The translations under genes and the position numbers were made by a program. The notes under the pieces are model-generated. The model was given only the letters and a program-made list of their open reading frames with translations, was not told where the DNA came from and did not search any database. Shown here piece after piece: positions 1 through 64,000 of a stretch of 64,000 nucleotides of DNA; the stretch's first letter is position 1; every line of letters begins with the position of its first letter. Origin of the DNA: Arthrobacter sp. zg-Y844 (GTDB lineage: Bacteria > Actinomycetota > Actinomycetes > Actinomycetales > Micrococcaceae); contig NZ_JANFLS010000003.1 in assembly GCF_024385465.1 (NCBI RefSeq), forward strand, positions 124,001-188,000, read 5' to 3'.

Positions 1-480
1 ATCCGGAAGATCTTCGCCCTGCAACGTACGTTGCGGTGCGTGACCCAGCACAGCGCCGACATCGGCGGACCCGGCGTGGCGCTGCAGGGCGTCATGCGGA
101 TGATCGGCGAAGACGGCGAGCTGCGGGCGACCGAGCTTGCCGCCAAACTCGGTGTCGGCCCTGCCGGACTCAGCCGCCACGTCGCAGAACTGGAAGAACT
201 CGGTTACGTCCGGCGTCGCCCGCATCCGCAGGACCGCCGCGCCTACCTGATCAGCCTGACCGAGCTGGGGGAGTCAGTCCTCCGCGAAGCACTCAAGGCC
301 CGGGCCGTCCTGCTGCAGGAAGCCCTTGCCGCCTGGTCCGAGGACCAGGCGCAGCTCGCGTCCGACACCCTTGGAGCGCTCTCAGATGCGCTCTTCACCT
401 CCATCCGCCGAGCGCCCGGAGCCGCCGAGCCGACGCTGGAAACCCCCGTATCCGATCCGCAGGAGCTAACAACTAAGTGA
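1..480 (+). CDS. MarR-family transcriptional regulator, N-terminus cut by window edge
   Basis: The frame is open from base 1, and the first visible residues (IRKIFALQRT) continue smoothly into a MarR dimerisation helix. The true start therefore lies outside the window and the TTG at 31 is probably internal. A winged helix follows: LRATELAAKLGVGPAGLSRH as recognition region, then a wing with HPQDRRAYLISLTELG. MarR proteins are dimeric repressors, often of adjacent exporters. The stop overlaps the GTG start of the MFS gene by 4 nt (GTGA), so the two are translationally coupled, and control of that exporter is the obvious role. The ligand is unknown. The family call is secure; the target is inference. 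Confidence 0.88.
   Translation: MRKIFALQRTLRCVTQHSADIGGPGVALQGVMRMIGEDGELRATELAAKLGVGPAGLSRHVAELEELGYVRRRPHPQDRRAYLISLTELGESVLREALKARAVLLQEALAAWSEDQAQLASDTLGALSDALFTSIRRAPGAAEPTLETPVSDPQELTTK
21..34. promoter_or_regulatory. perfect 14-bp palindrome
   Basis: GCAACGTACGTTGC is a perfect inverted repeat. It lies inside the probable coding sequence of the truncated MarR gene, so it is either fortuitous or an internal autoregulatory site. MarR proteins bind palindromes of about this size, but nothing else supports function here. Confidence 0.2.
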
Positions 481-2183
481 CCGATTCCAAGACCGCCCGG
501 AAGAAACACGTCCCCGGTGACATGAGCCACCGACAGATCCTGCAGGCCCTTACCGGCCTGCTGGCCGCGCTGTTCACGGCAATGCTGAGCACCACCATCG
601 TGGCCAACGCGCTGCCCACCATCATGGCCGACCTGCACGGAACGCAGACCGACTTCGCCTGGGTGGTCACGGCCGCCCTGCTGGCCAACGCCGTAAGCAC
701 CCCGATCTGGGGCAAGCTTGCGGACCTGTTCAACAAGAAGCTGCTGGTGCAGCTGAGCATCGTCATCTTTGTTGCGGGGTCCGTCCTCGCAGGCTTCTCC
801 CATTCCATGGACCTGCTGCTGACCGCACGCGTCATCCAGGGCCTGGGCATGGGCGGCCTGACGGCACTGGCCCAGGCAATCATCGGTTCCATCATTCCGC
901 CGCGGGAACGCGGCAGGTACTCCGGTTACATGGGCGCCGTGATGGCGGTGGCCACCGCCGGCGGCCCGCTGCTGGGCGGCTTCATCGTGGACAGCCCGCT
1001 CGGCTGGCGCTGGACCTTCTTCCTCTGCGTTCCGCTCGCCGTCGTCGCCCTCTTCCTGCTGCAGGTCACGCTGCACCTGCAGCATGTACGCCGTCCCGCC
1101 AAGATCGACTGGCTCGGCTCGATCCTGCTTACCGCAGGCGTCTCCCTGCTCCTGATCTGGGTCTCTTTCGCCGGCAAGCCCGACTACTACGAATGGTGGT
1201 CATGGGAAACGGCCGCCATGGTGGGCGGATCCGTCATCCTGCTGGCCCTGCTGGTGCTGGTGGAGTCCAAGGTCGCCGAGCCGATCATTCCGCTGAAGAT
1301 CATCAGCCAGCGGACCACCGCCCTCGCGATCATCGCCTCGGTTGCGGTAGGTATCGCCATGTTCGGTTCCACCACGTTCCTGGGCCAGTACTTCCAGCTG
1401 GCACGCGGCTTCACGCCCACCGAGGCCGGATTGCTGATGCTGCCGATGATTGCCGGCAACCTCCTCGGGTCCGTAGGGTCCGGCATGCTGATCACCCGCT
1501 TCGGCAAGTGGAAGCGGTTCCTGATCATCGGCACGGTCCTGGTGATCCTCGGGACGGCGCTGGCCGGCTTCATCAACCATGAAACCGACATGATCCTCGT
1601 CAGCCTGTTCATCTTCGTCCTCGGTGTGGGCATGGGCCTGCTGATGCAGAACCTGGTGCTGGCCGTGCAGAACACGGTCAAGGTCAGCGACGTCGGCTCC
1701 GCCAGCGCGTCCGTTGCCTTCTTCCGCACCGTGGGCGGCGCCATCGGCGTCTCGGTACTGGGCGCTGTCCTTTCCAGCTCCGTCAGCCGGCGAGTAACAG
1801 AGGAACTGGACAAGGCCGGCATGCCGACCAACGGCGGCGGCACCACCGCCACGCTGGACCTGGGCGGGCTCCCGCCGGAGGTCCAGATGTTCTTCCGGAT
1901 TGCGTATGCGGAGGGCACTGCGGATATCTTCAAGATCGCCGCCGCGGTGGCTATCATCGCGCTGGTTGCGGTGCTGTTCATCAAGGAGAAGGCCCTGCGC
2001 CGGACCCTCGACATCAAGCCCACCTCCTCCAACCCGGTCGAACCGGGCCTGGCCGGCGGTGCGGAGATGCTGCACACCGGTGCCATGTCCGCCGTCGAAC
2101 CGGCTACCGTGCCGGATGCCGGCCGCCGGGAGTCCGCACCGCGGACCGACGGCACGGAAAAGGCCGGCACCACCGCGCCGTAA
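477..2183 (+). CDS. MFS drug/metabolite exporter, DHA2 (14-TM) family
   Basis: This 568-residue membrane protein has about 14 predicted transmembrane segments, the DHA2 (EmrB/QacA) architecture of proton-coupled efflux pumps. MFS motif A appears as GKLADLFNKK between TM2 and TM3, and a motif-C-like stretch (AGGPLLGGFIVD) precedes the WRWTFF signature typical of DHA2 pumps. The last 65 or so residues after the final TM are hydrophilic, rich in Pro, Ala and Thr, and probably disordered. The GTG start overlaps the MarR stop by 4 nt, so the pair is a regulator-exporter operon. It converges on the type III PKS operon with only 4 nt between stops, so export of that operon's product is possible but not shown. 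Confidence 0.93.
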   Translation: MTDSKTARKKHVPGDMSHRQILQALTGLLAALFTAMLSTTIVANALPTIMADLHGTQTDFAWVVTAALLANAVSTPIWGKLADLFNKKLLVQLSIVIFVAGSVLAGFSHSMDLLLTARVIQGLGMGGLTALAQAIIGSIIPPRERGRYSGYMGAVMAVATAGGPLLGGFIVDSPLGWRWTFFLCVPLAVVALFLLQVTLHLQHVRRPAKIDWLGSILLTAGVSLLLIWVSFAGKPDYYEWWSWETAAMVGGSVILLALLVLVESKVAEPIIPLKIISQRTTALAIIASVAVGIAMFGSTTFLGQYFQLARGFTPTEAGLLMLPMIAGNLLGSVGSGMLITRFGKWKRFLIIGTVLVILGTALAGFINHETDMILVSLFIFVLGVGMGLLMQNLVLAVQNTVKVSDVGSASASVAFFRTVGGAIGVSVLGAVLSSSVSRRVTEELDKAGMPTNGGGTTATLDLGGLPPEVQMFFRIAYAEGTADIFKIAAAVAIIALVAVLFIKEKALRRTLDIKPTSSNPVEPGLAGGAEMLHTGAMSAVEPATVPDAGRRESAPRTDGTEKAGTTAP

Positions 2184-2187
2184 GCAC

Positions 2188-3396
2188 CTACTGCATGGTG
2201 AAACGCCGTGCAACGGCCCCGCCCAGCGCCGGGACCTGGAACATCCGTTCCAGCCCGGCGTTGCGCAGGGCCATCACCCCCGCAGGCAGCGGCCGGCCCA
2301 GCACCATATTGATCTGTGCCTGGGCGGAGGCGACGACGGCGTCCCGGCGGCGCCGACGTTCGAACTCCCGCAGTTCCCTGCCCACCGGTTTACCCTGCAG
2401 GGATGCCGCGATGATCGGCGCAACGGCAGCGGCGTCCAGCCAGCCCAGGTTCATCCCCTGTCCGCCGATCGGGCTGATCTGGTGTGCCGCGTCCCCGATC
2501 AGGACCGTGCGTCCGGAAACCAACCGGTGCGCCCGTCCGATCTGTACGCCGAAAGCACTCAGCATGGAGTTTCCGGCCACCTCCAGGCGGTGCCCGGTCC
2601 GCTGCCGCACCAGCTCCGCGAGACCGGAGACGGTGGGATCCTGCTGCAGTGCGTCGGTATGGACCACCCAGCGACGCAGGCCGCCGGGCAGTGGAAAAGA
2701 CTCCACAATCCCGTCCGGCTCGAGATACAGCACGGCCAGCGTCCCGTCACCGGTGCCGTCCGGGAAGTCGCCCATCAGATAGGTGTCCGGCAGTTCACGC
2801 GAAGCCCAGCCGCTGCCCAGTGCGGACCGGACCGGTGACCGGGCGCCGTCGGCCGCCACGAGGAGGCACGCCTGTGTGGTGAAGGGTTCTTCACCGTGGA
2901 TCCCGTGCACCCGGACGGCGGCGCCGTTGTCACTGAAGGTCTCAACCCGGGCGCCGCGGACCAGTGCTCCCGGGTCGAGGGCTCTGAGGCGTTCCTCCAG
3001 CAGCTGCTCGGTTCTCACCTGCGGCAGGGTCAGCACAAAGGGGTACCGGGCCGACGCCGCGGCGAAGTCCAGCCGGGCCACGGTCCGCCCGGCGCTGCGG
3101 GCTTCCCCCTGCGTGATCCGGGTCCCTTCCCGCGTCATGGTGCCGGCGATGCCTGCCTGTGCCAGTGACGCCAGGGCCGGAGGATGCACCCCGATGGCCC
3201 GCGAATGCCTGCTGCGGTTCAGCCGTTGTTCCAATACCTGGACGGACACCCCCTCCTGGAGCAGCAGGACGGCCAGATACATCCCCACCGGCCCGCCGCC
3301 CACCACAACCACTTCGGAAGAGCGGCGGGGAACGGACGAGGCGGCTTCTTCCGCGGCGACGGCCGGCAGGTCAACCCGCACGGTGGTCAGCTCCAC
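2188..3396 (-). CDS. FAD-dependent monooxygenase (PHBH/aromatic hydroxylase family)
   Basis: 402 residues. An N-terminal Rossmann motif (VVVGGGPVGMYLAVLL, near residues 29-45) binds FAD, and the second FAD motif IGDAAHQISPIGGQGMN lies in the C-terminal third, as in group A flavoprotein hydroxylases. Such enzymes hydroxylate phenolic rings with NAD(P)H and O2. It is the last gene of a three-gene operon; its start lies 26 nt inside the preceding methyltransferase gene. The order PKS-methyltransferase-hydroxylase matches the logic of Streptomyces srsABC (phenolic lipid and quinone synthesis). By analogy it would hydroxylate the methylated alkylresorcinol-like intermediate. The family is clear; the substrate is inferred from context. 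Confidence 0.88.
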   Translation of the reverse strand: MELTTVRVDLPAVAAEEAASSVPRRSSEVVVVGGGPVGMYLAVLLLQEGVSVQVLEQRLNRSRHSRAIGVHPPALASLAQAGIAGTMTREGTRITQGEARSAGRTVARLDFAAASARYPFVLTLPQVRTEQLLEERLRALDPGALVRGARVETFSDNGAAVRVHGIHGEEPFTTQACLLVAADGARSPVRSALGSGWASRELPDTYLMGDFPDGTGDGTLAVLYLEPDGIVESFPLPGGLRRWVVHTDALQQDPTVSGLAELVRQRTGHRLEVAGNSMLSAFGVQIGRAHRLVSGRTVLIGDAAHQISPIGGQGMNLGWLDAAAVAPIIAASLQGKPVGRELREFERRRRRDAVVASAQAQINMVLGRPLPAGVMALRNAGLERMFQVPALGGAVARRFTMQ

Positions 3397-4102
3397 AGGA
3401 GTGCGGTGAATGAAGCAGCAGGTTCTGCCACGGCCGCTGCTGCAGGCTCTGCCAGCCCAGGGGCGCCACCTCGGCGATCTCCGCCGCGGTGAAACTGCGG
3501 CGGATGGAGGTCAGCCCGTCGGGCCGGATGAACGAGCCGGGGAAAAACGGCAAGGTTCCGACGGAGAACAGGGCGTAGGCCCAGCGGCTGCGCTCAATGT
3601 CGCTGTGCAGGCAGAGCCTTCGGCCCAGCCGCCTCGAGTCCGCCAGCAGCGCCTGCAGTTCCGCCGGTGCCAGATGGTGGAGCATGTGGTTGGAAATCAC
3701 GACGTCGTAGGAACGCCCCTCCGCAACCAGCTCACTGCTGTACGCCTGGCGGAAGGACAATCCCGGCAGCGGCGGCAGCGCGGAGGCGAACGCGTGCGCC
3801 CTCGGATCCGGGTCGATGGCGGTGATTTCCACGGCCAACCCGTCCCTGCGGGCCCAGCGCGCAATACAGCGGGGAACGTCCCCGCCGCCGGAGCCGATGT
3901 CCAGCAGCGTGCCACCGCCGCTTGCCGCGAAGATCGGACGAAGGTACCGGACATAGTTGCGCCGCCACCCCGAGACCACCGCATTGACCAGCCAGAACTG
4001 GGCGTAGGTGCGCTCGAGGCGCTGCAGGTCGGCGTCGGGCCGGTCCATTTCCTCCACCGCGTCTACTGCCCGGGTGGCCAGGGAGGGAAAAACGGCGATC
4101 AT
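3371..4102 (-). CDS. class I SAM-dependent methyltransferase
   Basis: 243 residues with SAM-binding motif I (LLDIGSGGGD, residues 67-75) and an acidic motif II (ITAIDPDPRA), then a core sheet with VVISNHMLHHL. The ATG overlaps the PKS stop (ATGA, 4 nt) and the 3' end overlaps the monooxygenase start by 26 nt, so all three are co-translated. It probably methylates the polyketide product on oxygen or carbon. The methyltransferases I recall beside other bacterial type III PKS genes are often of the membrane ICMT type. This one is a soluble Rossmann-fold enzyme, so the analogy to SrsB is of position rather than demonstrated homology. Confidence 0.88.
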   Translation of the reverse strand: MIAVFPSLATRAVDAVEEMDRPDADLQRLERTYAQFWLVNAVVSGWRRNYVRYLRPIFAASGGGTLLDIGSGGGDVPRCIARWARRDGLAVEITAIDPDPRAHAFASALPPLPGLSFRQAYSSELVAEGRSYDVVISNHMLHHLAPAELQALLADSRRLGRRLCLHSDIERSRWAYALFSVGTLPFFPGSFIRPDGLTSIRRSFTAAEIAEVAPLGWQSLQQRPWQNLLLHSPHSCGADHRAG

Positions 4103-5313
4103 ACTGCGGCGGGGACCTCCGCCGGCACTGCCCCCGCCGGCTCTGCCAGTTCCGCAGACACCGCTGCCGAAGGCTGCACCGGTCCGCCGACCCGGGTGAA
4201 CAATCCGGTCTCCACGGTGAGGCCCGGGCCGAAGGCCATGGAGCAGATCCGTTCGTTCCCGCCGCTGAAGGGCTGTTCCAGGATGTACTTGAGCACGAAC
4301 AGTACGGTGGCGCTGCTCATGTTGCCCACGGTGCGCAGGGTCTCCCGGGCCGGCACCAGCTGCTGTTCGCTCAGTTCGAGTTTCGCCTCGACTTTATCCA
4401 GGATGCTGCGGCCGCCGGGGTGGATGGCCCAGTGCTCGATCTCCCGGTAGGGCCGGGCGCTGACCGATGCGACGTGCGCCAGCAGGGGTTCCAGTGCGCC
4501 GACAATGTGGTCGTCGATGATGTGCGGGACGTAGGTGCCCAGCACCATCTCGAAGCCTTCGTCGCCGATGTTCCAGGCCATGGCCTCCTCACCCACCGGG
4601 GTCAGGATGGTTTCGAAGTGGTCCAGCTGGATGGCCGGTCCCGAGTCCGGAAGGTCTTCGCGGGCGGTGATGATGGCCGCTGCTGCACCGTCGGCGAATA
4701 GTGAGGACCCCATGATGGCGTCCGGATCATTCGACGTGCGGACGTGCAGGGAGCACAGCTCCGCACTGACCACCAGCACCACGGCGTCGGGATCCGACTC
4801 GCAGAAGGATTTGGCGGCGCGCATGGCCGGGAAGGCTCCGTAGCAGCCCATAAAGCCCAGGTGGTAGCGCTGCACGGACGGATTCAACCCCAGCGCCCGG
4901 GTCACCTTGTAATCCGGGCCGGGGTTGAAGAAGCCCGTGCAGGACACGGTGACGACGTGGGTGATATCCGACGGGGCGATACCGGCACAGGCGTCCAGTG
5001 CCTTGGAGGCGGCTTCGATGAAGAGTTTCGTGGCCTCCACCGCGAAGATGTCATTCCTGGTCTTGGTGCTGGGCCGCAGCAGCAGGCCGCTGCGGGCATC
5101 GTAGAACTTGGGATTTTCCGAGGTGTCGGTGAGCGAGAGTTCCGCCAGTGCCGTACGGCGGGTGTCGATGGCCGCCGAATCGAAGCAGGTACGCACCAGA
5201 CGCTCACCCAGCCGGGTCAGGCCGGGCTGGGCTGCGAACGTGTCGCGGACTTCGGACTGCACCAGGACAGTGGGCGGGATCGCAGTTTCCAGGGACCTGA
5301 GGGTAACCGTCAT
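4099..5313 (-). CDS. type III polyketide synthase (chalcone/stilbene synthase family)
   Basis: 404 residues, the usual length for the family. The Cys-His-Asn triad is visible: C125 in VVTVSCTGFF, H298 in WAIHPGG, and N331 in RTVGNMSSAT. A C-terminal GFGPG-like loop appears as MAFGPGLTVE. These homodimeric enzymes extend an acyl-CoA starter with malonyl or methylmalonyl units and cyclise it to resorcinols, pyrones or naphthols. It is the first gene of an operon with a methyltransferase and an FAD hydroxylase, which suggests a decorated alkylresorcinol, alkylpyrone or quinone. The starter unit cannot be read from sequence. The alanine- and proline-rich C-terminal tail (last 25 residues or so) is not part of the catalytic fold. 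Confidence 0.95.
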   Translation of the reverse strand: MTVTLRSLETAIPPTVLVQSEVRDTFAAQPGLTRLGERLVRTCFDSAAIDTRRTALAELSLTDTSENPKFYDARSGLLLRPSTKTRNDIFAVEATKLFIEAASKALDACAGIAPSDITHVVTVSCTGFFNPGPDYKVTRALGLNPSVQRYHLGFMGCYGAFPAMRAAKSFCESDPDAVVLVVSAELCSLHVRTSNDPDAIMGSSLFADGAAAAIITAREDLPDSGPAIQLDHFETILTPVGEEAMAWNIGDEGFEMVLGTYVPHIIDDHIVGALEPLLAHVASVSARPYREIEHWAIHPGGRSILDKVEAKLELSEQQLVPARETLRTVGNMSSATVLFVLKYILEQPFSGGNERICSMAFGPGLTVETGLFTRVGGPVQPSAAVSAELAEPAGAVPAEVPAAV

Positions 5314-5316
5314 AGT

Positions 5317-5351
5317 CCATTGTTAAGGGATGGTGATGCTCTGCACAATGG
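5317..5351. promoter_or_regulatory. inverted repeat just upstream of the PKS start
   Basis: CCATTGT at 5317-5323 and ACAATGG at 5345-5351 form a perfect 7-bp inverted repeat, 21 nt apart, immediately 5' of the PKS ATG. Its position suits an operator that blocks transcription of the operon. Which regulator would use it is unknown; the MarR gene at the left edge is one candidate. Confidence 0.35.
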
Positions 5352-5408
5352 TTGGGGTTACTGAACGATCAGCCCCGGCTACTGGTTTCGCGGCTTGAGC
5401 AGTTCACG

Positions 5409-6188
5409 CTACTGAGGGTGGACGGCGGACGCGACCTTGCCGCGTGGCCGCGCTGACGCGTACCACTGGCGGCACAACAGCACGATCAGCACCAGTTCGA
5501 GGATTCCACCGCCGTAGTACATCACCAGCGCCCCGTGTTCCGCGGCCGTGGCCGGGATCCCGGGAGGCGGGTCGGCGTAGATGCCCTTGGCGAGGATATT
5601 GTGCGCAGCGATGGAAAGCACCAGGACGATTGCCCGCAGCCGATAACCGGCCCGGTGCGGGGAGGGATCCCGTCCCACGATGGAAGCCGTGAACAGGTAG
5701 CCGGCGGCCAGCAGGTGGAAGGTCACCAGCCAGTGCACCGGCATCGACTCCTGCATTGCCTGCAGCAGCCCGGTGCGGAACATCAGGATCATGCCGCCGG
5801 TGTTGAGCAGCGCGGCGGTGACCGGGAAGGACAGGAACCGGGCGAACCGGCTGCGCAGCACCCGGGAGAGCCGGCGGGCCGGAAAAACATCGAGGGTGCG
5901 TAGTGCCAGGGTGAACGGCCGGGAGAGCACCAGCAGCAGGGGCGAGAGCATCCCGGCCAGGAGATGCGAAAAGCTCAGTACAGCGAAATCCCGATGCGCC
6001 AGTTCGGCCAACGGGTTCAGGACCGTAACCAGCACGGCGGCCACACCCAGCGTGAAGAAAACCGTCCGGTACCAGGGCCAGCGGCCGGAGCGCGGCGAAC
6101 GCGCGCCCGCCCAGTAGACAACCAGGGCAACTACGGCGGGAATGAAGAACAGCGACTCTACGGGAAAGCCGCTGCCGTGGTTATGCAT
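5409..6188 (-). CDS. cytochrome c oxidase assembly factor, CtaG (caa3) type
   Basis: 259 residues from the ATG at 6188, chosen because it follows the DUF2243 gene closely and gives the compact MHNHGSGFPVE start; an open extension upstream is not needed. Multiple hydrophobic helices carry family-like stretches such as FSHLLAGMLSPLLLVLSRP and PVHWLVTFHLLAAGYLF. Actinobacterial and Bacillus CtaG proteins act at the membrane in maturation of the CuA/CuB copper centres of aa3/caa3 oxidases. The gene overlaps the end of the DUF2243 gene by 8 nt, and the two form an operon. The structural oxidase genes are not in the window. Confidence 0.85.
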   Translation of the reverse strand: MHNHGSGFPVESLFFIPAVVALVVYWAGARSPRSGRWPWYRTVFFTLGVAAVLVTVLNPLAELAHRDFAVLSFSHLLAGMLSPLLLVLSRPFTLALRTLDVFPARRLSRVLRSRFARFLSFPVTAALLNTGGMILMFRTGLLQAMQESMPVHWLVTFHLLAAGYLFTASIVGRDPSPHRAGYRLRAIVLVLSIAAHNILAKGIYADPPPGIPATAAEHGALVMYYGGGILELVLIVLLCRQWYASARPRGKVASAVHPQ

Positions 6189-6669
6189 CGGCTGAGGCTG
6201 TCGATTCCCGCGGGACGGCAGCGCGGGTGCGGTAGGTAAGGAACGCGCCGGCAATGATCAACAGCACCGCGATGACGTTCCAAACCGTGTCGTACACAAG
6301 CAGATCCACCTCGTAGCGAATCTGGTGAAGCCCCATGAGCTTGTGCTGCACCGTGCCGTCATAGAGCTGGAACATGCCGGCACCCAGCAGGACGCCGCCG
6401 GTCCACCGCTGCAGGAGAGCCTCATGCCACCGGCGCAGATCGGCGAACAGGAAGAGGCCGGCTACAACGGCGAACCAGCCGAAGGCATGGAACAGCCCGT
6501 CCGAAAACAGCCCCGCAGACGTAGTGGAGCGGTCGTAGAAATGATGCCACTGCAGGAGCTGGTGGAATATCACTTCGTCGACGAAGGCAGCCAGTCCGAT
6601 CCCGAAAAGCAAGCCGGAAACCAGGTTGCGCCGCCGCGGAGAGCGGCGCTCGCGGAGGGGAGAACTCAT
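6181..6669 (-). CDS. DUF2243 family membrane protein
   Basis: 162 residues from the ATG at 6669. The N-terminus is basic (RERRSPRRR), followed by four hydrophobic helices with conserved-looking motifs GFVDEVIFHQLLQWHH-like (here AAFVDEVIFHQLLQWHHFYD), LFHAFGW and GMFQLYDGTVQHK. The regularly placed His and Asp residues near membrane faces look like a metal or haem site, but no function is established for the family. It is the first gene of a two-gene operon with CtaG, a pairing that points to copper or oxidase maturation. A longer upstream open extension has non-coding character and was rejected. Confidence 0.85.
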   Translation of the reverse strand: MSSPLRERRSPRRRNLVSGLLFGIGLAAFVDEVIFHQLLQWHHFYDRSTTSAGLFSDGLFHAFGWFAVVAGLFLFADLRRWHEALLQRWTGGVLLGAGMFQLYDGTVQHKLMGLHQIRYEVDLLVYDTVWNVIAVLLIIAGAFLTYRTRAAVPRESTASADA

Positions 6670-6747
6670 GATTCGAACATAACACCGGCACGGCGCCGGC
6701 CGCAGGGGTGCGTGACATGCACGGCGTCTGCGGCAAGGATGGGAGCC

Positions 6748-7041
6748 ATGTGGATAGGGGCGCTGGAGCTGGACCTGTTGCTGGGGGACGTGCATTCCCT
6801 CAAGGGGAAACGGTCGGTCGTCCGGCCCATCCTTGCGGAACTGCGGCGCAAATTCGATGTCTCCGCCGCAGAGGTCAGCTCCCTGGACCTGCACCGCCGG
6901 TCAGGGATAGGCGTGGGCATTGTGGCGGCGGACCGTGCCCACGTGGTGGATGTGCTGGATGCCGCGGAACGGCTGGTGGCGGGCCGGCCGGAAGTGGAGT
7001 TGCTGAGCGCCCGGCGTCAATTGTTCACCGAGCAGGACTAG
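6748..7041 (+). CDS. DUF503 family protein (YlxP-like)
   Basis: 97 residues from the ATG at 6748 (MWIGALELDLLLGDVHSLKG), with an alternative ATG 9 nt upstream. The sequence covers the whole small alpha/beta fold of DUF503: the VHSLKGKRSVVRPIL block followed by a strand-helix-strand and a short C-terminus. YlxP proteins are encoded near nusA-infB-rbfA in many Gram-positives and are thought to be ribosome-associated, but here the gene stands alone before tex. The longer open frame upstream (from about 6325) runs antisense to the DUF2243 gene and is not coding. Confidence 0.85.
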   Translation: MWIGALELDLLLGDVHSLKGKRSVVRPILAELRRKFDVSAAEVSSLDLHRRSGIGVGIVAADRAHVVDVLDAAERLVAGRPEVELLSARRQLFTEQD

Positions 7042-7095
7042 CCACCGCGCTCCGCATCCGCCCATCCGCCGGATAAATGGGGAACAATTGGCCGG

Positions 7096-9606
7096 GTGAG
7101 TCTTAGCACCGTAGAACCAGTCAATGTTTCCGGATCCACCGATGAGCAGGTGATTGCCCAACTGGCCGCCGAGCTGGGGGTAGCGCCCTGGCAGGTCCGG
7201 GCGGCGGTGGGCCTGCTCGACGGCGGCGCCACGGTTCCGTTCATCGCCCGGTACCGCAAGGAGGCCACCGGCACGCTGGATGACGCCCAGCTGCGGGACC
7301 TGGACGAGCGGCTGCGGTACCTGCGCGAACTGGAGGACCGGCGGCGGGCCATCCTCGAGGCCATCGCTGCCCAGGGGAAGCTGACGGACGAACTGCGGGA
7401 GGCCGTCGTCGGCGCCGAGACCAAGTCCCGCCTGGAAGACATCTACCTTCCTTACCGCAGCAAGCGGCGGACCAAGGCCCAGATAGCCAGGGAAGCGGGA
7501 CTGGAACCGCTGGCGGATGCGCTGCTGGCCGATCCCCGGCGTTCCCCGGACGCTGAGGCCGCGCGGTACGTGCGCGAGGGGATCCCGGATGCGGCCGAGG
7601 CGCTCGCCGGGGCACGCGCCATCCTGATCGAACGGGTTTCCCAGGACGCGGACCTGTTGACCGAACAGCGCGAGAAGCTCTGGCGCCAGGGCCGGATGCG
7701 CTCGCAGGTGCGTCCCGGCAAGGAAGCCGAAGGGCGGAAATTCACCGACTACTACGACTTTTCCCAGTCTCCCTCCGGGATGCCGTCACACCGCGTCCTC
7801 GCCCTGTTCCGCGGCGAGAAGGAAGGCATGCTGGAACTGGCCCTGACGGAGGGGGATCCGGCCGATGCCGAAGTCCTGGCTGCGGCCCGCGCCCGATACG
7901 AACGCTCCGTGGCGGCCCGTCTGGGGGTGGCGGACCGCGGGCGTCCCGCTGACCCGTGGCTGATGACCACCGTGCAGCTGGCCTGGCGGCGGATCCTCGC
8001 CAAGCTCTCGGTGGATCTGCGTGTCCGCCTCTTTACGGAGGCGGAAACCGAGGCGGTGCGGGTATTTGCGGCCAACCTGCGGGATGTGCTGCTGGCCGCA
8101 CCCGCCGGAAACCGGACCACTCTGGGACTCGATCCCGGGCTGCGTACCGGCGTGAAGGTTGCCGTGGTGGACGGCACCGGCAAGGTGGTTGCCACCGATA
8201 CGGTGTATCCCCATGCGCCTGTGCGCCGCTGGGATGACGCCCTGGCCACGCTGGCCGGTCTGGTGAAGCAGCACGGGGTGGAACTGATTGCCATCGGCAA
8301 CGGCACCGCTTCCAGGGAAACGGATAAGCTCGCTGCCGAGTTGATGAAGCTGGTCCCGGGCGGGTCGCTGGGCAAGCTGGTGGTGTCCGAGGCCGGTGCG
8401 TCCGTGTACTCAGCGTCCGCCCTTGCCTCGGCCGAGCTGCCCGGCATGGATGTGTCCCTGCGCGGCGCCGTCTCGATTGCCCGGCGGCTGCAGGATCCGT
8501 TGGCGGAACTGGTGAAGATCGATCCGAAGTCCATCGGGGTGGGCCAGTACCAGCACGACGTGACGCCGGCGAAGCTGGAGCGTTCGCTGGATGCGGTGAT
8601 TGAGGACTGCGTGAACGCCGTGGGGGTGGACGTGAACACAGCCTCCCCGTCGCTGCTGACCCGGGTGGCCGGCGTCGGTCCGCTGCTCAGCGAAAACATC
8701 GTGGCTTACCGCAATGCGAACGGGCCGTTTGCCCGCCGGCAGGACCTGATGAAGGTGCCTCGGCTCGGGGCGAAGGCCTTTGAACAGTGTGCCGGGTTCC
8801 TGCGCGTCAGCGGCGGAAAGGAACCGCTGGACGGGACCAGCGTCCACCCGGAGTCCTACCCGATTGCCCGGAAGGTCCTGGCTGCGTCCGGGGCGACCAT
8901 GAGCGCGTCGGGAGCGGCCCTGGAGGGTGTGGACCCCGCAGCGTTCGTGGATGACCAGGTAGGCCTTCCGACCGTTTTGGACATCATCGCCGAGCTGCGG
9001 AAGCCGGGGCGGGACCCGCGGCCCGCTTTTGAAACAGCCAGCTTCTCGGAGGGAATCGAGAAGATCTCGGACCTGCGTCCGGGAATGGTCCTCGACGGCG
9101 TGGTCACCAACGTGGCTGCCTTCGGCGCCTTCGTGGACGTGGGAGTCCACCAGGACGGGCTGGTCCACATCTCCGCGATGTCGCACACCTTCATTTCGGA
9201 CCCACGGGAGGTGGTCCGGTCCGGACAGGTGGTGAAGGTCAAGGTGATGGAGGCGGACCCGGAGCGGAAACGGATTTCGCTGACGCTGCGGCTTGACGAC
9301 GACGCCGCGGAGCCCGGCGGGCGGTCCGGACGCCCTCCGCAGGGAAGCCGCAAAGCCGAGGGCACCAAGCCGAGCAGCACCAAGCCGGGCAGCGCGAAGC
9401 CCGGCATTACCCAGTCGGGCACCGCCAGGTCCAGGGCCGAGAAACCCGGCACGGGCAGGACCAATCCGGGCAGGTCCAACCAGGCCAAGGCTCAAGGTGC
9501 CGCCGGCATCCCGAAGGCCAGCGCCCCGAAAACCAGCTCACCGAAGGCCAGCGCGCCCACCGGGGCCATGGCGGATGCGCTTCGGGCGGCCGGGCTGCTG
9601 AAATAG
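7096..9606 (+). CDS. tex: Tex-family RNA-binding transcription accessory protein
   Basis: 836 residues, GTG start. The domain order is that of Tex: N-terminal helical domain (PFIARYRKEATG is diagnostic), a YqgF/RNase H-like domain beginning LGLDPGLRTGVKVAVVDG, tandem helix-hairpin-helix motifs (TRVAGVGPLLSENIVAYR), and an S1 RNA-binding domain (GMVLDGVVTNVAAFGAFVDV) near residues 660-735. Tex binds nucleic acid and influences transcription and stress tolerance. The final 100 residues or so are a basic low-complexity tail with repeated KP(S/G)-type units, longer than in typical Tex proteins and probably disordered. Confidence 0.97.
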   Translation: MSLSTVEPVNVSGSTDEQVIAQLAAELGVAPWQVRAAVGLLDGGATVPFIARYRKEATGTLDDAQLRDLDERLRYLRELEDRRRAILEAIAAQGKLTDELREAVVGAETKSRLEDIYLPYRSKRRTKAQIAREAGLEPLADALLADPRRSPDAEAARYVREGIPDAAEALAGARAILIERVSQDADLLTEQREKLWRQGRMRSQVRPGKEAEGRKFTDYYDFSQSPSGMPSHRVLALFRGEKEGMLELALTEGDPADAEVLAAARARYERSVAARLGVADRGRPADPWLMTTVQLAWRRILAKLSVDLRVRLFTEAETEAVRVFAANLRDVLLAAPAGNRTTLGLDPGLRTGVKVAVVDGTGKVVATDTVYPHAPVRRWDDALATLAGLVKQHGVELIAIGNGTASRETDKLAAELMKLVPGGSLGKLVVSEAGASVYSASALASAELPGMDVSLRGAVSIARRLQDPLAELVKIDPKSIGVGQYQHDVTPAKLERSLDAVIEDCVNAVGVDVNTASPSLLTRVAGVGPLLSENIVAYRNANGPFARRQDLMKVPRLGAKAFEQCAGFLRVSGGKEPLDGTSVHPESYPIARKVLAASGATMSASGAALEGVDPAAFVDDQVGLPTVLDIIAELRKPGRDPRPAFETASFSEGIEKISDLRPGMVLDGVVTNVAAFGAFVDVGVHQDGLVHISAMSHTFISDPREVVRSGQVVKVKVMEADPERKRISLTLRLDDDAAEPGGRSGRPPQGSRKAEGTKPSSTKPGSAKPGITQSGTARSRAEKPGTGRTNPGRSNQAKAQGAAGIPKASAPKTSSPKASAPTGAMADALRAAGLLK

Positions 9607-9635
9607 CCCGACCGTCGCCTCTTGCAGCCTGCTGC

Positions 9636-9854
9636 TTACTCTGCGGGACCCTCGGCCTCGGCTGCTTCGTCGGCCTTGTCCTGTGCGGCAGGGACCGCGC
9701 CGGCAGGTGAGGTTCCCTGATCGTCGCGGATGTTGCCGGCCGAATGCGAGGCGCTGCCTGGTCTCCGGGGTTCGCCGGTGGGGCCGGGTTGCGGGGCGCT
9801 GGGACCGAGCGGGTCCTCGGCGTCGTTTGCGGGGCCGGTGGGTTCAGTAGTCAC
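9636..9854 (-). CDS. small acidic disordered protein
   Basis: 72 residues from the GTG at 9854. That start was chosen because GAGAGG sits about 6 nt upstream, overlapping the end of the preceding HAD gene; a longer reading with 21 extra residues would run back into that gene. The protein is rich in Pro, Gly, Ala, Asp and Glu, has no hydrophobic core, and should be disordered. I do not recognise a family. It lies 13 nt after the HAD phosphatase and is probably the last gene of the Vsr-HAD operon. Confidence 0.55.
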   Translation of the reverse strand: MTTEPTGPANDAEDPLGPSAPQPGPTGEPRRPGSASHSAGNIRDDQGTSPAGAVPAAQDKADEAAEAEGPAE

Positions 9855-9867
9855 AATGTCCTCTCGG

Positions 9868-10560
9868 TTAGCCCTGGGCGAGGAGTTCGCCCAGCAGGCT
9901 GGTGTCCAGGGCAGCAAGAAGTGCCCGCGGATTTTCGTAGACTTCGCGGGCGCCTGCCTCGCGCAGTTCGGCTTCGCTCGTGCCGCCGCAGGTCAGGCCG
10001 ATGGTGGGAATGGAGAGCTTCCCGGCTGCCTTGACGTCCCACACCGAATCGCCCACGAACACGGTGTTCGCGGCTTCCAGGCCACCGGCCTCCAGGGCAG
10101 CTTCGAGGATGTCCGGGGAGGGTTTGCTGGCTTCGGCGTCTGCGGAGCTGGTGGCATCGGTGATCGCGGAGTCGGCGTCGATGACGGTGCGCAGGTACTC
10201 GAGTTCGGCTCCGGAAGCGGAGGATGCCAAGACCACGGTGAGGTCTTTCTTCGAGCAGGCCTTCAGGAGTTCGCTGGCGCCGTCGAAAGACCGAAGCGAG
10301 GGCCACCAGGTGGAGAAGATGGCACCGTGTGTGGCATCGAGCTGCTCATCCTCGTCCTTGTTGCGGTCTTCACCCAGCAGATGCTCCACGAGCTTGTCGC
10401 CGCCCATGCCAATGGCGCGGTGGATGGCGGACATCGGAACGTCATGTTCCATCCGGCGGAAGGCCTGCCACCACGCGACGGCGTGCAGATAGTTTGAATC
10501 CACCAGGGTTCCGTCTACGTCGAAAAGAACGCCGCGCTTGCCGTTGTCCGAATTACTCAT
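9868..10560 (-). CDS. HAD-superfamily hydrolase (phosphoglycolate phosphatase-like)
   Basis: 230 residues. Motif I is FDVDGTLVD (residues 13-21; nucleophile D14, acid/base D16), motif II is LASSASG, the conserved Lys lies in SKPSPDI, and motif IV is FVGDSVWDV. A helical cap lies between motifs I and II, as in the beta-phosphoglucomutase/phosphoglycolate phosphatase group. These enzymes dephosphorylate small metabolites using Mg2+; the substrate cannot be told from sequence. The gene lies 10 nt downstream of vsr and upstream of a small acidic protein, so the three are likely co-transcribed. Confidence 0.92.
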   Translation of the reverse strand: MSNSDNGKRGVLFDVDGTLVDSNYLHAVAWWQAFRRMEHDVPMSAIHRAIGMGGDKLVEHLLGEDRNKDEDEQLDATHGAIFSTWWPSLRSFDGASELLKACSKKDLTVVLASSASGAELEYLRTVIDADSAITDATSSADAEASKPSPDILEAALEAGGLEAANTVFVGDSVWDVKAAGKLSIPTIGLTCGGTSEAELREAGAREVYENPRALLAALDTSLLGELLAQG

Positions 10561-10570
10561 GGTGTGTGCC

Positions 10571-11137
10571 TCAGTTTCCTTGGAGCCTGTCTGGTTCGTC
10601 TGGTTCGAAGTCTAGTGGCCGTGCCGCCGACGACGACGCCTCCGCCGACGTCGATCCGTTGGCACCGGTGGCTGCCGGCGCACCGGTGGCTGCCGGCGTC
10701 GCGCGAACCTGTCCGGGCGGGCCCAGGAAGGTACGCAGTTGTTCTTCGAGGATGCTGCGGTCCCGAAGTTCGCATTCCCAGACCACCAGGACGTCCCAAC
10801 CTCCGGCCGCCAGCCGTTCCTGGGCCGCCGCATCCCGCTCGACCGTGCGTTTGCGTTTCGCGGCCCAGAACTCGCTATTGGTCTTTGGGGCGTGCTGCCC
10901 GGCCCGGCAGGAGTGGAAGTGCCAGAAACAACCGTTGACGAAGAGGACTTTCCTGCGCCCGGCGAAAACCAGGTCAGGCTTGCCCGGAAGGCTGGTCTTA
11001 CCGAAGGAGCCGTGCAACCGGAACCGGTAACCCGCGGCGTGGAGGATGCCGCGGATCAGGAGTTCAGGCTTGGTGTTCTTGCCCCGGATGCGCGACATGT
11101 TGCGGCTGCGCTGCTCCGGACTGACGGTATCGGCCAT
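10571..11137 (-). CDS. vsr: very short patch repair (Vsr) endonuclease
   Basis: 188 residues. Family motifs are SRNMSRIRGKNTKPE (11-25), LPGKPDLVF (50-58, with catalytic Asp) and VNGCFWHFHSC (67-77, including zinc-site Cys/His). Vsr nicks 5' to T in T:G mismatches arising from deamination of 5-methylcytosine. The partner is normally a C5-cytosine methyltransferase, but none is encoded in the window. The last 45 residues or so are a low-complexity Ala/Thr/Gly/Ser extension beyond the usual 140-residue fold. There is no Shine-Dalgarno site; a TAGACT hexamer 6 nt before the ATG suggests a leaderless transcript. It is first in an operon with the HAD gene. Confidence 0.92.
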   Translation of the reverse strand: MADTVSPEQRSRNMSRIRGKNTKPELLIRGILHAAGYRFRLHGSFGKTSLPGKPDLVFAGRRKVLFVNGCFWHFHSCRAGQHAPKTNSEFWAAKRKRTVERDAAAQERLAAGGWDVLVVWECELRDRSILEEQLRTFLGPPGQVRATPAATGAPAATGANGSTSAEASSSAARPLDFEPDEPDRLQGN

Positions 11138-11264
11138 GGGTCCAGTCTAGGAACAGATCACAATTGCATTTCGCACTACTCGATTCTTGCGGCGGGGGAT
11201 CCGCAAACTCATAAGGTGACTTAGCATTGAAGGCACTGATACACCCCTTACAAGGAGGTAAGCG

Positions 11265-11501
11265 ATGTCGGGCTACTTCAAGCTGGTGGACGCCCACGAG
11301 GGAAGTTTCCGCATTAAGCTCATTGCCGGCGACGGAACGCTGATGGCAGTGTCCACGACTTTTGAAACCAAGCGGGAAGCAGCGGCCGGGATCGCGCAGC
11401 TGCGGGAGATTGCAGGAACAGGTCCTGTAGTCGACCAGAGCCGGGATTCGGATGTGCTGGGCGAAGCCAAGAACTCGGCCCCCAAGGCAGCAGCCAGCTG
11501 A
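11265..11501 (+). CDS. YegP-like DUF1508 protein
   Basis: 78 residues with a strong ribosome site (AAGGAGG, 7 nt before ATG). The first 50 residues match the DUF1508 pattern: a small strand-rich unit, GYFKLVDAHEGSFRIKLIA, then a helix beginning TKREAAAGIAQL. E. coli YegP contains two such units; this protein has one plus a short Ala/Ser tail. Function is unknown, and the family is often linked to stress conditions. It is monocistronic, followed by its own hairpin terminator. Confidence 0.85.
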   Translation: MSGYFKLVDAHEGSFRIKLIAGDGTLMAVSTTFETKREAAAGIAQLREIAGTGPVVDQSRDSDVLGEAKNSAPKAAAS

Positions 11502-11522
11502 CGAGACGACGAACATACAAAC

Positions 11523-11559
11523 CAGGCCTTCGGCTCCCTAACCGGGAACCGGAGGCCTG
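11523..11559 (+). terminator. hairpin terminator after the YegP-like gene
   Basis: CAGGCCT (11523-11529) pairs with AGGCCTG (11553-11559), and the stem continues inward through CGG/CCG and TCCC/GGGA with two bulges. It ends with a short T-containing stretch (TTCCGTTG), 22 nt after the stop. Confidence 0.6.
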
Positions 11560-11624
11560 TTCCGTTGTCGCAGCGCTTCCTTACTGCCGGGCGCATGCTC
11601 CAGGCCCGCGCGGATCTGCCCTAC

Positions 11625-11768
11625 TCAGCTCTGGTCTTCGCCACCTTCGGCCGGCTCCTGGGTGTGCTCGCGCTGCTCGTTTTCCTGCTCGTTGGTCTCA
11701 CCTTCGGACGGCTCCTGCGAATGCGTCCGGTTGGAGTCCTTTTCCTTGTTGGCGCTCTGTTCGCTCAT
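11625..11768 (-). CDS. 47-residue highly charged small protein
   Basis: On the minus strand an ATG at 11768 follows GGAGAAA at 7-nt spacing and opens a 47-codon frame ending in TGA at 11625. The product begins MSEQSANKEKDSNRTH and is almost entirely Glu, Gln, Asn, Ser, Lys and Thr, with an internal imperfect repeat (HSQEPSEG and HTQEPAEG). It has no hydrophobic segment and is expected to be disordered. Third positions are GC-rich, as in neighbouring genes. I do not recognise a family; small hydrophilic proteins of this kind are often stress-induced. It ends 66 nt from the YegP-like terminator and runs towards it. Confidence 0.6.
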   Translation of the reverse strand: MSEQSANKEKDSNRTHSQEPSEGETNEQENEQREHTQEPAEGGEDQS

Positions 11769-11946
11769 GCGGTTTCTCCGATTCATGTCCAGCCGACACC
11801 GGCATCCGCCGGCTCTAGCGGCCCTACCTCCAGTCTAGAAACCTCTGCCCTAACCTAGAACCCCTTAGGGACACACTCGGACTCGAGGAGCGGCTGCGGA
11901 CACGCCTGCACCACGCTGCTGGCCAGTACCCGTCGTCGCCGGTAGC

Positions 11947-13626
11947 GTGAGCCGGATGCAGCCAAAAGACGCGGACGTCATTGTTGTTGGAGCCGGGCTC
12001 GCCGGCCTGGTAGCCACAGCCGAACTCGTGGACGCCGGACGCTCGGTGATCCTGCTTGAGCAGGAGGGATCCCAGGGGCTGGGCGGCCAGGCGTGGTGGT
12101 CCTTTGGCGGGCTTTTCCTGGTGGATTCGCCTGAACAGCGCAGGCTCCGGGTGAAGGACTCCGTGGAGCTTGCCTGGCAGGACTGGCTGGGCACCGCGGG
12201 TTTTGACCGCGAGGAGGACCATTGGCCGCGGAAGTGGGCCGAAGCGTACGTGCATTTCGCTGCAGGGGAGAAGCGGGCCTGGCTGCAGCAGATGGGGCAC
12301 CGGATCTTCCCGGTGGTGGGCTGGGCCGAGCGCGGCGGATACGGCGCCAACGGACCAGGGAACTCCGTTCCGCGCTTCCACATCACCTGGGGCACGGGGC
12401 CGGGGATCACCGCGCCTTTCGAGGCCAAGGTGCGCGACGGCGTCGAACGCGGCCTGGTGCGTTTCGCCTTCCGCCATCGCCTCGATGACCTGGTCCTGAC
12501 CGGGGGAGCCGTGACCGGCGTGCGCGGCAGCGTCCTGGAGCCGACGACGGCGCCTCGCGGCACCGCTTCCAGCCGTACCGTAGTCGGGGACTTCGAATTC
12601 AGTGCCTCCGCCGTGGTGATAACCACCGGAGGCATCGGCGGAGACCATGACGCCGTCCGGGCAGCGTGGCCCCGGAGAATGGGACCTGCGCCCGCGAACA
12701 TGCTCAGCGGGGTGCCCGAGCATGTGGATGGGCGGGGCATCGGAATTGCCCAGGCTGCCGGCGGGCGGGTGATCAACCCGGACCGCATGTGGCATTACGT
12801 GGAAGGAATCCGGAACTGGGACCCGGTCTGGAAGAACCACGGAATCCGCATCCTGCCCGGTCCGTCCTCGCTGTGGTTGGATGCGGCCGGAAACCGCCTG
12901 CCGGTGCCGTTGTTTCCGGGTTTCGACACCCTGGGGACCCTGGAGCACCTGCGCCGCAGCGGCTCCGACTACAGCTGGTTCATTTTGAACAAGGCGATCA
13001 TCCGCAAGGAATTTGCGCTTTCCGGGTCCGAACAGAATCCGGACCTCACCGGAAAATCAGTCCGCGACGTCCTGAAACGGGCCACGGCCGGAGTGCCTGC
13101 CCCCGTCCAGGCGTTCCTGGACCACGGCGAGGATTTCATTACCGCCAATTCGGTCGAGGAGCTCGTCGCCGGCATGAACCTGCTGGCCAAAGGCTCGTCC
13201 GTGCATGGCGACGCGCCGGAACTGTCGGCGGAATCGGTGCGGCATGAACTGGAATCCAGGGACCGGGAAATCCGCAACCCGTTCACGAAGGATTCGCAGG
13301 TGACCGCCATCCGCGGGGCACGCACCTATCTGGGGGACAGGCTGATCCGCACCGCCGCACCGCACCGCATCCTGGATCCGAAGGCCGGACCGCTGATCGC
13401 AGTGCGCTTGTCCGTACTGACCCGCAAGACCCTCGGTGGGCTGGAAACGGACCTGCAGTCCCGGGTCCTGGCCGACGACGGCACACCGGTTCCCGGTCTC
13501 TTCGCAGCCGGGGAGGCCGCCGGGTTCGGCGGCGGCGGAATGCACGGGTACCGCTCGCTGGAAGGGACGTTCCTCGGCGGATGCCTGTTCAGCGGACGAG
13601 CTGCCGGCCGGGCTGCGGCCGGCTAG
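11947..13626 (+). CDS. FAD-binding dehydrogenase (fumarate reductase/ketosteroid dehydrogenase-like)
   Basis: 559 residues from a GTG (an ATG three codons later is an alternative). It has an N-terminal FAD-binding Rossmann motif ADVIVVGAGLAGLVATAEL (9-27), a middle substrate domain, and a C-terminal FAD motif GLFAAGEAAGFGGGGMHGYR. This layout is that of the FAD_binding_2 family, which includes succinate/fumarate flavoproteins and 3-ketosteroid delta-1-dehydrogenases. The second motif, rich in Gly with a conserved R-S-L-E-G stretch, resembles putative FAD-binding dehydrogenases rather than characterised KstD. No steroid genes are nearby, so the substrate is unknown. It is monocistronic and followed by a strong hairpin. 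Confidence 0.88.
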   Translation: MSRMQPKDADVIVVGAGLAGLVATAELVDAGRSVILLEQEGSQGLGGQAWWSFGGLFLVDSPEQRRLRVKDSVELAWQDWLGTAGFDREEDHWPRKWAEAYVHFAAGEKRAWLQQMGHRIFPVVGWAERGGYGANGPGNSVPRFHITWGTGPGITAPFEAKVRDGVERGLVRFAFRHRLDDLVLTGGAVTGVRGSVLEPTTAPRGTASSRTVVGDFEFSASAVVITTGGIGGDHDAVRAAWPRRMGPAPANMLSGVPEHVDGRGIGIAQAAGGRVINPDRMWHYVEGIRNWDPVWKNHGIRILPGPSSLWLDAAGNRLPVPLFPGFDTLGTLEHLRRSGSDYSWFILNKAIIRKEFALSGSEQNPDLTGKSVRDVLKRATAGVPAPVQAFLDHGEDFITANSVEELVAGMNLLAKGSSVHGDAPELSAESVRHELESRDREIRNPFTKDSQVTAIRGARTYLGDRLIRTAAPHRILDPKAGPLIAVRLSVLTRKTLGGLETDLQSRVLADDGTPVPGLFAAGEAAGFGGGGMHGYRSLEGTFLGGCLFSGRAAGRAAAG

Positions 13627-13645
13627 GCAACGGGTCCGCCAAAGG

Positions 13646-13684
13646 CCGCTGGCCGGGACACCTTGTAGGTGGCCCGGCCAGCGG
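13646..13684. terminator. bidirectional hairpin terminator
   Basis: CCGCTGGCCGGG pairs with CCCGGCCAGCGG in a stem extended by CACC/GGTG around a 5-nt loop. It lies in the 83-nt gap between the convergent FAD dehydrogenase and the four-TM protein and can serve both. Confidence 0.75.
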
Positions 13685-13709
13685 AGAAACGGTTTTGCGG
13701 TGTAGCGGC

Positions 13710-14243
13710 CTAGCCGGCGTAGCCCAGGGACTTCGCCTGGCGGTACTGCTTCATCTGGTTGAAGTAGGCACTGGCCGGGGCGGTAAAGAGCATCACCACG
13801 CCGGCAACGACCAGCAGGATGGAAACAAGGCTGAGGATACCTTCGAGGGAGCCGTTGATTCCGATCAGGCCGAAGAGGGAAAGCCCGGCGAACACGGTGA
13901 TGACGATGCGTGCCCAGTTGTGGCCCTTCCGTGCAAACACGGCGAACAGGACGCTGACCGCAACACTGATAACGCCGATCACGACGCCGGTAACAATCCC
14001 GATGGTTACTGCCGTGTCCGCTTCAGCGGCGCTGAGCCCGCTGACCCGGGCAAGTTCGCTGCGGCCCTCATCCGACATCAAGGTGACAATGGAAAGGATT
14101 CCGGCAATGAGGCTGACAACGGCAGAAGCGATCAGGAGCCAAAAGCCACGCTCCACTGCAGCCGGACGCTGCGGCGCGGCAGGAGTGGCAGCAGGTTGTC
14201 CCCCGCTGAAGGCGTTGTAGTTGTAGTTCGAAGGCGTACTCAT
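13710..14243 (-). CDS. four-TM membrane protein, function unknown
   Basis: 177 residues from the ATG at 14243, preceded by AAGGGGAA. The N-terminal 35 residues are hydrophilic and rich in Asn, Tyr, Pro and Ala (MSTPSNYNYNAFSGG). Four hydrophobic helices follow, two before and two after a short loop containing a basic RKGHNWAR turn, and the C-terminus is Tyr/Gln/Lys-rich. The pattern is that of the small actinobacterial DUF4064-like or RDD-adjacent tail-anchored membrane proteins, but I cannot assign a family with certainty. It is alone in its transcription unit. Confidence 0.75.
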   Translation of the reverse strand: MSTPSNYNYNAFSGGQPAATPAAPQRPAAVERGFWLLIASAVVSLIAGILSIVTLMSDEGRSELARVSGLSAAEADTAVTIGIVTGVVIGVISVAVSVLFAVFARKGHNWARIVITVFAGLSLFGLIGINGSLEGILSLVSILLVVAGVVMLFTAPASAYFNQMKQYRQAKSLGYAG

Positions 14244-14435
14244 TTTTCCCCTTAGGTGCTTTGGGCTACGGTTTGCGGAAATGACAAACGGTCGTTTCGG
14301 CCCAGCGTAGCCAAGATCTCCCCATCTGCGCCTCCCCACTCCGGGGGAGATTCATCGTGTTTTCATCCGGATGCACCCATGCCCGGGTCCGCCGGAAGGA
14401 TTACCCGGGAACCGCCGGCTCCAGCGCTGCATCCG

Positions 14436-14456
14436 ATTCGGTTTCCGAACCGGAAT
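14436..14456. promoter_or_regulatory. inverted repeat upstream of the FMN reductase gene
   Basis: ATTCGGTT and AACCGGAAT flank a 4-nt centre, a near-perfect palindrome 58 nt before the reductase ATG. It is a plausible operator; the nearby MarR-type regulator (15154-15606) is one possible binder. Confidence 0.3.
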
Positions 14457-14513
14457 AATGCCGTCCCCGCCGCAGTTGAGATGAACATGCAAACGCATGA
14501 AGAGGAGTCGAAC

Positions 14514-15137
14514 ATGGTGGATCGCAGGATTGTCGTGGTGTCGGGCGGACTGGGTGTCCCGTCGTCGTCCCGGATGCTTGCCGACGCCCTGGCAGCGGCG
14601 ACCAAGACTGAAATCGAGGGACTTGGGCTGAGCGCCGGCGTCAGCACCTTCGAACTGCGCGAATACGCCGTGGACATTGCCAACAACATGGTGACGGGTT
14701 ACGCGGCGCCGCGGCTGGACGCGGCGATTAATGAACTGATTGCCGCTGATGCCCTGGTGGCGGTCACGCCGGTCTTCACCGCGTCTATGAGCGGACTGTT
14801 TAAGTCCTTCTTCGATGTCATCGACAACACCGCACTGGACGGGAAACCGGTACTGCTTGGTGCCACCGGCGGCAGTGCCCGGCACTCCATGGTCCTGGAC
14901 TACTCCCTGCGGCCGATGTTCAGCTACCTCCGTGCGCGGGTGGCCCCCACCGCTGTCTACGCCGCACCGGGGGACTGGGGGACGGGTGAAACGGGTACGG
15001 GCACTTTGGATCAGCGGGTTCGCCGTGCTGCCGGAGAACTGGTGGCGCTGTTGGGGGATGCCCCGGTGCAGAAGCGCCGGGATCCGGCGCAGTCGCTGCC
15101 CTTCGAGGAACTGCTCGCCCAGACACAGCGCAAGTAG
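14514..15137 (+). CDS. NADPH-dependent FMN reductase (CE1759 group)
   Basis: 207 residues from the ATG at 14514, preceded by GAGGAGT. The flavodoxin-like fold shows VVVSGGLGVPSSSRMLAD as the phosphate-binding loop, then VAVTPVFTASMSGLFKSFFD and LLGATGGSARHS, the signature order of NAD(P)H:FMN reductases that supply reduced flavin to two-component oxygenases (often luciferase-like monooxygenases). No luciferase-like partner is present in the window. Longer upstream reading frames contain no ribosome site. The convergent MarR-like gene begins 16 nt beyond its stop. Confidence 0.88.
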   Translation: MVDRRIVVVSGGLGVPSSSRMLADALAAATKTEIEGLGLSAGVSTFELREYAVDIANNMVTGYAAPRLDAAINELIAADALVAVTPVFTASMSGLFKSFFDVIDNTALDGKPVLLGATGGSARHSMVLDYSLRPMFSYLRARVAPTAVYAAPGDWGTGETGTGTLDQRVRRAAGELVALLGDAPVQKRRDPAQSLPFEELLAQTQRK

Positions 15138-15153
15138 TTACGGACCGCTAAAC

Positions 15154-15606
15154 CTACGTGTCCACGCGGGGGCCGGACCCGACGTCGCCGTCCCACCCCA
15201 GATTGCCGGCCATCCGCTGCAGGACGGCAAGCAGGGCGGTGTATTCCTCTTCGGTGATGTTGTCTGTCATCAGCTGCCGAATCCGGTCCACCGCACCGCG
15301 GAGGTTCTCCAGGCTTCGGCTGCCAAGGTCGGTGAGCTGGTACTGGCCGTCTTCCAGCAGCACCCAACCGGATTCCCGCAGCTCCTCGATCAGCTCCGCG
15401 GAGGTGCCGGTCTCCACTGCGGGAAAGTAGGGGCGCAGGCCGTCCGACAACTCTTTTTGGGTAGCGGGGCCCTCAACCAGCAGGTTCATCATTTGCCACT
15501 GCCGGCGGGTCACGCCATGTTCTTCGAAGCTGGCACCAAATTGGTCGTCGACCAGCTGGTCGACGAGCTTGAGCCAGAATCCGATGGGACGCTCCTGATT
15601 CGCCAT
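15154..15606 (-). CDS. MarR/winged-helix family regulator
   Basis: 150 residues from the ATG at 15606, preceded by GTGGAG. The helical N-terminus (ERPIGFWLKLVDQLVDDQFG) leads into a winged helix (RRQWQMMNLLVEGPATQKEL) and a C-terminal dimerisation helix. It resembles one-domain MarR regulators used for flavin- or antibiotic-related genes. It is convergent with the FMN reductase gene, so any regulation of that gene would act in trans. The longer reading frame extending to 15789 crosses the end of the zinc-ribbon gene and was rejected. Confidence 0.8.
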   Translation of the reverse strand: MANQERPIGFWLKLVDQLVDDQFGASFEEHGVTRRQWQMMNLLVEGPATQKELSDGLRPYFPAVETGTSAELIEELRESGWVLLEDGQYQLTDLGSRSLENLRGAVDRIRQLMTDNITEEEYTALLAVLQRMAGNLGWDGDVGSGPRVDT

Positions 15607-15668
15607 CACTCCACTGTACAAATCAAACCCCGTGCAGGGAATGGCAGTGGTGCAGGCAGTAGGCCGCC

Positions 15669-15735
15669 GTCGAAGCGGGCTTGGACGCCACGCCGGACCA
15701 AGCACCAGGGTTCGGCTCAGTCGAAGCGGGCTTGG
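15669..15735. repeat. pair of identical 16-nt direct repeats
   Basis: GTCGAAGCGGGCTTGG occurs at 15669-15684 and again at 15720-15735, 51 bp apart. The second copy encodes the last codons of the zinc-ribbon gene and the first lies just beyond its stop, as if its 3' end had been partly duplicated. Confidence 0.6.
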
Positions 15736-15977
15736 GTGCCGCACCGGGGACAGGGGGCGGACCGGGCCAGGTCCAGGCACACCGCGCACACGGGAAGGTC
15801 GCCGGTATCGTCCTGCAGCGGACGGTTGGGCATCTGTTTGCCGCAGTAGGGGACCGGGCGGCGTGCACGGCTGCGTGCCCGCCGCTTGCAGGGGGTGCAG
15901 AAAATGTGCACCAGATCGTCTTCATCCTTGGGGCGAGTCTCGACCGGCCGGACCAGCGTTGATTCCTGGACGCTCAT
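15717..15977 (-). CDS. small zinc-ribbon protein
   Basis: 86 residues from the ATG at 15977, preceded by AAGGAAAGG. Three Cys pairs are visible: CTPC, CAVC and CPRC, plus a single Cys in VPYCGK. Two pairs per metal would give one or two zinc ribbons. The N-terminus (MSVQESTLVRPVETRPKDED) is hydrophilic, and the middle is very basic (KRRARSRARRP), consistent with nucleic-acid contact. No family is recognised. It lies upstream of the MarR-like gene with 110 nt between, in the same direction. Confidence 0.65.
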   Translation of the reverse strand: MSVQESTLVRPVETRPKDEDDLVHIFCTPCKRRARSRARRPVPYCGKQMPNRPLQDDTGDLPVCAVCLDLARSAPCPRCGTQARFD

Positions 15978-16194
15978 TGCCTTTCCTTGGTACGCATGTT
16001 GCTCGGCCCGACGCCGTCCGACGGCGGAAGCGGGCCCTGTTTCCAAGGTAATCGGTTCCACGCGCCGTAGAATCCGGCCGATCCGGCGCCGGCGCGGGAT
16101 TGAGCGGCTGTCCCCAGATGCAGGGTGGCCGAATTCACGTCGGGATCCGCTGCTGATACAGGCCCGTTACTGCAGCAGTCCCAACGCAGTTCCG

Positions 16195-19100
16195 CTACTG
16201 GAGCAGCGACCGGATGTCGTCGGCGGTGAGCGCGGAACTGAAGACGGCGTCGTCGTCCATTACGGAGGAGAACAGCTTCGCCTTTTGCTCCTTCAGCGCC
16301 ATGACCTTTTCCTCGATCGTGTCGCGGGCCACCATGCGGTACACCATGACGTTGTTTTTCTGCCCGATCCGGTGCGTACGGTCCACCGCCTGGGATTCCG
16401 CTGCCGGGTTCCACCACGGATCCAGCAGGAAGACGTAATCCGCCTCCGTCAGGTTCAACCCGAATCCGCCGGCCTTGAGGCTGATCAGGAACACCGGAAC
16501 AACGCCGTCCTTGAACGAGGCAATGACCTCGGCCCGGTTGCGGGTGGAGCCGTCGAGGTAGGCGTACTTGATGCCCTGCTCGTCGAGGCGCTGGGCGGCC
16601 TTTTTCAGGAAGGACGTGAACTGGCTGAAGATCAGTGCCCGGTGGCCTTCGGCGGTAATGTCTTCGAGCTGCTCAAAGAGCACGTCCAGCTTCGCCGAGG
16701 GCACGCCGTCGTACTCCTCCGGCTCAACGAGTGAAGCGTCCAGGCTGAGCATGCGCAGCAGGGTCAGGGAACGGAAGACGATCATGCGGTTCCGGTCCAT
16801 GTCCTGGATCAGGCCCATGAGTTTCTGCCGTTCGCGCTGCAGATGCGTCTCGTAAATCTTGCGGTGCTTGGGATGCAGTTCCACCTCCAGGATCTGCTCC
16901 TGCTTCTCCGGCAGGTCCTTGGCCACGGCTTCCTTGGTCCGGCGCATCAGCAGCGGCCGGATGCGCCGGCGCAGCCGTGCCAGCAGCTCCGGGCTGTCGC
17001 CGCGTTCAATGGGCCGCTGGTATTCGTCGGCGAACTTCCGGGCGGAAGGGAACAGGCCGGGAGCCACAATGGCGAACAACCCCCAGAGCTCCATCAGGTT
17101 GTTTTCCATCGGGGTGCCCGTGATGGCCAGTTTGAACGGCGCGGGTAGGTCCCGGGCGCACTGATGCACCCGGGTCACCCGGTTCTTGACGAACTGCGCC
17201 TCATCGAGAATCAGGCCGTCCCACTCCTGCTTCCGGTAGGAGGCGAAGTCCAGTCGGAACACCGCGTAGGAGGTGAGGACGACGTCGGCCCCTGCCACCA
17301 CCTCGGCCAGCGGTACGCGGGACTTGCCGCTGGTGTCGGAGACCGTCACCACCTTCAGCCCCGGTGTGAAGCGTGCGGCTTCGGACGCCCAGTTGGGAAC
17401 CACCGAGGTGGGGGCAACCACCAGGAAGGGCCGGCGGGGTTGAGCTACCGCGGAAGATTCTTCCTGTGCCTGCCGTTCCCGGGCGTGGGCAAGCAGGGCG
17501 AGGGTCTGCAGGGTCTTGCCGAGCCCCATATCGTCGGCCAGGATCCCGCCCAGGCCGTGGTCCCAGAGGAACGCCAGCCAGTTGAAGCCGTCCTGCTGAT
17601 ACGGCCGCAGGCTGGCCTGGAGCCCGGCGGGAAGCGGCACCGGGTCCACGGACTCCAGATCCAGCAGGGCCGAGACGGACTCCCGCCAGGCGACGGCTTC
17701 CTCGGTTTCCTCCGCCAGTTCCTCCAGTTCGGACCACAGTCCGGCCTGGTAACGGCTGATGGACAGTTCTCCGGTGTCCCATTCCTGCAGGCCCTGTGCC
17801 TCATTGATCAGGGCGTGGAGATGTTCAAACTCGGGACGGTCCAGGGAAAGGTAGGTCCGGTCCACGAGCAGCAGCTTGGTTTTGCCCTGCGCTATGGCCT
17901 TGAAGATGTCCGCGAACGGCACCAGCCGGCCCTCCACCGTGACCATCACGGCGAGGTCGAACCAGTCGCGGCGTTCGGTTTCCACCGTGGTGATCTTCAG
18001 CTTCGGCGCCTCGAGCAGCTCCCGGTAATCGGGCCGGGTTCCCTCGATCTCCACCCGCACCCCGTCGAGCTTCTCCAGCTCCGGCAGGACATGCTCGGTG
18101 AATTCGGCGGCCTCTATTTCGCGCAGGATCCGGTTGCGGGGTACCGCGTGCAGGGTTTTCCCCGCGGCGGCCAGTAGCGCAGCTTCGGCGGGGATGTCGC
18201 GGTAGGAGGTATCGCCGTCGTCCGCTGCCCCTGCCTTGCCGCTCTGGGGTGTGCGGGTGAGCGGCAGCCGGGTCTGGGAACTGCCGTGCTGATAGACCCA
18301 GCTCCAGGTCAGGGTCAACTGGTCCTCAGGGCCGAAGGCGGCGGTGAGGAGCAGTGCGGGCGGCTCGATCTCGGGGAACTCCACGGAGTCGTCGCTGCTG
18401 GTGACCGGCAGGACCTGCCGCAGCCGCGGGTAGAACTTCTCGAGGAATACCGCGGCGTCTGCCTTCGGCACCATTACCGGGGCGCCTTGGAGCAGCAGGC
18501 CCTTGTCCTGTTCCGTCAGGGTCTTGGCCGTGGGTGCCAGCGTGATGGTGTTCTGCGGAGACCGGAGGTAAATACCGTGGCTGCCGATAATCCCGGCATC
18601 TTCCAGCGGGACCGGCGAGCCGTCCACTTCGAGCGTCGGCAGCAGCTGCAGCGGCGCCGGAGTGTCCCCGCCGGCGGCCCGGACATCCAGGGACAGGGTG
18701 GCGAGTTTCCCGACGCGGACGGCGGCGTCCTTCTTGGTGCCGACAAACGGGATGCCCAGCCGCACCGCTTCATCCAGCAGTTGCCAGAGCAGGGGATTGG
18801 CGAAGTCGTCGAGGTACAGCCAGGAGTCGTTCTGCCCGAAGTAGCTCACCCCGTTGGAGCGGTGCAGGGCAGGGAACTGGGAGAACCAGCGGTGCTGGTC
18901 CGGATCCAGCCGCAGCCCGTAGGTCTGGTAGCTGATGTTGCTCCACGCCAGGTTGTTCTTGACCCAGTTGCCCTTGGAGTTTCGCACCACGGGACGCACC
19001 CCCAGGCGGAAGGGGGTGGCCCGGTGCCGGCTGCGCGGGGCGGGAGCGCCCCAGCGGGGCGCAGCTGCCGCGGCAAAGTTCCGCAGTTCGAACTGCAGTG

Positions 19101-19533
19101 CCAGGGGAGTGGTTTCCGTGGGCTTGGTGCTGTCTGCCAGATCCGCATCGATCAGGGTCTGCAGCGACTGCTGCCAGGCCGGCACGGATGGCCGTAGGGC
19201 GGGGGCGGAGAGTTCCTGCCGGGAAATCAAATGCTCGGTGTTGCTCTGCAGCGCTGCCGCGGCAACATGCTTGCAGTCGAAGCCGAGGGGGCAGCTGCAG
19301 TGGTTATCCAGCAGACGGTAATCACCCTGGCGTTTAGCGCCGAGCTGCAGCATGGTCCGGTAGGGGACCGACGCGCTGCCGCGAACAGACGCGCGCAGCA
19401 CCTCGCCTTGCGCATCCCACTCCAGGGTCTCCACGGCGCCGCCCTTGGCGTAGGTCTGGCCCCGCTGAAACGCCGATCCGCCGACCACGCGGATGACGTC
19501 GGTAACGTCTACGAGCGGAGGGGTTTCGAGCAT
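16195..19533 (-). CDS. SWIM-domain SNF2/RapA-like helicase
   Basis: 1112 residues. A SWIM zinc finger sits at the N-terminus (C79, C81, C87, H89 in HCSCPLGFDCKH). A long middle domain follows, then the SNF2 ATPase: Walker A in DDMGLGKTLQTL near residue 667, Walker B LILDEAQ near 776, and C-terminal helicase motifs with LLDPWWNPAAESQAVDRTHRIGQ near 1050. Such proteins translocate on double-stranded DNA and remodel protein-DNA complexes; the SWIM-SNF2 form is common in actinobacteria but poorly studied. It is monocistronic. The divergent promoter region carries a palindrome at 19631-19654. Confidence 0.95.
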   Translation of the reverse strand: MLETPPLVDVTDVIRVVGGSAFQRGQTYAKGGAVETLEWDAQGEVLRASVRGSASVPYRTMLQLGAKRQGDYRLLDNHCSCPLGFDCKHVAAAALQSNTEHLISRQELSAPALRPSVPAWQQSLQTLIDADLADSTKPTETTPLALQFELRNFAAAAAPRWGAPAPRSRHRATPFRLGVRPVVRNSKGNWVKNNLAWSNISYQTYGLRLDPDQHRWFSQFPALHRSNGVSYFGQNDSWLYLDDFANPLLWQLLDEAVRLGIPFVGTKKDAAVRVGKLATLSLDVRAAGGDTPAPLQLLPTLEVDGSPVPLEDAGIIGSHGIYLRSPQNTITLAPTAKTLTEQDKGLLLQGAPVMVPKADAAVFLEKFYPRLRQVLPVTSSDDSVEFPEIEPPALLLTAAFGPEDQLTLTWSWVYQHGSSQTRLPLTRTPQSGKAGAADDGDTSYRDIPAEAALLAAAGKTLHAVPRNRILREIEAAEFTEHVLPELEKLDGVRVEIEGTRPDYRELLEAPKLKITTVETERRDWFDLAVMVTVEGRLVPFADIFKAIAQGKTKLLLVDRTYLSLDRPEFEHLHALINEAQGLQEWDTGELSISRYQAGLWSELEELAEETEEAVAWRESVSALLDLESVDPVPLPAGLQASLRPYQQDGFNWLAFLWDHGLGGILADDMGLGKTLQTLALLAHARERQAQEESSAVAQPRRPFLVVAPTSVVPNWASEAARFTPGLKVVTVSDTSGKSRVPLAEVVAGADVVLTSYAVFRLDFASYRKQEWDGLILDEAQFVKNRVTRVHQCARDLPAPFKLAITGTPMENNLMELWGLFAIVAPGLFPSARKFADEYQRPIERGDSPELLARLRRRIRPLLMRRTKEAVAKDLPEKQEQILEVELHPKHRKIYETHLQRERQKLMGLIQDMDRNRMIVFRSLTLLRMLSLDASLVEPEEYDGVPSAKLDVLFEQLEDITAEGHRALIFSQFTSFLKKAAQRLDEQGIKYAYLDGSTRNRAEVIASFKDGVVPVFLISLKAGGFGLNLTEADYVFLLDPWWNPAAESQAVDRTHRIGQKNNVMVYRMVARDTIEEKVMALKEQKAKLFSSVMDDDAVFSSALTADDIRSLLQ

Positions 19534-19630
19534 GGTTTTATCGTCTCACGCAGTACTGACGGTTTCCGCCGCCGGCTTCCTTCGGGGAATTTGGCAGGGT
19601 CCGGGGTGCCCTGTTTAGGATGTTAGTAGC

Positions 19631-19654
19631 GCGGATCACAATGGCGTGATCTGC
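19631..19654. promoter_or_regulatory. palindrome between SNF2 helicase and GNAT genes
   Basis: GCGGATCAC and GTGATCTGC are separated by AATGGC, matching at 8 of 9 positions. It lies in the divergent 263-nt gap, 98 nt from the helicase start and 143 nt from the acetyltransferase start, where an operator could act on either gene. I see no other coding potential in this gap. Confidence 0.35.
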
Positions 19655-19796
19655 GTTTCACTTCTTTCTGGTCGGGTACCGGCATGGAACCGCCGTTTCA
19701 CGCGTCGGGGTGGCCCCGTCGTCGTCGTCCGCCCTCCTCCGCCTGAACCTCCGGTGCAGTCCCGGCTCCCAAATACCCGTGCGCTATTATCGCCGC

Positions 19797-20369
19797 ATGA
19801 ATGATTCTGCGGGTCTTCAGGAATGGTCATCTTCAATGCTCACCGGCGAGCGGGTCCGCTTCCGCGAGCTTCGTGAACCTGACCTCGCACACCTGGCCGA
19901 GTGGTGGAATGACCCGTCCCAGGCGATCCTGCAGCAGGACCGGGTCACCGTCCGCCCGCAGGAGGCCGCGGCGGCACTGTTTCGGACCTGGAGCAAGAAC
20001 GAGTCACCGTCCGGTTTCGGCTACAGCATTGTCAATCCGGCCGAAAAGCTGATCGGACATATCAGCGTCTGGGGTATATCCGTTCCGGAACGGATTGCCA
20101 CCATGGCAATTATCATCAGCCCGGAATTCCAGGACCAGGGCCTGGGGAGGGAATCCCTGCAGCTCGGACTGCGGATTGTCTTTGAGGAAATGGGTGCGCA
20201 TAAGGCCGAACTGCAGACGTGGTCCTATAACCAGCGGGCCATTCATCTGTATCGGTCGCTGGGGTTCCGTGAGGAAGGACGCCGCCGCGCCGCTGTGTTC
20301 CACCGCGGAGAGTTCCACGACCAGATGCTGCTCGGAATGCTGGAGGAGGAATACCGGGCCGAGGGCTAG
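19797..20369 (+). CDS. GNAT-family N-acetyltransferase (RimJ/RimL-like)
   Basis: 190 residues from the ATG at 19797; a later in-frame ATG (MLTGERVRFRELREPDL) 14 codons downstream is an alternative and gives the typical family start. The acetyl-CoA binding region is IIISPEFQDQGLGRESLQLG (motif A, Q/RxxGxG/A form), followed by YNQRAIHLYRSLGFREEGRRR (motif B). This profile is of RimJ/RimL-type enzymes that acetylate protein N-termini or small amines. The substrate is unknown. It converges on the alpha/beta hydrolase with a 4-nt overlap. Confidence 0.88.
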   Translation: MNDSAGLQEWSSSMLTGERVRFRELREPDLAHLAEWWNDPSQAILQQDRVTVRPQEAAAALFRTWSKNESPSGFGYSIVNPAEKLIGHISVWGISVPERIATMAIIISPEFQDQGLGRESLQLGLRIVFEEMGAHKAELQTWSYNQRAIHLYRSLGFREEGRRRAAVFHRGEFHDQMLLGMLEEEYRAEG

Positions 20370-21181
20370 GGCAGTCCGGCGGACGCCGGTGACCCGGAGC
20401 CGACATGGATTTCGACGCGTTCGATCCAATCCCGCATCAAAGCTGAGACCAGCGCGGGACGTTCGAGGTGGAGGTTGTGCCCGGCGGCGTCCAGCACGGT
20501 GAAGGTGCCACGCGGGTAATTCTCCCGCACTGCCCAGCCGTCTTCGTATCCGGTGACATGGTCCTGACGGCCGAAAATGTGCAGGGACGGCGCTTCGAAC
20601 GGCTGCGCGTGGGCGAGCTCGGGCTCCGTGTCCAGCGCGTAGTCAGCGGCAATCTGTTCCATAAGTGCCTGATCCGCGCCCCGGAGGCCCGGGAGCACGT
20701 ACTCGGAGAAGCCCGCAAAAGCGTCGGCTGTCTGCAGGACCGCCTCGTCCTCGAAGTCGGCCGAGCCATCTGCCCCGGCCTCAATCAGGGCCGGGTCCCG
20801 GTGAATGATTTGCCGGGGCGGCAGGACCCGGTCTTCGTGGATCGCCGTGAACACCGACGCCAGGGTTGCCAACCCGAGCACCTGGTCCTTCAGGGTATGG
20901 GCCACGTGCCGGGCCACCATGCCGCCGAAGGAATTCCCGATCAGGGCAAACGGCTCGTCGCCCAGCCGGTTCCTGATCTCCTCGACGACGCCGTCTGCCA
21001 CCTCTTGGGCGCCGGCAGCCGGCGTCCGCGAACCGTGCTCGGCCCAGGGAAGGTCAAGATAGATGCGCCGCCAGGCAAGGTCGCCAAGGGCGCCTTCCAG
21101 GGGCAGCATGATCCGGTGGTCCACGCCAAACCCGTGTATGAGCACCAGGGGTTGGCCGTTTCCTATTTCGCGGGCAATCAC
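20366..21181 (-). CDS. alpha/beta-fold hydrolase
   Basis: 271 residues. It has the oxyanion HGFG motif (VLIHGFGVDHRI), nucleophile elbow GNSFGG (Ser), a late Asp in IFGRQDHVTG and catalytic His in AAGHNLHLERP, which together give a complete Ser-Asp-His triad. This is the pattern of epoxide hydrolase, lactonase and ester-cleaving enzymes; the substrate cannot be set. It has a short C-terminal Gly/Ser/Pro tail. It ends within the GNAT gene's last 4 nt, so the two are convergent. Confidence 0.9.
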   Translation of the reverse strand: MIAREIGNGQPLVLIHGFGVDHRIMLPLEGALGDLAWRRIYLDLPWAEHGSRTPAAGAQEVADGVVEEIRNRLGDEPFALIGNSFGGMVARHVAHTLKDQVLGLATLASVFTAIHEDRVLPPRQIIHRDPALIEAGADGSADFEDEAVLQTADAFAGFSEYVLPGLRGADQALMEQIAADYALDTEPELAHAQPFEAPSLHIFGRQDHVTGYEDGWAVRENYPRGTFTVLDAAGHNLHLERPALVSALMRDWIERVEIHVGSGSPASAGLP

Positions 21182-21265
21182 CCCGCGATCCTATGCGCGC
21201 CCCTGCCCGCACGGGCGGAACGACTGGCCGGAGTCTGAACCGTGAGCGGCACGGCTCCGCTGCAG

Positions 21266-22303
21266 CTACCCCGCGGCCTGCGTCGTAGCGTTTCCCTGCG
21301 GCTTCACCACCGGGAAACTGCCGTGCGGTTCATCGTCCTCTTCAAAATGGTTGTAGGCCCTTCCGACAATCAGCGGATCCGGTGCATGCGCAATGGAGCT
21401 GTCCTTGTTCGGATATTCCACTGTGCTGAGCACATGGCGCATCGCTTCGAGCCGGGCGCGTTTCTTGTCATTGGACTTCACTGCGGTCCAGGGCGCATCT
21501 CCGGTGTCCGTGTAAAAGAACATGGCTTCCTTCGCCTCGGTGTACGCGTCCCACTTATCCAGGCTGGCCAAGTCGGTGGGGGAGAGCTTCCACTGCTTCA
21601 CGGGATCCGTTTCCCGGGCAGCGAACCGGGCCAGCTGCTCCGCCCGGCCTACCGAGAACCACAGCTTGTGCAGCAGGGTGCCGGAATTGACGAGCATCCG
21701 TTCGAGCTCCGGAACCTCCCGCATAAACTCCAGGTACTGCGCCGGGGTGCAATACCCCATCACGCGTTCGACGCCGGCCCGGTTGTACCAGGAGCGGTCC
21801 ATCATCACGATCTCTCCGCCGCTGGGCAGGGTGCGGATATACCGTTGGAAGTACCACTGGGTCTGCTCCTCGGAGGTGGGCTTCTCCAATGCCACCACCC
21901 GTGCACCGCGGGGATTCAGGTGCTCGTCGAACCGCTTGATCGCCCCGCCTTTTCCGGCGGCATCGCGGCCTTCGAAGATGATGAGCATTTTCTGCCCGGT
22001 TTCCTTGACCCAGAGCTGCATCTTCAGCAGTTCAATCTGGAGCCGGCGTTTCTGCCGGTCATAGGTGCGCCGGCTGAGCTTGGTGTCGTAGGGGTAGTTC
22101 TGGCGCCAGGCGTCGTCGTCGACCTTGATCTTGAGCTTTTTGCCCTTCGTTTTCAGTTCCTGCAGCTCGTCGAGTTCCTGCGCATAGTCCTCCGCGACCG
22201 CCACGCGCTGACCGTCCAGGCTTTGTTCATCCGCCGCGAGTCCGTTGGCTGCTGACGGTTGCCGGGCCGAAACTTCCTTGGTGCCGTTCTTACTGGTTGC
22301 CAT
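21266..22303 (-). CDS. ppk2: polyphosphate kinase 2 family protein
   Basis: 345 residues from the ATG at 22303, preceded by GTGGAG. A longer upstream frame is low-complexity antisense to the HNH gene and was rejected. Walker A is EGRDAAGKGG (111-120), Walker B lies in VMMDRSWYNRAG (167-177), and the lid module carries conserved Arg residues. PPK2 enzymes transfer phosphate between polyphosphate and GDP/ADP. The first 60 residues are a charged N-terminal extension. It is divergent from the HNH nuclease gene and has no operon partner. Confidence 0.93.
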   Translation of the reverse strand: MATSKNGTKEVSARQPSAANGLAADEQSLDGQRVAVAEDYAQELDELQELKTKGKKLKIKVDDDAWRQNYPYDTKLSRRTYDRQKRRLQIELLKMQLWVKETGQKMLIIFEGRDAAGKGGAIKRFDEHLNPRGARVVALEKPTSEEQTQWYFQRYIRTLPSGGEIVMMDRSWYNRAGVERVMGYCTPAQYLEFMREVPELERMLVNSGTLLHKLWFSVGRAEQLARFAARETDPVKQWKLSPTDLASLDKWDAYTEAKEAMFFYTDTGDAPWTAVKSNDKKRARLEAMRHVLSTVEYPNKDSSIAHAPDPLIVGRAYNHFEEDDEPHGSFPVVKPQGNATTQAAG

Positions 22304-22454
22304 GACATCTCCACTGCCGGTTGGGTTATCCGAACTTACGCGGCACTGCCTACTGATTGGAAGAGGGAACGGGTCTCTGTGTACGACGGCGGCGGGCAGC
22401 ATGGTCGGCGCGCCTGAGCGGCAGGCGGTGCCATGCCGCAGATAATGGTTGGCG

Positions 22455-23471
22455 ATGACTTCACTACGCACCAAAGCTCTGTCGCTCGTTGCCCTGCTCG
22501 CCCTCGGCGTAGTCGGCTGCACCCCCGCCACCGACACCGGCTCCGAACCAGCCCCGTCCTCCGCGACCCAACCCGCGACGGGGTCCACCGAACCCGCGGG
22601 CCCGTCCGCTCCTGCCGAGCCCGCCGCCCCTGCCGAGCCCGCCGCAGCAGGCACCGCGCTGGACCAGTTGGCCGGCATCCCGATCAAGGGCCGCGCACCG
22701 AAGACCGGGTACGACCGCGAGCAGTTCGGTCCGGCCTGGGCCGATACGGATCACAACGGCTGCGACACCCGCAACGACATCCTCGCCCGCGACCTCGTGG
22801 ACATTGTGTACAAGGATGGAACCCGGGAATGCGTGGTTGCCTCGGGCACCTTCCTGGATCCCTACACGGGAACCACCATTGCGTTTGTCCGCGGCAACAC
22901 CACCAGCACCGCCGTCCAGATCGACCATGTGGTGGCCCTTTCCGATGCCTGGCAGAAGGGGGCGCAGCAGCTGTCCGCCGAGGAACGCCGGCAGCTGGCC
23001 AATGATCCGTTGAACCTCATGGCCGCCGACGGGCCCGCCAACGGCTCCAAGTCCGACGGCGACGCCGCCACCTGGCTGCCCGCCAACAAGGACTTCCGCT
23101 GCGAATATGTAGCCCGCCAGACTGCAGTCAAAGCCGAATACCGGCTGTGGATGACGCAGGCAGAGCATGACGCGATCGCTGCCGTCCTGTCCGGCTGCCC
23201 GGACGAGCCGGTTCCCGCGCGGGACGGCACCGTGCCTGCCGCAGCGGTTGCTGCAGCCGACGCCGCGCAGCCTGCACCTGCCGCTCCTGCACCCGCCGCA
23301 CCCGCACCTGCCGCACCCGCGGTGGAACCTGCACCCGCCGCACCCGCCGGAACCGTCTATGCCAACTGCACGGCAGTGAAGGCCGCGGGTGTGGCGCCGA
23401 TCCGACCGGGCGACGCCGGCTGGGATCCCAAGTTTGACCGGGACGGCGACGGCGTGGGCTGCACGTCCTAG
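22455..23471 (+). CDS. secreted HNH (DUF1524-like) nuclease lipoprotein with excalibur domain
   Basis: 338 residues from the ATG at 22455 (a TTG two codons upstream is in frame). A lipoprotein signal ends at C22 (LVALLALGVVGC), followed by a long Pro/Ala/Thr-rich linker. The nuclease core has the DHVV motif (QIDHVVALSDAW) with downstream Asn and Lys (NDPLNLMAADGPANGSKSD), as in the HNH family of extracellular nucleases. After a second Pro/Ala linker comes an excalibur domain with a Ca-binding DRDGDGVGC loop. It is an exported, envelope-linked nuclease, probably for nutrient DNA. The 3' end overlaps convergent gluQ by 4 nt. Confidence 0.9.
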   Translation: MTSLRTKALSLVALLALGVVGCTPATDTGSEPAPSSATQPATGSTEPAGPSAPAEPAAPAEPAAAGTALDQLAGIPIKGRAPKTGYDREQFGPAWADTDHNGCDTRNDILARDLVDIVYKDGTRECVVASGTFLDPYTGTTIAFVRGNTTSTAVQIDHVVALSDAWQKGAQQLSAEERRQLANDPLNLMAADGPANGSKSDGDAATWLPANKDFRCEYVARQTAVKAEYRLWMTQAEHDAIAAVLSGCPDEPVPARDGTVPAAAVAAADAAQPAPAAPAPAAPAPAAPAVEPAPAAPAGTVYANCTAVKAAGVAPIRPGDAGWDPKFDRDGDGVGCTS

Positions 23472-24367
23472 GGCACGTAGGCCTTGGCCTCAAAGATCCA
23501 CGGCTCCAGCGGGATCCGCGCGGGAGAGAATTCGGCCAGTGCTTCGCTGAGGTTCCCGGGCAGGCCCAGGGACCCGAGGATCAGGGCCCGGACGGCATCC
23601 GCATCCAGCCCCGCTGCGGCAAGGTCGGTGAGGGTGACGGCGCCGTCGCGCTTGGCCAGCCGCTGGCCAGAAGTGTTCAGCGCCAGCGGAACATGGGCGT
23701 AGCTGACCGGAGGCAGCCCGAGGAGGGAACCGAGGTACGCCTGGCGGGGCGCCGAACTCAGCAGGTCATCCCCGCGCACTACCTGGTCAATGCCCTGCAG
23801 TGCATCGTCGAGGACCACCGCAAGGTTGTAGGAGGGGACGCCGTCGTTGCGCAGCAGCACCAGGTCGTCCACCGCGGAGGTGTAGCTGCCGTGCAGCTCA
23901 TCGGTCACGGTGAACTCGTTTACCTCCGTCCGCAGGCGCAGGGCGGCGGGACGTTCGCGCCGTCGTCGGGCACGCTGCTCTTCGGTGAGGTTCCGGCAGG
24001 TACCGGGGTAGGCCCCGGGCGGCGCATGCGGGGCGGACGCCGCTTCCGCCACCTCGCGCCGGGTGCAGAAGCATTCATACACGAGTCCGGCACTGCGCAG
24101 CCGGTCGATGGCGTCCAGATAGATTTCAGTGCGTTCGGTCTGCCGGATGATCTCGCCGTCCCAGTCCAGTCCGACGGCGGTTAGGTCGCGCAGCTGGGCC
24201 GCTTCGGCGCCGGAGCGCACCCGGTCAAGGTCCTCCATCCGCAGCAGGAACCGGCGGCCGGTGCTGCGGGCGAAGAGCCAGGCCAGCAGGGCGGTGCGCA
24301 GGTTTCCTACGTGGAGCTCACCGGTGGGACTGGGAGCGAAGCGGCCGGCGGCGGAGGAATGAGGCAC
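23468..24367 (-). CDS. gluQ: glutamyl-Q tRNA(Asp) synthetase
   Basis: 299 residues, a truncated GluRS-like protein. The HIGH-equivalent motif is in RFAPSPTGELHVGN (9-22), a zinc site is suggested by CFCTRRE plus a downstream Cys in YPGTC, and the KMSKS-equivalent is RLAKRDGA. The anticodon-binding domain of GluRS is absent, as in E. coli YadB. The enzyme attaches glutamate to queuosine in tRNA(Asp). Actinobacteria vary in queuosine use; here no tgt or que genes are in the window. The start was placed at the ATG giving MPHSSAAGRFAPSPTG. Confidence 0.93.
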   Translation of the reverse strand: MPHSSAAGRFAPSPTGELHVGNLRTALLAWLFARSTGRRFLLRMEDLDRVRSGAEAAQLRDLTAVGLDWDGEIIRQTERTEIYLDAIDRLRSAGLVYECFCTRREVAEAASAPHAPPGAYPGTCRNLTEEQRARRRRERPAALRLRTEVNEFTVTDELHGSYTSAVDDLVLLRNDGVPSYNLAVVLDDALQGIDQVVRGDDLLSSAPRQAYLGSLLGLPPVSYAHVPLALNTSGQRLAKRDGAVTLTDLAAAGLDADAVRALILGSLGLPGNLSEALAEFSPARIPLEPWIFEAKAYVP

Positions 24368-24525
24368 AAGACCAGTCTATTCGGGTGAGGTGTTGTCCGC
24401 GGTGGCCTTCGTTCTCCGGGCGTTGGGAGTTTTATTGCCCGGGCTGCAGAAGGGTTTTCGGCTGCGGACCGAGGGTGTCCGCAAGGCTGTGGCCGCACCC
24501 CGGGAAGGTGCCTAGCGTTGCACGC

Positions 24526-24777
24526 ATGGGACTCATGGAGATCGAGGTTGCCCAGATGGAACACCGCCTGCGGGCAGCCGAGATGGAACAGCGGCACCGC
24601 CTCCGGCGAATCCTGCAGGAGCGGGAACAAGCGGACGGACCGGGGCGTGTCCAGACCGACTGGCCGCTGATCACACTGCGCTTCGGGCGTTTCCAGGTGG
24701 CTCTGCTCCGTACCGTCTGGCTGCCGTCCGGACGGGTCCACCATTCACACGGGGCGTCCAGACTTCTTCCGGGGTAG
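24526..24777 (+). CDS. hypothetical small protein with coiled-coil start
   Basis: 83 residues from ATG 24526 (an alternative ATG at 24535). The first half is a charged amphipathic helix with heptad-like spacing (EVAQMEHRLRAAEMEQRHRL); the second half has a few hydrophobic residues and a basic end. There is no clear ribosome site, so a leaderless or downstream start is possible. No family is recognised, and coding status is moderate. An antisense frame over the same DNA has poorer composition. Confidence 0.45.
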   Translation: MGLMEIEVAQMEHRLRAAEMEQRHRLRRILQEREQADGPGRVQTDWPLITLRFGRFQVALLRTVWLPSGRVHHSHGASRLLPG

Positions 24778-24854
24778 CGGGAGTAGCGTTTTGAGCGAAG
24801 AGGCTACCGCCGCATTCCGTGCTGGGCGGAACGGCGGCCCCGGCTGGAGATCAC

Positions 24855-25163
24855 ATGACTGGTGGTTACGCGGGACACAGCGCAAACTCGGGCAGGAAGC
24901 GCACGACGACGGTGGGCGGGTCCCGGTGGACCATCCTGGTTGTTGGGCTGGTGATGCTGCTGCTCATCATTGCCCAAGGGGTGGCCACCGGGTTCACCGG
25001 CCTGTTGGGGTCGGCCGGCCTGATCGCTCTGTGCACCGGGCTGTACACGGTCCTGACCAACCGGCCGTCCTGGCTGGACCTGCCGAACCGGGTGCTCGGA
25101 GGCATCCTCGCTGTTGCAGGGCTGCTCGCCTCGGTGATCGCGACGGCGATCCACTGGGGATAG
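24855..25163 (+). CDS. small membrane protein, three hydrophobic helices
   Basis: 102 residues from the ATG at 24855, preceded by TGGAGA; a GTG 36 nt upstream is possible. A polar N-terminus of about 25 residues (MTGGYAGHSANSGRKRTTTV) is followed by helices near residues 27-46, 48-66 and 80-98, with a loop LTNRPSWLDLPNRVLGG. No family assigned. It is convergent with the amino acid permease (14-nt gap). Confidence 0.6.
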   Translation: MTGGYAGHSANSGRKRTTTVGGSRWTILVVGLVMLLLIIAQGVATGFTGLLGSAGLIALCTGLYTVLTNRPSWLDLPNRVLGGILAVAGLLASVIATAIHWG

Positions 25164-25176
25164 GGCAGCGGGCAGA

Positions 25177-26610
25177 TCAGACCCGGCTTTCCGCTGCTCC
25201 CTGCGTTCCGTCGTCGTACGTTTCATCCGCCAGTTCCGCACGGACCAGGCCGTCGCCGCGGACCCACAGGCGGTAGGCGCCGAACAGGAGCGCGATCCAT
25301 ACTGCGCCCACAATCAAGGCCACCCGCGTGTCCGGCATGATGCCGAGCAGCACCACGATGAACACCATGAAAGCCAGTGCCGCATAGGACGCGGCCGGCC
25401 AGAACGGCACACCGAATTCCGAGGCCGGCAGGTTCCGGCGCTTGATTTCCCGCTTCATGGCGATGTGCGAGAGCAGGATCATCAGCCATACCCACACGGT
25501 CGCGAAGGTGGCGATGGACGCGATGATCGTGAACAGCGATTCGGGCAGCAGGGCGTTCAGCACGACGCCGACGAGCAGCACCACCGCCATGGTCGCTACG
25601 GTCATCCACGGCACCCCGTTCCGGGAAATCCGGGCGAACGACGCCGGCGCCTGGCCTTCCTGTGCGAGGCCGTAAAGGACGCGGCCGGCACCGAAGATGT
25701 CGGAATTGATGGCCGAGATCGCTGCGGTGATGACCACGGCGTTGAGGATGTGCGCCGCGGCCGGGATGCCCAGGGTGTCGAAGATCTGCACAAACGGACT
25801 GGTTTCGCCGTTGATGTCCTGCCACGGGAAGATCATCATCAGGATGCCCAGGGCGCATACGTAGAAGAGCAGGATGCGGACCGGAACGGTGTTCACTGCC
25901 GCGGGGATGGCCTTCTTGGGGTTGTCCGCTTCGCCTGCGGTGATGCCGATGGTTTCAATGCCGCCGAAGGCGAACATCACAATCGAGAAGGACGCCAGCA
26001 GGCCCCAGAATCCGTTGGCGAAGAACCCTCCGGAACCCAGCATCGTATCCAGGCCGGGGTTCGCGGCGTCGGGCAGTCCGAACCCGAAGACTACGATGGC
26101 CGCACCGCCGACGATCATCGCGATGATCGCCGAGACCTTGATCAGTGAGAGCCAGAACTCGGTCTCGCCAAAGACCTTCACCCGCATCAGGTTCAGTGCG
26201 GCAATCAGCAGGATGACGGCGAGGATCCAGATCCAGCGCGGCACGTCTTCAAACCAGAAGCCCATATAGATGCCGAAGGCGGTGACGTCGGCAATCGCGA
26301 CGATGGCCATCTCGAAAGCGAACGTCCAGCCCGTGATGAACCCGGCGAACGGGCCCAGATAGCGGCTGGCGTAGTGGCCGAACGAACCCGTTACCGGATG
26401 CCGGACTGCCATCTCGCCGAGGGCCCGCATAACCAGGAAGACAGCGGCGCCACCGATCATGTAGGCCAGCAGGACGGACGGTCCGGCGGACTGGATGGCC
26501 GATGCGGACCCGTAGAACAGGCCGGTGCCGATGGCCGAGCCGAGCGCCATGAAGCGGATGTGCCGGACATTCAGCCCGCGGGCCAATGCCTGGGTAAAGG
26601 AGGACTTCAA
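25177..26610 (-). CDS. amino acid permease, APC family
   Basis: About 477 residues from a TTG at 26610 preceded by AAGGTG; an ATG at 26661 would add 17 residues. Twelve hydrophobic segments are visible. The first carries the APC signature [21 protein letters not shown] and the third/fourth loop has [23 protein letters not shown], typical of amino acid transporters of the GABA/proline/basic amino acid branch. Import is driven by proton symport. The exact substrate cannot be read. The gene stands alone; it faces a 437-nt gap containing AT-rich DNA. Confidence 0.92.
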
Positions 26611-27047
26611 GAAAACGCACCTTGGAATGTGGGGGTAGGCCCAGTTCAGGGGCCAATCCATATTACGCCTGCTGGCGCCACCCGGATTTTGCGTTACGTC
26701 CCACGCCCCGGGCACTAAAGGGCAGGGTGAGCCATCTCATAGCTCCGTGGCGGGTCTGCGTGATCGATCTCATGGAGCCTCAATTGTTGAAGAATTAATC
26801 TTTAACTGTGCAAGCGGAAATGCACACACATGGGTACGTTGGGTGTATTCGGCGCTGATGAACGGTATTCGACGGTTATCCGTCATGAAGCTGTCCAGCG
26901 TCGCTGAACCGTGAAGATACCCCAACCTCCACCCCTGTTTGAAACAAGAAAGTTCAACGCCACTGGGTCCTTCCCGGAGTCGAAGCGCGGGACCCCTGCA
27001 GACGTGGCGCATTCATGGGACTGTTTTCACGACACGGGGAGATTCAA
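26611..27047. promoter_or_regulatory. AT-rich divergent intergenic region
   Basis: Gap between the divergent permease and the DUF4190/DUF4352-type gene. It is unusually AT-rich around 26780-26815 and contains near-inverted arms TTGAAGA and TCTTTAA around an ATTAA centre, and a second pair ACGGTAT/TATCCGT at 26862-26883. I see no coding frame with a plausible start here apart from the alternative permease starts. Promoters for both genes probably lie within it. Confidence 0.35.
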
Positions 27048-27917
27048 ATGGACAACAACACCACGTTCAAGCAATCCGCTCCCGACCGGCAACAGGACGA
27101 AGGGCCTGTTCCTGATGCTCCCCTCTCCGGTGGACCTGAACAGCCCGGCAAAGCTGTCGGCAACCCGGATGCCGGACGGGGCCTGGCCATCACGGCGCTG
27201 GTCATCGGGCTTGTGTCCCTGCTGCTGTGTTGGGTTCCCATCGTCAATAACCTCGTATTCCTCCTTGGCCTAATCGGACTGGGATTCGCTATCCCCGCGG
27301 TGGTGATTGCCGTCAGGAACAAGTCACGGTCCAAAGGGATGTCGATTGCGGGCCTCATCCTCGTGGTCCTGTCCCTGGTCGGGGTGGTGGCAACACAGGC
27401 CTATTACGGGCACGTCATCGATGAGGTCACGGAATCCGTTGGGGGCAGCGAGCAGCCCGCTGCAGACGACACCGCTGAGGCGGCCGATTCCAGCCACGCC
27501 GGGCAGACTGAGGCATTGGGAGAAACAGCACGGGTCGGGGAGTACAACGTCACCGTGACCGGTGTGGACACCAACGCCACCCAGGAGGTCTTGGCCGTCA
27601 ACCCGCTCAACGATGATCCAGCGGGACAATATGTGCTGGTTGACCTGACGGTTGAGTACGTGGGCAATGAGGAAGGAGATCCCTGGCTGGATCTGGAAAC
27701 CAAGTTCGTGGGAACCGATGCCAAGCAGTACGACTCGGCGACCGGGGTAGTGGTAGCGCTGCGTGACTACGACGTACCGACTCTGGAAAAGGGCGGCACT
27801 GCCCAATACCAGGTCTGCATGGACGTCCCGGCTGACGCGGTGTCCGGTGGAAAGGTCTTGGTCGAGCCGACCTTCTCGATGCAGGGCAACGACGGCGTGT
27901 ACTGGGCCGTGCAGTAA
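27048..27917 (+). CDS. DUF4190/DUF4352-type membrane protein
   Basis: 289 residues from the ATG at 27048, preceded by GGGGAG. The N-terminus (about 45 residues) is polar and Pro/Gln/Asp-rich. Two hydrophobic helices follow with the DUF4190-like GLAITALVIGLVSLLLCWV and KGMSIAGLILVVLSLVGVV, then a linker rich in Ala, Asp and Glu and an extracellular domain with DUF4352-like strands (QYVLVDLTVEYVGNEEGDPW). Such proteins are anchored with the beta domain outside. Function is unknown. It is monocistronic with a strong terminator 34 nt downstream. Confidence 0.85.
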   Translation: MDNNTTFKQSAPDRQQDEGPVPDAPLSGGPEQPGKAVGNPDAGRGLAITALVIGLVSLLLCWVPIVNNLVFLLGLIGLGFAIPAVVIAVRNKSRSKGMSIAGLILVVLSLVGVVATQAYYGHVIDEVTESVGGSEQPAADDTAEAADSSHAGQTEALGETARVGEYNVTVTGVDTNATQEVLAVNPLNDDPAGQYVLVDLTVEYVGNEEGDPWLDLETKFVGTDAKQYDSATGVVVALRDYDVPTLEKGGTAQYQVCMDVPADAVSGGKVLVEPTFSMQGNDGVYWAVQ

Positions 27918-27950
27918 ACCTTCCCTTCCCTGCGCCAGCGGCGCGTACTA

Positions 27951-27985
27951 GTCGCCGGGGCTTCCATGATGGAGGCCCCGGCGAC
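27951..27985. terminator. bidirectional hairpin terminator
   Basis: GTCGCCGGGGCTTCC pairs with GGAGGCCCCGGCGAC across a 5-nt loop (one G-U pair). It lies between convergent genes and is followed by TAGGTTAAAAG on the plus side. Very strong stem. Confidence 0.8.
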
Positions 27986-28004
27986 ATAGGTTAAAAGACC
28001 CGGC

Positions 28005-28445
28005 TTAGGCCTGCTGCTCCGCCGGATAGCTGATCCGCGCCTCATGCGGAATCAGTGGCTTGTCCGCCCGGACCTTCATCTCCTGCACGGTCCAGGCGTT
28101 GCCGTCCGGATCCGCGAAGCTGAAGAAGGTTCCGCCGTCGCGCTCGTCAAAGACGGTGACGTCGCCAACCTCCACGCCGCGGTCCAGCAGTTCCTGCCGG
28201 GCCGCCTGCGCATTCGGCACCACCAGCTGCAGTCCGCGCAGGGAACCGGGCACCATGCCCTGCTGGGAGCTCGGATCCCCGAGCACAATCGAGCAGCCGG
28301 AGCCGGGCGGTGTCAGCTGCGCGAAGTCCATCTGCTCGGTGGACGTGCGGTGATCCAGGCGAAAACCCACCTGGTCGCGGTAGAAAGCGATCGCCCGGTC
28401 CTGGTCACTGACCGGGACGATCATCACCTCAAGGGTCCAGTCCAT
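28005..28445 (-). CDS. VOC-family (glyoxalase-like) protein
   Basis: 146 residues from the ATG at 28445, with AGGTG as ribosome site; a GTG three codons upstream directly after the previous stop is possible. A single beta-alpha-beta-beta-beta pair is seen: VMIVPVSDQDRAIAFYRDQVGF, then LQLVVPNAQAARQELLDRGV and FFSFADPDGNAWTVQE, the last with the usual metal-binding Glu. VOC proteins include glyoxalases, dioxygenases and antibiotic-binding proteins; this one is unassigned. It is the last gene of an ArsR-SRPBCC-SRPBCC-VOC operon. Confidence 0.88.
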   Translation of the reverse strand: MDWTLEVMIVPVSDQDRAIAFYRDQVGFRLDHRTSTEQMDFAQLTPPGSGCSIVLGDPSSQQGMVPGSLRGLQLVVPNAQAARQELLDRGVEVGDVTVFDERDGGTFFSFADPDGNAWTVQEMKVRADKPLIPHEARISYPAEQQA

Positions 28446-28454
28446 GCTCAGCAC

Positions 28455-28949
28455 CTACCTTCCTATCCGGACGGAGGCGAGCAGATCATCCAGCTGGTTG
28501 TAGCCGTCAGACATGCCCTCTTCGATGCCGTTGCCCAGGAACTCGTCCCGGGATTCAACCGAGGGGTACAGGGAACGGCCGCTCACCCGGCTCCTGCCGC
28601 CGGGCAGTTCGGTGAAGGTGCTGTATTCGAGCGTCACCACGTCCGGATAGCCCTCGAATTCGAAGGTCTGCAGCAGAAACTCGTTCTCGCGCACCGTGTG
28701 GAACATGCCGTGGAAGGCATATTCCTCGCCGTCGCCTGTGGACTGGACTACTCGGTAGGCACCGCCGGACCGGGGCTCGAACACGTCCATCCGAGTGGTC
28801 AGCTCCTCCGGGCCGATCCATTGGAGATACAGGTCCGGATCCGTGTGTCCCTGGAACACAGCGCTGACCGGGAAATCGAAGTCGCGTTGATACTCCAGGA
28901 AGGGTTCCCCCGCGGGGGCACTCAAGGTCAGGGGATTTTTGCTCATCAC
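28455..28949 (-). CDS. SRPBCC-domain (AHSA1-like) protein, paralogue 2
   Basis: 164 residues. The helix-grip fold is indicated by FDFPVSAVFQGHTDPDLYLQWIG at the start and the central FHGMFHTVRENEFLLQTFEF block. The start overlaps the previous SRPBCC stop by 4 nt. It is clearly a duplicate of the neighbouring gene (both share the H-T-V-R-E-N core and the F-x-G-Y-P-D-V stretch). Such proteins bind hydrophobic ligands or activate Hsp90-type chaperones; in ArsR-linked pairs they are usually unknown. The VOC gene follows directly. Confidence 0.85.
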   Translation of the reverse strand: MMSKNPLTLSAPAGEPFLEYQRDFDFPVSAVFQGHTDPDLYLQWIGPEELTTRMDVFEPRSGGAYRVVQSTGDGEEYAFHGMFHTVRENEFLLQTFEFEGYPDVVTLEYSTFTELPGGRSRVSGRSLYPSVESRDEFLGNGIEEGMSDGYNQLDDLLASVRIGR

Positions 28950-29452
28950 GCGCCCCTTCCCTGCAGGGCCTCCGGCTGGAGCTGGGCGAGGAGCTCATCC
29001 ATCCGGTCAAAGCCCTCGGAGACGCCGGACTCCATGCCGGAGGCCGCCATGCCGTCCCGTGCCTCCATCGAGGGGTAGACCGCGTGGGCGGTGATCCGGG
29101 TACGGCCGCCGTCGAGCGCCTCGAGCGTCATGAACTCCAAGCTGGTGACGTCGGGATAGCCGGAGAACTCGAAGGTCTGGATCGCGGATTCATTTTCCCG
29201 CACGGTGTGGAAAATGCCGCGGAATTCGTAGGGCACGCCCTCCGGCCCGGTATGGATATAGCTGTAGGAGCCTCCCGTGCGGAAATCGTAGTGGTTGATG
29301 TCCATCTTCATTCCCCGGGGCCCCAGCCACTGGACCAGCAGGTCCGGTTCGGCGTACGCCCGGAAGACCTGCTCCACGGGATAGTCCACCTCGCGGCTGA
29401 AATCGATGAAGGGGACACCCTCCGGGACGGTGAGCTGCAGTGCGTTGGTCAT
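28946..29452 (-). CDS. SRPBCC-domain (AHSA1-like) protein, paralogue 1
   Basis: 168 residues. The pattern VDYPVEQVFRAYAEPDLLVQWLG opens the domain, followed by GIFHTVRENESAIQTFEFSG, and a C-terminal amphipathic helix (FDRMDELLAQLQ) closes it. It is the first SRPBCC gene after the ArsR regulator (15 nt gap) and overlaps its paralogue by 4 nt. This layout, ArsR then SRPBCC, is a common stress-linked pair in actinobacteria. The ligand is unknown. The paralogues differ in the loops and the final helix, suggesting separate ligands. Confidence 0.85.
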   Translation of the reverse strand: MTNALQLTVPEGVPFIDFSREVDYPVEQVFRAYAEPDLLVQWLGPRGMKMDINHYDFRTGGSYSYIHTGPEGVPYEFRGIFHTVRENESAIQTFEFSGYPDVTSLEFMTLEALDGGRTRITAHAVYPSMEARDGMAASGMESGVSEGFDRMDELLAQLQPEALQGRGA

Positions 29453-29466
29453 GATGAATCCTTTGC

Positions 29467-29817
29467 CTACGGGCCGCCTTTCGCTGCGGCCTGTGCGTTG
29501 AGCACGGCGTCAAGGCTGCGGAACTGCTCCTCGCGGACCAGCCGGTACTGGCCGATCCATGCGGTGAGTGCCTCCAACCGTGCGGGATTCAGGTGAACGG
29601 GCCGGCGCTGGGCGTCACGGCTGCGCGTGACCAGCTGCGCCTGTTCGAGGACCTGGATGTGCTTCGAGATGGCCTGTTTGGAGATCTCGAAGGGTTCCGC
29701 CAGTTCGTTGACCGTGGCAGGGCCCCGGGAAAGCCGGGCGATGATCTGGCGGCGGGCCGGATCGGCCAGGGCCAGGAAGGCCTTGTCCAGAAGGGGTTCG
29801 TCGCTGTGGGAGTCCAT
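29467..29817 (-). CDS. ArsR-family transcriptional regulator
   Basis: 116 residues from the ATG at 29817 (a TTG at 29850 is an alternative). A winged helix is clear: DKAFLALADPARRQIIARLS, then ATVNELAEPFEISKQAISKH as recognition helix and LVTRSRDAQRRPVHLNPA as wing. It lacks the Cys metal-binding motifs of ArsR/SmtB, so it is of the metal-independent type that usually represses a downstream SRPBCC gene. It is the first gene of the operon 29817-28005 and is probably autoregulated. Confidence 0.88.
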   Translation of the reverse strand: MDSHSDEPLLDKAFLALADPARRQIIARLSRGPATVNELAEPFEISKQAISKHIQVLEQAQLVTRSRDAQRRPVHLNPARLEALTAWIGQYRLVREEQFRSLDAVLNAQAAAKGGP

Positions 29818-30260
29818 GCGGTCGGTCAGCTTCTGTAGACGTGTAATCAAGGTACTGGTTGTTCAACCTTGCGGTTGATTACGAACGTACGACGGCGCCG
29901 GGGCCGGGTCAAGGGGTTTTGGGTAATTTCGGTCGGTTAGGGTGGGCGGAAAGACCGCTAGGAGGGGCGTCCGGAGAGCCCGGAGGCGAGGAGTCCGGTG
30001 CCGCAGGCGCCTCAGCGGCATCCGGGCGCAGGCCTCCTCTATGGTTTGTTGCTGATGTCGGCAGGCCGCGGTAGTCAGCGGTGTCCTCGGAGATCCTTCG
30101 TATCCGGACGGCGCGGCGTGGAACGCCTTCGGACGAGGGGAGGACGGGCTGATGGTCGACTATGCCGTCAGCACGGGCCACCGGGCAATAACCCTGCACG
30201 GGGAGTGCTCCAGCCATCCGTCCATGCAGAACGACGTCTCCCGGAACGCACCCTAAGTCG
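29818..30260. other. gap with no secure gene
   Basis: 443 nt between the ArsR operon and the BBE-type oxidase. It holds the ArsR promoter. A frame from ATG 30041 to TAA 30256 is interrupted by TGA at codon 5; its downstream part uses GC-ending codons and may be the tail of a lost gene. I see nothing else. Confidence 0.4.
30152..30256 (+). CDS. possible 34-residue ORF or gene remnant
   Basis: ATG 30152 follows GGGGAGG at 8 nt and runs to TAA at 30254-30256. The predicted peptide starts MVDYAVSTGHRAITLH, with coding-like codon choice that continues upstream (GDPSYPDGAAWNAFGRG) to a TGA at 30053. It may be a short gene or the end of a decayed one. No homologue is recognised. Confidence 0.25.
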   Translation: MVDYAVSTGHRAITLHGECSSHPSMQNDVSRNAP

Positions 30261-31655
30261 TTACCCGGTCGGCACGATGTTGTGGTTCCGCCGGAAGAGG
30301 TTCTGCGGGTCGTAGGCGGTCTTCAGCGCGGTGAGCCGGGCCAGCTTGTCCGGGCCGTAGACGGACGGGACGGTGCCCTGCGCCACCGGATCCTCGGCGC
30401 CCATGAAGTTCACGTACTGCGCGCCGGAGGAGAACGGCTCCACTGCCTTCGCCACCCCTCGGACAAAAGCCGTACGGGCGGCGTCGTCCGCCGGGTCCTG
30501 CCAGAAGCCGTAAATGTTCAGCCAATAGGGGGCATCCCTGGTGGGAAAGGCGGTGGCGTCGTCCGCGACCCGGCCGTAGGCGCCGCCCAGATGGTGGATG
30601 TCAAAGCCGGTCCCGTGCCAGGTCTGCTCGCAGCCGGCGCGGACCAGGGCGTCGATGGCGGCGTCATCCAGCCGGTCGATGGAGGCGTTTTTCCAGTAGG
30701 CGCGTGAGCCTGGCGGGAAGGTTGAGTCCATGGCCGTCTGCCAGTCGGACCAGGGCACCGCTTCCACCGCTTCGATGTCAGGGGGAGCTGCCGCGGTAAG
30801 CTGCCGGATCAACGCGGCGCCGGCCTCCTGATCCGGGTCAGCCCACGCGAGTCCGATCACCATCAGCGGCTGGTCTCCCATGTCCCATTCCTCGATCGGT
30901 ACCAGGCAGCTGATGATGGTGGTCATTTCATCGGGCAGGCCGGCCGCCCACGCGTCATAGGCGCGCAGCGCAGAGCGCCAGTGCATATTGCCGTACGCCA
31001 GGTTCCCGGTGAGGACCTGCGGGGGCAGCGGATGCGCCTGGAAGGTAAAAGACGACACGACACCGAAGTTCCCGCCGCCGCCGCGAAGCCCCCAGAACAG
31101 TTCCGAATGATCATCGGCGGACGCGTGGACCTCTTCGCCGCCGGGGGTGACGACGTCGGCAGCCTCCAGGTTGTCGATGCTCAGTCCATGCACGCGGGTC
31201 AGCCAGCCGACACCACCGCCGAGGGTCAGCCCGGCCACCCCCGTGCCGGAGACGACGCCCATGGGAACGGCCAGGCCGTAGGGTTCGGTGGCGGCGTCGA
31301 CATCGCCCATGGTGGCTCCCGCCTGCACCGTAACGGTGCCGCTGTCCGCGTCTACGCTGACGTCCCGCAGGCCACCCATATCCAGCACGACGCCGTCGGC
31401 GACCGTGCCGTTGCCGGCCACATTGTGCCCTCCGCCGCGGACCGCCAGCGGCAGGTCCCACTGCTGCGCAAAGGCGAGGACCGCGGCAATATCCTCGACG
31501 GAAGCAACGCGCACCACCATCGCCGGCAGGACGTCGATCATGCCGTTCCAGACGCGGCGGGCGTCGTCGTAAGTCTCGTCCTGGGGCAGGACAACGGAAC
31601 CGGACAGGGACGTCCGCAGGGCTGCGACGGCGCCAGGGGAGAGTTCGGGGACCAT
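30261..31655 (-). CDS. FAD-linked oxidase with BBE domain
   Basis: 464 residues from the ATG at 31655, with AAAGGTGG 9 nt upstream. The FAD-binding p-cresol methylhydroxylase/VAO fold is shown by LPLAVRGGGHNVAG (His is the usual flavin-linking residue) and SGTGVAGLTLGGGVGWL, where the Cys of bicovalent berberine-bridge enzymes is missing, so the flavin is probably linked once. The BBE C-terminal motif is YDPQNLFRRNHNI. Members oxidise sugars, alcohols or secondary metabolites with O2. It is monocistronic; the divergent GH3 gene is 381 nt away. Confidence 0.92.
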   Translation of the reverse strand: MVPELSPGAVAALRTSLSGSVVLPQDETYDDARRVWNGMIDVLPAMVVRVASVEDIAAVLAFAQQWDLPLAVRGGGHNVAGNGTVADGVVLDMGGLRDVSVDADSGTVTVQAGATMGDVDAATEPYGLAVPMGVVSGTGVAGLTLGGGVGWLTRVHGLSIDNLEAADVVTPGGEEVHASADDHSELFWGLRGGGGNFGVVSSFTFQAHPLPPQVLTGNLAYGNMHWRSALRAYDAWAAGLPDEMTTIISCLVPIEEWDMGDQPLMVIGLAWADPDQEAGAALIRQLTAAAPPDIEAVEAVPWSDWQTAMDSTFPPGSRAYWKNASIDRLDDAAIDALVRAGCEQTWHGTGFDIHHLGGAYGRVADDATAFPTRDAPYWLNIYGFWQDPADDAARTAFVRGVAKAVEPFSSGAQYVNFMGAEDPVAQGTVPSVYGPDKLARLTALKTAYDPQNLFRRNHNIVPTG

Positions 31656-32036
31656 TCGGCCCACCACCTTTGGGCGGCACACCGCCGGACGCCGGGATGG
31701 TGTCCGGTCCTTTGGTTTTCCTGCCGCGCTTGGGAAGAATTCTTCGCCTGGTACGGCGGGGAATCAAGGGCGGCCCGCAACCTTAGGGTCGCCGGGCTAA
31801 TTCGCGCCTCCCGCAATCGATACCGCGAACCTTGGTTGTCCCTTCCCCTCCCGCCCCATAGCGTCCTTCCTGCACTCGCACCGCCGTCCCGCCACCCGGA
31901 ACGGCACGTCAGCTACACGGGCCGCCCGTCGGGGAGGGGCCAACCCGTTCTGCGAACTCTCGCATCTTTGCCGGATGCGGCAACTGACACCGCTGCGCCC
32001 CTGGGGGTGAACGCGGCCCAGTATGAGGGAACCGCC
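31656..32036. promoter_or_regulatory. divergent intergenic region, no gene seen
   Basis: 381 nt between the BBE-type oxidase and the GH3 gene. GAGGGAAC is the GH3 ribosome site just before 32037. I find no strong palindrome and no convincing small gene; the open frames crossing it have no suitable start. Confidence 0.4.
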
Positions 32037-34805
32037 ATGCATCAACGAAAGAAATCAGTACGACTCGGGCTGGCGTCGCTTGCGGCGATGCTGGTTGCCG
32101 GAAGCCTTTATCCAGCCGGTGCCGCTGCGGCACCTTTAACACCCGAAGCCCGGGTGGCGCTCCCGTCCCAGGCGCCGCCGGGCATGCCGTGGATGGACCC
32201 GGAACTGACGCCGGATGAGCGGGCGGACCTGGTGGTCGCCGTGATGACCTTGGAACAAAAGGTGACCTACCTGATCCAAAGCGGCGGGCCGGGACTGCCG
32301 GAACTGGGCCTGCCGCCCATCCGCAGCAAGGACGGCTGCTGCGGACTCGCCCTGGAAACCCAGGACACCACGGCGCTGCCGGCCGGAGTGGGACTTGCGT
32401 CCTCCTTCAGTCCGGAACTCGCCCAGGCCTACGGTGCCGTGGGCGGGGAAGAAGCCCGGGCGACCGGCTACAACGCCATCGCCGGCCCCACCATGGACCT
32501 GGTCCGGACGCCCTTCAACGGGCGGATGTGGGAAGACCTCGGCGAGGACCCGATGCTGAGCGGCGACATTGCCGCGGGGCAGGTCCAAGGGGAGCAGAGC
32601 GCGGACATCTCGGCGCTTCCCAAGCACTACAACCTGAACAATTTCGAGACCCGCCGCGGGCACGTGAATGTCCTGGTGGACGAGCGGACCCTGCAGGAGA
32701 CCTACACCCGACCCTGGGAAACCATGGTGAGCGAGGGTGATCCCGGCGCCATTATGTGCTCTTTCAACCGGGTGAACGGGCCGTTCGCCTGCGGCAATGA
32801 CACGCTGCTCAACCAGATCCTCAAGGGCCAGCTGGGCTTCCCGGGATTCGTCTCCTCGGACTTCAACGCCGCCCACAGTTTCGAGGACTACGCGGCGGGG
32901 CTCGACGTCGCCGGGCCGGGCCTCGAATTCTCCGGGCCCGCGCTCCTGGCGGCGGTGCAGAACGGCCAGGTCTCCGAGGAACGGGTGACCGATGCCGCCC
33001 GCCGGGTGGCCCGCACCATGTTCGCCAAGGGCATCGTGGATGACCCGCCGGCCGGCTCCTTCATCAACCCGCAGCCTGCCGACCCGCCGGTGCCCGCGGA
33101 AATGCTCGACGAGCACGCCGCTGTGGCGGAACAGGCCGCCCTGGAAGCGGCGGTGCTTTTGAAGAACGAGGACAGGACCCTGCCGCTGGACGACGACGCC
33201 GGCTCCGTGGCGGTCATCGGTTCCGACGCCGATTGGTACATCGACGGCGGCGGCAGCGGTGCGATTCCCAACCCCGCCCGGCTGACCACCATCCTGGACG
33301 GGATCACCGCGCGGGCTGCCGGATCAGCCGTCGAGTGGGCGCCCGGTACGGATCCGGTGTCCCTGGGCGACACGATTCCCGGCCCGCCGCCGGTTCCCAG
33401 CGGAGTGCTGACGGACGTGTCCGCGAGCTACTGGACCGGGATCAATACCTTCGAAGGCGAACCGGCGCTGGCCCGGGATGAGCTGCAGGTGAATCTGCGG
33501 ACCGGCATCTCGGCCGATACCATCAACACCTCCCAGGTACCGGGGATCGGGGCGCAGCTGGCATCCCAGCCGATTTCCGTCCGTTGGACCGGCACCCTGG
33601 CGGCTCCGACCACGGGAAGCTACACCCTGTCCCTGACCCATCTGGGCACCGCCCGGCTGTTCCTGGATGACCAGGAAGTCATCACCGGACCGGCGGCGCC
33701 CTTCGGCACCCAGGAAGCGACCGTGGACCTGACCGCCGGACAGAACGTGGCCGTGCGGATCGACTACACCACGGACGCGCCGAACCAGTTCAACGGCGGA
33801 CTCAACGACCAGCCCGGGGCTATGATGCGTTTCGGCTGGACGCCGCCGGAGGACGTCCTGCCGCCGGCCATGGCCGAAGCGGTGGCTCTCGCCACCGAAT
33901 CCGAAGTGGCCGTGATCGTGGCGCGGGACTACACCGGGGAGGCCGCTGACCGCGGGTCGCTGGTGCTTCCGCAGGACCAGGACCGGCTCATTTCGGCGGT
34001 CTCGGCAGTAAACCCGAATACCGTCGTCGTACTGGCGACGAGCGGTCCGGTGACTATGCCGTGGATCGAGGACGTCCCGTCGGTGATGGAAATCTGGTAC
34101 CCCGGGCAAGCACAGGGGACATCGACGGCAGCGCTGCTGTTCGGCGACGCGAACCCGTCCGGCAAGCTGCCGGTCACCTTCCCGGCCAGCGATGAGCAGG
34201 CCGTCCAGGTGGCACCGCCTAACCCGTTCTCACTCATTGAGATTGTGGACCCCGAGGTGCCCTACGTTGAGGGTGTGTTTGTGGGCTACAAGGGCTACCT
34301 CGAGCAGGGGCTGACACCACTGTTCCCCTTCGGCCACGGCCTGTCCTACACCAAGTTCGACTACGGGAAACTGCGGACCACGCACAAGGTGGACGCCTCC
34401 GATCCGGAGGCAGCGGTTTCGGTGCGGGTATGGAACACGGGACACTACACCGGTGAAGAAACACTGCAGGTGTACGTGGGCAACCTGCCCACCGATGTTC
34501 CGACGCCGGACCTGCAGCTCGCCGGGTACGGCAGCGTGACGCTCGCACCGGGGGAGTCGGACCGGGTGGAGATCGAACTGGATCCGCGGTCGCTGCAGTA
34601 CTGGGACGAGACGGAGAGCGCGTGGGTAACCCCCACCGGGGAGGTCCCTATCTATGTGGGCCGCTCGGTGGAGGATCTCCGGCTGGCCGGAAGTCTCTAC
34701 GTCAGTGACAGGCACGGCGGCCATCACGGCCACCACGGACACCACGGCCATCCGAGCCACCACGCTGGCTGGGGCGGCGGAGGGCACGGGGGAGGCCGCG
34801 GCTAG
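32037..34805 (+). CDS. secreted GH3 beta-glucosidase with PA14 insert and His/Gly tail
   Basis: 922 residues from the ATG at 32037, preceded by GAGGGAAC. A Sec signal (MHQRKKSVRLGLASLAAMLV, cleavage near A32) is followed by the GH3 N-terminal barrel with nucleophile D275 in FVSSDFN. The C-terminal alpha/beta sandwich is split by a PA14 carbohydrate-binding domain (about residues 458-603), as in fungal and bacterial beta-glucosidases. A fibronectin-like module follows (SYTKFDYG onward). The last 30 residues are almost all His and Gly. The enzyme should cleave beta-glucosides outside the cell. It is followed by a strong terminator. Confidence 0.93.
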   Translation: MHQRKKSVRLGLASLAAMLVAGSLYPAGAAAAPLTPEARVALPSQAPPGMPWMDPELTPDERADLVVAVMTLEQKVTYLIQSGGPGLPELGLPPIRSKDGCCGLALETQDTTALPAGVGLASSFSPELAQAYGAVGGEEARATGYNAIAGPTMDLVRTPFNGRMWEDLGEDPMLSGDIAAGQVQGEQSADISALPKHYNLNNFETRRGHVNVLVDERTLQETYTRPWETMVSEGDPGAIMCSFNRVNGPFACGNDTLLNQILKGQLGFPGFVSSDFNAAHSFEDYAAGLDVAGPGLEFSGPALLAAVQNGQVSEERVTDAARRVARTMFAKGIVDDPPAGSFINPQPADPPVPAEMLDEHAAVAEQAALEAAVLLKNEDRTLPLDDDAGSVAVIGSDADWYIDGGGSGAIPNPARLTTILDGITARAAGSAVEWAPGTDPVSLGDTIPGPPPVPSGVLTDVSASYWTGINTFEGEPALARDELQVNLRTGISADTINTSQVPGIGAQLASQPISVRWTGTLAAPTTGSYTLSLTHLGTARLFLDDQEVITGPAAPFGTQEATVDLTAGQNVAVRIDYTTDAPNQFNGGLNDQPGAMMRFGWTPPEDVLPPAMAEAVALATESEVAVIVARDYTGEAADRGSLVLPQDQDRLISAVSAVNPNTVVVLATSGPVTMPWIEDVPSVMEIWYPGQAQGTSTAALLFGDANPSGKLPVTFPASDEQAVQVAPPNPFSLIEIVDPEVPYVEGVFVGYKGYLEQGLTPLFPFGHGLSYTKFDYGKLRTTHKVDASDPEAAVSVRVWNTGHYTGEETLQVYVGNLPTDVPTPDLQLAGYGSVTLAPGESDRVEIELDPRSLQYWDETESAWVTPTGEVPIYVGRSVEDLRLAGSLYVSDRHGGHHGHHGHHGHPSHHAGWGGGGHGGGRG

Positions 34806-34832
34806 GATCGGTTACCGCTGAACCCGAACTGG

Positions 34833-34886
34833 AAAGTAAAGGGCCTCCCGGAACGACTATTCGTCGTCCGGGAGGCCCTTTACTTT
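34833..34886. terminator. strong rho-independent terminator
   Basis: AAAGTAAAGGGCCTCCCGGA pairs over its full 20 nt with the sequence at 34867-34886, around a 14-nt loop that can itself form a short hairpin. The flanking A-run and TTTT on opposite sides make it bidirectional between GH3 and the convergent SNase gene. Confidence 0.9.
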
Positions 34887-34902
34887 TGAATGCGGTGCGC
34901 CT

Positions 34903-35979
34903 CTAGCAGGGCTTCCAGGATTTGCCGCCGGGCGCGTAGCAACGCGGTCCGGTGTAGCCCGGGTACGGGTTGGTCTCCGCAGGGGGCGCCACATACTGCG
35001 GTGCAGGTGCCGGTGCCGGTGCCGCCGCCCGCCGGTTTGCTTCCGCCTGGGCCGCAGCCTGCCGGTCCGCTTCGGCCTGGGCCGCTATCCGGTTTGCCTC
35101 AGCCTGTTCCGCCGCGATCCGTTCTTCTTCAGCCGCGGCCACGCGCTGGGCTTCGGCTTCAGCGGCCTGGCGCTGAGCTTCCTCCGCGGCTAGGCGCTCC
35201 TCATCCAGGGCAACCAGCGTTTCATGCTGCGAATGGATTTTGGTTTTCGCCGCTGCAGCACGGCCCATAAGTGAAGCCCGCTCCGTCTCGGAAAGCGCAG
35301 CCCAGACCATCGATTCGCCGGCCTTGGACGCGGCTTCAAGGGCGTCGAAGCCCTCGTCTACGGTTTTCGCGACAGCGTAGGCAGCGGTTACGGCCGCAGC
35401 GACCCCTGCCGAGGTGCCATTGGAGACGGCCTCCTCGGCGGCGTCTTCAAGCGCGCTGACCTGGGCAGGCACAGTGCACTCAACCTCCGGGCTGAACAGC
35501 CCGGACTGATTGTCCCGCGCTTCTTCGTAGGCTGCGTCCACGGGAGGGCGGAACTTGGCGTTCGGCTCGTAGGTCACGGGAATACCGAAACCGTGGCGGG
35601 CCACCTCTGCGTTCATAAGGCGGTCATCGGCGTCGTACACCCCGGCGAGGGTGCGTCCGTAGCGGTCCTCACGCTCGACGTCGAACTCCAAAGTCACCGT
35701 GCTGCCGGGAGGCAGGGCCTCCTCCAGGAAGGTTGTTGCTTCCGGACCCAGGCACTCGACAGCCTTGTCGGGATCCTTGGTTTCCGGAGTGTCCACGTTG
35801 AGCAGACGGACGGTGAGTTCCTCGTTCTCGAAGTCGACCACGAGGGTGTCGCCGTCAATGACGCGGACGACTTCCGCTGTGTTCGACTTATCCGCGGTCG
35901 ATGCAGAGGAGCATCCCACCGCCGAAGCTGCAACGACGACGGCCGCGGCTGCGGCCAGCGCTGCTTTGCTGCTGATCAT
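34903..35979 (-). CDS. secreted thermonuclease-like (SNase) lipoprotein
   Basis: 358 residues. The lipobox ends at C23 (VAASAVGC). The SNase domain follows, with VVRVIDGDTLVV, a LLNVDTPETKDP stretch and EREDRYGRTLAGVYDADD supplying the active-site Asp, Arg and Glu. A long helical region, then a highly repetitive Ala/Glu/Gln/Arg coiled-coil (AEAQRVAAAEEERIAAEQ), precedes a Cys-containing C-terminus (GYTGPRCYAPGGKSWKPC). It is envelope-anchored and probably degrades extracellular nucleic acid. It is convergent with the GH3 gene across a terminator. Confidence 0.9.
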   Translation of the reverse strand: MISSKAALAAAAAVVVAASAVGCSSASTADKSNTAEVVRVIDGDTLVVDFENEELTVRLLNVDTPETKDPDKAVECLGPEATTFLEEALPPGSTVTLEFDVEREDRYGRTLAGVYDADDRLMNAEVARHGFGIPVTYEPNAKFRPPVDAAYEEARDNQSGLFSPEVECTVPAQVSALEDAAEEAVSNGTSAGVAAAVTAAYAVAKTVDEGFDALEAASKAGESMVWAALSETERASLMGRAAAAKTKIHSQHETLVALDEERLAAEEAQRQAAEAEAQRVAAAEEERIAAEQAEANRIAAQAEADRQAAAQAEANRRAAAPAPAPAPQYVAPPAETNPYPGYTGPRCYAPGGKSWKPC

Positions 35980-36251
35980 TAATTTTTCCCCAACTGTTGA
36001 AACTATCCCTCAGAACCTATCGGCCGGGGGCTGTTCACCCGGTAGGGGAGCCGAAGTGTTTTGGGTCACCTGAACGGCGAGTGCCAGGCGTTTCGGAAGG
36101 TGCCGTCGTTACAGTTTCGGTGCTTCCGAATCGCCGAAACCGGGGCAATCCGGGGGCTGTAACTGAAACAATAGGGAAGGCGGCTTACTGGTTACTTGTT
36201 CGATGCCGCCCGTACCACCAGAGTCTCGTGCCCAGGAATGGAGCCCCCCAA

Positions 36252-36641
36252 GTGTCACCCGAATCAGCCCAGCCGTTTGAAGTTTCCGAAACGGACCGCG
36301 TCACCGTCTACGGTGCGAAGAACTTTCCCGAGGTGGCCGGGCTGCTGCCGGACTCCGCGTTCCTCGCCGAGGATGACGGGCGCTTCCCGGCCGACGTCGT
36401 GCTGCTGTTCGTAGCTTCCGCGGCCGATCTGGCACATGAACTGGCCAAGGCGGCCGCCGCCGTTGAGCCCGGCGGATCCCTCTGGGTCTGCTATCCGACG
36501 GCGGAGGTCGACGGCGGCGCGCCGGACCTGAACCGGGACACCGTGGCTTCCCTGGTCGAAACGAATGACTGGGAGCCGGTGGGCGACGTCGTGCTCAGCA
36601 GCGAGTGGTCTGCCGTGCGCGGGCGGCCCGCGGGGAAGTAA
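36252..36641 (+). CDS. DUF3052-like small protein
   Basis: 129 residues from a GTG at 36252. The sequence VLLFVASAADLAHELAKAAAAVEPGGSLWVCYP is a Rossmann-like strand-helix-strand, and ETNDWEPVGDVVLSSEWSAVRGR is a late beta hairpin. This resembles the DUF3052 fold found in actinobacteria, but the assignment is tentative. Function is unknown. Downstream to 36780 is non-coding and includes repeated GAAGTAAAGC/GCGGAATA motifs of no obvious role. Confidence 0.6.
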   Translation: MSPESAQPFEVSETDRVTVYGAKNFPEVAGLLPDSAFLAEDDGRFPADVVLLFVASAADLAHELAKAAAAVEPGGSLWVCYPTAEVDGGAPDLNRDTVASLVETNDWEPVGDVVLSSEWSAVRGRPAGK

Positions 36642-36791
36642 AGCAGGGAAGTAAAGCGGGGAATCCTCCGGGCCGGACCGCGCAGCTTCGCTGCGGAATA
36701 TCGCTGCGGAATTAGGTCCGGCGGGTTCCGCAGGGATGGAGGTCGGCGCATACTCGGGAGCGTCCGATCCGTCACCCGTAAGGAGACAACC

Positions 36792-37214
36792 ATGTCCACC
36801 CTGATGAACCCCTACCTCAGCTTCCGGGACAACGCCGCCGAAGCGATGGCGTTCTACCAGGACGTTTTCGGAGGAACGCTGGAAAGCTCCACCTTCGGTG
36901 ACATGAACATGGCCGAGGATCCGTCCGAGGCAAACAAGATCATGCACTCCTCCCTGACCACTGACAACGGCCTGGTGTTAATGGCTTCGGACACGCCGAA
37001 CAGCATGAACATGGACCAGGGCAGCAGCTACTCCATCTCCCTCAGCGGGGATAACGGGGAGGAGCTGCGCGGGTACTGGGACAAACTGCTCGACGGCGGC
37101 CAGATGACCATGCCGCTGGAAAAGGCGCCGTGGGGAGACATGTTCGGCATGCTGACCGACCGGTTCGGAACCAGCTGGATGATCAGCATTGAGACTGAGG
37201 ACTCTAGCCGCTGA
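36792..37214 (+). CDS. VOC-family protein (PhnB-like)
   Basis: 140 residues, AAGGAGA 6 nt before ATG. PhnB-type VOC pattern: MNPYLSFRDNAAEAMAFYQD, then MNMAEDPSEANKIMHSSL, followed by DNGLVLMASDTPNSM and a final DRFGTSWMISIE. These are often called 3-demethylubiquinone-like or bleomycin-resistance-like proteins, but no substrate is known. It is monocistronic; the next gene is convergent. Confidence 0.88.
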   Translation: MSTLMNPYLSFRDNAAEAMAFYQDVFGGTLESSTFGDMNMAEDPSEANKIMHSSLTTDNGLVLMASDTPNSMNMDQGSSYSISLSGDNGEELRGYWDKLLDGGQMTMPLEKAPWGDMFGMLTDRFGTSWMISIETEDSSR

Positions 37215-37272
37215 ACTGCCTCTAGCCGCTGGACCGCCCGGCGCTTTGAGCCGCCGCCTTCACGGCGGCGGC

Positions 37273-37809
37273 TCAGCTGCTGTCTCCGCCGGACTGCGTC
37301 GCCGCCCACTCCGCGACCCGGCGGGCGCTCTCCTCTTCGGAAAGGTCCTCCACCCGGGACATCACCGACCAGCGGACCCCGAACGGGTCACGGATACTGG
37401 CGAAGCGGTCTCCCGAGACAAAGGTCGTCAGTGGTTCGCGGATAACGGCGCCGGCCGCCACCGCCCGGGAGACGGTCTGGTCCGCATCGGCACAGTAGAG
37501 CCCGAGCGAGTAGCAGTCGTTGTCCCCTTCCGGGGGAAGCACCAACCCGAAAGCGGGATTGGGCTCGCCCAGCTGCAGCCGGCCCAGGCCGAAGTCCAGA
37601 TCGACGTGCACCACCACGCCGTCCATCTCGGTCACGTCCATTACCCGGGCCCCGAACACGTCGCGGTAAAACGCAATGGCGTTTCGGGCATCCGGTACAG
37701 CCAGGAATGGGGTCAGGCTGGTGGCACCGTGCGGAATCCCGCCGGTGGTGTGTTGTCCGGTGAGGCCGGTGATGGTTTCGTCTGAAGCGGTGTTGTCTAT
37801 GAATGTCAT
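37273..37809 (-). CDS. VOC-family protein
   Basis: 178 residues. The core runs from TPFLAVPDARNAIAFYRDVFG to GDRFASIRDPFGVRWSVMSR. An N-terminal extension of about 30 residues (MTFIDNTASDETITGL) and an acidic C-terminal helix (VEDLSEEESARRVAEWAAT) are additions. It is divergent from an AraC regulator 103 nt away, which may control it. Ligand unknown. Confidence 0.87.
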   Translation of the reverse strand: MTFIDNTASDETITGLTGQHTTGGIPHGATSLTPFLAVPDARNAIAFYRDVFGARVMDVTEMDGVVVHVDLDFGLGRLQLGEPNPAFGLVLPPEGDNDCYSLGLYCADADQTVSRAVAAGAVIREPLTTFVSGDRFASIRDPFGVRWSVMSRVEDLSEEESARRVAEWAATQSGGDSS

Positions 37810-37912
37810 GCTGCAAAGCTAGGCAGCAGCAGTAGGCCGGCGCTTGGAGATTCGCGACAATACGATTCACGACCGCCGGCAGCAGCCGAATAACCGGAGA
37901 AATGAGCAGGCT

Positions 37913-38719
37913 ATGGAGGACCAGTGGCGCGGGCTGCTTTATCCCGCCCGGCTGCCGACCTTTCACCGGCTGCTCCCGCCGGACGCCCTCCGGGACCGCT
38001 TGCGGTGGGTCTGGATTCCGGAATGGGACCTGGCACCCGGCAAGGTCTCCCGGCAGGAGGTCCTGCCGTTCCCGGCGTTGAACCTGGTGGTGCAGCCGGA
38101 GGGTGTCAGCCTGTCCGGCCCTGCCACGCGGCGTTCGTTCCGCGACTTGGCGGGGCGGGGCTGGGCCGTCGGGATGCTGCTGCGGCCGGCCGCCGTACCG
38201 GGCTTTACTGATGACCCGGGCAGCCTCCGCGACGCGGAAATCCCGTTCCACGCGCCGGACCTGCATGCCGCGGTGACGGTGGCCATGAGCAGCGGCGCCG
38301 CGAATAATGACGACGACGGCGCCTGCTGCCGGGAGCGCGCTGCGGCGGCGGTAGCCGAGTGGCTGGCGGCCCGGGTCCCGCTACCTACCGCCGAAGCCGA
38401 AGCGGCCAACCGGTTGGAGGACCTGATCCAATCCGACCGGGAGCTGACCCGGGTTGACCAGGCCGCCGACCAGCTCGGCGTCTCCGTCCGGACCCTGCAG
38501 CGCCTGGCGCGCCGGTTTGTGGGTCTGCCGCCCCTGGCAATGATCCGCCGCTACCGGCTGCAGGAGGCTACGGAACGGCTGCGCGACAACACCGAACTCT
38601 CCATTGCCGATGTTGCCGCCGATCTCGGTTACGCCGACCATGCACATCTGGCCAACGCGTTCCGGGAAGTCCTGGGCTTCACGCCCAGCGGGTACCGGCA
38701 CTCCGCGTCCCAGGAATAA
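37913..38719 (+). CDS. AraC-family transcriptional regulator
   Basis: 268 residues from the ATG at 37913 (AGCAGG just upstream). The N-terminal domain is the short DUF6597-like type rather than a sugar cupin. The C-terminal double helix-turn-helix is clear: DQAADQLGVSVRTLQRLARR and LSIADVAADLGYADHAHLAN, ending FREVLGFTPSGYRH. It probably activates or represses the divergent VOC gene at 37273-37809. The longer upstream open frame has no ribosome site. Confidence 0.88.
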   Translation: MEDQWRGLLYPARLPTFHRLLPPDALRDRLRWVWIPEWDLAPGKVSRQEVLPFPALNLVVQPEGVSLSGPATRRSFRDLAGRGWAVGMLLRPAAVPGFTDDPGSLRDAEIPFHAPDLHAAVTVAMSSGAANNDDDGACCRERAAAAVAEWLAARVPLPTAEAEAANRLEDLIQSDRELTRVDQAADQLGVSVRTLQRLARRFVGLPPLAMIRRYRLQEATERLRDNTELSIADVAADLGYADHAHLANAFREVLGFTPSGYRHSASQE

Positions 38720-38743
38720 GGGAGCGCCCCGGCGTGCGGCGGT

Positions 38744-38789
38744 GCGGACGACGCCGGCCGGCCACCTTCGACCGGCCGGCGGGGTCCGC
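38744..38789 (+). terminator. hairpin after the AraC gene
   Basis: GCGGAC/GTCCGC outer pair and CGCCGGCCGG/CCGGCCGGCG inner pair form a long stem around CCACCTTCGA-type loop sequence. There is no T-run, so its termination strength is uncertain. Confidence 0.5.
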
Positions 38790-38960
38790 GGTGTGCCGCA
38801 CCCAGTGACGGTGCGGCGGCGCGAGTGTATGGGGGACGGTATGGGTGCGGGGCACGGGCGTCAATACGGGATGGCCGGGGTGCTGCCTGCGGGGAACATT
38901 TCGGTCGGAGCCGGGTTCCCGATCCCGCGGAATTCGATGCGGTAACTTTTCGAGATTCTA
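38790..38960. other. intergenic, no gene seen
   Basis: Part of a 422-nt gap between the AraC gene and the sugar operon. I find no coding frame with a ribosome site. The promoter of the operon lies just beyond at 38961. Confidence 0.5.
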
Positions 38961-38989
38961 TTGTGATGGATGCCACTTCGGGATATGTT
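38961..38989 (+). promoter_or_regulatory. candidate promoter of the first sugar ABC operon
   Basis: TTGTGA at 38961-38966 and TATGTT at 38984-38989 are separated by exactly 17 nt, a good sigma-70-type pair. Transcription from it would give a leader of about 150 nt before the binding-protein gene. The leader contains a short GCGCTACAGCG hairpin of no clear role. Confidence 0.5.
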
Positions 38990-39141
38990 GTCTTCGCCTA
39001 CAAATTGTTGATGCCATGCGTCGACAGGGCGCTACAGCGTTGTATCCGCTCGATCCAGCCTGCAGCGGACCCGTGGCCGTTCCGCCGACAGCGGGCGGAA
39101 CGGCTCCGCACCGGCAGGATCCTTTTCGAAGGTTTTGCAGC

Positions 39142-40257
39142 ATGACCAGAATCAAAAATGTCTCGGCCGTCTTCCTGGCCGTTGGCCTGGCGGCAGGCAT
39201 GTCGGCCTGTGCACCCGCGGGCTCCAATACAGACGGTGACGGGGAAGCCAGCTCCTGCAACGTCGGGATCTCCATGCCCACGCGCAGCCTCGAGCGCTGG
39301 ATCAATGACGGCGAGGGGCTCAAGGAAAAACTTGAAGCCCAGGACTGCACCGTTGACCTCCAGTACGCGGATGACAAGACCGACCAGCAGATCAGCCAGA
39401 TCCAGAACCAGGTCGCCGGCGGCGCCAAGATCCTTGTGGTCGCGGCCATCGACGGCGAAACCCTCGGCCCGGCGCTCGAGGACGCGAAGGACCAGGACGT
39501 ACAGGTCATCGCCTATGACCGCCTGATCAACGGCACCGACGCCGTGGACTACTACGCCACGTTCGACAACTACAAGGTGGGCCAGCTCCAGGGCGAGTTC
39601 ATCGAAGAGCAGCTCGGCCTGGCCGAGGGCAAGGGCCCGTTCAACCTCGAGCCCTTCGCCGGCAGCCCCGACGACAATAACGCCTCGTTCTTCTTCTCCG
39701 GCGCATGGGACGTCCTGCTTCCCTACGTGGAAAGCGGCCAGCTGGTGGTTCCCTCCGGCAAGTCCCCGGCGAGCAATGACGAGTGGACGTCCATCGGCAT
39801 CCTTGGCTGGCAGTCCGCCGATGCACAGGCGGAAATGGACAACCGGCTTCAGTCCTTCTACACCGGAGGCGAGAAAGTCGACGTCGTACTCTCCCCGAAT
39901 GACAGCCTGGCGCTGGGCATCGAGGCCTCGCTGAATTCCGCCGGATATGAGCCCGGCTCGGACTGGCCGCTCATCACCGGCCAGGACGCCGACGTCGCAA
40001 ACGTCAAGGCCATGCTGGCAGACCAGCAGTCCATGACCGTCTGGAAGGACACCCGCGAGCTCGGCACCCAGGTGGAGAGCATGATCATGGCCCTCGTTGA
40101 CGGCGAGGACGTGGAGGTCAACGACACCGAGACCTACAACAACGAGGTCAAGGTGGTCCCCACCTACATCCTCGATCCGCAGGTGGTCACCAAGGACACC
40201 GTCCAGTCCGCCCTGGTGGACTCCGGGTTCATGGAAGCCGGCGACGTCGGTCTCTGA
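39142..40257 (+). CDS. sugar ABC transporter substrate-binding lipoprotein (ChvE/XylF-like)
   Basis: 371 residues from the ATG at 39142, GAAGG 9 nt upstream. A lipobox ends at C23 (AAGMSAC). The mature protein is a two-lobed periplasmic-type binding protein with typical segments VGISMPTRSLERWINDGEGL, IAYDRLINGTDAVDYYATFD and LITGQDADVANVKAMLADQQ. The sequence best fits ChvE/multiple-sugar binding proteins (xylose, arabinose, galactose). It is the first gene of a three-gene operon with ATPase and permease. Confidence 0.93.
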   Translation: MTRIKNVSAVFLAVGLAAGMSACAPAGSNTDGDGEASSCNVGISMPTRSLERWINDGEGLKEKLEAQDCTVDLQYADDKTDQQISQIQNQVAGGAKILVVAAIDGETLGPALEDAKDQDVQVIAYDRLINGTDAVDYYATFDNYKVGQLQGEFIEEQLGLAEGKGPFNLEPFAGSPDDNNASFFFSGAWDVLLPYVESGQLVVPSGKSPASNDEWTSIGILGWQSADAQAEMDNRLQSFYTGGEKVDVVLSPNDSLALGIEASLNSAGYEPGSDWPLITGQDADVANVKAMLADQQSMTVWKDTRELGTQVESMIMALVDGEDVEVNDTETYNNEVKVVPTYILDPQVVTKDTVQSALVDSGFMEAGDVGL

Positions 40258-40359
40258 TCCCGGGCGTTACTTTCGACGGGCGAAAGCAGCGGCGTGCGAC
40301 GGCGGAAAACCGCCGCACGCCGCTGCCGCCTGTATTGAAGCTACTGAAGCGAGAACCAC

Positions 40360-41907
40360 ATGACTGACGTCATCCTGTCCATGGACGGCATAGTGAAGGA
40401 GTTCAACGGCATCCGGGCCCTCGACGAGGTCTCGGTCAGTGTTGAACGCGGCGAAGTGCACGCGATCTGCGGCGAAAACGGCGCCGGCAAATCCACCCTG
40501 ATGAAGGTGCTCAGCGGGGTCTATCCGCACAACAGCTTTGCCGGGACCATCACCCTCGACGGCAAGCCCGTCAACTACAGCTCGATCAACGACAGCGAGC
40601 GCGACGGCATCGTGATCATCCACCAGGAGCTGGCCCTGAGCCCGTTCCTGTCCGTTGCCGAGAACATTTTCCTCGGCAACGAGGTGGCCCGCGGCGGGGT
40701 GATCGACTGGAACCAGACCAACCTGCAGGCCGCGGCACTGCTGAAACGCGTGGGCCTGGATGAAAATCCGGCCACGAAGATCCTTGAACTCGGTGTGGGC
40801 AAACAGCAGCTGGTGGAGATTGCCAAGGCACTGTCCAAAGAGGTGAAGATCCTGATCCTCGACGAGCCCACCGCAGCGCTGAACGACGACGACTCCGCCC
40901 ACCTGCTGGGCCTGATCGACCAGCTGCGCGGCCAGGGGATCACCTCGATCATCATTTCCCACAAGCTGAAGGAAATCCGCTCGATCGCCGATACCGTGAC
41001 GGTGATCCGCGACGGGCGCACCATCGAAGATTTCCCGGTGGAGGACACCGACGAGATTGAAACCCGGATCATCCGTGCCATGGTCGGACGTCCGCTGGAC
41101 CACCAGTTCCCGCCCCGCGAAACGGACATCGGCGAGGAGAAGTTCCGGGTGGAAGGCTGGACGGTGCACCACCCGGTGGATCCGGACCGCGTGGTGGTGA
41201 GGGACGCGTCCTTCAACGTCCGGGCCGGGGAGATTATCGGGTTCGCCGGCCTGATGGGTGCCGGCCGCACGGAGTTGGCCATGAGCATCTTCGGCCGCTC
41301 CTACGGCACCGGGATTTCCGGGCGGGTCTTCAAGGACGGCGTCGAAATCGGCACCCGTACCGTGGGTGAGGCAATCCGCAACGGCCTTGCCTACGTCAGC
41401 GAGGACCGCAAGCGCTACGGCTTGAACCTGATCGGCAACGTGGCCGTCAACGTCTCCGCCGCCGCACTGGGCAAGCTGGCCCGCCTGGGCGTGATTGACC
41501 GGCACCGGGAATACGCCGTGGCGGACGAGTACCGGCAGCGGATGAACATCCGCACGCCCAGCGTCACGTCCACCGTCGGCAACCTCTCGGGCGGAAACCA
41601 GCAGAAAGTAGTCCTCAGCAAGTGGATCTACTCCGGCCCGGACGTGCTGATCCTTGACGAACCCACCCGCGGGATCGACGTCGGCGCCAAGTACGAAATT
41701 TACGGAATCATCAACGAGATGGCGGCCCAGGGCAAAGCCGTAATCGTCATCTCCAGCGAACTGCCCGAACTGATCGGGCTCTGCGACCGCATCTACACCA
41801 TCGCCGAGGGCCGGCTCACCGCGGAAGTGGACCGCGCCGACGCCACCCAGGAAGAACTGATGCGCCACATGACCGCTGCCAGGACCCAAGGAGTACAAGT
41901 CCAGTGA
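40360..41907 (+). CDS. sugar ABC transporter ATP-binding protein (tandem domains)
   Basis: 515 residues with two ATPase halves. Half 1 has Walker [10 protein letters not shown] and an atypical signature (LGVGKQQ). Half 2 has a degraded Walker A ([10 protein letters not shown]) but a full signature LSGGNQQKV and Walker [12 protein letters not shown]. This asymmetric arrangement is normal for MmsA/GguA/XylG-type ATPases, where only one site hydrolyses efficiently. It follows the binding protein by 102 nt and overlaps the permease by 4 nt. It powers import of the same sugar. Confidence 0.94.
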
Positions 41908-43106
41908 CCACCACGACCCCAGAACAGGCGAAGGCACCGCTGCCGCCGCAAGCCGCAGCCGCGAAGACGCGCCGCCGGATAGACCTGCGCCAATACGGCA
42001 TCCTGGCCGCACTTGTTGTGATCATCCTGCTGTTCCAGGTGCTCACCGGCGGCCGGCTGCTCTACCCGGGCAATGTCAGCAACCTCATCCAGCAAAACGC
42101 GTATGTGCTGATCCTGGCCATCGGCATGGTCATGGTGATCATTGCCGGACACATTGACCTCTCCGTCGGCTCCGTGGTGGCCGCGGTGGGCGCCATTGCC
42201 GCCCTGGCCATGAACGACTGGGGGATGCCCTGGTGGGCGGCCGTAGTGCTTTCACTGGTGGCTGGTGCGCTGATCGGAGCCTGGCAGGGCTTCTGGGTGG
42301 CGTTTGTGGGGATCCCCGCCTTCATCGTTACCCTCGCCGGGATGCTCGTCTTCCGCGGCGTGGCCCTGGTCCTGCTGACCGGCGGCACGGTCAGCGGCCT
42401 GCCGCGGCCGTTCAACGCCATCGGCTCCGGCGCCCTGCCCTCCACCGGCACTCCGGACCTGCTGACCCTGGGCATCGGCGCGCTGGCGTCGATTGCCCTG
42501 GTGGTGCAGCAGCTGAAGGGCCGCGCGGACCTGCGCCGGCTCGACCTGCCGCGGGAACGGACGGGCTCGTTCGTGTTCAAGAACGCCGTCGCCGTGTTCG
42601 CCATCATGTACCTCTGCTACCTGCTGGCCTACAGCCGCGGCCTGCCGATCATCCTGATCATCCTGGCCGGGTTGGTGCTGGCCTACTCGTTCCTGCTGGG
42701 CCGCACAGTGTTCGGCCGGCACATCTACGCGATGGGTGGAAACCTGAACGCCGCCATGATGTCCGGCGTGAAGACCCAGTGGGTGAACTTCCTGGTGTTC
42801 GTGAACATGGGCTTCCTGGCCGGACTTGCCGCCGTGGTCAGCACCGCCCGGGCCGGCGGAGCCGTGGCTTCGGCCGGCGGCGGGTTTGAGCTGGACGCCA
42901 TTGCCGCGGTGTTCATCGGCGGCGCTTCGGTGCAGGGCGGCGTGGGCACCGTGGTGGGTGCCGTGATCGGCGGCCTGGTGATGGGCGTGCTGAACCAGGG
43001 CCTGTCCATCCTGTCCGTCGATGCGGCATGGCAGCAGATCATCAAGGGGCTGGTGCTGCTGGCGGCCGTCGTGTTCGGACTCAGCCGTAAGCGCAACGCC
43101 CGGTAG
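41904..43106 (+). CDS. sugar ABC transporter permease (GguB/XylH-like)
   Basis: 400 residues with about 10 hydrophobic helices and the longer MmsB/GguB-type form, which has extra loops between helices ([20 protein letters not shown]). The cytoplasmic coupling loop appears near [25 protein letters not shown]. It starts 4 nt inside the ATPase gene, ensuring matched amounts. The operon ends with a strong hairpin. Confidence 0.93.
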
Positions 43107-43130
43107 GGTTCCGCTCGCTTCACGGCAACT

Positions 43131-43178
43131 AACGACGACGGCGGCCACCTCCCGAAGGAGGAGGCCGCCGTCGTCGTT
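43131..43178. terminator. strong bidirectional terminator
   Basis: AACGACGACGGCGGCC pairs with the complementary 16 nt at 43163-43178, and CCTCC/GGAGG extends the stem around CGAA. It sits between the convergent permease and isomerase genes. Confidence 0.85.
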
Positions 43179-43185
43179 TCCGGGC

Positions 43186-44187
<1,002 letters not shown>

Positions 44188-44240
44188 GACGGGCTCCTTT
44201 GCCTGCGTGGACGGGGGGATGGTGAGTCGGGACGGGACGG

Positions 44241-45440
44241 TCAGCGCACGGGCAGCCAGACGCTGGATTTAGCGGCGCTGCGGGACACGGCGTCGAGGAC
44301 TTCCTGGACCTGCAGGCCGTCGGCGAACGACGGCGCGGGCGCGGTTCCGGCGGCGATGGCCTCCACGAAGTCCTTCGCCTGGTGCACGAAGCCGTGTTCG
44401 TAGCCGAGCGAATGGCCGGCCGGCCACCACGCGGAGACGTAGGGGTGGTCCGGTTCGGTCACCATGATGCGGGTGAAGCCCTGCCGGTCCGGCGGAACCG
44501 TGTAATCCATAAAGCCCAGGAAGTTCAGGTCCTCCAGATCGAAGCTGATGGCACCTTTGCTGCCGGAGACTTCCAGCCGGAACGCGTTCTTGCGGCCGGT
44601 GGCCATCCGGCTGGCTTCAAAGGACCCGAGCACACCGTCCTCGAAGCGGCCGAGGAACAGCGCGACGTCGTCGACGGTCACCGGTCCGCGGGGGCCGGCG
44701 TCGTTGCCCGAACCAGCGCTGCCTCCGCCCAGGCCCGTGCCCCGCTGGTCCGTTTCGGGCACCGGGCGGGTGGGGACCAGGGTGGCGAGGGTGCCGCTGA
44801 CCTCGGCCAGCGGCACCCCGGTGATGTACTGGGCCAGGTCAATGGCGTGCGCGCCCAGGTCCCCGAGGGCACCGGACCCGGCTTCGTCCTGCTGCAGCCG
44901 CCAGGTCAGCGGGGAGTCCTCGTCCACCAGCCAGTCCTGCAGGTACACGGCCCGCACCTGCCGGACCGTGCCGATCGCACCGGCGGCCACGAGGTTCCGG
45001 GCGTGGGTGGTGGCGGGCAGCCGCCGATAGGTGAAGCCCACCATCGCCCGAACGCCCCGGGCCTCGGCGCGGGCGGCGGCGTCGGCCATCGCCTGCGCCT
45101 CTTCCACCGTGTTGGCCAGCGGCTTTTCGCAGAGCACGTGCTTGCCGGCGTCGAGCGCTGCGATGGCGATCTCGGCATGGGAAGCACCGGGCGTCACGAT
45201 GTCCACGACGTCGATGTCCTCCCGGGTGACCGCCTCCCGCCAGTCGGTGGCGGACTCGGCCCAGCCCCATTTCCGGGCTGCGGCGGAGGTCCGGTCCGCG
45301 TCCCGGCCCACCAGCAGGTCCATCCGCGGCTGCAGGGGCAGGTCGAAGAACCGGGGCGCCACCCGCCAGGCCTGCGAGTGGGCCGCCCCCATAAAGCCGT
45401 GGCCCACCAGTGCCACCCTCAGCGGCTTCTTGTCCTGCAT
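44241..45440 (-). CDS. Gfo/Idh/MocA-family oxidoreductase
   Basis: 399 residues. NAD-binding N-terminus [17 protein letters not shown], conserved [16 protein letters not shown], and a C-terminal dimer domain with [19 protein letters not shown]. These enzymes oxidise or epimerise sugars and cyclitols via their hydroxyls. A Gly/Ser-rich loop ([18 protein letters not shown]) is longer than usual. It lies between the binding protein and the TIM-barrel isomerase on the same strand (gaps of 53 and 73 nt), so the three act together on one sugar-like substrate. Confidence 0.92.
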
Positions 45441-45513
45441 GTTTTCTCCTTAGTGCTGTGCTGATTGCGCGGGTGCCCGGCCCGGCCGCCCGGCCCGCGT
45501 TCGGACCGCCCGG

Positions 45514-46554
45514 TCAGGACTCGAAGGCGGTAGGCAGGTATTCCTCGACGTTTTCGCTGGTGACCACCGGGGCGTTGAGCACCACGCGGTTGGGCACCTC
45601 GATCTCGACCAGGTCGCTCATGGCCTTGTCCTGCGCCAGCAGCCGGGCGAGCCGGATGCCGTCCGCGGCCTGGGTATGCGGATAGATGATGGTCGCCTGC
45701 AGGACGCTGTCCCCGGACTGGATTTCCCGCATGGCGTTCGCGGAGCCGGCGCCGCCCACCATGATGAACTCGTCCCGCCCGGCGGCGTCGATGGCGGCCA
45801 GGACGCCGATGCCCTGATCGTCGTCGTGGTTCCACAGCGCGTCGTTTTCCGGTGCGGCCGAGAGCAGCTGGGACGTTGCGGCCTCGCCGCCCTGGACGGT
45901 GAAGTCCGCGGACACCCGGTTGTTGACCTCGAGCCCGCAGCCGGCGAGGGCGTCCTTGAAGCCTTCGCTGCGGTCCTGGGTGAGCGGCAGGGCGTCGATG
46001 CCGGCAATTTCGGCCACCACGGCGTCGGGCTGGTCGCCCACCTGCTCGCAGATGAAGGTACCGGCGCTGACGCCCATGCCGTAGTTGTCGCCGAGGACGG
46101 TGGCACGGGCGGCGAAGGGACTGGAGAACTCACGGTCCACGTTGATCACGGGGATGCCCGCCTCCATGGCGCGGATGGCGACGTCGGTGAGGGCAGCGCC
46201 GTCGGTGGGCAGCAGGACAATGGCGTCCACCTGGTCATTGATGAACTGCTCCACCTGGCTGATCTGCAGGTTCGCGTCATTGGTTCCTTCGGCCACCCGC
46301 AGGTCGATGTCCGGGTATTTCTCGGCTTCGGCGGTGGCGGCGGAGTTGATGGCGCCCAGCCAGCCGTGGTCCGCGGCCGGTCCGGAGAACCCGATGACCA
46401 CGGTCTCGCCCTCGGACTGGTTGCCTTCCACGGAGTTGTTGGTCGGTTCGGCATTAGTGTCCTCGCCTGCAGTGCAGCCGGTGAGGGCAAGCCCGCCGGC
46501 GGCGAAGTAGGCCGCAGCGGTGATGATCTTCCCGCGCATGCGTGGTGCGTGCAT
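45514..46554 (-). CDS. sugar ABC transporter substrate-binding lipoprotein (RbsB/LacI-like)
   Basis: 346 residues from the ATG at 46554, preceded by GAGGAGAG. The lipobox ends at C27 (ALTGC). The two-domain periplasmic-binding fold has VVIGFSGPAADHGWLGAINSAA at the start, IVLLPTDGAALTDVAIRAMEAG and NHDDDQGIGVLAAIDAAGRD later. It resembles inositol/ribose binding proteins. It is first of an operon with the dehydrogenase and isomerase, and divergent from the ATPase-permease pair at 46716, which would complete the importer. Confidence 0.92.
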   Translation of the reverse strand: MHAPRMRGKIITAAAYFAAGGLALTGCTAGEDTNAEPTNNSVEGNQSEGETVVIGFSGPAADHGWLGAINSAATAEAEKYPDIDLRVAEGTNDANLQISQVEQFINDQVDAIVLLPTDGAALTDVAIRAMEAGIPVINVDREFSSPFAARATVLGDNYGMGVSAGTFICEQVGDQPDAVVAEIAGIDALPLTQDRSEGFKDALAGCGLEVNNRVSADFTVQGGEAATSQLLSAAPENDALWNHDDDQGIGVLAAIDAAGRDEFIMVGGAGSANAMREIQSGDSVLQATIIYPHTQAADGIRLARLLAQDKAMSDLVEIEVPNRVVLNAPVVTSENVEEYLPTAFES

Positions 46555-46630
46555 GGTTCTCTCCTCTGTAAGTGGGGCGCTGAGGCGAGTCCGCACCCCA
46601 TCGGAACCAGCCAGCGCACTGCACATCGTC

Positions 46631-46644
46631 GTGACATGCGTCAC
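46631..46644. promoter_or_regulatory. inverted repeat between the divergent sugar genes
   Basis: GTGAC-ATGC-GTCAC is a perfect 5-bp inverted repeat (extended by C/A flanks) in the 161-nt divergent gap. On the minus strand TTGGCG, 17 nt, TGTTAC resembles a promoter for the binding-protein operon just upstream of this site. A ROK or LacI-type regulator could bind here. Confidence 0.4.
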
Positions 46645-46715
46645 AGTAACAGAAGTCTGACGATAAAGCGCCAACATACTACTGATGATCGACATAAGTG
46701 TGTAAGCTCCGTGCC

Positions 46716-48260
46716 ATGACAGCATCGGGAGCATCTGCCGCCCCTCCTCAGCCGGTACAGCAGCCGCTGCTTGAGGTGCGCAGCCTGAGCAAGAGTTTCG
46801 CCGGCGTCCGGGCGCTGCGCGGCGTCGATCTGGACGTCCTGCCCGGCGAGGTGCACTGCGTCCTGGGCCAGAACGGCGCCGGGAAATCCACCCTGATCAA
46901 GGCCCTGTCCGGGGTGTACGTACCGGACGGCGGGGAGATCCGCTGGAACGGGGAACCGGTGGAACTGGCCCGGCCGGCCGACGCCCTGGCACGGGGCATT
47001 GCCACCATGTACCAGGAACTGGATGTGGTGGACGGACTGAGCGTCACCGAGAACATCTTCCTGGGCCACGAAGACGCCCGCGGGGGAGTGCTCCGCGTGC
47101 GGGACGCGCGCCGTCGGACCCGGGAGCTGCTGGCGAGGCTGGGACACGAGGACCTGTCACCGTCCGCGGAAGTTGGCAGCCTGTCCGCCGCCGGGAAGCA
47201 GATTGTCAGCCTGGCCCGGGCCCTGTCCCGCAACGCCCGGCTGATCATCATGGACGAGCCCAGCGCCATCCTGGACTCCGGCGAGGTGGCCAACCTGTTC
47301 CGGGTGATCCGGGAACTCACCGGCCAGGGCATCGCGGTTGTCTACATCTCGCACCGGCTGGAGGAAATCCGTCAGATCGGCAACCGGATCTCGGTGATCA
47401 AGGACGGCTACAGCACCGCATCCTCCCTGCCGGTCGCGGATACGTCCCGCGCGGAGCTGGTCCGGCTGATGACCGGCCGGGACGTCGCCAACGTGTTCCC
47501 GCCACGGAGGCCGCCGTCGTCGGACGCCCCGGTGGCGCTGCAGGTGGAGGGACTCGGGCTGGCCGGCTCCTTTGCGGACGTGAGCTTCAGGGTCCGGGCC
47601 GGGGAAATCTTCGGCCTGGCCGGGCTGGTGGGATCCGGCCGTTCGGAGATTCTGGAGACCGTTTACGGTGCCCGGCGCGCGACGTCGGGCACCGTCACTG
47701 TGGAGGGCAGGACGCTGCGGCCCGGGTCGGTGCGTGCCGCGGTCAACGCCGGGCTAGGCCTGTCCCCGGAGGAACGCAAAAGCCAGGGGCTGCTGCTCGA
47801 GGAACCCATCTACCGCAACGTCACCCTGTCCACTTTTGCCCGGTTCGCCCGGCACGGCTGGCTGAACGAACGCGCCGAAAAGAAGGCGGCACGCGAGCAG
47901 GCCGACGCGCTGCAGTTGAGTCCGCCCGACCCGGACCGGGCCGCCCGCACCCTCTCCGGCGGCAACCAGCAGAAGGTGCTGCTGGCCCGGTGGCTGATCC
48001 ACGGCACCCGGGTGCTGCTGCTGGACGAGCCGACCCGCGGCGTCGACGTCGGCGCCAAGACCGAGATTTACGCCCTGATCCGCAGCCTCGCGGCCCAAGG
48101 CGTGGCGATTGTGGTGGTGTCCAGCGAGATCGAGGAAGTGATCGGCCTGGCGGACCGGATCCTGGTGCTCGACGCCGGACGCGTCCTCGCCACCGGCAAC
48201 GCAGACGAAATGGACGAGCACGCCGTGCTTGACCTGGTGCTGAAAGGAAGTGCGCAGTGA
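46716..48260 (+). CDS. sugar ABC transporter ATP-binding protein (tandem domains)
   Basis: 514 residues from the ATG at 46716. Half 1: GQNGAGKST with a variant signature (LSAAGKQ). Half 2: degraded P-loop GLVGSGRSEI, but full signature [15 protein letters not shown] and LLLDEPTRGVDVGAK. Typical RbsA/MglA architecture. It overlaps the permease start by 4 nt and lies divergent from the binding-protein operon, so importer parts are split over both strands. Confidence 0.94.
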   Translation: MTASGASAAPPQPVQQPLLEVRSLSKSFAGVRALRGVDLDVLPGEVHCVLGQNGAGKSTLIKALSGVYVPDGGEIRWNGEPVELARPADALARGIATMYQELDVVDGLSVTENIFLGHEDARGGVLRVRDARRRTRELLARLGHEDLSPSAEVGSLSAAGKQIVSLARALSRNARLIIMDEPSAILDSGEVANLFRVIRELTGQGIAVVYISHRLEEIRQIGNRISVIKDGYSTASSLPVADTSRAELVRLMTGRDVANVFPPRRPPSSDAPVALQVEGLGLAGSFADVSFRVRAGEIFGLAGLVGSGRSEILETVYGARRATSGTVTVEGRTLRPGSVRAAVNAGLGLSPEERKSQGLLLEEPIYRNVTLSTFARFARHGWLNERAEKKAAREQADALQLSPPDPDRAARTLSGGNQQKVLLARWLIHGTRVLLLDEPTRGVDVGAKTEIYALIRSLAAQGVAIVVVSSEIEEVIGLADRILVLDAGRVLATGNADEMDEHAVLDLVLKGSAQ

Positions 48261-49312
48261 GCGAATCAACGACGGCGGCGCTGCAGCCGCCTCCCAGCGG
48301 CGGCACGGCTGCGGTGCCCCGAAGCAATCCGCTGGGAAAGTTCCTGGGCGGCTCCGCGGGCCGCAACATCGGCCTGGTCATTGCCCTGGCACTGCTGTTC
48401 ATTGTCGGGGCGGTCACCAGCGGCGAGCGCTTCCTGAACCTGGACAACATGCTGACCATCCTGCGGTACGCGTCGATCTTCGGGGTGATCGCCATCGGGG
48501 CAACCTTTGTGATTACCGCCGGCGGCATCGACCTCTCGGTCGGTTCGGTGATGGGCCTGACCACGGTGCTGGCCACCCTCACCTCGGTGCAGCTGGCCGC
48601 CACGAACAGCAGCTGGCTGCTGATGGTGGTGGTGGCGCTGGCGGTTGGCGTGGGGACTGGGCTGATCAACGGGGTGATCATCGCGTACGGGAACGTGGTG
48701 GCGTTTATTGCCACCCTCGCGATGCTGGTGGCCGCGCGCGGTGTGGCGGAACTGATCTCCGGCCGCAGCACGCAGATTGTCACCAACCGGGATTTCCTCT
48801 CCGTGATGCGCTCGAACTTCCTGGGCGTCCCGCTGCTGATCTGGATCTTCCTGCTGGTGGCCGTCGCCGGCTGGTTCCTGCTCAACCGCACGACCTTCGG
48901 GCGCCGGACCGTGGCGATCGGCGGGAACCTGGAGGCCGCACGGCTGGCGGGCATCAAGGTGAAGCGGCACATTGTCCTGTTGTACGTCCTCTCCGGCCTC
49001 ACTGCCGGCATCGCCGGGATCATGATGATGGGCCGCACCACCGCGGGCACCTCCACCCATGGGCTGCTGTACGAGCTGGAAGTGATTGCCGCCGTCGTCG
49101 TCGGTGGAACCCTGCTGATTGGCGGGCGCGGCACCATTGTCGGCACCGTGCTGGGCGTGCTGCTGTTCAGCACCCTCATCAACGTCTTTACGCAAAACAA
49201 CCTGGACACCTCGGTGCAGGCCGTGGCCCGCGGCGCGATCATTGTGGTGGCCGTGCTGCTGCAGCAGCGGTTCGCCGTGCGGGGGACCGGCCGAAGGAAG
49301 GGGGCGTTATGA
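48257..49312 (+). CDS. sugar ABC transporter permease (RbsC-like)
   Basis: 351 residues with around nine hydrophobic helices. RbsC-type stretches are [20 protein letters not shown] and FGRRTVAIGGNLEAARLAGI, the latter the ATPase-contact loop. The N-terminus (about 30 residues) is polar. It starts 4 nt inside the ATPase gene. The ROK gene starts 70 nt after its stop on the same strand and may be co-transcribed. Confidence 0.93.
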   Translation: MSESTTAALQPPPSGGTAAVPRSNPLGKFLGGSAGRNIGLVIALALLFIVGAVTSGERFLNLDNMLTILRYASIFGVIAIGATFVITAGGIDLSVGSVMGLTTVLATLTSVQLAATNSSWLLMVVVALAVGVGTGLINGVIIAYGNVVAFIATLAMLVAARGVAELISGRSTQIVTNRDFLSVMRSNFLGVPLLIWIFLLVAVAGWFLLNRTTFGRRTVAIGGNLEAARLAGIKVKRHIVLLYVLSGLTAGIAGIMMMGRTTAGTSTHGLLYELEVIAAVVVGGTLLIGGRGTIVGTVLGVLLFSTLINVFTQNNLDTSVQAVARGAIIVVAVLLQQRFAVRGTGRRKGAL

Positions 49313-49382
49313 GGGTGTCTGTTGGACCGTTCGCGTCGCCGGGCCGACGCCGTAGCGTCGATCCCTATGCTTCAATTGCCCA

Positions 49383-50576
49383 GTGGTCGATATAAGGAAT
49401 AACCCCACCGCTCCCGGGGCCAGCGAACTTTTCCAGCTCCTGCGGGACGGACAGCCCCGCACCCGCAGCGAGCTGGCCGATCTGGTGGGGGTGGCCCGCT
49501 CCACCATTGCGCTGCGGCTGGAGCTGCTCATGGACCTCGGGCTCGTGGCGCCCATTGAAGACGCGGTGTCCACCGGCGGGCGGCCGTCCTCCCGGTTCGC
49601 GCTGCAGACCGGAGCGCGCGTGGTCCTGGGGGTCGACGTCGGCGCAAGCCACCTGCGCGTGGGACTCACCGACCTGGCCGGCACCGCCCTGGCCGATGCC
49701 ACCCGCGACCTGTTAGTCAGCGACGGGCCGTTTGCCGTGCTGGACACCGTGGTGGAGCTTGGGAATGCGCTGCTGGCCGAGACCGGCCGGTCTGCCGCCG
49801 AACTGCTCGCCGTCGGCGTCGGGCTGCCCGGACCCGTAGAGCACCGCTCCGGGCGGCCGATCAACCCGCCCATCATGCCCGGCTGGCACGGCTTCGACGT
49901 GCCCGGCTACCTGCAGGAATCCTTCCACGTGCCGGTGCTGGTGGATAACGACGTGAACGTGATGTCGATGGGGGAGCGCGAGGCTGCGTGGCCTGACGTC
50001 GAGAACCTCGTCTTCGTGAAGGTCGCCACCGGCATCGGCGCCGGCATCATCTGCAACGGCAGCCTGCTGCGCGGCGCCGACGGGGTGGCCGGGGACATCG
50101 GGCACATCCGGGTGCCGAGCGGGGAGGACCTGCTCTGCCGGTGCGGGAACCGCGGTTGCCTGGAGGCGCTGGCTTCCGGCCCGGCGGTGGCTGCCCGGTT
50201 GCAGTCCCTGGGGTTGGCTGCTGAGGACGGGCGCGACGTCGTCGCCCTGGTCCATTCCGGCAACCACGAGGCGGTGCATGCGGTTCGGCAGGCCGGCCGC
50301 GAGGTGGGCGAGGTGCTCTCCGCCTGCCTGAGCATGTTGAACCCCGAGGTGATTGTGTTCGGCGGCTCGATGGCGCTGACCGGCGAGCACTTCATCGCCG
50401 GGGTGCGCGAAGTGGTCTATTCGCGCACCATGCCGCTGGCCACCCAGCACCTGCGGATTGTGCAGTCCGCGTCCGGGCTCGACGCCGGGATGCTCGGTGC
50501 GTCCCAGCTTGCCATCCAGCATGCGCTGTCTGCGGAGAGTGTGGAGCGGATGCTTGCGGGGCGGGTGGGGGTTTAG
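49383..50576 (+). CDS. ROK-family transcriptional regulator
   Basis: 397 residues from a GTG at 49383. The N-terminal winged helix (RTRSELADLVGVARSTIALR) is followed by the ROK sugar-kinase fold: VLGVDVGASHLRVGLTDLAG and the zinc motif CRCGNRGCLEA. The GEIGH-type motif reads GDIGH here, Asp for Glu. No Shine-Dalgarno site is visible, so a leaderless message starting at TATGCT plus about 12 nt is likely. It probably controls the adjacent sugar importers in response to the substrate. It is convergent with the LysR gene (4-nt overlap). Confidence 0.9.
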   Translation: MVDIRNNPTAPGASELFQLLRDGQPRTRSELADLVGVARSTIALRLELLMDLGLVAPIEDAVSTGGRPSSRFALQTGARVVLGVDVGASHLRVGLTDLAGTALADATRDLLVSDGPFAVLDTVVELGNALLAETGRSAAELLAVGVGLPGPVEHRSGRPINPPIMPGWHGFDVPGYLQESFHVPVLVDNDVNVMSMGEREAAWPDVENLVFVKVATGIGAGIICNGSLLRGADGVAGDIGHIRVPSGEDLLCRCGNRGCLEALASGPAVAARLQSLGLAAEDGRDVVALVHSGNHEAVHAVRQAGREVGEVLSACLSMLNPEVIVFGGSMALTGEHFIAGVREVVYSRTMPLATQHLRIVQSASGLDAGMLGASQLAIQHALSAESVERMLAGRVGV

Positions 50577-51484
50577 CTTTCCGGCCCGTCCAGGACCTGC
50601 ACCGGCGTCGACCGGAACAGGTCGGCGACCTTCCGGACCTCCGGCGACGCCGCAGCGTTCCATGCCGCCCACGTCTCGACCTGCAGTAAATGCCCGGCCG
50701 CATCCCGTGCCGTCAGCGGCACCCACTTCCACCCGGGAAAGTTGAGCCCTGCGGACGCCTCGGTGGTGAGCGCCGCATCGGCGTCGGCCAGGTCGGCAAT
50801 CAGCAGGCTGTGGTGGCTGAACCGCCGGAAGACCCAGTGCGTACGCACGCCTGCGGCCTCGGCGGCGCTGCGCAGCTTGACCTCCTGGATGCGGATTTCC
50901 CCGGCAGCGTGTGCCATCACGGTGAGGCCGTCCAGATCAAAGAGGCCCAGGACATCCCGGGTGCTGAGCGGTGACGTCGGCCGGACGGCTGCCCCCAGCG
51001 GCTGGGTGAGCAGGTGCTGCCCGTTGATCCCTTCCGCGGGTTCCGTGTGCAGGAGGGCCAGGTCGATCTGGCCGGCCCGCAGCAAACGGCTTTGCTCATC
51101 GCTGCTGGCCTCATAGAGCGAAAAGCGTACCGCCAACCCTGCGGACTCCACCGTCTGGACGGCAGCGCGGAACCAGTCATGCGGCAATCCCGGAGGGGCA
51201 CCGAGGCGGATCAGTGAGCGGCTGCCCGCGGCCAACCGGACCAGCTCCGGGGTGCGGTCCACCTGAGCCAGGATGGTGTCCGCGTGGGTTTTGATGACAT
51301 GTCCCAGGGTAGTCAGCGTCACGCCGCGCGGGTTCCGCTGCAGCAGGGCACCCCCGAGTTCCTTCTCGAGCTCGGCGAGTTGCCGGCTCAGCGCCGGCTG
51401 TGTCATATGCAGTTCAACGGCGGCGCCGCTGATGCTGCCGGTCTCCGCCGTGCGGACAAAGTACTTCAACTGCCGGATTTCCAT
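50573..51484 (-). CDS. LysR-family transcriptional regulator
   Basis: 303 residues. The N-terminal winged helix is clear (FVRTAETGSISGAAVELHMT, then QPALSRQLAELEKELGGALL), followed by a two-subdomain effector-binding region. LysR proteins usually regulate the divergent operon, here the FAD/uronate-dehydrogenase/ABC operon starting at 51634. The 149-nt gap carries an inverted repeat (51511-51541) next to its start. The effector is unknown but is probably the imported compound or a derivative. Confidence 0.92.
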   Translation of the reverse strand: MEIRQLKYFVRTAETGSISGAAVELHMTQPALSRQLAELEKELGGALLQRNPRGVTLTTLGHVIKTHADTILAQVDRTPELVRLAAGSRSLIRLGAPPGLPHDWFRAAVQTVESAGLAVRFSLYEASSDEQSRLLRAGQIDLALLHTEPAEGINGQHLLTQPLGAAVRPTSPLSTRDVLGLFDLDGLTVMAHAAGEIRIQEVKLRSAAEAAGVRTHWVFRRFSHHSLLIADLADADAALTTEASAGLNFPGWKWVPLTARDAAGHLLQVETWAAWNAAASPEVRKVADLFRSTPVQVLDGPES

Positions 51485-51510
51485 GTTCCTGCCCCCTGCG
51501 ACCTGAGATA

Positions 51511-51541
51511 CCTAAAAGGCATACCGACAGGCACTTTTAGG
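51511..51541. promoter_or_regulatory. inverted repeat in the LysR divergent promoter
   Basis: CCTAAAAG (51511-51518) and CTTTTAGG (51534-51541) are perfect 8-bp arms 15 nt apart. Spacing and position, close to the LysR start and 93 nt before the operon's ATG, fit a LysR recognition site. Confidence 0.5.
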
Positions 51542-51633
51542 CATTTGATTTATGCATACAAGTGGACCATGGTTCTTATGTGCTTGGTGTGACTCAGCTC
51601 ACTCCGTGATTCACCTGCAATCTAAGGATTTTG

Positions 51634-52893
51634 ATGATTTCCCTTTCCACCACCGCAACCTACGACGTCGTCGTTGTGGGTGGCGGCGCTGCCGGGGTGG
51701 CAGCAGCTGTCAGCGCTGCCCGTGCCGGAGCCAGCGTCTGCCTTATTGAGCACTACGGATTCCTCGGGGGAGCGGCAACCAACAGCTCGGTCCTGGCCTA
51801 CTGCGGCTTCTTTGACCAGACCAGGGAACAGGTGGTGCGCGGCATTGGGCAGGACTTCCTGGACGAGCTGGAACGCCAGGAACTCCTGCACTTCGAGACC
51901 TCGCCCGCCACGGGAAACACCATCGTGGTCCTCGATTTGGAAACCACTAAGTCGGTGCTGGACCAGCTGGTCCGCTCGGCCGGCGTCGACGTCCTGTTCC
52001 ACAGCACCCTCGTAGCCGCGGATACCGACGCCGGCGGAATCAGCGCCGTGCAGGTGGTGCACCGCGGCGGCAACCTGCGTCTTTCCGGCACCGCGTTCGT
52101 GGACTGCAGCGGGGACGGCGCGCTGCTGCAGGCCGCCGGCGCCGAGTTCCAGCTTTCACCGACCGAACGCCGCCAGGCCAGCACCCTGGTGATGCGGGTC
52201 GGCGGCGTCGGCGAAGACGCGGACCTGTCCACCGCGGCCATGGATGACGCCTTCGCCGCCTACGGCAAAACCACCGGGGAAATCCTCACCCGGAGCAACG
52301 GCACCTGCGTACGGATGCCCCGTTCACGCGAGCTGATGCTCCTGCTCGCGGACGAATACGTGGACGTCCTGGACGTGCACGAGATTTCCCGCGCCGAACA
52401 GGACGGCCGCGTCAAGGCCCGGCATTACCTCGAGGCGCTGAAGGCGGGCATGCGCGGCTGGTCCGGCGCGTATCTGGCCTCCACCGGCCCGCAGATCGGC
52501 ATCCGGGAAGCCCGCCGGATGCAGGGCCGCGAAAGCGTAACCGCCGACGACGTCCTGACCGCCCGGCGTCGTCCGGCGGACGGGATTGCCCGGTGCGGCT
52601 GGCCGATGGAGGACCATGCGACCCCCGGTGCCACCACCTACAGCGGCATCAAGGACCGCAAGTGGTACGACATCCCTTACGGGGCCGTGACCAGTGCCAA
52701 TATCACCAATCTCTGGGGCGCAGGCCGGCTCACCAGCAGTGACAGCCGCTCGTTTGCGTCGCTGCGGGTGATGGGCACCTCGTTCGCCACCGGGCATGCG
52801 GCCGGCCTGGCCGCATCACTCCATAGTTCCACCGGCAGTGTGGACGTTTCCAAGCTGCGCGGACTGCTTCAAGACCAGGGGGCCCTGCTGTGA
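51634..52893 (+). CDS. FAD-dependent oxidoreductase (FAD_oxidored type)
   Basis: 419 residues from the ATG at 51634, AAGGAT 6 nt before. The FAD motif is VVVVGGGAAGVAAAVSAARA, and CSGDGALLQAAGA and LWGAGRLTSSDSRSFASLRVMG are the family's later blocks. Members oxidise or hydroxylate small organic substrates; many annotated ones sit with sugar-acid or amide genes. It opens a five-gene operon (overlap with the next gene 4 nt). Reaction unknown. Confidence 0.88.
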   Translation: MISLSTTATYDVVVVGGGAAGVAAAVSAARAGASVCLIEHYGFLGGAATNSSVLAYCGFFDQTREQVVRGIGQDFLDELERQELLHFETSPATGNTIVVLDLETTKSVLDQLVRSAGVDVLFHSTLVAADTDAGGISAVQVVHRGGNLRLSGTAFVDCSGDGALLQAAGAEFQLSPTERRQASTLVMRVGGVGEDADLSTAAMDDAFAAYGKTTGEILTRSNGTCVRMPRSRELMLLLADEYVDVLDVHEISRAEQDGRVKARHYLEALKAGMRGWSGAYLASTGPQIGIREARRMQGRESVTADDVLTARRRPADGIARCGWPMEDHATPGATTYSGIKDRKWYDIPYGAVTSANITNLWGAGRLTSSDSRSFASLRVMGTSFATGHAAGLAASLHSSTGSVDVSKLRGLLQDQGALL

Positions 52894-53738
52894 GTATCAA
52901 CCATCCGGACCCCAAACGGATCGCCGTCACCGGTGCCGCCGGCAGCCTGGCCCGGGACATCATTCCCCGGCTGGCCGATGCCGGCTACTCCATGGTCTGC
53001 GTGGACCGGACACCGCCGGCCGAATCCTTCGGACAGGACTGGGTGCTCACCGAGGTGGCCGACACCGGGACGCTCGTGGAGGCGTTCCGCGGATGCGGTG
53101 CCGTCATCCACCTGGCGGGGATTCCGCTGGAAGATGACTGGGACCGGATCCTGTCCGCGAATATCGACGGCACCCATTCCGTCCTGGAAGCCGCCCACAT
53201 GGCCGGGGTGCCGCGGGTGATCCTTGCCAGCTCCATCCATGCCGCCGGGTTCACCCCGGTGCCTCCGGCCGGGGACTCCGTTCCGGACAACACCCCGGTG
53301 CGGCCGAACACTCTGTACGGCGTCTCGAAGGCGGCGGTGGAAGCGCTGGGCAGCTACTATTCCGACCGTTTCGGGATGGACGTAGTCTGCCTGCGCATCG
53401 CGTCGCGGTTCGACCGGCCGCGGGACGTTCGGATGTTGAGCACCTGGCTCTCGCCCGACGACGCCGCCCGCCTCTTTACGGCAGCCCTGGCGGATTCAGT
53501 GAAAGGATTCCGGATTGTCTGGGGGGTTTCAGCCAACACGCGAAGCTATCTCTCGCCGGACGCCGGGGCCGCCCTCGGCTACGTTCCCAAGGATGATGCA
53601 GAACGTTACGCCGGAGACCTGACCGGTCCGGCGGCACCGGCTTCGGCCGCAGAGTCCGACTGGGACCGTCAGTTCATCGGCGGCGTCTTCTGCTCACCGC
53701 GTCCTCCCCGCCAGCCCAGCATGCATCCCTCCACCTGA
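52890..53738 (+). CDS. NAD-dependent epimerase/dehydratase, uronate dehydrogenase-like
   Basis: 282 residues. NAD motif VTGAAGSLARDIIP, conserved ILASSIHAAGF, catalytic Tyr-x3-Lys in YGVSKAAVEALG, and ending RMLSTWLSPDDAARLF, which is a hallmark of uronate dehydrogenases. Those convert glucuronate or galacturonate to aldarolactones. Both neighbours overlap (4 nt and 1 nt), so it works with the FAD oxidoreductase and the importer. It may act on a uronate-like compound, but an SsuA-type binding protein is unusual for uronates. Confidence 0.88.
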   Translation: MSINHPDPKRIAVTGAAGSLARDIIPRLADAGYSMVCVDRTPPAESFGQDWVLTEVADTGTLVEAFRGCGAVIHLAGIPLEDDWDRILSANIDGTHSVLEAAHMAGVPRVILASSIHAAGFTPVPPAGDSVPDNTPVRPNTLYGVSKAAVEALGSYYSDRFGMDVVCLRIASRFDRPRDVRMLSTWLSPDDAARLFTAALADSVKGFRIVWGVSANTRSYLSPDAGAALGYVPKDDAERYAGDLTGPAAPASAAESDWDRQFIGGVFCSPRPPRQPSMHPST

Positions 53739-54547
53739 TGAGGAATTTCGAAATGACACAAGCTCCACCCGAGGTTCGCTACGCGTTCGAGGTCGACTCG
53801 GTCCACAAGGTCTTCACCGGATCGCAGAACGTGCACGCCCTTGATGACATCAACCTCAAGCTGAAAGAGGGCTCCTTTACCTGCATCGTCGGCCCGTCCG
53901 GCTGCGGGAAGTCCACCCTGCTCCGGATCCTGGGGGAACTGGAAACGGCTACCACCGGGACGGTCACCCGGAACGTTTCCGCGGAGAAGGTGCCGGCGTC
54001 GGCCTTTGTCTTCCAGGAACACGGGGTATTCCCGTGGTTCAACGTCCTGCAGAACGTGGCCTTCGGCGAGCACATGGCCGGCGTCGGCAAGCGGGAACGC
54101 CTCGAACACGCCCGGCACTGGATTGCGGAAGCCGGCCTCACCGGTTTCGAGGAAAGCTATCCGCACCAGCTCTCGGGCGGGATGCGGCAGCGCATCGCCA
54201 TTGCCCGGGCCTTTGCCACCGGGTCCCCGGCATTGCTCATGGATGAGCCGCTCGGAGCCCTGGACGCGCAGACCCGCATGCTGATGCAGGAACAACTGGT
54301 CCGGCTGTGGGAACTGGAACGCAAAACCGTTGTCCTGGTGACGCACTCCATCGACGAGGCCCTCCTGCTCGGCGACCAGATCGTGATGATGTCCGCCCGC
54401 CCGGGCCGCGTCAAGGAGATCATCGACGTGCCCTTCGGACGTCCCCGCAGCATGGAAATCGAGGGCACCAGCGAATTCGGCTCCATGAAGCAGGACATCT
54501 GGGATTCCCTCCGCGACGAGGTACAAGCATCTTTGAGGTTCTCCTAA
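53738..54547 (+). CDS. ABC transporter ATP-binding protein (SsuB/TauB-like)
   Basis: 269 residues. Walker A GPSGCGKSTLL, signature LSGGMRQRIAI and Walker B ALLMDEPLGALD are all intact. The ssuB/tauB/nitrate group is shown by VFQEHGVFPWFNVLQNVAFG. It shares a stop-start TGATG with the previous gene and TAATG with the next. It powers uptake of a small anionic or aromatic compound. Confidence 0.93.
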   Translation: MRNFEMTQAPPEVRYAFEVDSVHKVFTGSQNVHALDDINLKLKEGSFTCIVGPSGCGKSTLLRILGELETATTGTVTRNVSAEKVPASAFVFQEHGVFPWFNVLQNVAFGEHMAGVGKRERLEHARHWIAEAGLTGFEESYPHQLSGGMRQRIAIARAFATGSPALLMDEPLGALDAQTRMLMQEQLVRLWELERKTVVLVTHSIDEALLLGDQIVMMSARPGRVKEIIDVPFGRPRSMEIEGTSEFGSMKQDIWDSLRDEVQASLRFS

Positions 54548-55413
54548 TGACTAACACCGCAACTGCCCCCAAGACCACGGACTCCTCCGAGCTCGACGGC
54601 GCCATCCGCCGTGAGTATCGGCAGGTTGTCCGGCTGCGCTACCGCGACATCCTGCTGTCCACCCTGACCCCGGTGCTGCTCCTGGCTCTGTGGGAGGTGG
54701 CCGCCCGGAACGGTGCCCTGGACGCCCGGCTCTTCACCCCGCCGAGCCTCATCGCCGAGCAGGCATGGAAGATGACCCTGAGCGGCGAGCTGTGGCAGCA
54801 CACCTCGGCCACCATGGGCCGACTGCTGCTGGGCTTCGTACTGGGCGCCGTCACCGGCATCCTGGCCGGCCTGCTGATGGGAGTCTGGCGGCCGGTGCGC
54901 GCCGCCTTGGGGCCGACCTTCACTGCCCTTTATGCCCTGCCGAAAATCGCCATTGTTCCGCTGCTGCTGCTGATCTTCGGGCTGACGGAGACACCCAAGG
55001 TGCTTTCCGTTGCCATTTCCGTGTTCTTCGTAATGCAGATCAACACCCTGGCCGGCATTGTCCAGATCGACAGCCGGGTGCTGGAAGCGGCCCGGGCCTA
55101 CAAGGCCAGCGGACTGAAGCTTTTCCGCTACGTACTGCTTCCCGGCGCAACTCCGGCGATCATGACGGGCCTGCGCGTGGCCGCGGGAATGTCCGTTATC
55201 GTGATCACCGCCGTCGAGTTTGTCGCCTCCAATAACGGACTGGGCTATCTCATCTGGAACTCCTGGCAGCTGTTCCAGCCCAGCAAAATGTACGTCGGCC
55301 TCATTGTGGTGTCCCTGGTGGGCGCAGCGGTGACGGCGCTCATCATCCTTCTTGAACGGGCTGCCCTGCCCTGGAAATACTCATCCGGATCAAAGAAGAA
55401 AGATCAAAAATGA
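54547..55413 (+). CDS. ABC transporter permease (SsuC-like)
   Basis: 288 residues from the ATG at 54547 that shares the A of the previous TAA. Six hydrophobic helices and the conserved EAA loop, EAARAYKASGLKLFRYVLLP. A 40-residue polar N-terminus (MTNTATAPKTTDSSELDGA) precedes them. Translationally coupled on both sides. Confidence 0.93.
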   Translation: MTNTATAPKTTDSSELDGAIRREYRQVVRLRYRDILLSTLTPVLLLALWEVAARNGALDARLFTPPSLIAEQAWKMTLSGELWQHTSATMGRLLLGFVLGAVTGILAGLLMGVWRPVRAALGPTFTALYALPKIAIVPLLLLIFGLTETPKVLSVAISVFFVMQINTLAGIVQIDSRVLEAARAYKASGLKLFRYVLLPGATPAIMTGLRVAAGMSVIVITAVEFVASNNGLGYLIWNSWQLFQPSKMYVGLIVVSLVGAAVTALIILLERAALPWKYSSGSKKKDQK

Positions 55414-56426
55414 AAAAACACCTCAAGGTCCTGGCAGCAACGGTGCTGGCCGGACTTGCCCTCTCCGCCTGCGGCGCGGACTCGGGCTCCTCTTCCTCCG
55501 AAGAGGGGACCACGGAAACCGCAACGGTGAAGGTCGGAATTGTCCAGCTGCCGATTTTCGCCCCGATTTACGTTGCTGAAGCGAAGGGCTACTTCGACGA
55601 AGCGGGCCTGGACGTCCAGCTCGAAACCGTGAAGTCCGGCCAGGACGCGGTGCCGCTGGCGTCCAGCGGAAAGCTCGACGTCGTTGCCGCCGGCTTCTCC
55701 GCCGGCATGTTCAGTGCCATTGCAACCGGCCTGGACATCAAGGTTGTGGCGTCCATGGGCGTCAGCGACGGCGACACCGAGAAGAGCCCGACTGACCTGG
55801 TGGTCTCCAAGGCCAAAGTTGATTCCGGTGATATCACCAGCATCGCTGACCTGAAGGGCAAGAAGATCGGTGCTGCCGGCGGTGCGGGCGGCACGGGTGC
55901 CTTCCTGCTCAGCCTGGCTCTCGAAGAAGAAGGCCTGACCATCAATGACGTCGAGATTGTGAACCTCGGCAACCCGGACATGCCGACGGCGCTGGCCAAC
56001 GGCAGCCTGGACGCCGGCTTGATCTCGGCTCCCTTCTCCACGCTGGCCATCGAAGACGGCACTGGCGTTTCCATGGCTGTCCCGCCGGCCGGGACTTCCG
56101 GTACCGGCATGCTGTACGGCGGCCAGTTCGCCGACACCGAGAACGCACAGAAGTTCTTCGATGCCGTAGCCCGGGCTGCAAAGGACCTGCAGGGCGAGGA
56201 CCGCTACTCGGACGAGAACCTGAAGATCATTGCCGACGCGACGGGACAGACGGTCGAGGAACTGAAATCCGTACCGCTCTACACCTGGATGCCGAATCTG
56301 GAACCGCTGCCTGAGCAGCTGGAGGGCATGGAAGCTGTCTGGATGGAATCCGGTGCCATTGAGTACGAGGAAGCCATCAAGCAGGACACCTATATCGATT
56401 CATCCTTCTCCGAGAAGACGTCGTAA
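55410..56426 (+). CDS. ABC transporter substrate-binding lipoprotein (NMT1/SsuA-like)
   Basis: 338 residues. Lipobox at C21 (ALSAC). The NMT1-type fold has VGIVQLPIFAPIYVAEAKGY, LDVVAAGFSAGMFSAIATGL and KKIGAAGGAGGTGAFLLSLA, where an SsuA-type binding site for sulfonates, nitrate or pyrimidines would lie. It starts 4 nt inside the permease gene and ends the operon before a hairpin. The ligand is unknown. Confidence 0.92.
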   Translation: MKKHLKVLAATVLAGLALSACGADSGSSSSEEGTTETATVKVGIVQLPIFAPIYVAEAKGYFDEAGLDVQLETVKSGQDAVPLASSGKLDVVAAGFSAGMFSAIATGLDIKVVASMGVSDGDTEKSPTDLVVSKAKVDSGDITSIADLKGKKIGAAGGAGGTGAFLLSLALEEEGLTINDVEIVNLGNPDMPTALANGSLDAGLISAPFSTLAIEDGTGVSMAVPPAGTSGTGMLYGGQFADTENAQKFFDAVARAAKDLQGEDRYSDENLKIIADATGQTVEELKSVPLYTWMPNLEPLPEQLEGMEAVWMESGAIEYEEAIKQDTYIDSSFSEKTS

Positions 56427-56446
56427 CTACATCCGTTTGGCATTCG

Positions 56447-56478
56447 CAGCGGCATCCCGGGAAACCGGGGTGCCGCTG
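56447..56478 (+). terminator. hairpin terminator after the ABC operon
   Basis: CAGCGGCATCCCGG pairs with CCGGGGTGCCGCTG around a GAAA loop (one G-U). It lies 20 nt after the stop; the T-run is weak, so read-through to the SGNH gene is possible. Confidence 0.6.
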
Positions 56479-56548
56479 TCGTGCGTGGCTGCCGCGTAAA
56501 CTGAGGGTGCCTAACCTTTGAGCCGGACAACCGAGAGAAGCGCGCTTC

Positions 56549-57697
56549 ATGATCACCACCCCCATTACGCCTTCGCTCGTTATTGGTGCGGCGGAACTGG
56601 AAACGACTCCCCGTGGTCTTCGGCCACATCGGCTGCCGGCTTCGGTGCGTAACCGGTTCCCCGATCCGCAGCTGATGATGGCGGAAAGCCAGCCGTCCGG
56701 TGTCCGGCTGGCAATGTCGACGACGGCGGAGGTCCTGGCGGTTGTGACGCACCCGTCCCGGGTGGTCTACCGGGGTGCGGACCGGCCGCGGGGCTTTGTT
56801 GACCTGGTGGTTGACGGGAAGCTGCTCGAGAGCGACGAGCTCACCGGCGGCGACTACGTCGAGGTGGATATGTCGACCGGAGCCGCGACTCCTTTTGAGG
56901 GGCCGTCGCATACCAGCGTCTTCCGGCTGCCGGCGGGCGACAAGGTGGTGGAGGTTTGGCTGCCGCACAATGAGGTGGTTGAGCTGGTCGAGATGCGCTC
57001 GGACGCTCCGGTCGCACCGTATTCCTCGGGGCGGCCCGTGTGGTTGCACCACGGCAGCTCCATCAGCCACGGTTCGAATGCCGCCACGCCGGCTCAGATC
57101 TGGCCTGCGGTTGCGGCCCAGTTGGGCGGGGTTGAACTGCAGAACCTCGGCCTTGGCGGGAGCGCCCTCGTGGATCCGTTCACGGCGCAGGTGATGCGCG
57201 ATACCCCTGCCGATGTCATCAGCGTGAAGCTGGGTATCAATGTGGTGAACATGGATTCCATGCGGCTGCGCGCCTTTGTGCCTGCGGTGCACGGTTTCCT
57301 CGACACCATCCGCGAGGGGCATCCCGAGACGCCTCTGGTGCTCATCTCGCCCATCTTCTGCGGTATCCACGAGGACACTCCGGGGCCCGGTGCCTTTGAC
57401 CCAGCGTCGTTCGGGACGGATCAGGTTCGGTTTATTGCGACCGGTTCGCCGGAGGGTGTCGCTGCCGGGCAGCTGACGCTGCGGGTGATCCGCGAGGCGT
57501 TGGAGTCGCTGGTGGCACGCCGGGCAGATGATCCGAACCTGTACTTCCTGGACGGCCTGAGTCTTTACGGGGCAGCGGACGCTGAAGCGCATCCGTTGCC
57601 CGACGCGCTGCATCCAGATACGGATACGCACCGGCTGATCGGGGAGCGGTTCGCGGAGTATGCGTTTGCGGCGGAGGGACCGTTCGGGCTGCGCTGA
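56549..57697 (+). CDS. SGNH/GDSL-type hydrolase
   Basis: 382 residues, GAGAGAAG before ATG 56549. The first 120 residues are a beta-rich N-terminal domain. The SGNH core follows, with block I HHGSSISHG, block II LGLGGSA, block III KLGINVVN and block V DALHPDTDTH, giving Ser, Gly, Asn, His. Such two-domain esterases act on acylated sugars or polymers. No signal peptide is visible. It lies 122 nt after the ABC operon and may depend on it, for instance removing acyl groups from an imported glycoside. Confidence 0.9.
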   Translation: MITTPITPSLVIGAAELETTPRGLRPHRLPASVRNRFPDPQLMMAESQPSGVRLAMSTTAEVLAVVTHPSRVVYRGADRPRGFVDLVVDGKLLESDELTGGDYVEVDMSTGAATPFEGPSHTSVFRLPAGDKVVEVWLPHNEVVELVEMRSDAPVAPYSSGRPVWLHHGSSISHGSNAATPAQIWPAVAAQLGGVELQNLGLGGSALVDPFTAQVMRDTPADVISVKLGINVVNMDSMRLRAFVPAVHGFLDTIREGHPETPLVLISPIFCGIHEDTPGPGAFDPASFGTDQVRFIATGSPEGVAAGQLTLRVIREALESLVARRADDPNLYFLDGLSLYGAADAEAHPLPDALHPDTDTHRLIGERFAEYAFAAEGPFGLR

Positions 57698-57757
57698 AAA
57701 ACCGTGTGGTTGTCCCGCACGAACCGGATAGGCATTATGCGCACCAAATGCTGCTAA

Positions 57758-57850
57758 CGATTTGGGGACGACGGATCCGAAAGCGGCTACGTATTCTCGG
57801 CCACGGTCAACTGGGACGAGGCCAGTTACAGCTGGCATCTGGGGCGATAA
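57758..57850 (+). pseudogene. possible gene remnant at the island boundary
   Basis: A 30-codon stretch, RFGDDGSESGYVFSATVNWD onward, runs between an in-frame TAA (57755) and a TAA at 57848-57850 and has no start codon. The coding-like composition suggests the end of a lost gene at the left edge of the low-GC island. No homologue is recognised. Confidence 0.3.
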
Positions 57851-57920
57851 CGTTCAGAGCTTCGGTATCACGGTGAGGTCAGAACTAAGTACGCCGTAGG
57901 GGTCACGTATTGTTCACTAC

Positions 57921-59072
57921 ATGAAATTGAACAGAGCGTTAGAGCAACAGATTGCAGTGTTTGGGGAGGCTGGCAGTGGAAAGACTGTGTTGCTCTCCTC
58001 TTTCTATGGCGCTACACAGGAACCCCAGTACCGGCAAAAGAACGTGTTCCATGTGGTGGCTGACGATATCGGCCAAGGCTCGCGGCTGCACCGCAATTAC
58101 TTGGGAATGAGGGATTCATCCCGAGTGCCCGTGCCCACCAAATTCGCCGCAGACTCCTATAGCTTTTCAGTGAAGTTGAAGGAAGGCGCCAAGGCGAAGG
58201 CATTCAAGGCTAAACCCTTTGATGCGCTGCGGCTCGTCTGGCACGATTATCCCGGAGAATGGTTTGAGCAGGGCGTAAGCGGGCCTACCGAAGCCCAGCA
58301 TAGGGTCGACGCTTTCAGGTCCTTGCTCGGTTCCGATGTGGCCTTTTTGCTGGTAGATGCCCAACGCCTATTGGACAATGCTGGTGAGGAAGAGCGGTAC
58401 CTGAAATCCTTGATGGCTAACTTCCATAATGGGCTCTTGTCGCTGAAAGATGACTTGCTCGAAGATGGCAAGCCGATCGTAGATTTTCCTCGCATATGGG
58501 TAATGGCACTATCCAAGGCCGACCTGCTGCCAGACATGGATGTTTTCAAATTCCGGGATCTTCTCATCGAGAAGGCTTGTGACGACATAGACGCGCTGCG
58601 CAAGGTGCTGGCTGAGCTCGTAGACGGGAGCGAGGCCCTATCGGTGGGTGAGGATTTCGTTCTTTTCTCATCCGCGAGGTTCAACGGAGGCGGAATTGAG
58701 GTCAACAAGCGCATCGGCATCGACCTGATCCAGCCGTTGGCGGCGATGCTCCCGTTTGAGCGTCACGCCAAGTGGGCCCAGGCCAAGCAGCTCCCTAGAA
58801 AGGTGGCCGAAAACCTCCTGGGTGGGGTTGGAGTGCTGGCTGCTGCCTTGACTGGCCGCAAGTTGGACATCCCTGGACGGATGGGTCTTCTGGTTAACCT
58901 GATTGGCCCGGATGTACTGAGCGGCGCGGTGAATCTAGCCGGGGACAAGGTCAGAGAAATGAACGCTGACGCGATGGCAAAACAGGAATACCTTTCCGCT
59001 ACGCTAACCCGATTCAGAATGGACTTGGACCAGGCGGAAGAGGACGGCGTTCTCCTGAGGAGTCGCAGATGA
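57921..59072 (+). CDS. P-loop (TRAFAC-like) GTPase of unknown role
   Basis: 383 residues from ATG 57921. P-loop GEAGSGKT at residues 15-22, a DxxG-like WHDYPGEW (switch II, D109 and G112) and a SKAD motif (ALSKADLLP, 198-201) in the N/TKxD position, so it probably binds GTP. The remainder, about 170 residues, is helical with an amphipathic run near 290-330. There is no ribosome site; TATTGT lies 8 nt before the ATG, so the message may be leaderless. The codon and base use is clearly more AT-rich than in neighbours (29 of 60 GC at 58381-58440). It overlaps the next gene by 4 nt. Confidence 0.8.
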   Translation: MKLNRALEQQIAVFGEAGSGKTVLLSSFYGATQEPQYRQKNVFHVVADDIGQGSRLHRNYLGMRDSSRVPVPTKFAADSYSFSVKLKEGAKAKAFKAKPFDALRLVWHDYPGEWFEQGVSGPTEAQHRVDAFRSLLGSDVAFLLVDAQRLLDNAGEEERYLKSLMANFHNGLLSLKDDLLEDGKPIVDFPRIWVMALSKADLLPDMDVFKFRDLLIEKACDDIDALRKVLAELVDGSEALSVGEDFVLFSSARFNGGGIEVNKRIGIDLIQPLAAMLPFERHAKWAQAKQLPRKVAENLLGGVGVLAAALTGRKLDIPGRMGLLVNLIGPDVLSGAVNLAGDKVREMNADAMAKQEYLSATLTRFRMDLDQAEEDGVLLRSRR

Positions 59073-59407
59073 GCCTAATCTGGGCGACCCGGGGACAGGC
59101 TTGGGGTTTCAAGTTCCTCCGGGATGGCGGTTTGGAGGACCCGCTCCCGGCCTACCAAGAGGCCTTTTCCGGCTTGGAGGATGAACCTGAGGTGTGTCGC
59201 CGGGTCGGCGCGAAAATCGCCCTCCGGTTTCCAGATCCGGAAGGACGAAAGGACCGAGCGGGGAGGGTTATCCCACACGATTTCGTCGTCTCCGGGGCGT
59301 TGGTTGAGGAACTGCAGTCGATCGCTGACGGGCGGAGGGTTATCTGGCCACAAGTTGCCGATGAATACGCACGCAACTGGTCCAAGACGCCTTCATCAAG
59401 AACCTGA
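59069..59407 (+). CDS. small protein coupled to the GTPase
   Basis: 112 residues, starting 4 nt inside the GTPase gene (ATGA). It is soluble, with a hydrophobic N-terminal segment LIWATRGQAWGFKFLRDGG and a later VIPHDFVVSGALVEELQSIA. No family is recognised. The tight coupling suggests it binds the GTPase or shares its target. A convergent gap of 60 nt separates it from the SIR2 gene. Confidence 0.6.
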   Translation: MSLIWATRGQAWGFKFLRDGGLEDPLPAYQEAFSGLEDEPEVCRRVGAKIALRFPDPEGRKDRAGRVIPHDFVVSGALVEELQSIADGRRVIWPQVADEYARNWSKTPSSRT

Positions 59408-59467
59408 AACCAATGAGTTGCGAGTGGCAAGCAGCTCCATAGCTAGGCACGCACGAGCGTAAGGAAA

Positions 59468-61039
59468 CTAGGAGCTGGGAGTCGGAGCTCCCAGCTCTGC
59501 CAGCATCTCCCGCAGGCGGACGCCGCCGCTGCTTTGAGCTTCGTCGTCGGTGAGCCGCTTAGTGAGATCCAGCAGGGTTTCCCGCAAGGACTGCTCGGAT
59601 TCGGTCAGTGCTCCTTCGTAGCCCTCGGCCAAAAGATACGAATGGCTGTCCGTCGACAGAGCTACGAGAAGATCCAGGAAGATTTCGAGGGTCCGTCCTG
59701 CCGCGGCATTGGATTTTTCCGAAGATTCCTCATTCATCGGCACCAAGTTCAGCTGGGAAACCATCCGCCGGTCTAGGGGATCCGCGGACAGCATCAGCGC
59801 CGTCGCGGCGCCATCCTTGCCCCGGGGCTCCGGAGGAAGGGCACGCTTCACGTCGTGCAGGATCTCGTGGAAGTGGTCGTCGGCAAGGCCGAAGCCGACG
59901 AACAGGATGTGCTGCGTCATGAGGGTGGCTTTCACCAGGGCCGAGAGCGCGTTGCGTGATGCGTTGAAACCAAGATAATCGTCGCGGGTGAGGACGATCG
60001 AGTCAGGGTTCGTCACCGAACCATGAAGTTTCAGCAGCCAGTCGTCGTTCTCCCCGCCGCCGTCAGGAATGACCGACCGGGGGACGCCGGCGTCGGCCGA
60101 AGCGAATTCAAAGAGTTCGTCGTAGTTCAGGGTGATCGCCTCCCTGCTGCCCAGACTGGCGAGGAGAGCCGGTGCCAAACCGTAGCGTTTCAGCTCCACC
60201 AGATCGGCGATGGACTGATTGAAACTCCGACCGCCCGCGTCGGAGCGTTCCTCATAAAGAGAGCGCAGAATGCCGGCCTGGTCCAGATGCCCGCGCTTCT
60301 TGAGTGACTTACTTTCAGGGGGCGAGAGCTGTGCGGCCTTGGCCAGAGCCGCCAGGAGATTGTCCCAGCTCGGGGCACCGGCGCTCATGCTGACACCTGC
60401 GCCCATAAAAGGAACGAGCTTGCCGTCTCGGGCATGCGCGCCTAGTCGTGCAGCGTGATCCTTCAGCTCCCGATCGAGGGGTTTCCACCAGTCCGGCTGG
60501 CGCTTCCGCAGCTCCTGGGCGAAGGCGAAGTCCTTTTCGTTTGTGAGAATCAGCGCGACGTCGACGTCGGACTCGGCCGCGGCACGGCGTGCCTCCTGGA
60601 GAAGCCGCTGGATCACGTCGCCTCGCACCAGTCCTGCTCCGCCGCCGCCGGTGCCGAAAAGCGGCATGGCCAGCAAGGGAACGGGGCGGGACGGATCGTC
60701 GTTCGCAGCCCGCCGTCGTCGTTCGACCTGCTCCGCTGCGACCCGAATGAATTCACTCAACGGTGGAACCAGATCCTCGACCGAGGAAATGCCGTAATAC
60801 GGCACGGCAGTGAGGACCGGCATGGGTTCATCGGCAGGCCAGGAGTCGAGAGGCTGCGCTCGCTTAGCCCCGCTGGCGAAGTCGACGTCCCTGCTGCTGG
60901 CTACCACTGATTCCAGCCCTGGGAGTGCCTCCCGCCAGTGCCCAGCAATGCTGTAGGTGCGGTCGGTCGGAAGCAGCCATGCATCGCAAGCGAAGTTGGT
61001 CAGGCTGCCTCTGGTCACGAAGACGTGTGATTCCCCCAT
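59468..61039 (-). CDS. macro-like domain fused to SIR2 family domain
   Basis: 523 residues from ATG 61039 (AGGAAT upstream). N-terminal 175 residues look like a macro domain: RGSLTNFACDAWLLPTD near the start and a Gly-rich ribose-phosphate loop MPLFGTGGGGAGLVRGD (126-141). The SIR2 domain follows: GAGVSMSAG (213-221), TLNYDE (303-308) with probable catalytic Asn305, H339 in KLHGS, and FVGFGLADDHF (380-390). SIR2 proteins without deacetylase zinc sites are common NAD-cleaving effectors in phage defence. The macro domain would bind ADP-ribose or a derivative. A helical C-terminal 80 residues ends the protein. It is separate from its neighbours, with its own terminator-isolated start. Confidence 0.82.
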   Translation of the reverse strand: MGESHVFVTRGSLTNFACDAWLLPTDRTYSIAGHWREALPGLESVVASSRDVDFASGAKRAQPLDSWPADEPMPVLTAVPYYGISSVEDLVPPLSEFIRVAAEQVERRRRAANDDPSRPVPLLAMPLFGTGGGGAGLVRGDVIQRLLQEARRAAAESDVDVALILTNEKDFAFAQELRKRQPDWWKPLDRELKDHAARLGAHARDGKLVPFMGAGVSMSAGAPSWDNLLAALAKAAQLSPPESKSLKKRGHLDQAGILRSLYEERSDAGGRSFNQSIADLVELKRYGLAPALLASLGSREAITLNYDELFEFASADAGVPRSVIPDGGGENDDWLLKLHGSVTNPDSIVLTRDDYLGFNASRNALSALVKATLMTQHILFVGFGLADDHFHEILHDVKRALPPEPRGKDGAATALMLSADPLDRRMVSQLNLVPMNEESSEKSNAAAGRTLEIFLDLLVALSTDSHSYLLAEGYEGALTESEQSLRETLLDLTKRLTDDEAQSSGGVRLREMLAELGAPTPSS

Positions 61040-61059
61040 AAGGAATTCCTACCATGCTC

Positions 61060-61094
61060 GGCCCCTGGTCCACGTATTGGTGGGTCCAGGGGCC
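61060..61094 (-). terminator. hairpin after the ADP-ribosylglycohydrolase gene
   Basis: GGCCCCTGG (61060-61068) pairs with CCAGGGGCC (61086-61094), with an interior that partly pairs (TCCAC/GTGGG). It lies 14 nt after the ARG stop and before the SIR2 ATG, isolating the two transcription units. Confidence 0.65.
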
Positions 61095-61107
61095 GGTTCG
61101 GCTCGAA

Positions 61108-62592
61108 TCAGGCGGAGGGTCGGCCCGCCGCCTCCGCGGCCAACAGTTCCCGGAATGCCGGATTCGGGTGGGCGTTGGGGAGGACACAGCGTACCCGTTC
61201 CAGCGCTTCGAGGGGAGTCAGACCGGTGGTCCGGGCGCCGTAGAGAGCGGCAACCGTCGGCGTCCGGGACTCGGCGCGAACGCAATGCAGCAGCACCTTC
61301 TTGCCCTCGGCGCGGAAACGTTCGACGGCGGCGGCAGCCTCCTGCAGTACATACCCGGCGTAGGCATTGGAATCCGCGGCAGCCGAATCCACGAGCCAGA
61401 ACGTCGCGTGGTTCTCCTGTGCGATGCCGGGCACATCGGCCGTTCCCAGCCGGCACAAGGAAACCACTGCATCAATGCCCAGTTCGGCAGTTCTGGCTAC
61501 TGCTCCCACGCCGCCGAGCCAGACGCCGTCGTCGTCCGGGTGCTGGACCAGGACATCGGTCCTGCTCCACGAGCTGTAATCGTGGTGCTCGGCCCGCGGC
61601 CACTCCTGCGTACGACGCCCCGCACCGGAGGCGAGTTCGACGCCGAGCGTCATCAGATCGTGCGCCCGCAGGCCCGGCCAGCCGTGCAGGTTGCGGCGCC
61701 ATTCAAACGGAACGGCAGAGTAGCCGTAGGCAGCGCCCAGCAGGGAGCCGGCGATGGCGGCCACCGTGTCGGTGTCCCGGCCGCCGCGGACCGCCTCTTC
61801 GAGCCCGGCCCGGAGATGGTCGGGGCCGGAAGCGGTTCGTGTGGTGGCGATGGCGCTCCACGCGCCCTGGAGTGCTTCCACCACCCAGCCGTTCTTCGTG
61901 AAGTCCCGCGGCCGGGAGCGTTCGGCGGTTTCGATCCGCTCCAGCCACAGGGCGGCACGGTCAGGCGGCAGCAGCGGCAGCCCGGTCCGGATTTCCAGCC
62001 GACCGGTCAGGACGGCGTCGCGGATGGCGACGCACCAGAGTCCGCAGGCTTCCTGGGCGTCGTCTTCCACGTGGGTCAGTGCGCTGAGTACACCGGCCGC
62101 CGCCATGAGTTCGGCCGGATCCCGGTCCAGGTAGGCCAGGGCCAGGGGAGCAGTGCGCATCAGGGAGCCGTTGCCGGCGCTGCGGCCGGCGCGGGTGTGG
62201 AACTCCTGGGCAGTACGGGTGAAATCGTCGGCGGTCGGGTCGGTCCGGCCGTCGTCGCTGGCGATGCGGCGGGCGCGGGCGATGACACTGCTGGTCTGCG
62301 CGCCGACGTCCTTTGCGTCGCGTGCCCAGGCGGTCCAGGCGCGGACCACGGATGTGAGCGCTTCCGGGGTGGTGCCGGCGTCGAGGAATGCTTCGGCGAT
62401 CGGGATCGCCATGGAGGTGTCGTCGGTCCATTCGGCCGGGTCGAACCCGAAGGGGCCGCCGCCCTTCATGGTGACCTCGGTGCCGTCGGGCAGCGGTGCG
62501 CCGAATTCGTAGCCGGCGCCAAGGGCATCTCCGGCGGCGAGGGCGACGAGGACACCGGCGGCGCGGTGGTTCTGCTGTGAGTTCAGGTTCAT
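61108..62592 (-). CDS. ADP-ribosylglycohydrolase fused to a dual-specificity-phosphatase-like domain
   Basis: 494 residues from ATG 62592 (GGAGG upstream). The ARG part has GDALG (21-25), TDDT (56-59, metal binding) and GGRDTDTVAAIAGS, all required for Mg-dependent cleavage of ADP-ribose from proteins or nucleotides. The C-terminal part carries the phosphatase motif HCVRAESRTP (Cys near residue 435, C-x5-R). This ARG-phosphatase fusion is a known partner of ARPP-1. It starts 4 nt inside the ARPP-1 gene, so both are made together. Confidence 0.9.
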   Translation of the reverse strand: MNLNSQQNHRAAGVLVALAAGDALGAGYEFGAPLPDGTEVTMKGGGPFGFDPAEWTDDTSMAIPIAEAFLDAGTTPEALTSVVRAWTAWARDAKDVGAQTSSVIARARRIASDDGRTDPTADDFTRTAQEFHTRAGRSAGNGSLMRTAPLALAYLDRDPAELMAAAGVLSALTHVEDDAQEACGLWCVAIRDAVLTGRLEIRTGLPLLPPDRAALWLERIETAERSRPRDFTKNGWVVEALQGAWSAIATTRTASGPDHLRAGLEEAVRGGRDTDTVAAIAGSLLGAAYGYSAVPFEWRRNLHGWPGLRAHDLMTLGVELASGAGRRTQEWPRAEHHDYSSWSRTDVLVQHPDDDGVWLGGVGAVARTAELGIDAVVSLCRLGTADVPGIAQENHATFWLVDSAAADSNAYAGYVLQEAAAAVERFRAEGKKVLLHCVRAESRTPTVAALYGARTTGLTPLEALERVRCVLPNAHPNPAFRELLAAEAAGRPSA

Positions 62593-63530
62593 AGGGCCTC
62601 CATAAGTGGGTGTTTGGTGTTCCAGCAAGATAGATGGGCAATATCGGGTTCCCTGTTGGGGAGCCGGACGGCCATGCCTTCTGCCATGACAGGGCCGCGG
62701 ACGCCCAGGACGTTACGGCTGCGCATTGAGTCGTGGCGCCGGACGCCCTCGCTGTAGAACTCGCCGAAATCGATGGTTCCGGCGATGGCAGCAAAGTCAC
62801 GGGCGAGCTGGCCGGGCATCGGTACGGTGCTCTGGGGCGCGGGCAACAGTGCCGCATCGAGCAACGCAGCGTCCATGAGCTGCTGGTAATGGCGTCGGAA
62901 CAAAGTAGCCGTGCCGAAAACTTCCAGCAGCAGGGGTTGTCCGCCGACGCCGATCACCACGCCGCGTTGGCCCTCCAGCGGCTCCGGTACGGAGCTCGCG
63001 AAGCGGTGCCTGTCACGGCTGCCAAACCTGTCCAAATGCTCGGGAAGGGAACTGGTGGCTGTGGGTCCGGTGGCGGCGTCGAAACGCCGGACCCGTTCCC
63101 AGATCTGCTCCTGCCGTCGACCTCCGAATTGGGTGGACCCGGCGCCAGCTAGCTCGGCGCGGACGTTGAGTGGTGCCCTCCGTGCCTGGCGGTGGTGTGT
63201 GTTTTGGCCGGCTTCCCACCGTCCTGCCTCGACGCAGAACGTGTCGATGTCCAAGGTTTCGCCCACGTCGATGAGGACGTCGCGGGCGCAGGTGCGGTGT
63301 TGCTGTCCCCCTTCCAGCAGCTCACCTTCGAGCAGCAGGGCCGCGCGTTTCCCGTTGTTCCGGACCGTTAGCTGGCCCACCTTGGCGCCCGCCGCCAGTT
63401 CGGAGACGGCAAGGTCTGCGTGGAGTCCGGTGCTGATGCCGAGCCTCCCGCGTCCGGCTGTCCGGACGGGAAAGATCGTAAGTGGGCCGGCGGCAGTGCC
63501 GGCGCCGACGTGGAGTTGTGGAATCTGCAT
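62589..63530 (-). CDS. ARPP-1 domain protein
   Basis: 313 residues from ATG 63530 with AGGAGG 6 nt upstream. The diagnostic ALLLEGELLEGGQQHRT block (64-80) and FCVEAGRW (98-105) identify the ARPP-1 (ARG and rhodanese/phosphatase-associated) domain. Family function is unproven but linked to ADP-ribose or NAD metabolism. A helical middle (EQIWERVRRFDA) and a long C-terminus complete the protein. It is first of the ARPP-1/ARG operon and faces the NUDIX gene across a 92-nt region with two repeated sites. Confidence 0.85.
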   Translation of the reverse strand: MQIPQLHVGAGTAAGPLTIFPVRTAGRGRLGISTGLHADLAVSELAAGAKVGQLTVRNNGKRAALLLEGELLEGGQQHRTCARDVLIDVGETLDIDTFCVEAGRWEAGQNTHHRQARRAPLNVRAELAGAGSTQFGGRRQEQIWERVRRFDAATGPTATSSLPEHLDRFGSRDRHRFASSVPEPLEGQRGVVIGVGGQPLLLEVFGTATLFRRHYQQLMDAALLDAALLPAPQSTVPMPGQLARDFAAIAGTIDFGEFYSEGVRRHDSMRSRNVLGVRGPVMAEGMAVRLPNREPDIAHLSCWNTKHPLMEAL

Positions 63531-63545
63531 GTCGAACCTCCTCGC

Positions 63546-63570
63546 TTTAGCGCAAATGTGAGATAAGTAG
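63546..63570. promoter_or_regulatory. candidate operator 1 of the ARPP-1/NUDIX region
   Basis: Contains GCGCAAATGTGAGATAA, one of two near-identical direct copies (6 differences over 25 nt) in the divergent gap. It lies 15 nt before the ARPP-1 ATG, overlapping its probable promoter. Likely bound by the NUDIX-type regulator. Confidence 0.55.
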
Positions 63571-63593
63571 TTCCAGTATGCACCGGTTGCATC

Positions 63594-63618
63594 TTTTGCG
63601 CAAGATTGAGATAAATGG
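63594..63618. promoter_or_regulatory. candidate operator 2 of the ARPP-1/NUDIX region
   Basis: Contains TTGCGCAAGATTGAGATAA, the second copy, 48 bp from the first (nearly a whole number of helical turns). TTGCGCAA within it is an 8-bp palindrome. It ends 4 nt before the NUDIX ATG, so binding should repress that gene as well. Confidence 0.55.
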
Positions 63619-63622
63619 GGGT

Positions 63623-64000
63623 ATGAGTGAGTCCCGTATGCCCTTGTCCCTCCTGGATTATCCACGTCCTTCTGTAGCCGTGGACACCGCAGCGCTGACC
63701 GTGGCTGGGGACGAACTGATGGTCCTACTCGTACGCAGGCGGGAGGAACACCACGCGGGGGAGTGGGCGCTGCCTGGCACGTTCCTGCGGGAACGTGAAT
63801 CTCTGGCGGATGCCGTCCTGCGATCCCTCCGGGTCAAGGCTGGAATCGAGGGGAGGGTCCCGCAGCAGCTCCATGTCTTCGATGATCCGGACCGGGATGA
63901 CCGGGGCTGGACACTGTCCGTAGCCCATGTGGACGCAGTCCCGTTCCGGGAGCTGGAAACCCCGCTGCAGTCCGACGATGTCCGTCTGGCTTCGATCGCG
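63623..64000 (+). CDS. NUDIX-domain regulator, NrtR-like, cut by window edge
   Basis: 126 residues visible, open at the right edge. The NUDIX fold is clear (AALTVAGDELMVLLVRRREE, then GEWALPGTFLRERESLADAV). In the NUDIX box the catalytic Glu residues are lost: the segment LRSLRVKAG replaces the REUxEExG pattern, so hydrolysis is unlikely. NrtR regulators have such a sensor plus a C-terminal winged helix, which would lie beyond the edge. They respond to ADP-ribose or related NAD products. Its position opposite ARPP-1 and the flanking repeated sites fit this role. Confidence 0.8.
   Translation, partial: MSESRMPLSLLDYPRPSVAVDTAALTVAGDELMVLLVRRREEHHAGEWALPGTFLRERESLADAVLRSLRVKAGIEGRVPQQLHVFDDPDRDDRGWTLSVAHVDAVPFRELETPLQSDDVRLASIA

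Follow-up and report, generated by a model that had tools for sequence, protein, structure and literature searches.

A mobile two-gene cassette of Actinomycetota pairing a DO-GTPase2-family GTPase with a small partner of probable longin/roadblock-like fold

DO-GTPases have been predicted to act as immune switches together with GAP1 proteins and variable effectors (Kaur et al. 2020, eLife, PMC7159879). According to that article, a conserved glutamate at Walker B is a feature of these GTPases, two paralogous GTPases are present in 38% of the DO-GTPase/GAP1 systems, and N-terminal zinc ribbons are found in 60% of the GTPases. A DO-GTPase-family protein also occurs in some gammaproteobacterial psp-type operons, where it is predicted to deal with membrane stress, not with phage (available sections of PMC11237479, 2024). 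Here we describe a GTPase of this kind that travels with a single small partner gene. The words longin and roadblock appear nowhere in the main text of PMC7159879, and no description of the pair was found in the available parts of that article or of PMC11237479; subscription papers or the eLife supplement may list it.

The pair lies in a window of 64,000 nucleotides (the whole stretch of DNA analysed) from Arthrobacter sp. zg-Y844 (Table 1). A preliminary description, made from the sequence alone, had marked a low-GC GTPase gene with GEAGSGKT, DYPG and SKAD motifs, followed by a 112-residue partner starting within a 4-nt ATGA overlap, and had proposed an acquired, possibly immune module. Its base counts were exact on recount (29/60 GC at 58381-58440, 42/60 at 56881-56940), and the cassette, at 56.4%, proved to have the lowest GC of 1248 segments of 1617 bp taken stepwise along the 64 kb, which average 65.8%. 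Of 75 other loci of at least 9 kb, 65 have a pair with less GC than the flanks (mean difference -3.8 points).

Table 1. Features of the cassette, in window coordinates; cassette ends are exact to a few bases.
Feature	Position	Strand	Remark
Inserted cassette, ~1617 bp	57850..59466		Takes the place of 14 nt in the empty site; limits set by BLAST matches
Remnant 3' end of an older gene, predating the insertion	57770..57849	+	Similarity to G009 and G013
-10-like TATTGT, predicted leaderless promoter	57909..57914	+	TANNNT kept in 73/83 loci
DO-GTPase2-type GTPase, 383 aa	57921..59072	+	Pfam PF19993; AF2 model, YcjX match
P-loop GEAGSGKT (G1), residues 15-22	57963..57986	+	Motif
DYPG (G3/Walker B), residues 109-112, then invariant Glu113	58245..58256	+	74/74 homologues
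SKAD (G4, guanine specificity), residues 198-201	58512..58523	+	S198, K199 and D201 invariant in 74/74
Hydrophobic variable C-terminal segment, residues 294-344	58800..58952	+	Low conservation, low pLDDT
GAGGAG, Shine-Dalgarno-like site of the partner, within the GTPase ORF	59057..59062	+	6 nt before the partner ATG
ATGA start/stop overlap	59069..59072	+	GTPase stop / partner start
Partner, 112 aa, predicted longin/roadblock-like fold	59069..59407	+	AF2 model, fold comparison

The window protein matches the Pfam family DO-GTPase2 (PF19993) with 28.1 bits, against a curated cut-off of 27, and all 74 aligned homologues match the same family (E <= 0.01), with weaker P-loop families behind it. The three motifs first noted are conserved across these homologues along with G5: the P-loop Gly/Ser/Lys and S-K-x-D residues are invariant, G5 is nearly so, and the block W107-W114 (WHDYPGEW), which includes the conserved Walker B glutamate as E113, is unchanged in 74 of 74. 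Sequence comparison thus places the protein among the TRAFAC-type GTPases, in the DO-GTPase2 family, and shows its G1, G3, G4 and G5 motifs to be intact. The suggested link to the double-GTPase families is thereby upheld at the level of the domain; the GAP1-N2 domain of the published actinobacterial systems, searched with its own profile, was absent from the window and from 80 homologous loci of 5-17 kb each, while both positive controls were found. No CxxC zinc ribbon occurred in any of 83 GTPases, no effector domain was found, and a single GTPase match, with no paralogous second GTPase, was seen in all 10 genomes whose match is true. Past residue 286 the protein is helical, hydrophobic and poorly conserved, and the most hydrophobic 45-mer begins at residues 280-319 in 56 of the 74 homologues. 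Kyte-Doolittle hydropathy exceeded 1.6 over some 19-residue stretch in 24 of the 74, in part of them outside the C-terminal region; the window GTPase reaches 1.35 at most and shows no clear transmembrane segment, and its segment 294-344 is a possible site of membrane contact.

Searching genome contigs with the GTPase yielded 156 homologous loci, the best 80 of which were kept; by record title all 80 are from Actinomycetota, some of them metagenome bins. The partner, as first described beside the window's GTPase, lies directly downstream in 80 of 80. It has the same place at the 10 true loci from a search of relatives, although five of these are the window itself or contigs already counted in the 80. 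In three of the best 80 loci (L030, L058 and L059) the GTPase frame is interrupted while the partner frame is open, which may reflect decay or sequencing error. Intact pairs numbered 83 distinct loci including the window, with 82 different GTPase sequences, and over 74 pairs the identity matrices of the two proteins correlated at r 0.73, where the maximum of 500 permutations was 0.19. When 198 genomes from the order were searched with PF19993, 22 matches were obtained, 9 of them of this subfamily; the partner accompanied all 9 and was not seen beside the other 13 (3-4 kb read around each). A different small DO-GTPase arrangement was observed at L142:1495-2373 (+), where a 292-residue DO-GTPase comes right after an HSP70-like frame (3.5 kb read).

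No further gene is shared. When frames were clustered over 88 loci (a set with two duplicates and some loci of ~4 kb), no neighbour family occurred in more than 9 loci, besides five clusters on the pair's own DNA. The nearest downstream gene, as called by a simple gene caller, was convergent in 48 of 77 cases, and 42 of the 74 nearest upstream genes read in the same direction as the pair. Genome comparison thus shows a partner gene that is strictly linked to, and overlaps, the GTPase gene, with no third shared gene.

Profile searches assigned the partner to no known family: neither Pfam nor NCBIfam nor PADLOC matched the window protein (E <= 1), a PDB profile search gave one row that we judged to be chance, and a Pfam scan of 75 partners (E <= 1) gave nine weak, scattered matches with no family in more than two members and no longin or roadblock model among them. 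Eleven columns do not vary among the partners (W5, R8, G9, W12, G13, P57, D62, G65, R66, I68 and W93), and DxxGR is present in 75 of 75. The AF2 model is of high predicted quality (pLDDT 91.7, pTM 0.86). Foldseek placed mostly GATOR1, SEA and FLCN-Rag chains in the top rows, with a bacterial regulator in row 2 (best E 0.028, none <= 0.001). VIA alignment ranked Fuzzy-Inturned first (Z 6.6, 2.8 A, 89 residues), followed by Mon1-Ccz1 (Z 6.3) and an Asgard longin domain (Z 6.1), with SRX, TRAPP, Ragulator and adaptor longins lower down. Chains that we take from their titles to be of longin/roadblock type made up the 11 best rows and ~42 of the best 50; the first unrelated row came at rank 12 (Z 5.2). 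Because a VIA Z below 8 may reflect a common arrangement alone, and the best value here is 6.6, we grade a longin/roadblock-like fold of the modelled partner as probable, not proven.

The two genes differ in their expression signals. A TANNNT hexamer at such a short distance from the start codon is the leaderless-promoter arrangement of actinobacteria, and TANNNT ended 6 nt (61 loci) or 7 nt (12 loci) upstream of the GTPase start in 73 of 83 loci, compared with a mean of 2.8 and a maximum of 9 for shuffled upstream sequences and 0 to 2 for shifted windows; in the window TATTGT ends 6 nt before the GTPase ATG. The GTPase mRNA is therefore predicted to be leaderless. A four-base Shine-Dalgarno core preceded 77 of 83 partners but 15 of 83 GTPases, and a five-base core 38 partners but 8 GTPases. 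The preliminary claim that no ribosome site is present accordingly holds for the GTPase, which looks leaderless, and fails for the partner, which has one in GAGGAG. The partner frame is -1 relative to the GTPase in every locus, raising the thought of a programmed -1 frameshift fusion; since every overlap in the 83 intact pairs contains a start codon, of the form NTGA (41 ATGA, 41 GTGA, 1 TTGA), this is disfavoured and re-initiation is favoured.

Within the genus the pair is an insertion. It was found by DNA search in 4 of 29 genomes, own included. The GDSL gene upstream and the SIR2 gene downstream are adjacent in congeners G015 and G026, where 25 nt separate their aligned parts, and in the empty site of G013 the window positions 57849 and 59467 lie 14 nt apart, so that the insert spans approximately 57850-59466 and carries just two genes. 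A genome of the same species, G583, has the GDSL gene and gave no DNA match to the pair. A divergent pair (GTPase 71% and partner 63% identical) lies inverted beside the GDSL gene in G004. The stretch just before the insert (57770-57849) shares 88-89% identity with a remnant in G013 and with the 3' end of a 265-aa frame that is open in G009. The G009 frame (265 residues, L127:1853-2650, +), which occupies the slot there, looks by eye like a zinc-ribbon membrane protein.

Other congeners carry other cargo after the GDSL gene: in G020 Vsr with a C5 DNA methylase, in G019 SRA-HNH with Mrr, in G002 an exonuclease-BRCT protein, in G027 a DUF4357 protein and in G004, adjoining the pair, GmrSD. Proteins with no Pfam match follow it in G012, G003 and G583, and by eye mostly ordinary genes in G001, G014, G021 and G018. 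In two congeners, similar-looking proteins of 417 and 448 residues with no Pfam match (L131:2081-3331 and L139:2663-4006, both -) follow the GDSL gene and are possible hotspot cargo of a new kind.

The pair is rare more widely. It was present in 9 of 197 other relatives and in 1 of 395 other genomes sampled across the phylum with the partner profile as query. Two further candidates, G178 and G087, were rejected, the matched frames being ABC-transporter ATPases, so the true count among relatives is 10 of 198, own included, instead of 12. A quick GTPase tree required 25 family-label changes against a minimum of 16, with labels far more clustered than chance, and for the three Streptomycetaceae the starred branches make 3 changes unavoidable; more than one change does not prove transfer. 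The partner matched 4 of 72,556 plasmid records. The pair is on three near-identical plasmids of Curtobacterium flaccumfaciens, and on another Curtobacterium plasmid a partner piece alone remains, with a type ISP enzyme nearby. A scan of viral contigs found no relative. One phage record from human faeces (MT835574.1, our L216) does hold the pair; as this record is marked unverified, has 72.6% GC over the 12.6 kb read and encodes a partner nearly identical by eye to that of Brachybacterium L085, we take it for a probable chromosomal contig and reject phage carriage on this basis.

These comparisons show that the pair moves horizontally as a two-gene unit. A gene held at the same site in all relatives, the outcome that would have told against acquisition, was looked for and did not occur; presence in 4 of the genus genomes together with clean empty sites rules out an ordinary core gene. 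Acquisition as first proposed is thus borne out by the empty sites, the patchy distribution within the genus and the absence from a same-species genome, by the lowest GC of the window, and by a tree that partly departs from the families.

To gauge the surroundings we scanned 138 of the 151 nearest genes against PADLOC at E 1e-15, leaving out seven very long genes and six near-duplicates. The 71 downstream genes matched 29 PADLOC families and the 67 upstream genes 45, the matches listed including type I, III and IV restriction, ThsA-like SIR2, NERD, HEC-06 and PDC models; one SIR2 neighbour (L029) is a near-copy of the window's own. The 132 control ORFs, taken at 20 fixed places in relatives, matched 5 families (mad3, MzaA, mad8, C3a214/GlgB and AriA) and no restriction genes. 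We treat this contrast as qualitative because the counts are of families and not of proteins, one protein possibly matching several, and because the controls come from genomes other than those of the loci, with some near-identical rows. Pfam showed scattered defence genes and transposases amid many ordinary metabolic genes. On one of the three near-identical C. flaccumfaciens plasmids, which was read widely, the genes that follow closely downstream of the pair encode a type ISP restriction-modification enzyme, a SAVED protein and a DncV-like nucleotidyltransferase. In this qualitative sense the pair does lie by defence genes when set against the control ORFs. It is often found by virus-defence genes, in soil-type bacteria, and so may belong to bacterial immunity without having been recognised as such; it is the neighbourhood, together with the restriction and other defence genes that take the slot in congeners, that makes an immune role plausible.

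Next to the cassette, at 59468-63665 (-), are three genes for a SIR2-like protein (ThsA-like match, with an N-terminal half that has no assignment and looks macro-like by eye), an ADP-ribosylglycohydrolase whose C-terminal part resembles a phosphatase, and ARPP-1. This trio stays together in several congeners and may form a separate NAD/ADP-ribose conflict module.

Our main reading, to which we give a probability of about 0.47, is that the cassette is an obligate two-protein GTP switch for anti-phage defence, in which a longin-fold partner gates an acquired GTPase. Translation of the GTPase would begin on a leaderless mRNA and that of the partner would follow by coupled re-initiation, yielding matched amounts. 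We infer that the two form a complex, the partner docking on the GTPase as in MglA-MglB, SRbeta-SRX or Rag-Ragulator and there holding or gating the nucleotide cycle, whether exchange or hydrolysis; candidate contacts on the partner are the invariant W5, R8, G9, W12 and G13 and the loop D62-x-x-G65-R66. An infection signal would alter the pair, and in its GTP-bound form the GTPase would then act by means of the variable, hydrophobic helices at its C-terminus, with the membrane as a possible target. We regard as doubtful the more ambitious proposal that the pair is the first example of a longin-gated immune GTPase, a self-sufficient anti-phage switch of Actinomycetota, with a membrane-acting effector tail on the GTPase itself and a longin-like core that may also underlie GAP1-N. 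Longin/roadblock control of GTPases is familiar mainly from traffic and nutrient sensing in eukaryotes, and the main reading, if true, would join it to bacterial immunity. A two-gene form with a 112-residue partner on ~1.6 kb is in addition a much smaller testable DO-GTPase system.

Of the other explanations, the one that is a serious rival, although we hold it unlikely, is that the pair is a mobile GTPase-regulator switch with a non-immune accessory role in envelope stress, polarity or the cell surface, like YcjX or MglA-MglB, and a mere passenger of defence islands. YcjX is stress-induced, and it is the closest solved fold in VIA comparison of the AF2 model of the GTPase (mean pLDDT 79), at Z 15.2 over 255 residues (4.6 A) against 11.4 for the next entry, below which the matches are Ras-like GTPases generally; MglA is among the Foldseek matches, and many neighbours are ordinary genes. 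The envelope-stress version gains from this YcjX match and from the link drawn in the available sections of PMC11237479 between a DO-GTPase-family protein, psp-type operons and predicted membrane stress. Patchiness, presence and absence within a species, and the exchange of the slot with restriction genes nonetheless fit defence better.

The same small, mobile, overlapping gene pair could be read as a toxin-antitoxin system, the GTPase with its hydrophobic tail being toxic and the small coupled partner neutralising it, and we consider this improbable. The GTPase is never without the partner in the 80 kept loci, the three interrupted loci keep a partner beside the broken GTPase, and one plasmid stretch retains the partner piece by itself; but an obligate complex, as in the main reading, would predict the linkage equally, the interruptions may be sequencing errors, and so few of the plasmid records contain the partner. 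Least probable is a cut-down form of the DO-GTPase/GAP1 conflict systems, with GAP1 shrunk to its N-terminal domain and the partner being a stand-alone GAP1-N, for although the GTPase is of the same family and by eye a GFRF strand and a D-x-x-G-R...H stretch occur in both GAP1-N2 and the partner, the hhalign score of 14.8 was not significant, being reached in 7 of 60 column-shuffled controls, so that we rejected the partner as a GAP1-N2 domain, a shared origin being unsupported by profile comparison.

Set beside known systems, the pair resembles several in part. YcjX (DUF463) is the best structural match of the GTPase, and its Pfam family is matched by 7 of the 74 homologues (E <= 0.01), whereas the window GTPase has no such match (E <= 1); we know of no longin-like partner of YcjX. 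Chains of SRbeta-SRX and of Rag-Ragulator/GATOR are among the matches of both models of the pair, but those are eukaryotic membrane-traffic or nutrient-sensing complexes, to which the pair is likened by fold comparison alone. MglA-MglB likewise combines a GTPase with a small roadblock/longin-type partner, a likeness seen in the predicted fold alone, and MglB is both GAP and GEF of MglA (available text of PMC11016934); the GTPase of the pair, however, is of another family and has a C-terminal helical extension, its partner belongs to no Pfam family, and the two form a mobile cassette. With the DO-GTPase/GAP1 systems the pair shares a PF19993 GTPase with the Walker B glutamate, a GTPase gene followed by a partner gene, mobility and a proposed immune role. 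The pair differs in having the 112-residue partner alone in place of GAP1-N2, with no shared third gene, and paralogous GTPases and CxxC zinc ribbons are not among its features. It thus has a DO-GTPase2-domain protein yet falls outside the DO-GTPase/GAP1 systems that carry GAP1-N2: it is a real, recurrent and mobile two-gene system, a variant of the DO-GTPase systems whose partner is, by predicted fold, probably longin-like.
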